Assembly: GCA_003602535.1 (NCBI GenBank)
Contig: QQSA01000097.1
Span: 10,499-42,726, forward strand
Reading direction: 5' to 3'
Source: Candidatus Poseidoniales archaeon
Lineage (GTDB): Archaea > Thermoplasmatota > Poseidoniia > Poseidoniales > Poseidoniaceae
Length of the DNA: 32,228 nt
Shown in pieces: positions 1 to 32,228 of this stretch (within the stretch, counting starts at the first letter, position 1; each line of letters opens with the position of its first letter). The position numbers were made by a program, and so were the translations under genes. Below the pieces are notes generated by a model that was not told the DNA's origin, made no database searches, and saw only the letters and a list, made by a program, of their open reading frames with translations.

Positions 1-116
1 TGACTAGTAGTTCCGTGACGCATAGTGCTATTGATATGCTCTAAAATTTCTGCAGTGTTGCGTGGGCGGTCGCCCAGAAATTTCTTAATTTTTTCACGTA
101 TTCTTACTGTTTTCAT
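1..116 (-). CDS. Small basic protein, possibly helix-turn-helix (N-terminus only)
   Basis: The minus strand opens with ATG at 116 and stays open to the window edge (38 codons). The peptide begins MKTVRIREKIKKFLG and continues with a helix-friendly segment (NTAEILEHINSTMRHG). An almost perfect ribosome-binding site, AGGAGGAG (minus strand, + positions 124-131), ends 7 nt before the ATG, which decides this start. The basic N-terminus followed by a segment of the type 'NTAEILEHIN' suggests a small winged-helix DNA-binding protein, but too little is visible to name a family. It is divergent from the gene at 381. The overlapping plus-strand frame 25-246 has no comparable start signal and is treated as a shadow. 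Confidence 0.6.
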   Translation of the reverse strand, partial: MKTVRIREKIKKFLGDRPRNTAEILEHINSTMRHGTTS

Positions 117-380
117 GTGTCATCTCCTCCTGTCATCCGGCCAAAACCTGGGTGTCAGGTGGGCCGTTAAATGCAAGGAGCGAAGCAGCCCATATAACCG
201 TTCTGCCGACAAAGGCTTTGAAGTTACATTAACTAACCCGAATTAGTTGATAATTAGTGGTTTTATTGTTAAACTGGGTTTAAAAAATAACTTCTCCAGT
301 GGAAATATGTAACTAAATGTAACAAAATAGTTAGATGTAAGGGAATATTTTGATATGGGGGGTTAGATTGGAGGTTTTTG
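117..380. promoter_or_regulatory. Divergent intergenic control region with repeated ATGTAAC motifs
   Basis: This AT-rich gap separates two divergent genes. A TATA-like CATATAACC (190-198) could serve the minus-strand gene and TTTAAAAAATA (about 280-290) the plus-strand one. ATGTAAC occurs at 307-313 and 317-323, ATGTAA again at 335-340, and the inverse GTTACAT at 223-229, so a dimeric regulator could bind here. TAACTA (310-315) and TAGTTA (328-333) form an inverted repeat. The function is inferred. Confidence 0.4.
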
Positions 381-2663
381 GTGACAATGGTGCGTAGTAA
401 CCGAATCCGTTCCACTTATCAGCGGAGAATCATGGATTGGTTAGCAGATGGGGGCGGCACAGTTACCGAAGTTTCTAAGGCACTAGGATTGAGAGTACCT
501 CACGCATCTGCAGCGTTAAAGAAATTACGAGAATCGGGTGATGTCGCTAGAGATGATCACAATTTACGTGGCTCAAGATACCGCTTATCTTCTCAAGGTC
601 TAAGCCGATTAGAAGCAGATGGATTAGCTAGAGTTGAGGAATTAGTTCGTTGGCCCCCTCCACCGGGCGCTGCAGGTATTGTGCTTGCAAGAGAAGGCTC
701 CATGCTACTACTTGGTTACACATCTAAACCGGCTGGACCTTTGCTAGGACTGCCTGAAAGGCCGATGGATGCTGAAAGTGGAGTAGTTGAAAACTCCAGT
801 GGAAATGAGGGGGAGTCTAATTCATGGCGATGGGCGGTACAGAGAGGTGATGGCCCAACATGGTGGGACCTCGATACCATGAGGAAGACTGGGCCGGCTA
901 CCGATACTAGTCCAATGACACTTACAGCTTGGATGGAAAGGCCGAAAGTGATGGGTGTAGTTAGAGCTCGAATTTTGGAAGATACCAAGCCTTGGCCACT
1001 GGGGGTTGGAAGTTGGTTTGCATCTTTACCACCTGGCCATTGGCCTGAATTGCCTCATGTTCTACGAGATGGTGATGAAGTAATTGGCAGGGCGGGAAAT
1101 ACAGGTCCTGAGGTAAGACCTCATGCCGGAGTTCATGCGAGATTAGGGCGTAGAATCGAACGATCATTAATTGTTAGAACAATCTCAAATAATTGCTTGA
1201 AGATTGTCGATGGAGATCTATTATCTAAACCAGAATTACCTTTGCCAAAAGAAATACTTCGTCACTGGCTTAGAATTATGCATCCGAGATTAAGTGACGA
1301 TTCAATCGATGAGAAATATACAAAATTAATTTCTGATATCGCTTCTTATTCATCAAATTCTCAAACTCGTAAGGTGTTGAATGATTTTCCAGGTAGAAAC
1401 TGGTCTGATAATCATGAGAATGTTATCGATACCAGATCGATCTCTCAAAGAGCAGCAGTGGCGATTGCAAACTTTGCGTTAGAAAATAGTAAATTACCAA
1501 TTTTGATAGATTGGCGTTGGACGCCAGATATGACTACATTAGACCGAATTGCAAGTAACAGTAGATGTAGAATGATTATTTGTGAGACCCAAGATGTAGG
1601 TTTGCCATTCAAACTTACTTCTTTAAGCGGAAATGGCAAGTTCGATTTGGAAATGCCAGGTAGGCTACATCTTCCAATTAGTGTTGATTCTGAAGTCACA
1701 ATTCCAACAGATTGGACTACTCCAAAATCGCCAAGTGAAATTATCTGGGGGAATTCAAGCATAACAAAAAATGCTGAGAACGAATTAGAAGCGATTTGGC
1801 AAGCATGTAGTATATTGAATGGGAATGATGCTTGGGCTGACCGACACGAAAGCCAATTTCCACTGGCATCTTGGATTGCGACACCCAAGGATAGCCGTGC
1901 TGCAAGATGGAGGCGAATCGGGAAAAGCTTGGATCCAATATGGGCAAATCTGGCAGATTTAGCAGAATTCGATTCTGATACTATTGCAGATCTTGCCTTA
2001 GTTGACATTAGTGCACTAGAGATTCTGACCGAAAGGATTCGCAACAACCCTCTTGGGATTTTATCACTCGATGTTAAACACCCTGCGATAGCAACAGTAA
2101 TCTTACTTAGCAAAGAGTGGATTGAGGAGCCACCAGATGTAATAGATACCTGGCTTTCAAATCCATTAAAAGTTTCAGAAGTATTACGGTTGAATTGGAA
2201 TGGTTCCAATATTGAACGTTTGGTAGAGTCTTGCCCTCATCACAAATTATTGCTAACACATGAAAATGTCGAGCGTGAAGAGATGCTAGGAATTATGGAA
2301 GATGTACATTTTTCTCTTTGGAAAGAGTACTCAGTGTCTTGGTTGTTGAATTGTATGTCTACAAGTCTTGGCAGAGATGCTCTCTCCATTTTGGATTTAC
2401 CTTGGCCTGCTATACTACATGATCAAAACCTGAAATCAGAAGATTTAGTCTTGATTCATCACATGCCAGAAGGAGTCGGAACCGATTCACTAATCGATGT
2501 ATTCGAAGGAATAAATGCTGCAGAAGAGGGCAGACCTCCGAAAATAGGTAAGACCCATCCATTAGCCGGTTGGTTATTCCAAGAACAAGTGCCACATCCT
2601 CCATTATCTACAGAATATAATCAGGAAATTCATCTTGCTCTTCACCGACGGTTTCAACAATGA
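381..2663 (+). CDS. Large winged-helix-turn-helix protein of unknown function
   Basis: A 760-residue protein. Residues of roughly 5-75 look like a MarR/ArsR-type winged helix: a helix-rich start, the turn 'TVTEVSKALGLRVPHASAALKKLRESGDV' in pieces typical of such folds, then a wing ending in 'SRYRLSSQGL'. The remaining ~680 residues have no motif I recognise; they are soluble, Trp-rich in places, with no signal peptide and no membrane segment. Start: GGAGG at 370-374 sits 6 nt before GTG 381, which is preferred over TTG 378 (3 nt) and ATG 387 (12 nt). It lies alone between a divergent gene and a structured RNA that begins 18 nt after its stop. A regulator with a large sensor or effector body is a guess from the domain order only. 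Confidence 0.75.
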   Translation: MTMVRSNRIRSTYQRRIMDWLADGGGTVTEVSKALGLRVPHASAALKKLRESGDVARDDHNLRGSRYRLSSQGLSRLEADGLARVEELVRWPPPPGAAGIVLAREGSMLLLGYTSKPAGPLLGLPERPMDAESGVVENSSGNEGESNSWRWAVQRGDGPTWWDLDTMRKTGPATDTSPMTLTAWMERPKVMGVVRARILEDTKPWPLGVGSWFASLPPGHWPELPHVLRDGDEVIGRAGNTGPEVRPHAGVHARLGRRIERSLIVRTISNNCLKIVDGDLLSKPELPLPKEILRHWLRIMHPRLSDDSIDEKYTKLISDIASYSSNSQTRKVLNDFPGRNWSDNHENVIDTRSISQRAAVAIANFALENSKLPILIDWRWTPDMTTLDRIASNSRCRMIICETQDVGLPFKLTSLSGNGKFDLEMPGRLHLPISVDSEVTIPTDWTTPKSPSEIIWGNSSITKNAENELEAIWQACSILNGNDAWADRHESQFPLASWIATPKDSRAARWRRIGKSLDPIWANLADLAEFDSDTIADLALVDISALEILTERIRNNPLGILSLDVKHPAIATVILLSKEWIEEPPDVIDTWLSNPLKVSEVLRLNWNGSNIERLVESCPHHKLLLTHENVEREEMLGIMEDVHFSLWKEYSVSWLLNCMSTSLGRDALSILDLPWPAILHDQNLKSEDLVLIHHMPEGVGTDSLIDVFEGINAAEEGRPPKIGKTHPLAGWLFQEQVPHPPLSTEYNQEIHLALHRRFQQ
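794..815 (+). other. Origin-recognition-box-like sequence inside a coding region
   Basis: CTCCAGTGGAAATGAGGGGG resembles the archaeal Orc1/Cdc6 binding site (core TCCAGTGGAAA followed by a G run). The same 13-mer, CTCCAGTGGAAAT, occurs at 294-306 in the intergenic region, exactly 500 bp upstream, but without the G run. Resemblance is by eye; coding constraint or chance is possible. Confidence 0.3.
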
Positions 2664-2681
2664 GAGACTTTGAGACTCATT

Positions 2682-2945
2682 TAGCCGCACATGCAACATC
2701 GCAGGGAGAGCGTCCGCTCAGTGAACTGCGATACCAATGATGCGGCTACGTGCCATCGACGAAGACCAGGGTGACTCTTAGGAGAATGACCTCTGATGCA
2801 AACCGATGGACAATGTGGTCGGTAATGGGTCCTCGCTGGACGAGAGAGTGAGAGTGAGACAACCAACCGGCTGCACAGAAAAGCCCTGACCCTGGGTCAA
2901 GCCTCCGAGGAGACTGTGACAGGGGCTGTTACGGGTCGGGGCACA
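2682..2945 (+). ncRNA. Four-hairpin archaeal H/ACA guide RNA (candidate)
   Basis: This G+C-rich stretch in an AT-rich neighbourhood folds into four consecutive hairpins, each with a lower stem, a two-sided internal loop, an upper stem and a K-turn or K-loop (tandem G-A pairs plus a 3-nt bulge), the binding site of L7Ae. Hairpin 1: 2682-2748. Hairpin 2: 2753-2809, ACA at 2810-2812. Hairpin 3: 2815-2874, ACA at 2875-2877. Hairpin 4: 2883-2942, ACA at 2943-2945. The distance from upper stem to ACA is 14, 16 and 15 nt in hairpins 2-4, the distance that positions the target uridine in H/ACA particles. Hairpin 1 has ACG instead of ACA at 15 nt. The RNA would guide pseudouridylation with Cbf5, Nop10, Gar1 and L7Ae. 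A T-rich tract follows (2948-2953). No clear TATA box was found, so processing from a longer transcript is possible. The RNA was found by manual folding only. Confidence 0.75.
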
Positions 2946-2992
2946 GCTTTCTTTGCGATTCATTGAATAGCCATCCAAACTCAGTCGATAGT

Positions 2993-3982
2993 ATGGCGAA
3001 GTTGGAGCGCTGCCTAGTCGGTGGCACTTTCGATAGGTTTCATGACGGGCATAAGCAATTGCTTAACTCAGCTTTAGAGGTTGCAGAATTGGTTGAAGTT
3101 TGGGTCACAAACGATGCAATGTCAGCAGCAAAGTCTCCTTTCTTACAATCTTTTGAAGATCGTAGAGAAGCAATCATCGCTTGGGCAGGTGAGAGAATCA
3201 CTACCCATGAGCTTGAGGACAATATGGGCCCTGCACCTTTCAGAAAAGACTGTGATGGAATAATTTGTACTCCTGAAACCCTAAGTAATTGTCAATCGAT
3301 AAATGAGATTAGACTGAAGAATGGTTTAATCCCGTTGGAAATAATAGAGGTTGCTCATGCATTAGATGAAATTGGAGGAATAATTTCTAGCACACGAATT
3401 CGTGCAGGGCTAATCGACAAAAATGGAAAGCAATGGTTGAAAGATTCAGATCGAGGTAAGACCTATCTTTTCCACAGCGGGTTGGACGAGGAACTGAAAG
3501 AACCTGCAGGTGAACTTTTCCTAGGTCCTGAAGATTCACCAGAAGTTGCAATGTCTGCAGCGATGGAAAATATTGCTCCAGGTAGCATTATTGCAGTTGG
3601 AGATGTAAGCGTTGAAACCCTACTAGACATGGGAGTAACTCCAGATATTGGTTTAGTAGATGGTATGACAAAACGTAGTGAATTAACCGACAAGGTCAAT
3701 CTGTCATCTTTTGATATTTTACTAAGTGCCGAAAACCCTGCTGGTGCGATTACACCATCGCTTATCGATTCAATTAATGCAGCACTTCAAAATGATCAAA
3801 CCACATGTATTGAAGTTGATGGAGAAGAAGACTTGGCACCAATAATCGTTCACCTGTTAGCACCTTTAGGAACTAACATAATCTATGGTCAGCCTGGTAA
3901 AGGAGTAGTTCTGAGAGTTACTAGCCTTGCATCTAAGGAACAATGCCGTGGTTTGTTATCTAGATTCGAGGTGAGAAATTGA
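2993..3982 (+). CDS. coaD: Bifunctional phosphopantetheine adenylyltransferase / GTP-dependent dephospho-CoA kinase
   Basis: A fusion of the last two steps of CoA synthesis, 329 residues. Residues 1 to about 150 are an archaeal-type phosphopantetheine adenylyltransferase: CLVGGTFDRFHDGHK carries the nucleotidyltransferase HxGH motif (H17, H20), and 'ISSTRIRAG' is the ISSTxIR signature. Residues from about 170 on are the DUF359 GTP-dependent dephospho-CoA kinase: 'VGDVSVETLLDMGVTPD', 'GLVDGMTKRSE' and 'ENPAGAI' match its conserved blocks. ATG 2993 puts the first beta strand next to the start; an in-frame TTG at 2965 is only 20 nt after the last ACA box and is less likely. The stop overlaps the next start by 4 nt. 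The two enzymes are usually separate proteins in archaea. Confidence 0.9.
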   Translation: MAKLERCLVGGTFDRFHDGHKQLLNSALEVAELVEVWVTNDAMSAAKSPFLQSFEDRREAIIAWAGERITTHELEDNMGPAPFRKDCDGIICTPETLSNCQSINEIRLKNGLIPLEIIEVAHALDEIGGIISSTRIRAGLIDKNGKQWLKDSDRGKTYLFHSGLDEELKEPAGELFLGPEDSPEVAMSAAMENIAPGSIIAVGDVSVETLLDMGVTPDIGLVDGMTKRSELTDKVNLSSFDILLSAENPAGAITPSLIDSINAALQNDQTTCIEVDGEEDLAPIIVHLLAPLGTNIIYGQPGKGVVLRVTSLASKEQCRGLLSRFEVRN

Positions 3983-4995
3983 CATTGGTCACAATCGCAG
4001 TTTGTGTTAGAAATGGACTCGATTGGATAGATGGTTGTTTAGAATCATTAGTCGAACAAAGTCATAGTCAAATCGAAGTAATCTTGGTGGATGATGGTTC
4101 AACAGATGGTAGCCAAGATAAGGTGAATGAATGGAGTGAACATGAGTTGGTCACTGTAATCAATCAAGATGCATTAGGCCTTTCAGCAGGTAGAATGGCA
4201 GCTTTAGATGCTGCCAAAGGAGATTGGTTTGCAATAACTGATATCGATGTACGTCCAGAAAAAGATTGGATTGAGCGAATGTTAGAAGTTTCTAAATCGA
4301 GATCTGGAGAAGATCTAGTTGCTGTTACAGGTAGAACAGTTTTCGGCCAAGCAGATGATGTGATTTCTAGAATAAGATCTGTTGAAATCGAATCGAAATA
4401 CCGTTCTAGACCACGTAGCACAAAATTAGCAAACGGACCATGTTCAATGTTTAGAACTGAGAAATTGCGTTCCATTGGAGGGTTTGATCCAGAATGGTAC
4501 CATGCCGAGGATATGGAGGTTTCATTGAAACTGATAGAAGCGGGTGGGACGATTGTTTACACTCCGAACGCCGTAGTTAATCACGTACCTGAAACCGGCC
4601 TTCGAAGATTTTTGCAAAAACGTAAGCGAGATGCTAGGGCTCACGTCCGAATTCATCGTCGTTACAAAGGGGTGAAACATGATTTCATCGGATCATCATG
4701 GATTGTTCTATGGATGATTCCATTATTGGCATTAGGATCATTCGGGGTCAAATTATACGTAGATAATCTATTAGATTTGGATAAATTAGATTTAGAATCA
4801 TTTTACTATTCGCTTTCTAGAGAAGTTTTGTTGATTATGTTATTGCCTTTGATTTGGCTGATATCTTTCTTTAGATCGCACCTGCCAAAAAATAGGCCTT
4901 CGGCTGTACTAATATTGATTGCATGGTCTGCAGTATTGTGGCTAGGAATAATACTAGGTTACTGCGATGCTATGTTACGAAGAAAGGGACATTAA
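3979..4995 (+). CDS. Family 2 glycosyltransferase with C-terminal membrane segments
   Basis: A 338-residue membrane-bound GT-A fold glycosyltransferase. The N-terminus has the GT2 pattern: VTIAVCVRNG, then VILVDDGSTDGS with D38-D39, the DXD-like DIDVRPEKDW around residue 87, and the acceptor-side 'HAEDMEVSLKL' (ED motif). Residues 235-338 hold about three hydrophobic segments, ending near the C-terminus. The start is TTG 3979, overlapping the coaD stop by 4 nt, with GAGGTGAG at 3967-3974 as ribosome-binding site. Sugar donor and acceptor cannot be told; polyprenyl-phosphate or surface glycan transfer would fit the membrane anchor. The gene converges with the minus-strand gene ending at 4992 and overlaps it by 4 nt. 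Confidence 0.85.
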   Translation: MTLVTIAVCVRNGLDWIDGCLESLVEQSHSQIEVILVDDGSTDGSQDKVNEWSEHELVTVINQDALGLSAGRMAALDAAKGDWFAITDIDVRPEKDWIERMLEVSKSRSGEDLVAVTGRTVFGQADDVISRIRSVEIESKYRSRPRSTKLANGPCSMFRTEKLRSIGGFDPEWYHAEDMEVSLKLIEAGGTIVYTPNAVVNHVPETGLRRFLQKRKRDARAHVRIHRRYKGVKHDFIGSSWIVLWMIPLLALGSFGVKLYVDNLLDLDKLDLESFYYSLSREVLLIMLLPLIWLISFFRSHLPKNRPSAVLILIAWSAVLWLGIILGYCDAMLRRKGH

Positions 4996-5546
4996 TCGCT
5001 TTCTTCTTCTACAGTTGCTAGCATTCTCAGAACTAGTCCTGAAGCCATCATTGCAATTGACCATGAATAAACACCAGGGTCGATCCAAGTGGTTGATGTA
5101 ATTCCCCAATAGAAGTAGAATAGAATACTTCCTAGAGCCAACCATGTTCCGATAATCATGGACAATCCACCATTCTCTGGTTCGATAAGGTCGTTGTACC
5201 AGTTGCTGGTAGCCATTGACTTCATCCACTCTCCGACACCTTGTTCGGCAGATAATGTTCGTACACCAAGAGAAACTAGGATTCCGCATAATAGCATGAA
5301 TACTGCATCACTAATAACAAATGCAGCAGCTGTATCTTTGTCTCCAAATGCATCATTAGTGAGTTCAAAGGTCAGAAGACCTCCCCATGAAACGCGATAA
5401 TTTGGATGAATTGCGTCTACAAGATTCAATACTGCTAGGAATAATCCCAAACTACCTAGCCAAAAATACCAGTTAGCAAGTGTTTTGGAAGGTTTTGTTA
5501 GAATCTCAAGCATACCGCTCTCAGCATTCTCAACATCATTGCTCAT
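4992..5546 (-). CDS. Four-segment membrane protein of unknown function
   Basis: A 184-residue protein with about four hydrophobic segments (near residues 25-45, 75-100, 135-155 and 160-178) and an acidic C-terminus (VEEESD). No family recognised. ATG 5546 is chosen because a TATA-like CTTAAA (minus strand, + 5569-5574) lies about 26 nt upstream, the spacing of a leaderless archaeal promoter. An alternative ATG at 5585 would add 13 residues but abuts the hairpin 5586-5599. It lies downstream of orc1 on the same strand, separated by that hairpin, and its 3' end overlaps the convergent glycosyltransferase gene. Confidence 0.7.
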   Translation of the reverse strand: MSNDVENAESGMLEILTKPSKTLANWYFWLGSLGLFLAVLNLVDAIHPNYRVSWGGLLTFELTNDAFGDKDTAAAFVISDAVFMLLCGILVSLGVRTLSAEQGVGEWMKSMATSNWYNDLIEPENGGLSMIIGTWLALGSILFYFYWGITSTTWIDPGVYSWSIAMMASGLVLRMLATVEEESD

Positions 5547-5585
5547 GGGCCGTTCGACCTTGGTCGCGTTTAAGAGTCTTGGCAT

Positions 5586-5599
5586 AGCCCTAAAGGGCT
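5586..5599 (-). terminator. Short hairpin after orc1
   Basis: AGCCCTAAAGGGCT is a self-complementary hairpin with a 5-bp stem and a TAAA loop (TTTA on the transcribed strand), 9 nt after the orc1 stop. It resembles the other C-run/TTA/G-run hairpins of this window. No U-tract follows, so it may mark a 3' end or a processing site rather than an intrinsic terminator. Confidence 0.4.
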
Positions 5600-5608
5600 G
5601 TGATTATC

Positions 5609-6850
5609 TCAGAGAGGAGATTGATGACGATATTTTGCAGAGAAAATTTCAGTCAAAGCCGGCTCTGCTTTAGACATAACATCACACGGGTCGATGTTAG
5701 TAGGAATGCATGAATTAATTTCTTTACTTCGTCCATATCTGCCTCTGGAAATTGTCTTTGCAGTAATCAATCCCAACATATCAAGGTTAGATATAATTCC
5801 GGAAATACGCCTTGCAGTGAGGAACTGTTGGCCGATATTAGAGCAAGCTTGCTTGTAAATATGGTAGACTTCACCGGTTTGTATATTCCTGAGGCCATTC
5901 TTTTCATTGATTAGAACAGATGCTAAAACTAATTTTTGTTGAGTTGGCAGTGTACGAATAACAGGAGTTACTTGATCGGATTCTATTTGTGCTTGTGCAA
6001 TGCGAACGTGATTTTGTTCGACGATTTCAACACCCTCTTGCTCAGCCTTTTCAGTAGAGACTCGAAGTAAATCTAGTGCACACCTTGCATCACCGTGCTC
6101 TTGAGCAGCTAAAGCAGCACACAATTCAATCACTCCTGCTCCAATAGCATCTTGGCTAATTCCTACCTTAGCTCTGGAACGAAGAATATCCTGTAATTGT
6201 TCAGCATTGTAAGGATTGAATACAATGTCTTGTTGTCCTAATCTACTTCTTACTCGTGGGTCGAGGAAATCCGTGAACTTTAGGTCATTTGAAATTCCGA
6301 TTACACATGCTCGAGCATTTTTCAATTCGGCATTTAGGTTGGTCAAATTGTAAAGAAGATCATCTCCTGCCTTCTTTACTAGATGATCAATCTCATCCAG
6401 CACCAGAACATAAACTCCTCCTCGCATATTCATTCGCTTAACTAATTCTGAAAACACTCTATCAGTTGGCCAGCCTGTAAATGGAATTTCATCCTTTTCA
6501 TGATCTTCTAATAAGGCATTTCCTAAATGAGATAAAACTCTGTATTGAGTGTCTATCTGTCGACAATTTACCATCACTGGATGAACAAATCTACCGATTG
6601 CTTCTCCCTTACGTTGAAGTTGATCACAGACATACCTTGTGACCGCAGTTTTACCTGCGCCAGTTACTCCATACAGTATCATATTGGATGGAATGTGTCC
6701 TTTAAGGGCTTCAACTAGATTGAATGAAAGTTGGTCTCTTTCATAATCTCGATGAGGTAAGGTTTCTGGTTGATATGTGTGGCGCAGTACTTCTTTTTGC
6801 ACAAAAAGAGTTTTTTGATTGAGAATTCCATCGAAAATATTTCTCGTCAA
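5609..6850 (-). CDS. orc1/cdc6: Orc1/Cdc6 replication initiator
   Basis: A 413-residue AAA+ initiator that binds origin boxes and loads MCM. Walker A GVTGAGKT is at residues 61-68, Walker B with DEID at 152-155, sensor 1 GISND at 185-189, an arginine-containing RVRSRL near 199-204, and sensor 2 GDAR at 253-256. The C-terminal ~120 residues form the winged helix that contacts DNA. The start is TTG 6850: AGGAGGTG (minus strand, + 6858-6865) ends 7 nt before it, and the protein begins MTRNIFDGIL. A TATA-like CCTTATATGG lies further upstream (+ 6934-6943). In archaea such genes usually sit next to the origin they serve, which points to the AT-rich region just upstream. Confidence 0.95.
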   Translation of the reverse strand: MTRNIFDGILNQKTLFVQKEVLRHTYQPETLPHRDYERDQLSFNLVEALKGHIPSNMILYGVTGAGKTAVTRYVCDQLQRKGEAIGRFVHPVMVNCRQIDTQYRVLSHLGNALLEDHEKDEIPFTGWPTDRVFSELVKRMNMRGGVYVLVLDEIDHLVKKAGDDLLYNLTNLNAELKNARACVIGISNDLKFTDFLDPRVRSRLGQQDIVFNPYNAEQLQDILRSRAKVGISQDAIGAGVIELCAALAAQEHGDARCALDLLRVSTEKAEQEGVEIVEQNHVRIAQAQIESDQVTPVIRTLPTQQKLVLASVLINEKNGLRNIQTGEVYHIYKQACSNIGQQFLTARRISGIISNLDMLGLITAKTISRGRYGRSKEINSCIPTNIDPCDVMSKAEPALTEIFSAKYRHQSPL

Positions 6851-6933
6851 AAAATAACACCTCCTCTATTTTGCTATGCTGGTTGATTGCCCGGCCCACA
6901 TCATGCGTGATGCCTACGGGGAGTCCGAGTCCA

Positions 6934-6943
6934 CCATATAAGG
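6934..6943 (-). promoter_or_regulatory. TATA box of orc1
   Basis: CCTTATATGG on the minus strand would start transcription near 6910, giving a leader of about 60 nt that includes the ribosome-binding site at 6858-6865. The palindrome 6899-6912 falls at the predicted start and could be an operator. Confidence 0.4.
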
Positions 6944-7004
6944 ATAGTCCCAAGTCCGGGTATTTTAGTTAGGATTTGCTAACATATGCGTTTCCAATTG
7001 GGGG

Positions 7005-7012
7005 TATAAAAA
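7005..7012 (+). promoter_or_regulatory. TATA box without an assigned gene
   Basis: TATAAAAA on the plus strand is among the best TATA boxes in the window, yet no plus-strand gene starts before 8120. A T run at 7110-7118 could end a transcript of about 80 nt. The short reading frame at 7019 codes for only 13 residues. Confidence 0.35.
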
Positions 7013-7241
7013 GGGTACATGTTTTTCTACATTTTTGTTATTAAAAGGACCCACTGTTAAGCGTATTTTCGATTGATGCGCCGGGCTATCAAAAATTATT
7101 TGTTTTGGGTTTTTTTTTCAACATAATCAACAAGTTCCAAGTCTTGTTCAAAGTTGATCAAAAAATTCTAGTGATGAAATTCAATTTTACAGTTGAGAAA
7201 AATTGGTAATATATTCTGGAGGTTAAATACTAAAACAAATC

Positions 7242-7259
7242 TATGTTATTTTTAACATA
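7242..7259 (-). terminator. Hairpin after the metallo-hydrolase gene
   Basis: TATGTTA-TTTT-TAACATA is a perfect 7-bp inverted repeat with a 4-nt loop, 7 nt after the minus-strand stop at 7267. It may end that transcript, or be part of the AT-rich origin region. Confidence 0.4.
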
Positions 7260-7266
7260 TTTTATT

Positions 7267-8031
7267 TTAACAGATTGAGCCATTTGAATCAAGTTCAAAT
7301 CGCATATTATCTTCTCCATGAATTACATTTTCAGGAAAATCTGGGACTTCTTTTGTAAGAATCTTGTAATCTGAATCAATGTATGTATGTGTTATGACAA
7401 TTTTTGTGTCAGGGAATTGTTTTGCTAATTTATTGATATCACTAGGTTTGTGATGGTGATTAGTCGGTACCCATTCAGGAACGGCCATTTCGACAATTGC
7501 AAACTTACTTCTTCCAATTCTATTCCATAATTCTTCACAAGGTCCAGAATCTCCTGAGTGAATCATAGACCAACCTTCATCGTTGGTTAACATCCATCCA
7601 TGTGGGTCAACTTCTGGATCATGAAGTACTTCGAATCTCTCCATTGTCCAACCTTCTAAATCTGGTATGTCAACCCAGTTTATACTTTGAAGAATCTCAT
7701 CTAATGATCCAGGGTAAGCTAATTTGCATAGATGAGTCAGTCTTTCCCTGACACCACTGGAACCTGCAACTGTGAGTTTTTTCATTCCTTCTCTGTCTGA
7801 AATATATTTACGTTCCAATAGTAAAAATGGGAACCCAAAGACATGATCACCGTGTACGTGCGTAATTAGAATAGTGTCAATATCAGCCGGACTAATTCCT
7901 GCATTTCTTAAACTTGCCAACGCAGTAGGCGGGCAGTCTATGATGATGTGTCTGTCGATTGCAAGGAATGAATGTAGTCTTCCAGATGGCAGAAATGCAT
8001 TCCCGCTTCCGAGTAACTCGACCGCTACCAT
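7267..8031 (-). CDS. Metallo-beta-lactamase-fold hydrolase (RNase Z-like group)
   Basis: A 254-residue MBL-fold enzyme. It begins with the usual strand MVAVELLGSGNAFLPSGR and carries the zinc motif THVHGDH (residues 57-63); 'IIDCPPTALASL', 'MIHSGDSGP' (third metal ligand) and 'IVITHTY' near the C-terminus (last His) complete the site. The layout (HxHxDH, then D in SGDS, then H) fits the RNase Z / phosphodiesterase-like branch, but the 'exosite' arm of true RNase Z is not clear, so the substrate is open. ATG 8031 is chosen over GTG 8046 because the first beta strand starts there and a weak TATA-like CTTAGAC lies about 25 nt upstream. It is divergent from the reductase gene at 8120. Confidence 0.85.
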   Translation of the reverse strand: MVAVELLGSGNAFLPSGRLHSFLAIDRHIIIDCPPTALASLRNAGISPADIDTILITHVHGDHVFGFPFLLLERKYISDREGMKKLTVAGSSGVRERLTHLCKLAYPGSLDEILQSINWVDIPDLEGWTMERFEVLHDPEVDPHGWMLTNDEGWSMIHSGDSGPCEELWNRIGRSKFAIVEMAVPEWVPTNHHHKPSDINKLAKQFPDTKIVITHTYIDSDYKILTKEVPDFPENVIHGEDNMRFELDSNGSIC

Positions 8032-8119
8032 GGTTCTTGCAGGCACTTCAAGTCTAAGACATCATCGCACCTAACATTCATCTATCCGGTTCAGGTGGCC
8101 AGCACATCAGGTGAATACT

Positions 8120-9382
8120 ATGGCCAACTGGAGCGCAAAAAATCCATACATGTCTAAGATTACTGAATGTTACGTGTTAAACGGCGAAGGTTCGAAGAAA
8201 GAAACACGACATATTGTGTTTGATTTAGGCGATTCTGAATTGGATTACAAAGTTGGAGATGCATTAGGTGTTATCGCTGAGAATCCTGAAAATACCGTTG
8301 ACTTACTTATTGAAACAGCAGGTTGGGATAGTGACCATATGGTAACTACTCACAATGGTGAAAGGACAATCAAAGAAGCTTTGAAGAAAGATTTTGAAAT
8401 TCATAGAGTTAACAAAAAGTTCGTGAACTCTTTAACCGAGAAGGTTACTTCAAATGGAATGAGAATAACTGTAAAAATGATAGATAGATATCGTGAATCT
8501 GTTGCAGGAAGGGGTTCTGATTGGATAGACGTAGATTCATCAATGGAGCCAGAATTACTTCCTTCCATTCCGGGCGACGACCCTTTGGGTCGTGTTGAGA
8601 ATCTATCAACAGATGCTAAGGCTATGGAGGATTATATCTGGTCGCGTGATTACATCGATGTAATTCGAGACTTTGATGTAAGTTATACTCCTGAAGAGTT
8701 CTTGGAAGTAGTAGACAAACTCAAACCTCGACTTTACTCAATTGCAAGCAGTCATGACGCACATCCTGGTTTTGTCGAATTAACAGTAGGAATTGTGAGA
8801 TATTCGCATCATGGTAGAGAGCGAGGAGGCCTCTGTACCGTATACATGGCTGACGAGGTCGAAGTCAACAAAACAGATGTTGGTGTGTTTATGTCGCCAA
8901 CCAAGTCATTCGTTTTACCAGCTGATAAATCTACAGATATTATCATGGTTGGGCCAGGAACTGGAATTGCACCTTTCCGTGCATTCATGGAACAACGTGT
9001 ACACGATGGAGGAAATGGTAAGAATTGGCTATTCTTTGGAGATCAGTCTTCGAAGACAGAATTTTACTACAAAGACGAGATTGAAGGATGGCTTGATGAA
9101 GGCCATCTATACAGATTTACTACCGCTTGGTCAAGGGATCAAGAAGAAAAAATCTACGTCCAACATCGGTTAAAAGAATATGGTGCTGAAGTCTGGGAAT
9201 GGTTTGAAAGAGGAGCATATTTCTACATCTGTGGTGATAAGACATACATGGCTAAAGATGTTCATCGCGCTTTGATTGAAATTGCGATGGAGCATGGTGG
9301 AATGTCAGAAGACGATGCAACTCATTTCATTGAGAAGACAATGATGAGAGAAGAGAAGCGTTACTTACGAGACGTTTACTGA
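8120..9382 (+). CDS. CysJ-like FAD/NADPH reductase without flavodoxin domain
   Basis: A 420-residue protein matching the FAD- and NADP-binding half of sulfite reductase flavoprotein / cytochrome P450 reductase. After an FAD-domain start ('YKVGDALGV') and the connecting domain, RLYSIASS (204-211) is the flavin-binding RxYS motif, GGLCTVYMA follows, GPGTGIAPFRAFMEQR (from about 278) binds the nucleotide, and FFGDQ and YICGDKTYMAKDV complete the reductase; the C-terminus ends in an aromatic (RDVY), as in the family. No FMN domain precedes it, so electrons must go to a separate flavodoxin, ferredoxin or sulfite reductase subunit. ATG 8120 follows AGGTGA (8110-8115) at 4-5 nt spacing. No sulfite reductase gene is in the window. 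Confidence 0.85.
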   Translation: MANWSAKNPYMSKITECYVLNGEGSKKETRHIVFDLGDSELDYKVGDALGVIAENPENTVDLLIETAGWDSDHMVTTHNGERTIKEALKKDFEIHRVNKKFVNSLTEKVTSNGMRITVKMIDRYRESVAGRGSDWIDVDSSMEPELLPSIPGDDPLGRVENLSTDAKAMEDYIWSRDYIDVIRDFDVSYTPEEFLEVVDKLKPRLYSIASSHDAHPGFVELTVGIVRYSHHGRERGGLCTVYMADEVEVNKTDVGVFMSPTKSFVLPADKSTDIIMVGPGTGIAPFRAFMEQRVHDGGNGKNWLFFGDQSSKTEFYYKDEIEGWLDEGHLYRFTTAWSRDQEEKIYVQHRLKEYGAEVWEWFERGAYFYICGDKTYMAKDVHRALIEIAMEHGGMSEDDATHFIEKTMMREEKRYLRDVY

Positions 9383-9853
9383 TTACGCTTCGCCTTCTGG
9401 TGGTGTTGGGACTTCAACTCCAGGTATGCCTAACTCGCGTGCTCGCTTGATCATGATTGTGGTCCACTTGGATTTTGGACCTGGGAATGCGATTAGATGA
9501 GTTGCATGTTCCAACATTTTGTCGCCCAGAGTTGGCGAAGCTTCCGGCCTTCCAGTATCTTCTAGACCTCTGCGAGGTTCATTCCATGCTTCTGAGAATA
9601 TAGCCATAGGAATTGCGTAATTATTCGCCCAACGTTCCGCTAAGTAATCGACGCCACTAGCTCCTCCAATGATGATCAAATCTGGATGAGCGTTCCATTT
9701 TATCCACTGCTCGAGCTGTTCTTCCAACCATTGATAATCATAGAATCTTGAATTACCGCATATTACCAAATTGATAACTTTACCATCTTGATTTAGGTCT
9801 CTGCCGGCCAATCGCTCGACTGTCGCTGCACCAGTGTTTGAATCATCGGCCAT
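9383..9853 (-). CDS. SLOG-family protein (DUF2493, YspA/cpYpsA-related)
   Basis: A 156-residue Rossmann-like protein. 'VICGNSRFYDY' (strand plus the GxR motif), 'LIIIGGASGVDYLAERWA' (the GGA-GvD nucleotide-binding motif), 'AIFSEAW' and 'LIAFPGPKSK' in order match the DUF2493 branch of the SLOG superfamily, which binds nucleotides or their derivatives; the exact ligand is unknown. ATG 9853 is chosen because CTTATAGC (minus strand, + 9875-9882) lies 26 nt upstream, the leaderless spacing; longer starts at ATG 9913 or TTG 9970 run towards the neighbouring promoter and add no domain. It converges with the reductase gene (stop codons adjacent at 9382/9383). Confidence 0.75.
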   Translation of the reverse strand: MADDSNTGAATVERLAGRDLNQDGKVINLVICGNSRFYDYQWLEEQLEQWIKWNAHPDLIIIGGASGVDYLAERWANNYAIPMAIFSEAWNEPRRGLEDTGRPEASPTLGDKMLEHATHLIAFPGPKSKWTTIMIKRARELGIPGVEVPTPPEGEA

Positions 9854-9874
9854 GGTTTCCAATTGACGGGGTAT

Positions 9875-9882
9875 GCTATAAG
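9875..9882 (-). promoter_or_regulatory. TATA box of the SLOG gene
   Basis: CTTATAGC on the minus strand, centred 26 nt before ATG 9853, fits a leaderless archaeal promoter and decides the start. Confidence 0.45.
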
Positions 9883-10012
9883 GAGAACCCAAGAAATTCT
9901 TTATTTCATCCATAAATAGTAACTTTGTTTCCGCTTTTCGGGGTAAAAAACTGCCATTTTGGACACCCAAGCGACCGCTTTCATCTTAGAATAGGTGTGG
10001 CTGGACACACCC

Positions 10013-11353
10013 ATGGGATTCAATCGAGTGCTGATTGCGAACCGTGGAGAAATAGCATTGAGAATACTTAGGACCCTTAGAGACATGGGTATTGAGGCAG
10101 CGATAATTCACGGCAGGGAGGACCGATTATCCTTGCCGGTAAGGATGGCTGATGTCGCTTATCCAATAATGCGCTCAAATCCTTTAGACTCATATTTGGA
10201 TATTGAAGCAGTAGTTCAAGCGGCTAAAGATTTGAATTGTGACGCCGTTCATCCGGGATACGGATTTTTGGCTGAGAACGCGCACTTTGTGAAGAGGCTT
10301 GAAGAAGAAGGGATAACTTTCATTGGACCTGCTGCTGAAGTAATCACTCTACTAGGTGATAAGATCGAAGCAAGAGCAGCAATGGAAGCAGCAGGTTTGC
10401 CTACAGCCAAAGGTAGTAGTGAGCCTATATCCTCTGCCGAAGTCGCAAGTAAAATCGCAGATGAAATCGGATATCCAGTAATTATCAAGGCCGCTGCAGG
10501 TGGCGGAGGAATTGGAATGCAAATCGTCAATGAAGAAAGCGAATTCGAAAGCGCTCTCAAACTTTGTCAAAGTCGTGCAAAATCTGCATTTGGTGATGAC
10601 AGAGTATTCGTTGAGAAATATATTGAAGGCGCTCAACATGTTGAATTCCAAGTACTCGGAGATGGTAAGAATGCAATACATTTCGGAGAAAGGTTTTGCT
10701 CGATTCAACGTCGACATCAGAAGCTTGTTGAAGAAGGTCCGTGGCTAAGTGATGAGAAGCGTGCTGAAGTTGGTGCTTTGGTATGTGCGGGTGCAGAGTC
10801 AGTAGGATACAAGGGGCTAGCAACATTCGAATTCTTGCGTGATAAGAATGGCGACTTTTACTTCTTGGAGGTTAATCCTCGTGTGCAAGTAGAACACACA
10901 GTTACTGAGTTAATCACAGGTCATAATCTAGTTGAATTGGGAATCAGAGTAGCTCAAGGCGAAAGTCTACCTCTTACTCAAGATGAAATAAAGATAAGAG
11001 GTCATGCAATTCAATGTAGATTGAATGCTGAAGATACTACAAATTTCGTCCCCTCTCCTGGACGACTTTGGGAATGTCATTTCCCATCTGGTTTCGGAAT
11101 TCGTTGCGACACTCATGCCCATCCTGGATATGAGATGCCTGGCTGTTTTGACAGTTTGTTGGCCAAATTGCTCGTATGGGGCTCAGACAGAGAATCTGCT
11201 ATATGTAGAATGAGAACAGCATTGGATGAAACAATAATCACTGGAGTCGATCATCTGATACCTCTTCATCGTAGAATTATGGATGAAGAAGATTTCCAAG
11301 CAGGGGATATTACGATAGCATATATCGATGAACATCAAGACTTGTTGGGATGA
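10013..11353 (+). CDS. accC: Biotin carboxylase subunit of an acyl-CoA carboxylase
   Basis: A 446-residue ATP-grasp enzyme that carboxylates biotin on a partner carrier protein, the first half-reaction of acetyl-/propionyl-CoA carboxylase. The start FNRVLIANRGEIALRI is diagnostic; HPGYGFLAEN, KAAAGGGGIGMQ (about residue 159) and EVNPRVQVEHTVTE (from 286, catalytic Arg and Glu) follow, then RLNAED and the C-terminal biotin carboxylase domain. The length equals the stand-alone subunit, so no biotinyl domain is fused. ATG 10013 has a TATA-like CTTAGAATA about 26 nt upstream (9985-9993). Its stop overlaps the next gene by 4 nt. The carboxyltransferase and biotinyl carrier genes are not in the window. 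It could supply malonyl-CoA to the synthase at 26452; that link is inference. Confidence 0.93.
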   Translation: MGFNRVLIANRGEIALRILRTLRDMGIEAAIIHGREDRLSLPVRMADVAYPIMRSNPLDSYLDIEAVVQAAKDLNCDAVHPGYGFLAENAHFVKRLEEEGITFIGPAAEVITLLGDKIEARAAMEAAGLPTAKGSSEPISSAEVASKIADEIGYPVIIKAAAGGGGIGMQIVNEESEFESALKLCQSRAKSAFGDDRVFVEKYIEGAQHVEFQVLGDGKNAIHFGERFCSIQRRHQKLVEEGPWLSDEKRAEVGALVCAGAESVGYKGLATFEFLRDKNGDFYFLEVNPRVQVEHTVTELITGHNLVELGIRVAQGESLPLTQDEIKIRGHAIQCRLNAEDTTNFVPSPGRLWECHFPSGFGIRCDTHAHPGYEMPGCFDSLLAKLLVWGSDRESAICRMRTALDETIITGVDHLIPLHRRIMDEEDFQAGDITIAYIDEHQDLLG

Positions 11354-12285
11354 TTGAAATGGATGTCCTAATCGTTGGCAGCCTAGCCTACGATTCTTTA
11401 GAAACTCCCTCTGGATCGAGGGATGATGAGCTAGGAGGTTCAGCATCATATGGTGGATTTTCAGCGGCTTTTCACATGAGTAGGTTACAGGGAAAAGGAG
11501 TTTCATTAGTAGGTGTTATTGGAAATGATTTCCAATCAGAACATCTTGATTGGTACAAAAATGCAGGTCTCGATATAACGGGAATAGAATCCAGCGATGG
11601 TGATACATTCAGGTGGAAAGGGTCGTATCTTGGAGATATGTCTGAAGCAATAACTCATGAAACTCATCTCAATGTTTTCGAGCATTTTCAACCCAAAGTC
11701 CCGGCTATCCTATCCTCTCCTAAAGTACTGATGTGTGCAAATTTACATCCTGCTTTACAATCATCTGTACTTTCTCAAACAAATGCTCAAAGATTGACAA
11801 TTCTAGATTCGATGAATCTGTGGATTAATATTGCTCATGATGAGCTGCTTAATGTTATGAAAATGGTAGATGTCGTAGTGTTGAATGACGGAGAAGTACG
11901 AATGTTAGCATCGGATGATAACTTGATTCGTGCAGCGAATAATGTTCTGGATCTAATGGGAGGCGGCATATTAGTGGTGAAGAGAGGAGAACATGGTGTT
12001 CTGGCTTTACATCCTGATGGGATGATTTCCATGCCAGCATATCCAACTCTCAACATAACCGATCCGACCGGATGTGGGGATTCATTTGCTGGAGCAATGG
12101 CCATGTTTTTGTCTCAAAATGATGGTTCAGTTACCTATGATGAATTAGCAGAAGCTTTAGTCCATGCAACAGTTACAGCATCTTTCACAATCGAAACGTT
12201 TGGCACTGAAAGAATTAGGAATCTAACCGTTGTTGAATATGATGAGAGATTAAATGATTTCAGAAGAATATCTCGAACTTCTTAA
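11350..12285 (+). CDS. PfkB-family carbohydrate or nucleoside kinase
   Basis: A 311-residue ribokinase-like enzyme. 'MDVLIVGSLAYDSLETP' is the N-terminal strand; 'LGGSASYGGFSAA' is the substrate-binding GG motif; 'LVGVIGND' follows; DPTGCGDSFAGA (from residue 238) is PfkB signature 2, with D244 as catalytic base and GCGD in place of the common GAGD. The sugar cannot be told from sequence. ATG 11350 overlaps the biotin carboxylase stop (ATGA); a second ATG at 11359 is possible. It is tightly linked to the EF-Tu-like gene downstream. Confidence 0.87.
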   Translation: MIEMDVLIVGSLAYDSLETPSGSRDDELGGSASYGGFSAAFHMSRLQGKGVSLVGVIGNDFQSEHLDWYKNAGLDITGIESSDGDTFRWKGSYLGDMSEAITHETHLNVFEHFQPKVPAILSSPKVLMCANLHPALQSSVLSQTNAQRLTILDSMNLWINIAHDELLNVMKMVDVVVLNDGEVRMLASDDNLIRAANNVLDLMGGGILVVKRGEHGVLALHPDGMISMPAYPTLNITDPTGCGDSFAGAMAMFLSQNDGSVTYDELAEALVHATVTASFTIETFGTERIRNLTVVEYDERLNDFRRISRTS

Positions 12286-12324
12286 TTGCAGCATGCTCAA
12301 GAACAGGGCTTATCTCGCAGAGGT

Positions 12325-13344
12325 ATGACCGTACTCAATATCGCGATGGTTGGTAGTGATGACTTGGCGAAATCCATTGCCAAGGCTACGGACCAGAGAG
12401 ATGTTCACACCTATGTCAACAAAGAATCTGGGCCTGACGGAGCTCGAATTCTGTCGATTATTCGTCCAGCAAAAATGCCTGAAAGAATCCGACCATTCTT
12501 CAATTCATTGTGTGCAGCTAGAGTTGGATTAATCGAAGTTACAGGTGTCGATGCAACATTTGGAGAAGTCCTAGTTGGCTTTGCTTCAGCAGGTATAGAA
12601 AAAGGAATTTTTGTTATCAACCCAGCAGACGGTGAGTGGATTGATGAAGATCAAGTGAAGGGTTTCATGGTTCAAGCAGGGCTTTCCGGATGGAGGCAAT
12701 GTAGTACTGATGGAATTGAATTAAGAGAATCTCTCTACGGATTGATGGATGAAATTTCTGGAGATTTAGAATCTGCAAAGAAAGAACCACTAGTCGTTCC
12801 AATCGATCAGCATTTCAACGTCAAAGGAATCGGGTTAGTTGCTATTGGATATGTTCAAGCAGGTTCAGTATCAGTTCATGACGACCTACATCTCCTTCCT
12901 GCAGAAGGGCCAGGGACAGTCAAAAGCCTACAGGTTATGGATGATGATGTAGAAGAAGCGGTAGCAGGAGACCGTGTTGGGATTGCATTACGAAATACCA
13001 AGGAAGAACATTTGACTGGAGGTTCTCTTGTAATCCATCCAGCAGTTGAAGATAAGAACAAGGGAATTTCAATTCCTCTGTCTGTTGAAAAACACGAAAA
13101 GAGCTCACTTGATTTGTCAATTTCTCCTTTCCAAAAGCGAGTTTTAGCAGTTGGGGATGTAGTTCATGCCAGCGTTGATTTGCAATTTGTAGTCGGGCGT
13201 GTTGAAACGATTGATTCAGGACTTGAAGTGACCTGGGAATCACCGTTATTTATCCGCAAAGAAAACCCTCCTACTGTAATCATCGCTCAACTCGATTCTA
13301 AACCTAGAATTATGGGAAGTGCAAAACTCTCTCGGCTGAACTAA
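12325..13344 (+). CDS. EF-Tu/SelB-like protein lacking the GTPase P-loop
   Basis: A 339-residue protein shaped like a translational GTPase. The first ~150 residues follow the G-domain path ('LNIAMVGSDDLAKSIAKAT' where GHVDHGKS would be), but there is no GKS/GKT, so GTP binding is probably lost. From about residue 155, 'PIDQHFNVKGIGLVAIGYVQAGSVSVHDDLHLLP' and 'AGDRVGIALRN' are a clear domain II; domain III follows. Similar archaeal proteins are often annotated EF-Tu/IF-2/RF-3 family; their role is not established to my knowledge. ATG 12325 begins at the first strand; TTG 12286, right after the preceding stop, would add 13 residues. A hairpin follows the stop by 15 nt. Confidence 0.75.
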   Translation: MTVLNIAMVGSDDLAKSIAKATDQRDVHTYVNKESGPDGARILSIIRPAKMPERIRPFFNSLCAARVGLIEVTGVDATFGEVLVGFASAGIEKGIFVINPADGEWIDEDQVKGFMVQAGLSGWRQCSTDGIELRESLYGLMDEISGDLESAKKEPLVVPIDQHFNVKGIGLVAIGYVQAGSVSVHDDLHLLPAEGPGTVKSLQVMDDDVEEAVAGDRVGIALRNTKEEHLTGGSLVIHPAVEDKNKGISIPLSVEKHEKSSLDLSISPFQKRVLAVGDVVHASVDLQFVVGRVETIDSGLEVTWESPLFIRKENPPTVIIAQLDSKPRIMGSAKLSRLN

Positions 13345-13359
13345 ACTACTCTCAAGAAC

Positions 13360-13379
13360 GGCCCCCCTTAGGGGGGGCC
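13360..13379 (+). terminator. G/C-run hairpin after the EF-Tu-like gene
   Basis: GGCCCCCC, a short TTA(G) loop and GGGGGGCC make an 8-bp stem 15 nt after the stop. It belongs to the recurring C-run/TTA/G-run type. No T tract follows. Confidence 0.5.
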
Positions 13380-13392
13380 AAACGGTGGATTC

Positions 13393-13407
13393 ATAACCTC
13401 GGGTTAT
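13393..13407 (+). promoter_or_regulatory. Second hairpin ahead of the 13424 gene
   Basis: ATAACC-TCG-GGTTAT is a 6-bp inverted repeat in the short leader region before the next start (17 nt). It could be an operator or leader hairpin; GGTTAT also lies 26 nt before the alternative ATG 13430. Confidence 0.3.
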
Positions 13408-13423
13408 CGTTCGGCGGTTCGGG

Positions 13424-14950
13424 ATGCTTATGGACACGAAGCCAGAGGGGCTCAGTGTCATAGGAGAGGGGATAAAATTCCGCTCCTTGTCACTGGAAGG
13501 AGTTCGCGGTAAGGTAAGAGCTACCTTAACCGAGAGACAGGTCTCCTTTGAGTCACGTTCTGGACACGCTCTCGACATCAGGTTAGATGCGATTCAGAGG
13601 GTTCATCATCATAACACAACATTAGTCCCCGGATGGCTTGCAGTAGTCGGATGTATCATGATTTGGATCGCTTGGAGAGGAGTTACTGGAAAATTACAGG
13701 CTTTGATTGGAGCAGCAGGTATTGTCATGGCTGCAGGACATTACATCACTCGCAGGCCTACTTTGACAATTGACACAAAGGCTGATGATTGCCATACAGT
13801 ATTCGGCCCAGATCTAGCCATGATGAGACTATGTTCTCTAATTCAGAGATTGCAGAATGGAATGTCATTGAGCGACGCTAAATTTAGTGTCGATTCTATG
13901 GTCAGCGACTCTGAGTATCCAAGGCATGAATCAGTACAAGAACTCGAACTAATACCTGAACCAGTAGAAGTTTTCCCTTCGGCAGTAATTAGCCACTTTA
14001 TCGATTCTATGGAATCGAGTGATGATGAGGAGGCTTTGGATGCGGAAATCGTTAGTCCAGCAGTTGTAATAGAAGATTTAGATTTGCCAATATGGCCTGA
14101 TGAGGAAGAAGAGCAGGTTCCGCAACAACAAATTTCTCCAGGGTTAATCGCTCGCTCAAATTCTAATTTATTTACTCAAAGAAACAATGTGATGCAGCAT
14201 GGCTGGCAACCCCCCGAACCTCAACCTGCTTACAACGAAGTTCACAGAAGCAATCATGTTGGGCCATCTTATGAAATGATTAAACAACAAAATCACAATC
14301 ACGGATATGGATACCCGGTACAAAACCCTCAGCCTACTCCAATTCCTACCGAGTTCCTCCCATCATTCGTCGGAGCAAATGGCGTACATATCCCATCATC
14401 TAATCAACATGTATTCACATCTCCGGATTCTCCTTTACAGCCTCCTGAAGAAGAAGCTCCTACACAATCACTTGTTGCATCCGCTAGGAGGGATGTTCCA
14501 TTGGAAGCTGAAGTCGTTCCTGAAGATTCAGAAACTCCAAAGGATCGATATCCTCACATTAGCAAATTATCATCGAAGCCTAGGAATCGTAGAATTACAA
14601 CTCGCAAGGGCAGGAGTTCTAGACTTAGGGGTAAATCAGTCATTGCTGAATTAGTAAGCCCACTTAGTCGCGCAGGAACACTTTCCAAGAAATTGTTCCG
14701 ACGTAAATCTAGAACTGTAGATGCATTGCGTATTCAAGCAGAGAATACAAGACAATCCCAGGTGGCTAGTTCAATTCAAAATCTCGCTAAAAGTAATGGT
14801 GGTGATGTTAGCGACGAAGAAGTAAACGAGATGATGGCTCACCTCCCACCTAAACCTGTTATTCCATCGAGTTTCGACGATTTGGTCAGTTCTGAATCTA
14901 AATCAAAGTCTTCAGAAGACGTTTCATTAATTCCAAGAATAGATGAATGA
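13424..14950 (+). CDS. Membrane-anchored protein with a long disordered region
   Basis: A 508-residue protein. Residues 15-60 are beta-rich (GKVRATLTERQVSFESRSG) and resemble a small PH-like or bacterial-PH-type domain; about residues 66-106 contain two hydrophobic segments (PGWLAVVGCIMIWIAW and LIGAAGIVMAAGHYI), then a short beta-rich part. From about residue 165 it is low complexity: acidic, then Pro/Gln/Asn/His-rich (230-350), then strongly basic (RKGRSSRLRGK, about 388-398). The family was not recognised. ATG 13424 and ATG 13430 are both possible. The last base of the stop is 2 nt from the convergent thioesterase gene. The basic tract could bind nucleic acid or membrane; that is inference. 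Confidence 0.7.
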   Translation: MLMDTKPEGLSVIGEGIKFRSLSLEGVRGKVRATLTERQVSFESRSGHALDIRLDAIQRVHHHNTTLVPGWLAVVGCIMIWIAWRGVTGKLQALIGAAGIVMAAGHYITRRPTLTIDTKADDCHTVFGPDLAMMRLCSLIQRLQNGMSLSDAKFSVDSMVSDSEYPRHESVQELELIPEPVEVFPSAVISHFIDSMESSDDEEALDAEIVSPAVVIEDLDLPIWPDEEEEQVPQQQISPGLIARSNSNLFTQRNNVMQHGWQPPEPQPAYNEVHRSNHVGPSYEMIKQQNHNHGYGYPVQNPQPTPIPTEFLPSFVGANGVHIPSSNQHVFTSPDSPLQPPEEEAPTQSLVASARRDVPLEAEVVPEDSETPKDRYPHISKLSSKPRNRRITTRKGRSSRLRGKSVIAELVSPLSRAGTLSKKLFRRKSRTVDALRIQAENTRQSQVASSIQNLAKSNGGDVSDEEVNEMMAHLPPKPVIPSSFDDLVSSESKSKSSEDVSLIPRIDE

Positions 14951-14951
14951 A

Positions 14952-15413
14952 TCAACGCTTTCTTTGCGATAACATGTGTGCTTTAATCGCCTTTGCGGCT
15001 TCCCAATCAGTGGTCTCTTCTTCAGTTTCCGGTACAAATTGAGGAATCGGAATTGGTCGCATCATCGAATCGATTGCAACCATGAAGAAGTAGCCTTCAC
15101 AAATCTCAGTTTTTGTCCAATCAGATTTATTCATGGCCCATGCAGTAACTTTAGCACATGCAGTGCGATTTGATGTGTAGACAATTCTTGCTGTGACTTC
15201 GATAAGATCTCCTTGTCTAGCGGGTGCTTTGAATTCGAGAGTATCTATCGAGATTGTAACAAATTCTCGATGTGCAAATTTTGCACAAACAATTCCAGCG
15301 GCTTTATCCATCAATGATAGAAGCCTGCCTCCAAATAGGGTATTGTATGAATTTGTATCTTGTGGAAACACTTCTTCGATTAGTGTGACCGGCTCCGTAC
15401 TAAATGGTTCCAT
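14952..15413 (-). CDS. Acyl-CoA thioesterase, hotdog fold
   Basis: A 153-residue hotdog protein of the YciA/acyl-CoA hydrolase group. 'NTLFGGRLLSLMDKAAGIVCAKFAH' is the long hotdog helix with its Asp, and 'ISIDTLEFKAPARQGDLIEVTARI' the following strands; both match the family. It hydrolyses acyl-CoA to free acid and CoA; chain length is unknown. ATG 15413 gives the usual length; in-frame starts upstream (15437, 15467) would overlap the promoter shared with the divergent ThiI-like gene. The shared TACTAAAC element (15450-15457) lies about 40 nt upstream. Together with biotin carboxylase and FabI it adds to the acyl-CoA theme of the window. Confidence 0.85.
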   Translation of the reverse strand: MEPFSTEPVTLIEEVFPQDTNSYNTLFGGRLLSLMDKAAGIVCAKFAHREFVTISIDTLEFKAPARQGDLIEVTARIVYTSNRTACAKVTAWAMNKSDWTKTEICEGYFFMVAIDSMMRPIPIPQFVPETEEETTDWEAAKAIKAHMLSQRKR

Positions 15414-15449
15414 GACCAATGGGAAAAGCCTCCACATCTTCAATCCATG

Positions 15450-15457
15450 TACTAAAC
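15450..15457 (+). promoter_or_regulatory. TATA-like box of the ThiI-like gene
   Basis: TACTAAAC is centred about 26 nt before ATG 15479, the leaderless spacing; in reverse (GTTTAGTA) it may also serve the divergent thioesterase gene. Confidence 0.35.
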
Positions 15458-15478
15458 CCCCACTCAATGTGAGATTTG

Positions 15479-16171
15479 ATGAAGTATGGATTCTGCCAGA
15501 GATTCATGGCGGGGAATTGTGTAGCACTCGTCAGTGGTGGAATAGACTCTCCTGTGGCAGTTGCAAGAATGTTGATGCAAGGATGGAAAATTTACCCACT
15601 ACACGCATCACAAGAGCTGATAACGGGCCCAAATGCAGAAAAGAAAACTATCGCATTACTCCGCCATTTTCTAGAGATGGATGGGCCGCTTGGAGAAGCT
15701 GCTAGAGAAAACCTTTCGCGTGAATTAATCGTGGTTCCCGTGGCAGAACAATTATCTCTTTTTACAGAAAAATGGAATCACACAGAATATTTCATCCATA
15801 TGAAGAGATTATTCAATGCTATAGCAACTATTAGAGGTGCTCAAGTTGATGCTACACATGTATTGACTGGAGAAAACTTGGGTCAGGTTTCTAGTCAAAC
15901 ACTAGGTAATTTGGGAGGTGTTGAAATCGCAACACCATTACTTCCTCTTAGACCATTATTGGCATTTGATAAAGTGACAATTATGACAATGGCCCGTAAG
16001 TTAGGAACATTACCGATCAGTGAAGGGCCAGAGGTCTGCGATGCTTTGGGTCCAAGTAAACCAACGACTGTTGCAAATAAAGAATGGTTAGAACAATCAG
16101 AGGAAAGGGCCGGTGGTTTGCACAACCTTGCTGCTACTAGTTTTTCTCAGCTCAGAATAGTGAATCTTTGA
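15479..16171 (+). CDS. ThiI-like PP-loop sulfurtransferase, catalytic domain only
   Basis: A 230-residue adenylating enzyme. VALVSGGIDSPVAV (SGGIDS at 19-24) is the PP-loop; 'THVLTGENLGQVSSQTLGNL' and 'ATPLLPLRPLLAFDK' are ThiI signatures. The cysteine in 'EGPEVCDALGPSKPTT' sits where ThiI has its conserved C-terminal Cys motif. Normal ThiI starts with a ferredoxin-like and a THUMP domain that hold tRNA; both are absent, and the region upstream is a promoter, so this is not a truncation by the window. It could make 4-thiouridine with a separate tRNA-binding partner, or serve another sulfur transfer. ATG 15506 is an alternative start. Confidence 0.8.
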   Translation: MKYGFCQRFMAGNCVALVSGGIDSPVAVARMLMQGWKIYPLHASQELITGPNAEKKTIALLRHFLEMDGPLGEAARENLSRELIVVPVAEQLSLFTEKWNHTEYFIHMKRLFNAIATIRGAQVDATHVLTGENLGQVSSQTLGNLGGVEIATPLLPLRPLLAFDKVTIMTMARKLGTLPISEGPEVCDALGPSKPTTVANKEWLEQSEERAGGLHNLAATSFSQLRIVNL

Positions 16172-16178
16172 GACAACC

Positions 16179-16204
16179 GGGTCCCCCCCTTAGGGGGGGT
16201 ACCC
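16179..16204 (+). terminator. G/C-run hairpin after the ThiI-like gene
   Basis: GGGT plus seven C, loop TTA, seven G, a bulged T and ACCC form an 11-bp stem 7 nt after the stop. It is the strongest member of the recurring hairpin type. No T tract directly follows. Confidence 0.5.
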
Positions 16205-16259
16205 GTAGACACTTCCCCGTCGGTCTTTTATGTCAGACTAAACTGGAGGAGGAGAGAGG

Positions 16260-19200
16260 GTGGCCCCAATGAATCATAATAAGAATGCAATTACCGCTTT
16301 GGTTTTCTCATGTTTAATGCTCTTAACTCCATTAGCAGGAGCCGCGAATATCACTAGTTTTGGTGGCGGAACAAGCGAAGTAACAGTCGATGTCAGAGAT
16401 GGTCCTGATTATACAAATAGCGTTGACGGAGTAGTAGTACTACCATCAGGAAACACGGTCACTAGTGCTTCGATGAAGGTTTCAACAGATATGGCCACTC
16501 ATGAGGATTATTCTTCAGTAAATTCAGATAACCAACAGTATGTATGGGACCCTCAATACAACAACCAGCAAACCGAATATTCTACATTGAGTGATTTTAC
16601 ATATAACGCAGATACAGTGAAACTAATCAGTGGAGGATTCTCTACAGACTTTGAAAGAACAGAATCTAATTTCTTTGATGACACAGCTCCTCCTGTAGTG
16701 GAGATGTCTGGCTGGCAACACGGCACCCTATCTCAGTCTACAGTTTTGAATGATAATTGTAACACTGGAAACGATTGTTGGGGTACGAATATGTATGACT
16801 GGGACAATGATTACACCAATGATGATGGTACCTCACAATTCTCATACAGTATGATTTCACCTGCATTGGAAGTCCAACCAGGTTCACCAATTGCTAAATT
16901 TTCTAGTTGGCACGGGCTGCATTGGTCGGAAACAAATCCTGGAACAAACCCAACTAAAACCTACTATGATTGTGGATATGTAATGGTTAGGAGTTCATCC
17001 ACACCGAATTTCAATCCTGCTGATCCATGGACTCATCTTGAATTCGATATCGTTAACTCCACAGGTATCGGTTACTCTAATGGATTATATCCAATAGGTA
17101 ATGGAAATGGTAGGATCCAGACCTGCGACGGACTTCCCACATCCGCTTATGCCCTGGGCGGAGAATCAACTGATTCTACTCTGAATCCTAATGGATGGGG
17201 TACTTTAGCACTTAATCTGGATTCATTCAAAAATAATTATGTCCAATTAAAGTTCGTATTAACACATAATTCCGGTAGTGGTGTACCATATAATGCCACA
17301 ATGCCAGGATGGTTTATCGATGATTTCAGAATGGGAGATCCTCTTCCACAATCTGGTTCTATGACCGTCAAAGGTTTTACTCCAATCCAAAACCCTAACC
17401 CTGGATTCCCTGATGGATACGGTGTTCTCAATATTGAACAAGAAACATCTCCTACTAACTCTCTCACAGTTTCAATCCTTCGTGGTAGTACAACTGAAGT
17501 TGTAGTTGATACGAATGGAAATCAAATGACAGGTTTAGAAGGTCCAATCATCGAACTGTGGGATATTGATTCATCAGAATATCCAGTGGTCGACTTTAAG
17601 TTCGATTTCGATACGGGACAATACAAGTTGTCAACTGCAGTATTACATGGATTTAATGTTGGAACTAGAGTTGGTACTGGTCTAAATGATACAAATGTGA
17701 TATTTGATCCAACAGTAATGGATGGAGTTTGGCAAACATCTGGTGGGGGCCAACCTCTATTCTATACGCCAACAATTTTGGATGATTCATTCAGTGAACC
17801 ATTGTACACATCAAAATTCTCTCAACCAATCGTAGGAGTTACTCCTGTGGTTCTGGATGACTGTAGTGAAGATCCGCATGTTGAATTGAACTTACGTGAC
17901 AATTCAATTATCAATCTAACAGTGGGACAAAAGTGGGTTCCGGCCACTCCAATTTTCGGATTTACCAGCATGGTGTCTTATGAAAATCCATGTGGCATGT
18001 CTGAACTATGGTTCGACTTAGAATTCGGTCACAATGCCGAAGGAGTAACTTTGGATATTGCTGAAGATGGAGATGTTGAATGGGCTATGAATGAACCAGC
18101 ATTTGGAGCATTTGGCCGCCAGACTACTCTTTGGGGTGGATTCATCGATGGAGCTAATCAGGGGATTGATCAGACCACTCTTACATTAAATTCCAATGGT
18201 GAAGCAACAGGTGGAAGTTTCATGCTACCTCTAGATTCTGATGTGAAATTGGCAGATGTAATCTTGTCAGGCAACACTGCTGGAGCCTTTGATTTGTCAC
18301 TTGTAGCTAGTGGCCAAGAAGTAGATCTGGGAACAATGGAAAACAGATCACTGATTGCATACGAAACTGTTTATCCAATGTTTTCTTTGAAGGATGCTTT
18401 GAATAGTCTATTGAATAATCCTCTATTGGCCCCTTCACACATTGATGATTATGGCAATCAATGGGCGACATTCAACTTTGAAGTCGTAAATATCAACGCT
18501 TCAAGCGGCTCCCAGGTTACAGTTAGCAATCTAGATGTGATTTATGATTGGGAAACAACTCTTGACGCCGCTGAAAATTTCGATAGAGAACTCAATCAGG
18601 GAATTGCATTAGGAACTGGAGCGAATGTCGAAGTTCCATTATCACTTTCCGCAGGTAGTGGTGGAGCAGTCAAGTTCTCCGACTTGTCGATTACCACTTC
18701 AACTGGATACGACTCAGCTCTTACCCTTACAGGTAGCCCAGCGGGGTTGTATCCTAACGGTGATATTATTGAGGCAGTTTCAATTCACAGCGTTGATCAA
18801 TCTACTGGAGCCTCATTTGCAGAGTCTAGGTTAAGGATGGAATCGTCAAGTGGGGTTGTCGAATTAGGATTTTCAGAATTATCATCGTTCAGTGAAGTCT
18901 ATGATCCTATGAATTTGGTTACTATGGAATCTTCAACTTACACCAATGTTGGTGATGAGATTCATGTGACTTGGAGATTCAGAATAAACACAGCTTGGGA
19001 AGATACTGCTGAACTTCGTTTGTATGCAAGTTTGATTGCAAGTAATGGAGTGAATGGTTTACCGGGTGCAGTGGTTTTGGCACCTTTAGATGGTAATGCA
19101 ATAGAGAATGATGCAATGATTGAATCTTTCAAACTATTGAATGACGCAGGTGTTGAACAAAATCTGACATCAGCTAGTTCAAATCAGAATATACAATTGG

Positions 19201-22097
19201 TTGGAAGTGTGCGCCTTGAGGGCTTAGATGTTTCACCAGATCCTACTTCGTACAATCTTTCACTACAGCGTTGGAACGTTGAAACAATTAACGGAACTGT
19301 GGTAACAGAATGGGTCGAAGTATCGAATTCAACAGGTGTAATCGGTGGCGATTTTGATTGGAATATCAATCTTGGAGAAAATGCTGCAGGACAGGCAACT
19401 TACCGATTTATGATGGATGGATATGAAGGAGGAGACACCTTGTGCCCACCTTCTCCAATCGTTTCAGATTCAGAATGTGCAATACCGTTCAACCTTTCGA
19501 TTGATACCTTCTCACCTTCATTGGTAAATATCTCAGTTCTGAAATCATCAAACTACGATCCTACAATTTGGTCGAATTGGAGAGGATTAGTTGATGACAC
19601 TTGGGTTCTACCTAATGCGAATCAGAAAGTTAGAGTTTTGGCACAAGATATTCCTATGCCTCCAAGCACTTTAGACATGTACTATTGGGTTGAATATGAC
19701 CACGATGCAGATTCCGACGGAATAGCAGATCCTGATGAGTATCAGCATTTAGTCCTACAAAGTGATGGTAACTTACCAATAGCAAATTACAGTGGAGTCT
19801 TCAGTGATAACGCCAACAAAGGACAAGATCCACCTGGTAAGGTGAGCATCTACATCGAAGGTAATGATGTTGGAGGAAATGCAATTGAGGGAGGCATGCC
19901 AGGCTTCGAAGATGATTTGGTAACTTATGTTTCAATGGATGCAAAGACGCCAAATATCAGAAATTTCTTTATCGAAGATTCTCAAGGTAAGAGATTACAC
20001 AATCCTAACGAAGGAGCCCCTCTGTATATGGGTCCTTGGAATATGACAATGTTCGCTGGTAATGAATACCATCTGATTGTCGAGGCAACCGATGAAAATG
20101 GATGGAGAGATATCAATTATTTCGAAATCGACCTTGGTCCAGAAGACATGGTTGTGTATTATTCACCACGTAATGAATCAGCGTGGACCGATTCAGAAGA
20201 TATTGAGATCATTGAAGCAAGCAATGAGAGCGATGGCCCTCAGGTTCTAAGAATGGATGGCGGTCGACTAATCGATCCATTCGAAGATGAATTCTATCTT
20301 GACCTTCCAATAAGAATGAATTGGGACATTGTTGGCATCGGCTCGACTACCTATGTGCCACAATTGAGAATCAAGGATATGGATCGTGACCCTTCGTTGA
20401 TGAGTGAATCAGGTGGAAGGCACAAGCAGCGATGGGTATACAGTGATGGAATCCAACTTGATTATCGAAATGGAATCACTCCATCATTCACAGATATGTC
20501 TGAACCTTATTCACAAAATATTGAGACTTCATTCGTATTCCCACTGGATACAATTTCATTAGAGGGGCAATACGCATATGTTGAAGGTATAAACAACGGT
20601 GTTTACATCTTGCCTGCTGGTGAATTTACCCTTGAGATAACCAGGCTTGAGGCTACTATGGATCCTCAAAGAGGATACTTCCCTTACCCTGCAGGAGGAG
20701 CGGATGGTTCCAAAACAGATGGTCCTACATTACACACATTCGATGACGGTAGTTTCAACATCAATATCACAGCACCTCCAATTACAAATGAGTATGTTTA
20801 CCAATTTAGGCTAGTCAATCTGCCTGATGGAGCAACTGATGATACAGCAACTATTTGTGAAGGTAACAACGCATTTGGATGTGGTTCCTTCAAGATTAAG
20901 GTAGACGCTTTGCAACCAGATTTGAAAGATGAAACATGGACTGCTAGTTCAGGACTTAATCAAGAAATACTAGCGAATGTCATGCCATCATCCTCAATTC
21001 ATTGTATTGATGTCCAAGCAAAAATCGACGAAAACGCAGCGTTGATAGCAGGAGAAGTAAATTTGAGATGGTTATTCTATTCCGACTCCAAATCAATACC
21101 TCCTGTAACTTGGCCTGTATATGAGAACACATTCAATACTCAGGAAGCACAATCTTATCCGATGGAAGTAGATGTACTTGGAGGAGAGTATCTGGTTTCT
21201 GCAGAATGTGTTGATTTATGGCAGCATCCAGATGATCCAACAAGAAATGATGTCGAAGACCGAGGCATAGACCTGGTTCTATGGATTGAAGGAAGAGATT
21301 CTGCGGGCTGGGCTATCGATGGCGGTGGACCGAATGTCGCCGGCGGAGTCAGTCCAATATACCACTCTGAAGCCGTCAATTCCAGATACCGTTTGGACTA
21401 TGAGCAAGCAACATTCCAAGTAATCGATGTGACATTGTTCCCTAAGAATCCGGAAGTTGGCGATTCTCCTGAATTAGAGATTTCTCTGATAAACGATGGT
21501 AATATCGACGGTAACATTACATTGGAAATCCAATCTGTAAAGGAAGGTGGCTTCCCAACAACAGAGACAACTTATACTACTAGTGAGATTGAGAAAGGTC
21601 AAACTTTGAAAATCTCTGTTGATGATTTAGAGCCATTCGCAAGTTCGACTAGTGGAATGTATTACATTATTATCGATGCAGATACAAATCAGGTTCTGTA
21701 TCAAGGGAATTGGACTAATCGTTCAGATACCTTCAATGTTGCAGAATCTTCTGAAGATGAAGGGTTGTTATCCGGCTCAGGTATGTTGATAGTTGTAGGA
21801 TTAGGTGCTTTGATTCTGATTCTATTAGTTGCGGTTGTGGTATTGGCAAAGCGTAATTCAGATGGTGGGACATATGAGTATGAATATGAATATGAAGCTG
21901 AAGAACAAAAATCTTACGCGGATATTCCAGCAGTAGAGGTTGGTGCTTTAGCAGGTCCACCCGATACCAATGTCGACCCATTAATGGCAGCAGCATTAGC
22001 CGAATTCCCTCAATGGGACCAAGCAACAATTCAGGGCTACTTTGACCAAGGATGGGATATTGACACACTTCGTGATTGGGTTAACAACAACCAGTGA
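16260..22097 (+). CDS. Giant secreted, membrane-anchored surface protein
   Basis: A 1945-residue protein. A signal peptide (hydrophobic core about 10-25, cut after AGA near residue 28) is followed by a very long extracellular part rich in Asn, Asp, Ser, Thr and beta strands, with Cys pairs, many N-glycosylation sequons (NxS/T) and Trp/Asp-rich loops. The first ~350 residues recall the jelly-roll/MAM-like modules of secreted peptidases, but no peptidase motif was seen. Near the C-terminus is a CARDB-like module ('LEISLINDGNIDGNITLEI'). A membrane segment lies at about 1842-1864, then an 80-residue cytoplasmic tail with YEYEYEYE and a final helical unit 'PQWDQATIQGYFDQGWDI'. GGAGGAGGAGAG at 16245-16256 supports GTG 16260; ATG 16269 is possible. 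Likely an S-layer, adhesion or polymer-binding protein. Confidence 0.85.
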   Translation: MAPMNHNKNAITALVFSCLMLLTPLAGAANITSFGGGTSEVTVDVRDGPDYTNSVDGVVVLPSGNTVTSASMKVSTDMATHEDYSSVNSDNQQYVWDPQYNNQQTEYSTLSDFTYNADTVKLISGGFSTDFERTESNFFDDTAPPVVEMSGWQHGTLSQSTVLNDNCNTGNDCWGTNMYDWDNDYTNDDGTSQFSYSMISPALEVQPGSPIAKFSSWHGLHWSETNPGTNPTKTYYDCGYVMVRSSSTPNFNPADPWTHLEFDIVNSTGIGYSNGLYPIGNGNGRIQTCDGLPTSAYALGGESTDSTLNPNGWGTLALNLDSFKNNYVQLKFVLTHNSGSGVPYNATMPGWFIDDFRMGDPLPQSGSMTVKGFTPIQNPNPGFPDGYGVLNIEQETSPTNSLTVSILRGSTTEVVVDTNGNQMTGLEGPIIELWDIDSSEYPVVDFKFDFDTGQYKLSTAVLHGFNVGTRVGTGLNDTNVIFDPTVMDGVWQTSGGGQPLFYTPTILDDSFSEPLYTSKFSQPIVGVTPVVLDDCSEDPHVELNLRDNSIINLTVGQKWVPATPIFGFTSMVSYENPCGMSELWFDLEFGHNAEGVTLDIAEDGDVEWAMNEPAFGAFGRQTTLWGGFIDGANQGIDQTTLTLNSNGEATGGSFMLPLDSDVKLADVILSGNTAGAFDLSLVASGQEVDLGTMENRSLIAYETVYPMFSLKDALNSLLNNPLLAPSHIDDYGNQWATFNFEVVNINASSGSQVTVSNLDVIYDWETTLDAAENFDRELNQGIALGTGANVEVPLSLSAGSGGAVKFSDLSITTSTGYDSALTLTGSPAGLYPNGDIIEAVSIHSVDQSTGASFAESRLRMESSSGVVELGFSELSSFSEVYDPMNLVTMESSTYTNVGDEIHVTWRFRINTAWEDTAELRLYASLIASNGVNGLPGAVVLAPLDGNAIENDAMIESFKLLNDAGVEQNLTSASSNQNIQLVGSVRLEGLDVSPDPTSYNLSLQRWNVETINGTVVTEWVEVSNSTGVIGGDFDWNINLGENAAGQATYRFMMDGYEGGDTLCPPSPIVSDSECAIPFNLSIDTFSPSLVNISVLKSSNYDPTIWSNWRGLVDDTWVLPNANQKVRVLAQDIPMPPSTLDMYYWVEYDHDADSDGIADPDEYQHLVLQSDGNLPIANYSGVFSDNANKGQDPPGKVSIYIEGNDVGGNAIEGGMPGFEDDLVTYVSMDAKTPNIRNFFIEDSQGKRLHNPNEGAPLYMGPWNMTMFAGNEYHLIVEATDENGWRDINYFEIDLGPEDMVVYYSPRNESAWTDSEDIEIIEASNESDGPQVLRMDGGRLIDPFEDEFYLDLPIRMNWDIVGIGSTTYVPQLRIKDMDRDPSLMSESGGRHKQRWVYSDGIQLDYRNGITPSFTDMSEPYSQNIETSFVFPLDTISLEGQYAYVEGINNGVYILPAGEFTLEITRLEATMDPQRGYFPYPAGGADGSKTDGPTLHTFDDGSFNINITAPPITNEYVYQFRLVNLPDGATDDTATICEGNNAFGCGSFKIKVDALQPDLKDETWTASSGLNQEILANVMPSSSIHCIDVQAKIDENAALIAGEVNLRWLFYSDSKSIPPVTWPVYENTFNTQEAQSYPMEVDVLGGEYLVSAECVDLWQHPDDPTRNDVEDRGIDLVLWIEGRDSAGWAIDGGGPNVAGGVSPIYHSEAVNSRYRLDYEQATFQVIDVTLFPKNPEVGDSPELEISLINDGNIDGNITLEIQSVKEGGFPTTETTYTTSEIEKGQTLKISVDDLEPFASSTSGMYYIIIDADTNQVLYQGNWTNRSDTFNVAESSEDEGLLSGSGMLIVVGLGALILILLVAVVVLAKRNSDGGTYEYEYEYEAEEQKSYADIPAVEVGALAGPPDTNVDPLMAAALAEFPQWDQATIQGYFDQGWDIDTLRDWVNNNQ

Positions 22098-22103
22098 TCG
22101 ATT

Positions 22104-22904
22104 ATGAATCTAGATTGGGAAGATATCCATTGGAAAGATCCCGATGGTGGCACAATAGTGCTACACGGATTCTTACCTACTGTGGTTTTACCAAATAAGA
22201 TGAGGCCTAGAATTCAATGGCATGGATTAGCAATTATTGGGTCAAGCGAAGAACCTGAAGTTTGGGAGGAAGAAGAAAAATCTGAGTCCAAAGACCCAGG
22301 AATTAATCTTGATAGTGCCATCCTAAATGGTGGTTTAGATGGCTTATATCTCGAAATGTTATCATGGGGTGTTGAAGGCTTACAAGTAGGTAAATTTCCA
22401 GATCCTGAGCCAAGGCGTTTGCATAAAGCAGCTATGAATCACGGTCGACCAGTTTTCTTCGCAGAACCCGATATGGATGACGAAACGTGGGCTGATTTTT
22501 TGGGTAGAGAGGCTAAAGCAATGACAAGGCCTCTAAAGCTGTTAAGGATTGTTTTTACTTCGAGGAGATGGCGAAAAGGAATCAAGAAAATGCGTAAGCA
22601 TATTGTTGAACAACCTCCAAGGGAACCGGATGGTTTGCAAGCGGCAAGTGCTCTTGCTGCTACATGGTGGTTATTGAACCGTCAAAATTCCGAAGAAGAA
22701 TTGAATTTGGAGAAGGATCTAAGATTAGCAAGTAGATTGCGTGGTGGATTAGCATCTCTAAGAAAGGAACATGGAGATGATGCGGTACTACTGGTGCCGA
22801 TACAACAGGCCAGCAAAGAATCTATCCTTTTTGCACTGGATACTATTCCTGAAGCAGAGGAGAGTTCATCACTCTCCGGTTCTTCGGATAAAGAGGAGGA
22901 GTGA
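22104..22904 (+). CDS. Uncharacterised protein, possibly a degenerate TraB relative
   Basis: A 266-residue soluble protein with an acidic stretch near residues 52-65 and an acidic C-terminus (EEESSSLSGSSDKEEE in part). No motif is certain. The order 'GGLDGLYLEML', 'HKAAMNHGRPVFFAEPDMDD', then 'DLRLASRLRGGL' followed by 'DDAVLLVPIQQ' recalls TraB/PrgY proteins (ELD strand, gA-v-l-DRdi, then ERD-xxMA and VVGAGH), but the key GxxH and ERD residues are missing. This is a weak resemblance by eye. It starts 6 nt after the surface-protein stop and ends 2 nt before the TBP-like gene, so it is probably co-transcribed with both. Confidence 0.6.
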   Translation: MNLDWEDIHWKDPDGGTIVLHGFLPTVVLPNKMRPRIQWHGLAIIGSSEEPEVWEEEEKSESKDPGINLDSAILNGGLDGLYLEMLSWGVEGLQVGKFPDPEPRRLHKAAMNHGRPVFFAEPDMDDETWADFLGREAKAMTRPLKLLRIVFTSRRWRKGIKKMRKHIVEQPPREPDGLQAASALAATWWLLNRQNSEEELNLEKDLRLASRLRGGLASLRKEHGDDAVLLVPIQQASKESILFALDTIPEAEESSSLSGSSDKEEE

Positions 22905-22906
22905 GA

Positions 22907-23446
22907 ATGGGCGCACAAAATAACATCGAAGTTAGGGTCGAGAATCTTCTAGTTCGATTCACTCCATCGCCTCCTGTTGACCTTGAAGAGGCTGTAGAGC
23001 GCCTTGGAGGAGTAAAGAACGGCGATGTGATTATCAAGATGCTAGATGTTCCTCGTGCAACTTTAATCATCGATGAAGAAGGCCGTATTATTGTTCACGG
23101 GACTCATCGAATAGAAGCTGCTAGAGCAGCAGCAAAAGAAATGCTTCTCCGCATGGGCCGTGATGATTCTGGATTGGTTGCTGAATTAGGACCCATTGTG
23201 GCATCATTCAATTTCGGAGAAGTGGTTCCAATCCACAATTTACGAATGAATTTAGGTAGCGGGACTACTTCAATAGATGAAAGATTAGGTTGCCTGAGGT
23301 TAAACGATACAAGACACGATCTCGAATTGCTAATCTGGGCTGATGGTCGTTGTGTTGCTTTGAACGCTCGCCATCAAAACATGGTTGCCATGGCGGCAGT
23401 GCATTGGAAATCTAAATTTGCAAATAAAAAATCGCTCAAGGCGTGA
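22907..23446 (+). CDS. Divergent TATA-binding protein homologue
   Basis: A 179-residue protein with the two-repeat TBP pattern. Repeat 1: 'VENLLVRFTPSPPVDLEEAVERL', 'PRATLIIDEEGRIIVHG', then helix 'EAARAAAKEML'. Repeat 2: 'PIVASFNFGEVVPIHNLRMNL' to 'LLIWADGRCVALNARH'. The length matches archaeal TBP. The aromatic residues that kink TATA DNA are largely gone: canonical 'LIFSSGK' is LIIDEEG in repeat 1 and LIWADG in repeat 2. It is either a specialised TBP or a TBP-fold protein with changed DNA contacts. AGGAGG (22894-22899) precedes ATG 22907 by 7 nt; the in-frame GTG at 22901 is too close. It lies between the surface-protein operon genes and the TatD relative. Confidence 0.75.
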   Translation: MGAQNNIEVRVENLLVRFTPSPPVDLEEAVERLGGVKNGDVIIKMLDVPRATLIIDEEGRIIVHGTHRIEAARAAAKEMLLRMGRDDSGLVAELGPIVASFNFGEVVPIHNLRMNLGSGTTSIDERLGCLRLNDTRHDLELLIWADGRCVALNARHQNMVAMAAVHWKSKFANKKSLKA

Positions 23447-23451
23447 GATTT

Positions 23452-24294
23452 ATGGATTGGAAAGGGCCAATCCTTGACAATCATTTCCATCTTAATCGTG
23501 AAGGAAGATACTTAGATGCAGCTAGAGATTTTTTGAGAGTAGGAGGAACCGATTTAGTTTTGGTCCATTGTCCTGATTTTGCTAAACCTCCTACTACCAG
23601 AGATGGGCACAAATCATCGTATGCCAATACAATTTCAATGGCCGAAGAAGTTAGAAAACTTGGATTAAATGTTCGTGTCATACTTGGCCCGCATCCTGCA
23701 GCATTCGCTCACCAATTCGAAACATTGGGCGATCGAGCTGAGGAAAATTACTGGGACAGTATCGAAACTGCTCTTGATTTTGTTCATGAAGGTAAGGCGC
23801 ATGGAGTTGGAGAAGTAGGTAGGCCTCATTGGAAAGTTTCTGATGAGATTTGGCAACGATCAAATGCGTTACTTCTAGAAACTATGGAAATGGCTGCGAA
23901 AGAAAGCATACCACTGCAACTTCACGTTGAAGGAGAATCTGATGAAACATATGGTGAATTAGCATCGATGGCGGATAAGGCAGGGTTGTCACGTGAACGT
24001 TTAGTCAGACACTATGCTCCACCAAGGGTAGAATCTTCTTACACCCAAGGAATAACTCCAAGTGTACTCGCAGGTAGTGGTTCAATTGAGGAATTAATGT
24101 CGACATATGACAACTCCTCACATGGTTTCATGCTTGAAACCGACTACATGGATGACCCGCGAAGACCGGGGGCAGTTCTTGGTCCAAAAACAGTTCCAAA
24201 AAGAACTAGACAATTGCTCGCAGCAGGTTTAGATGAAGAGATTCTGTATTGTTGTCATAGGGATTTACCTGACCGTATATATGGTCCATACTAA
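23452..24294 (+). CDS. TatD-related metal-dependent hydrolase (archaeal COG1099 type)
   Basis: A 280-residue TIM-barrel amidohydrolase-type protein. 'ILDNHFHLNREG' carries the first metal HxH; 'VILGPHPA' and 'GVGEVGRPHW' (Glu ligand), 'LQLHVEGESDE' and 'LVRHYAPP' supply the following ligands, and 'MLETDYMDDPRRPGAVLGPK' the final Asp with the family's D-P-rrPgaVlgPktVP run. The family is called TatD-related deoxyribonuclease; the archaeal branch is not well studied. ATG 23452 is used; GTG 23443 overlaps the preceding stop (GTGA) and is also possible. Confidence 0.88.
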   Translation: MDWKGPILDNHFHLNREGRYLDAARDFLRVGGTDLVLVHCPDFAKPPTTRDGHKSSYANTISMAEEVRKLGLNVRVILGPHPAAFAHQFETLGDRAEENYWDSIETALDFVHEGKAHGVGEVGRPHWKVSDEIWQRSNALLLETMEMAAKESIPLQLHVEGESDETYGELASMADKAGLSRERLVRHYAPPRVESSYTQGITPSVLAGSGSIEELMSTYDNSSHGFMLETDYMDDPRRPGAVLGPKTVPKRTRQLLAAGLDEEILYCCHRDLPDRIYGPY

Positions 24295-24340
24295 CCAAGA
24301 CTTCTTGACCTTAATTCACCTCGGGTTATTTGGTGGAACT

Positions 24341-25531
24341 TTGAAAAGAGTGTTTTTAATCTCAATTCTTGTTCTCTGCATTTTTGTTCCTTCGGGCGCA
24401 CAGGCCCAAGGCCAAATGCCGGGGCTAGGGGTAGAATTAGAGTGTGAAAACTCCGATACAATCAGTATCGATGTCACTCCAGGCGAGTCTAATATGTTCC
24501 AAAGAATGTGCACGGTTACCAATACTGGGTCGGTTACTGAAACTATTGAACTTGAGACCAGTGTCGATGGTAATGATTTCAGAGTCGAACTATCTCCTGG
24601 AAGTGAATCAACCTACACTATTGAGGCGGGTGGCGAGGAGACTTTTTATGTCGATTTTTCTGCAGCAGAACGTCTTCCAGTTTCATTTGAAAATTATGAA
24701 ATAAATGCACAAGTAGTAAGCATTGGTGTTGATCCAATACCTTCTCCCGATGTGAGTATGTTAAACATAACAGATTCAATCCAAGGTAAGGTTGAATCAT
24801 TGCCATACACCAAATTTAGTTTAGAAGTTACTCGTTCTGTGCTGAGTCTCGATTCGGGAGAAGAGGGCACAATCGATTTAACAATATTCAATGATGGCAA
24901 TATACAATTGGAAACCTTTGTTCTGGGTATGGAAAACAAAGATGAACTTATTGATGCAGGATTTGATCTTAAATTTTGTTGGGGCTACAAATCATCAGCG
25001 GAGTCATGTAGTGATTTATCAAAATCAAATGTATTTTTAGGAACGATTTTGGAGCCGAGCACTACTTCTGAGATAGGATCATTTGTGCTAAATGCTCCAG
25101 ATGGGCTGTCCAGCGAATTATCAATCGATGCGAATATCTTCGCATATTCTGATGATGCGGCACCTGGCGATATCGCTGGAGAAGATAGTTGGACTGTCGA
25201 GATAACAGTTAGGAGTTCCGAAGATGAAGGCGGCTTTGGATTAGACACCTTAGACACCTTAGATTCTGAAACCATGACAATGGTTGGAATGGCTGGTGGA
25301 GGCTTGATTGGAGTCGTTGTATTATTAGTCCTAATTTCTCGTTTAACCAAAAAAGCTGCGGGTAAGCAAAAGACCGCTGCCAAAGAAGCCAAGAGAGCAG
25401 CTAAAGCGGTCCGCAAATCGAAAAAATCCGGCGGCAAAGCGAAGAAGGCTAAAGCCGTGGAAGAAGATTTTGAAGACGATTTCGACGATGACTTTGATTT
25501 TGATGACGACTTCGACTTCGATGATTTATGA
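24341..25531 (+). CDS. Secreted, membrane-anchored protein with charged cytoplasmic tail
   Basis: A 396-residue protein. A signal peptide (KRVFLISILVLCIFVPSGAQA) is followed by an extracellular region of two Ig-like, CARDB/NEW3-type modules ('CTVTNTGSVTETIELETS' and 'LTIFNDGNIQLETF'), a tandem LDTLDTLD, a membrane segment at about 314-336, and a tail that is first Lys/Ala-rich and then almost only Asp, Phe and Glu. The start TTG 24341 is placed by the signal peptide and by GGTGG (24332-24336); longer frames overlap the preceding gene. Such NEW3-domain proteins often link surface complexes or transporters to the membrane; the partner is unknown. A T-rich stretch follows the stop. Confidence 0.75.
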   Translation: MKRVFLISILVLCIFVPSGAQAQGQMPGLGVELECENSDTISIDVTPGESNMFQRMCTVTNTGSVTETIELETSVDGNDFRVELSPGSESTYTIEAGGEETFYVDFSAAERLPVSFENYEINAQVVSIGVDPIPSPDVSMLNITDSIQGKVESLPYTKFSLEVTRSVLSLDSGEEGTIDLTIFNDGNIQLETFVLGMENKDELIDAGFDLKFCWGYKSSAESCSDLSKSNVFLGTILEPSTTSEIGSFVLNAPDGLSSELSIDANIFAYSDDAAPGDIAGEDSWTVEITVRSSEDEGGFGLDTLDTLDSETMTMVGMAGGGLIGVVVLLVLISRLTKKAAGKQKTAAKEAKRAAKAVRKSKKSGGKAKKAKAVEEDFEDDFDDDFDFDDDFDFDDL

Positions 25532-25536
25532 TTAAG

Positions 25537-25563
25537 GTGATTTTTGGGTTTATTTTTTCACCC
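25537..25563 (+). terminator. T-rich inverted repeat after the surface protein gene
   Basis: GGTGA and TCACC enclose a T-rich loop with runs of five and six T, starting 6 nt after the stop. T-rich tracts end many archaeal transcripts. Confidence 0.45.
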
Positions 25564-25626
25564 CAGTAATTGCCTTTGTACCCCGATTAACCATGGCAAC
25601 AGTCATAGGCGTGGTGGCTAGGGAAA

Positions 25627-25647
25627 CACCTACCCTAAGGGTAGGTG
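25627..25647 (+). promoter_or_regulatory. Leader hairpin that could mask the fabI ribosome-binding site
   Basis: CACCTACCC-TAA-GGGTAGGTG is a perfect 9-bp inverted repeat with a 3-nt loop. Its 3' arm contains GGTG, the only ribosome-binding-site-like sequence 6 nt before ATG 25654, so folding would hide it. It may act as a translational switch or a simple structural element. Confidence 0.45.
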
Positions 25648-25653
25648 CTAATC

Positions 25654-26448
25654 ATGCTTGGTTTACAAGGTAAAGTTGCATTCGTATTTGGTGTAGCAAG
25701 TGAAGACTCAATCGCTTGGGCGATTTGTAAGAGTCTTGCAGATGCAGGGGTCAAACTTTACCTCGGTTATCAGAAGAGGTTTATGTCCAGAGTGTTCCAA
25801 TTGAAAGACAAGCTGCCGGCAATTGCAGGATTTTATCCATTAGACGTTGCTACAGATGCAGATACCAAGGAATTCTTTGACGCATTTAGTAAAGAGAATC
25901 CTGGCTTGAAAGCAGATATTTTGATTCATGCGATCGGATTTGCGCCTCGAGAATGCTTCGATAGACCAATATTATTCGTCGAAGACGAGAGCATCAATAC
26001 GGCATTTACTATTTCTGCAAATTCATTGCAGCGTTGCCTTAAATTCGCTTTACCTTACCTCAACCCTGGTTCCTCAACAATAACTCTGACTTATGCGGCT
26101 TCAACAAGACATGTCCCTTCATACGGAATTATGAGTATGGCTAAAGCGGCCTTGGAATGCTGGACTAGAGAATTGGCATGCCATTTGGGCCCTGAAGGGC
26201 ACCGTGTAAATGCAATATCTAGCGGCCCAATACGAACTATTGCTGCCAGTGGCATCCCTGGATTTGATAACATCTTGGATCATGTTGCAAATAATTCTCC
26301 GCTTCGAAGAAATGTCACTCAGTCTGATGTTGCAGGTTGTACCACTTGGCTAGCAAGCCCTCTTGCATCAGGAGTCACTGGGCAATGCATTCACGTCGAT
26401 GCTGGGTATTCGATTACTATGGTGCCATCAAGCATAATGGGGGAATGA
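25654..26448 (+). CDS. fabI: Enoyl-ACP reductase, FabI type
   Basis: A 264-residue SDR enzyme that reduces the 2,3 double bond of enoyl-acyl carriers with NADH. 'GKVAFVFGVASEDSIAW' is the FabI cofactor motif (GVAxxxSIAW); 'DILIHAIGFAP' matches the HxI-fAP block; the catalytic Tyr157 and Lys164 are in 'SYGIMSMAKAALE', spaced as Tyr156/Lys163 of E. coli FabI; 'RVNAISSGPIRTIAASGI' is the family's substrate loop. ATG 25654 follows the hairpin 25627-25647 by 6 nt; GTG 25645 lies inside that hairpin. The giant synthase gene starts 3 nt after the stop, so both are almost certainly one operon, with FabI as trans-acting reductase. This is a bacterial-type enzyme in an archaeal setting, probably acquired by transfer. 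Confidence 0.92.
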   Translation: MLGLQGKVAFVFGVASEDSIAWAICKSLADAGVKLYLGYQKRFMSRVFQLKDKLPAIAGFYPLDVATDADTKEFFDAFSKENPGLKADILIHAIGFAPRECFDRPILFVEDESINTAFTISANSLQRCLKFALPYLNPGSSTITLTYAASTRHVPSYGIMSMAKAALECWTRELACHLGPEGHRVNAISSGPIRTIAASGIPGFDNILDHVANNSPLRRNVTQSDVAGCTTWLASPLASGVTGQCIHVDAGYSITMVPSSIMGE

Positions 26449-26451
26449 AAC

Positions 26452-29400
26452 ATGTCAATCACTACAGCAAATGGAAAACCAGTAGACGGGCTAAACCAAG
26501 CGCCCTTCGAACCAATTGCAGTTATTGGAATGGCTGCATTGATGCCAGATGCGGATGATATCGAAGGGTTTTGGCAGAATATTATCGATGCCCATGTGTC
26601 TATCAAAGAAGTAAACCAAAGTAGATGGGATCCTGAAATCTATTGGGAAAACGGAGCTCCTGGAAACATTACTGAAGGCAAAACATATTCTAAAATCGGG
26701 GCATTCGTAGATGATTACGAATTTGATTGGAGACGATGGAGGCAACCTCCAGGGACTTTGCCGCAAATTGATCCGTGCCAACTATGGGCGGTGACAGTAT
26801 CTGCTGATGCAATTGAAAACGCAGGTTACGGCGAAGACGGGAAAGTGTTAGACAGAGCCCGAACAGGCGTAATATTCGCTAATGCACTGGGCGGTGAAAA
26901 CCGCTCTGAAACAAATATTAGAATCTACAGCGCAGAAATGAGAAAAATCGCAATCGAAAATGGCTCAACTCCAGAACAAGCCGATGCTATTGTCGAAAAA
27001 ATGTGCGAAGGTAAACCGCGTATCGATGAAGATACTATGCCCGGTGAATTAGCCAATGTCGTGAGTGGACGTGTAGCGAATTTACTGGACTTGCAAGGCC
27101 CGAATTACTCTACCGATGCAGCATGTGCATCTTCAATGGCTGCATTACTCGATGCTTGCAGATTATTGCAGACCAGGCAGGTCGATACTATGCTTGCAGG
27201 AGCAACAGATAGGTGTATGGAGGCAGCGACATATGCAAAGTTCAGCGCAATAGGTGCGCTTTCTGCAACTCACTCAACACCGTTCGATGCAAGTGCGAAT
27301 GGATTCGTAATGGGAGAAGGAGCAGGGGTATTGTTGCTCAAGAGACTTTCAGATGCTATCAGAGATGGCGATGATGTCAAAGCAGTAGTTCGAGGAGTAG
27401 GCGGTTCTTCAGATGGCCGTGGCAAGGGTATTACTGCGCCTAGCCAAAGAGGACAAGTGCAGGCGGTAAGTCGTGCATATTCTCAAGCAGGATACGCTCC
27501 TTCTACCGTTGAGTTAGTTGAGGCTCACGGAACTTCAACAAAAGTTGGCGATGCGACTGAGTTGTCTACACTATCATTGCTCTGGACAGGGCTTGATGGG
27601 GGAGACCACATTGCTGTAGGCTCAGTAAAAAGTCAAATTGGGCATCTGAAAGCTGCAGCGGGAATTGCAGGAATCATGAAAGCATGTAATGCAGTATATC
27701 ACAATACAATTCCTCCGAGCGCAGGTTTCCAAACTCCTAATCCTACTGTAGAATGGGACAAAATCCCATTTTTCGTTCCGACAGAAGCGAGGGACTGGCC
27801 GGAACCTGAGTCACATCCTAGGCGTGCTGGAGTGTCTGCATTCGGATTCGGAGGCACAAACTTCCACGTAGCAATCGAGGGTTATGATCCGCAATATCAT
27901 GCAGATTTAGTTTCACATTGGGACGGCAGATGGGATGCATACGCTGGAACAACATCGGCAACAGATGCAAAACCTTCACTGACGCATGAAGAATTAAAAT
28001 CGATTGAAGGCGGCCTTCTGTTACTATCAGGAGACTCAATCCAATCTGTAAAATCCAAACTTTCTGCGTTGTCTTTTAGCGGCCCTAATTTCGATGATGA
28101 TCCTAACGGCATGCGCCTTTCATTCACTCTTCAAAATCATTGGTCATACTCTGCAAGCGATTCAGTTAGGATGGCAATCACTGCAACAAGCTGGGCTGAA
28201 TTAACTAAGAGAATCGACCTTGCCAACAAAGCGATAGATGACAAGGCCAAATGGGGATTCTTGATGAGTCAAGGGATAATGCTCAGCGATGACCCTGCCC
28301 TTCCTGATGCTGCCAAAGTCGCTCACATGTATCCAGGGCAAGGTAGCCAATATGTTGGCATGACATGTGACCTAAGTAACAGATTTACTGGAGTGGGAGA
28401 TGTTTGGAATAAGGCAGATGTCACTATGGTCGATGTGTTAGATGGCGAGTCACTTTCCTCATTCGTCCTAAGAGAAAATCTCTCAGCAGATGAAAGAAAA
28501 GAGGCTGAAAATAAGCTGAAACAGACAGAATATACTCAGCCCGCTATGCTAACCGCTGATTTAGCGATAGAAGCCGCATTGAATTCTCATGGCCATAGGC
28601 CTGACATGGTTGCAGGACATAGTTTGGGAGAATATGCTGCATTGATGAGCGCAGGAATTCTCGATATGGATGGTGCACTCAGAGCAGCCGCAGCACGCGG
28701 AACAGAAATGGGTAGTGTCGAAATAGATGACAAAGGTTTGATGGCTAGCGTTACAGCTCCTTATGAGAGAATTGCAGAAATCATTGACGAAATTGACGGA
28801 TATGTAATCGCTGCTAACAAGAATTCTCCAAAGATGACTGTAATCGCTGGAGAAACCGCTCCGGTCAAAGAAGCGATGTCTAGGTTCGAGGCCGAGGGAT
28901 TCCAAACCGTAGCATTAGCAACTAGTCACGCATTCCATTCGAAAATTGTGGCTCCTGCAAACGAACCATTGCGTAGATTCTTGGAAGGCCTCGATATTCG
29001 TTGGCCAAGTATTCCAATAACCAGCAATGTCGATGGAGGATGGTATCCAATGGATAATGGGGGAGATTCTAAATCTGCAGTATTGTCTAAATTAGCGCCT
29101 CAGATGGCATCTAGTGTAGAATGGACTACTCAGATCAACTCAATGTATGAGGCAGGCGCAAGAATTTTTGTTGAAGTCGGTCCAAAGCGGGCATTGACCG
29201 TCTTCGCTTCACAAATTCTGGAAGGCAAAGCAGCACTTCCGGTAATGACTAACCACCCTAAGGCGGGAGGGATTGCAACTTTCTTGTCGGCTTTAGGTGC
29301 GCTAGCACTAGCAGGCCGTCCACCTGAATGGCCTAGTTCTACCAGTCCTCACTTGACAGAGGCATTCCGTGCTGGTCCAATTGAAGCCAAAAATAGCATT

Positions 29401-32228
29401 ACGAAACCGGCAACTCCTCTCAAAGAAAGGAGCCGACCACTTCCTTCTAAAGGTGGAAATGTAGTTACTCAAAATGTAGTTCAATCCGCTGAGGCATATG
29501 TTGATCCAGACGCCGATAAGATTGCATTGGTAGGCGAATTGATTTCTGCTCAAACAGGCTATCCTGCTAAGTTCTGTCAAGGTAATGTCGACATGAGATC
29601 TGTTTTGGGAATGTCAGATTCACAGATTCAACAAATAGTATCAACAGTCCATGCCAAGTGTAGTACTGATCCCGAATGGGATATATCTGTTGCAAAGACT
29701 CCTGGGGATATCACAAGATGGATAACATCGGCTCCGGTTACTGGAAGTAAAAATCGTGTTACTAAATTAGATGACAGAGGCGATGACCCGTTCGTGATAA
29801 CAGGAATTTCTCTTGGATTACCTGGTGGAGAAAGAGTCTTTGATGAAGGTAATTTTGAGAAATTAGTCCGTGGAGAATCTTGTATTAGTGAAGTTAGTGA
29901 TGACTACAAACAAAGACTGCTTGACAAAAATATCGTACGATTAATCAAAGGACGTGATGGCAGTGTCGGAATGGATGCTGCCACCGAATTCGGAGACATA
30001 CCTCAGTTAGCAGGATTAAGAGGCGCATTTAATCCATCAGAAGAATTTGGAATAGATGCGAAGATTGCAGCTGCTTGGGATATAACAACTCAACTAGCAT
30101 GTGCTGCGGGACTTATCGCTCTCAAAGATGCAGGCATTCCATTGACTCCTGTAGAGCAAGTAGGAAAGGGCGGGCTACGATTAATTCGCTCATGGCAGAT
30201 GCCTTCAGCTTACAGAGATCGTACCGGTATTGTATTTTCATCATGTTTCGCAGGTCATCAGATGGCAGCAAAACATGCTAAGGTAAACGGAGACGATGGA
30301 GATGGGCGTTTCGATAGAAGATATCTGTTCCAGATTCTGAATATGGGCCATTCTCAATTCGCTCAGCACGTAGGTATCCGTGGACCAAACACAACAATCA
30401 ATCTAGCATGTGCTTCTGCTACAGCAGCATTTAGCGTTGCAGAAGATTGGCTTTCATCAGATAGATGCGACAGAGTTGTCATCATCTCTGCAGATGATGT
30501 TACTGGAGATGATTTGTGGGAATGGATTGGATCAGGATTCGCTGCAAGTGGGGCTGCATCAACCAGCAATGTTGTCGAAGAAGCAGCACTACCGTTTGAC
30601 CGTCGCAGAAACGGCTTAGTCTTAGGAATGGGGGCTGCTGCATTCGTAGTGGAAAGAAAATCACAATCCGACCAAAGAGGTGTTCAACCTATGGCGGAGT
30701 TATTGGGTACAAAAGTAGCAAACTCCGCATTCCATGGGACTCGACTAGATGTTGAACATGTGGCCTCTACAGTGAATGATTTCATCACCGATATGGAAGA
30801 AAGTTGGGGACTAGATCGGCATAAGATGGCACCAGATTTGGCCTTCTTTTCTCATGAAACATATACTCCTGCTAGAGGTGGTTCTGCTCAAGCCGAAGTC
30901 AAAGCATTGAGAGATACTTTCGGTTCTAGTACAGATTCGATTGTTATTGCGAATACCAAAGGTTTCACCGGCCACCCAATGGGTGTTGGAATTGAAGATG
31001 CTTCAATGTTTTACGGCATGATGACTGGAAGAATACCTCCAATCGCTAATCATAAAGAAGTAGACCCAGAACTTGGAAACTTGACATTGTCAAAGGGTGG
31101 AGAATATTCTAATCTCAAGTACGGAATGAGGTTTGCAGCAGGGTTTGGAAGTCAAATCGGGCTATCGCTAGTTCGTAAAATTGAATTTAGTGGAGACCGA
31201 ATAGACAAGCAGAAATTGTTAGCATGGAATCAATCTCTTGCTGGTACATCAAATATTGAATTGAGAGTGCTCCAAAATAAATTGGTTGCTTATGTCGATG
31301 GTGACAATAATCTGCATGGTGGTTTACAAGGTGAAGAATATGCTATTGCTAAAGACATGCCTTCCTCAGCCCCAGTAATTGCTGAGGTTGCGCCAGAACC
31401 AGTTGCAGAGCCAGCGCCAACGCCTGAACCGGTAAATGTTGAGAAACCATCAACTCCAACTGCGTCTGGAGATATTACTCCAATTGTTATCGAAGTGGTA
31501 GTCAATCATACAGGATATCCTGCAGACTTTGTAGAATTAGATCAAGATCTCGAGGGAGAATTAGGAATCGATACTGTCAAGCAAGCTGAAATTATGGCAG
31601 ATATCAGAACTAAGTTCGAACTACCTGTGGATGAAGACTTCGTTCTTTCAGATTACCCTACACTCAATCACATGATTGCATATATTCACAAAATGAAAGG
31701 CGGAGCAACATCTGCTCCAGTGTCTGCACCAGTAGTGGAAGCACCAGCGCCAGTCGCTGAAGCACCTACTCCTGCACCAGCGCCTGCGCCAGCACCTGTT
31801 GCAGTAGCAGCAATAGATAGTGGCGACATTCAGCCAAAACTGATTGGGGTGGTTGTCAAGCATACTGGCTATCCAGAAGATTTCATCGAGATGGATCAAG
31901 ACCTTGAAGGAGAATTAGGAATCGATACTGTCAAGCAAGCCGAAATCATGGGAGATGTAAGAGAAATATTTTCACTTCCAGTCGACGAGGATTTCGTACT
32001 TTCAGATCATCCAACGTTGAATCACTTCGTTGCATATATCCAGAAAATGACAGGTGGAGCAACATCTGCTCCAGTGGCTGCACCAGTAATGGAAGCACCA
32101 GCGCCAGTCGCCGAAGCACCTACTCCAGCGCCTGCGCCAGCACCAGTATCTACAACAGATAGTGGTGACATTCAGCCGAAACTGATTGGTGTGGTCGTCA
32201 AACATACTGGCTATCCAGAAGATTTCAT
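26452..32228 (+). CDS. Giant multidomain fatty acid/polyketide synthase, PfaA-like (3' end outside window)
   Basis: One frame stays open from ATG 26452 to the window end (1925 codons). Domains in order: ketosynthase 1, residues 21-470, with C225 (DAACASS), H359 (EAHGTST) and H398 (IGHLKAAAG); acyltransferase, about 624-960, with YPGQGSQ, GHSLGE (S724) and HAFH at 826-829, the malonyl-type motif; a degenerate carrier-like segment, about 1020-1065; ketosynthase 2, about 1114-1577, with C1320 (NLACASA), H1468 (SHETYTPARGG) and H1508 (GFTGHPMG); then carrier domains at about 1672-1745 and 1790-1860 and the start of a third, joined by Ala-Pro linkers. Both complete carriers read LGIDTVKQAEI, with Thr1708 and Thr1826 at the phosphopantetheine site. 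Ketoreductase and dehydratase would be expected downstream. It is 3 nt after fabI. Codon use looks like its neighbours. Confidence 0.92.
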   Translation, partial: MSITTANGKPVDGLNQAPFEPIAVIGMAALMPDADDIEGFWQNIIDAHVSIKEVNQSRWDPEIYWENGAPGNITEGKTYSKIGAFVDDYEFDWRRWRQPPGTLPQIDPCQLWAVTVSADAIENAGYGEDGKVLDRARTGVIFANALGGENRSETNIRIYSAEMRKIAIENGSTPEQADAIVEKMCEGKPRIDEDTMPGELANVVSGRVANLLDLQGPNYSTDAACASSMAALLDACRLLQTRQVDTMLAGATDRCMEAATYAKFSAIGALSATHSTPFDASANGFVMGEGAGVLLLKRLSDAIRDGDDVKAVVRGVGGSSDGRGKGITAPSQRGQVQAVSRAYSQAGYAPSTVELVEAHGTSTKVGDATELSTLSLLWTGLDGGDHIAVGSVKSQIGHLKAAAGIAGIMKACNAVYHNTIPPSAGFQTPNPTVEWDKIPFFVPTEARDWPEPESHPRRAGVSAFGFGGTNFHVAIEGYDPQYHADLVSHWDGRWDAYAGTTSATDAKPSLTHEELKSIEGGLLLLSGDSIQSVKSKLSALSFSGPNFDDDPNGMRLSFTLQNHWSYSASDSVRMAITATSWAELTKRIDLANKAIDDKAKWGFLMSQGIMLSDDPALPDAAKVAHMYPGQGSQYVGMTCDLSNRFTGVGDVWNKADVTMVDVLDGESLSSFVLRENLSADERKEAENKLKQTEYTQPAMLTADLAIEAALNSHGHRPDMVAGHSLGEYAALMSAGILDMDGALRAAAARGTEMGSVEIDDKGLMASVTAPYERIAEIIDEIDGYVIAANKNSPKMTVIAGETAPVKEAMSRFEAEGFQTVALATSHAFHSKIVAPANEPLRRFLEGLDIRWPSIPITSNVDGGWYPMDNGGDSKSAVLSKLAPQMASSVEWTTQINSMYEAGARIFVEVGPKRALTVFASQILEGKAALPVMTNHPKAGGIATFLSALGALALAGRPPEWPSSTSPHLTEAFRAGPIEAKNSITKPATPLKERSRPLPSKGGNVVTQNVVQSAEAYVDPDADKIALVGELISAQTGYPAKFCQGNVDMRSVLGMSDSQIQQIVSTVHAKCSTDPEWDISVAKTPGDITRWITSAPVTGSKNRVTKLDDRGDDPFVITGISLGLPGGERVFDEGNFEKLVRGESCISEVSDDYKQRLLDKNIVRLIKGRDGSVGMDAATEFGDIPQLAGLRGAFNPSEEFGIDAKIAAAWDITTQLACAAGLIALKDAGIPLTPVEQVGKGGLRLIRSWQMPSAYRDRTGIVFSSCFAGHQMAAKHAKVNGDDGDGRFDRRYLFQILNMGHSQFAQHVGIRGPNTTINLACASATAAFSVAEDWLSSDRCDRVVIISADDVTGDDLWEWIGSGFAASGAASTSNVVEEAALPFDRRRNGLVLGMGAAAFVVERKSQSDQRGVQPMAELLGTKVANSAFHGTRLDVEHVASTVNDFITDMEESWGLDRHKMAPDLAFFSHETYTPARGGSAQAEVKALRDTFGSSTDSIVIANTKGFTGHPMGVGIEDASMFYGMMTGRIPPIANHKEVDPELGNLTLSKGGEYSNLKYGMRFAAGFGSQIGLSLVRKIEFSGDRIDKQKLLAWNQSLAGTSNIELRVLQNKLVAYVDGDNNLHGGLQGEEYAIAKDMPSSAPVIAEVAPEPVAEPAPTPEPVNVEKPSTPTASGDITPIVIEVVVNHTGYPADFVELDQDLEGELGIDTVKQAEIMADIRTKFELPVDEDFVLSDYPTLNHMIAYIHKMKGGATSAPVSAPVVEAPAPVAEAPTPAPAPAPAPVAVAAIDSGDIQPKLIGVVVKHTGYPEDFIEMDQDLEGELGIDTVKQAEIMGDVREIFSLPVDEDFVLSDHPTLNHFVAYIQKMTGGATSAPVAAPVMEAPAPVAEAPTPAPAPAPVSTTDSGDIQPKLIGVVVKHTGYPEDF
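31462..32228 (+). repeat. Tandem carrier-domain repeat in the synthase gene
   Basis: Three carrier units begin at about 31462, 31816 and 32158 (spacings 354 and 342 bp). Units 2 and 3 are nearly identical at the DNA level over the 71 bases visible of unit 3 (from GATAGTGG), which indicates recent duplication or gene conversion. The linkers are Ala-Pro-rich (APAPVAEAPTPAPAP). The array continues beyond the window. Confidence 0.85.

Follow-up and report, generated by a model that had tools for sequence, protein, structure and literature searches.

Archaeal H/ACA guide RNAs, the class proposed here for the RNA under study, mostly have one hairpin and rarely two or three (PMC7991803); Pf7 has three (PMC2584109). 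In these RNAs the GA stem follows a rule of 10 positions (PMC4652768). Pab40 guides P. abyssi Psi2588 in vitro (PMC6138745); it also guides Psi2016 in vitro, and Pab U2016 corresponds to position 1956 of Haloarcula, 1915 of E. coli and 2258 of yeast (PMC2584109). Pab Psi2588 would correspond to E. coli 2496 if an inferred offset of 92 holds.

We analysed a stretch of 32,228 nucleotides from a Candidatus Poseidoniales archaeon (assembly GCA_003602535.1, contig QQSA01000097.1, positions 10,499 to 42,726 of the forward strand), called the window below. Positions 2682-2945 of its plus strand contain four tandem K-turn hairpins of H/ACA type, about 265 nt in all, joined by single-stranded linkers of 4-8 nt. 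We consider it highly probable (roughly 0.9), judging from sequence comparison, that they form a single non-coding H/ACA guide RNA of the HgcG/Pab40/Pf7/Af4 kind with four tandem pseudouridylation units, not three. An initial annotation had read the region as a four-unit K-turn H/ACA RNA, a reading now supported by pairing, K-turns, guide pockets, HgcG homology and partner genes; it had rightly called four units unusual, given the one to three described so far (PMC7991803; PMC2584109). Fixed throughout one archaeal order, it would exceed every other archaeal H/ACA guide RNA known to us in its number of units.

Fold and comparative support of the hairpin array

All four hairpins lie on the plus strand and are supported by pair counts. 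Hairpin 1 (H1, 2682..2748), which covariance model R1 also recovers from all genera examined in the order, has a lower stem at 2682-2689/2741-2748, a GA stem at 2698-2707/2723-2732, a C-stem at 2708-2711/2716-2719 and the bulge AGU at 2720-2722. Hairpin 2 (H2, 2753..2809), homologous to hairpin 1 of HgcG/Pab40, has the corresponding parts at 2753-2758/2804-2809, 2765-2774/2788-2797 and 2775-2777/2782-2784, with the bulge AAU at 2785-2787. Hairpin 3 (H3, 2815..2874), found with model R2 in 226/244 genomes of the order, is built of a lower stem at 2815-2823/2866-2874 and a GA stem at 2831-2840/2850-2859 with a top C.A pair; its bulge is AGU (2847-2849) and its GAGA loop is closed by C2841-G2846. 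Hairpin 4 (H4, 2883..2942), homologous to Pab40.3/Pf7-III/Af4.3, has a lower stem at 2883-2892/2933-2942, a GA stem at 2900-2908/2918-2927, the bulge UGU at 2915-2917 and a GAGA loop closed by G2909-C2914. The lower stems of 8, 6, 8 and 10 bp proposed initially are all in place, that of H3 being extendable to 9 bp, and each upper stem does end in G.A/A.G pairs with the 3-nt bulge AGU, AAU, AGU or UGU, respectively.

For comparison we aligned 24 homologues (alignment A1), wrote the structure pair by pair and scored 68 pairs. All four hairpins show the same K-turn core in 24/24 rows: GA on the 5′ strand, three bulged nucleotides of which the last is U, and again GA on the 3′ strand. Standard pairs occupy 95.2% of stem cells, compared to 86.8% in shuffles, and two-sided changes are seen at 40 of the 68 pairs, compared to 14.1 ± 2.4; none of 500 shuffles matched any pairing measure of A1. 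When partners were slid by 1-3 columns, pairing was only 33-43%. Every helix longer than one pair contributes two-sided changes. Relatives thus keep the stems by compensatory change, and a stem-internal loop-stem hairpin is maintained by base pairing in all four units. The same annotation had taken the opposite closing pairs (C-G and G-C) of the GAGA loops in H3 and H4 for a covariation-like sign; this is a comparison of paralogues, and the loops vary in relatives, so the argument falls. The folding energy of the single sequence is moderately unusual (z -2.78; 0/200 shuffles fold as well). It is a weaker argument than the comparative evidence, which is decisive for the structure.

The 10-position rule for the GA stem is followed exactly in H1 and H2, and in H3 if C2831.A2859 is counted; the H4 stem has 10 positions on the 3′ strand and 9 on the 5′ strand.

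Guide pockets, predicted rRNA targets and ACA boxes

In the mechanism we propose, each unit would consist of a stem, a pocket, a 10-position GA stem and a K-turn, with L7Ae bound to the K-turn and Cbf5-Nop10-Gar1 to the remainder. The pocket would pair with 23S rRNA and present one U for isomerisation to pseudouridine. The predicted sites (E. coli numbering) are U2606 for H1, U2496 for H2, U2554 (or 2555, in the A-loop) for H3 and U1915 (helix 69) for H4, which would put all four in the working centre of the large subunit, at the ribosome's functional core. Conserved structure, invariant K-turns and guides, homology and target complementarity in rank tests are directly supported by the data; that the RNA is transcribed as a single molecule, assembles into an RNP and directs the modifications is what we infer.

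The pocket of H1 is formed by GCAAC (2693..2697) and ACC (2733..2735), both invariant (24/24), which pair with GUUGC 3′ and GGU 5′ of the 23S U at E. coli 2606, the latter duplex being only 3 bp long. In H2, CGAAG (2760..2764) and GCAA (2798..2801), again invariant in 24/24, match CUUCG 3′ and UUGC 5′ of the U at 2496. H3 carries AAUGGGU (2824..2830; core UGGGU in 23/24) and (A)CAACC (2859..2864; invariant, 24/24), complementary to GCCCAUU and GGUUG(U) of the 23S A-loop at 2554/2555. The guides of H4 are GGGUCA (2894..2899; invariant, 24/24), pairing with UGACCC 3′ of U1915, and GUUAC (2928..2932), which pairs with GUAAC 5′ of it and is kept in 18/24 rows with changes at its end only. Paired guide bases are thus invariant or nearly so in A1, while most of the surrounding stems vary.

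Targets were scored with guides abutting the upper stem over 635 invariant U columns (23S of seven genomes, 16S of five; for two of the seven, 23S was taken from another species of the same genus). Each pocket has one best site, ranking 1 of 635, and 0/500 permuted guides reach the scores. Mean scores of the best targets (next best in brackets) are 8.4 (0.9) for H1, 11.4 (8.9) for H2, 10.4 (3.6) for H3 and 11.7 (1.7) for H4. Mapped on E. coli 23S, the winners are positions 2606, 2496, 2555 and 1915, respectively; the H3 site becomes 2554 if C2831.A2859 is the tenth GA-stem position under the 14-15 nt rule (PMC4652768). Every pocket therefore shows two-nucleotide-spaced complementarity to an rRNA U at one site apiece, and the site is the same across the seven genomes, weakly so for H3 in three of them. 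No 16S target ranked first for any pocket in the five-genome 16S alignment. Targets offering H1 a longer duplex, such as 23S position 414, were rejected as single-genome matches not shared across genomes. Target sites are nearly invariant within the phylum and so offer no variation in which guide-target covariation could show.

In three sister-family genera, g14, g17 and g20 (loci L124, L130 and L121), the guides of hairpin 3 are altered, e.g. AAGGU/ACUACC, and fit the A-loop poorly; those of g17 have a higher score at E. coli 2585/2586, close to where Haloferax HP1 has been proposed to act. Retargeting or decay are possible explanations of this sequence change.

Yeast pseudouridines include Psi2258, 2865, 2923 and 2975 (PMC8307265), and the equivalence of yeast Um2921 with Um2552 fixes the offset at 369 (PMC2584109), which places Psi2865, 2923 and 2975 on 2496, 2554 and 2606. 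Together with the Pab40 equivalences, this gives H2 and H4 counterparts that have been studied by experiment, and puts H1 and H3 on sites modified in eukaryotes. Among the papers searched, none mentions both Poseidoniales and pseudouridine.

The ACA boxes of H3 (2875..2877, 15-16 nt from the upper stem) and H4 (2943..2945, 15 nt) are present in 24/24 rows. The ACA after H2 (2810..2812) lies 12 nt from the upper stem and is not conserved: 7/19 genus rows have ACA and 12/19 have ACU. After H1, ACA is absent throughout, with ACG, AUG or GCG in its place. An ACA/ANA box at 14-16 nt is therefore invariant at H3 and H4 only, and the initial annotation, which had placed such boxes after hairpins 2-4, overstated them in the case of H2. 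Several three-hairpin relatives in the phylum have the H2 ACA at 14 nt, which argues that the box decayed in the order. This erosion is seen in the same order in which hairpin 1 would have been added upstream. H1 and H2 would either function without an ACA box or function poorly. We entertain, tentatively and with somewhat more doubt than belief, the idea that the two 5′ units are active without a canonical ACA, with Cbf5 held by the array or by neighbouring units and one particle serving four ribosomal sites. Were this so, the sites that one particle modifies on a single ribosome would lie around the peptidyl-transferase centre, the A-loop and helix 69. Whether a unit within an array can do without the ACA box is the question that units 1 and 2 raise.

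Distribution, gene neighbourhood and alternative readings

BLASTN detected the region in 24/26 other genomes searched within the genus; six more genera of the family also have it. Of two covariance models, R1 represents hairpin 1 and R2 hairpins 3+4. R2 matched in 226/244 genomes of the order, covering 22/22 genera. Within the family, R1 located hairpin 1 upstream; once filters were switched off, it did so in all sister-family loci examined as well, the weakest matches being those of L116 (E = 0.03) and L164 (E = 0.002). Hairpin 2 is visible between hairpin 1 and hairpins 3+4. H1 is thus present in both families and in all genera examined in the order.

In 29/29 loci tested from the order, the RNA is flanked by a homologue of a 761-aa gene on one side and by a coaD/dephospho-CoA kinase fusion gene on the other. 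The upstream gene (378..2663, plus strand; 761 aa) belongs to no Pfam family and has only a weak match to an ArsR-type helix-turn-helix; its sequence changes rapidly (about 22-67% identity), but order-wide it has stayed beside the RNA. The downstream gene (2963..3982, plus strand) is a 339-aa ORF that combines a CoaD-like phosphopantetheine adenylyltransferase with a GTP-dependent dephospho-CoA kinase (DUF359); this fusion, kept across the order, joins the last two steps of CoA synthesis. Neither neighbour stands beside the RNA outside the order, in the other orders of the phylum that were checked. No clear promoter stands directly before the RNA, and a promoter/terminator scan of bacterial type was uninformative; the RNA may be cut out of a longer transcript, or its start may lie within the upstream gene. 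A Cdc6/Orc1-type replication initiator gene (5609..6850, minus strand) is found about 2.7 kb from the RNA, and a replication origin could be located near it.

As for partner proteins, the genome encodes a Cbf5 equivalog and two L7Ae-family proteins. Nop10 was not found in the source MAG. Since this MAG is about 92% complete and Nop10 occurs in 56/61 genomes, its absence is probably a gap.

The position of the coaD fusion, about 50 nt downstream by our distance in the window and adjoining the RNA in every order locus tested, would suit a cis-regulatory leader of that gene, e.g. an L7Ae-autoregulated mRNA leader, instead of a trans-acting guide. We regard this as very improbable: other orders of the phylum have the same RNA without a coaD neighbour, so that conservation of the neighbours ends with the order and speaks against a role in cis; moreover, the pockets match rRNA, and an L7Ae leader would need one K-turn, not four guide pockets. 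The short single-stranded linkers and the Haloferax arrangement, in which a long spacer keeps two homologous hairpins apart (PMC2584109), would be compatible with processing of the array into separate guide RNAs of one or two hairpins. This too is improbable, given that the tandem order of the units is kept throughout the order and that the Pab40 RNA-seq transcript spans 234 nt, more than one unit (PMC4652768).

It is also possible, though unlikely, that only hairpins 2-4 (or 3-4) guide and that hairpin 1 is non-modifying, for instance a cap that binds L7Ae and serves to stabilise the RNA or to process it. The lack of an ACA box after H1 everywhere fits such a role, as does its best target duplex of only 3+5 bp, the lower limit reported for eukaryotes (PMC7991803). 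Against it stand the guides invariant in 24/24 rows and a site that ranks 1/635 with 0/500 permutations as good; that site is also a yeast pseudouridine position, and an archaeal duplex is reported to be productive with 1 bp on its 3′ side (Pa35.2-L2549; PMC4652768). We therefore retain four guide units as the preferred reading.

Relation to HgcG and other described guide RNAs

At the gathering threshold, Rfam gave no match in the window. The HgcG covariance model (RF00064) nevertheless aligns with the RNA from end to end (E = 2e-4), at 22.6 bits versus a gathering score of 77. At E ≤ 1 the model finds HgcG in 47/194 genomes of the phylum, only one of them over the gathering score. The phylum RNAs that we read have three hairpins (two in shorter matches), and their guides are, with some variation, those of H2 (CGAAG/GCAA), H3 (GGGU/CAACC) and H4 (GGGUCA/GUUA). 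Taken at face value, the Rfam alignment would equate HgcG hairpin 1 with H1; we rejected this, as the three-hairpin RNAs of the phylum carry the guides of H2. It follows that the four-unit RNA corresponds to HgcG with an added 5′ unit. Guides for the equivalents of E. coli 2496 and 1915 occur in H2 and H4 in the same order as in HgcG; the number of hairpins is four, here and across the order, instead of three. By its sequence, the window RNA belongs to Rfam HgcG (Pab40/Pf7/Af4) as a divergent member. The initial annotation had missed both the identities of the targets and the fact that units 2-4 represent the already described HgcG RNA, with unit 1 as the novelty. A scan for a guessed Thermococcus-type H2 site matched only records labelled bacterial.

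Hairpin 1 was not found in two class-level outgroup genomes (L131 and L132), which have hairpins 2-4. Because H1 is order-wide and was not found in this outgroup, the four-unit RNA is a derived state of the whole order. The best explanation of these sequences is that H2-H4 were inherited from a phylum-wide three-hairpin RNA, to which H1 was joined no later than when the order arose. A guide unit would thereby have been acquired since the class-level outgroup split off, and a known multi-guide RNA would be seen growing by one unit. No published description of an H1-type fourth unit was found in our literature search.

HgcG/Pab40/Pf7 of Thermococcales shares tandem K-turn hairpins with the window RNA. 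Its first hairpin corresponds to H2 (Pab40.1, Pab U2588, equivalent to E. coli 2496 by the inferred offset) and its last to H4 (Pab40.3, Pab U2016, equivalent to E. coli 1915); it differs in having three hairpins, not four, and in the reported target of the middle one (Pa40.2-L1932). Af4 of Archaeoglobus fulgidus is a three-unit RNA whose Af4.3, a relative of Pab40.3, can guide the U1915 equivalent. Af4.2b has 23S 2601 as its target, which may be close to the A-loop site of H3. In contrast to the window RNA, Af4.1 targets 16S 1167, and Af4 has no fourth unit. HP1 and HP2 of Haloferax volcanii are homologues of Pf7 stems II and III, and HP2 has been proposed for Psi 1915/1917; unlike the window RNA, these are two hairpins with a long spacer, HP1 being proposed for E. 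coli 2586. The H/ACA-like RNAs of Pyrobaculum resemble the window RNA in that their guide units depart from canonical box and stem rules. They do so, however, by loss of the lower stem, whereas the window RNA keeps its lower stems and has lost ACA in H1 and mostly in H2.
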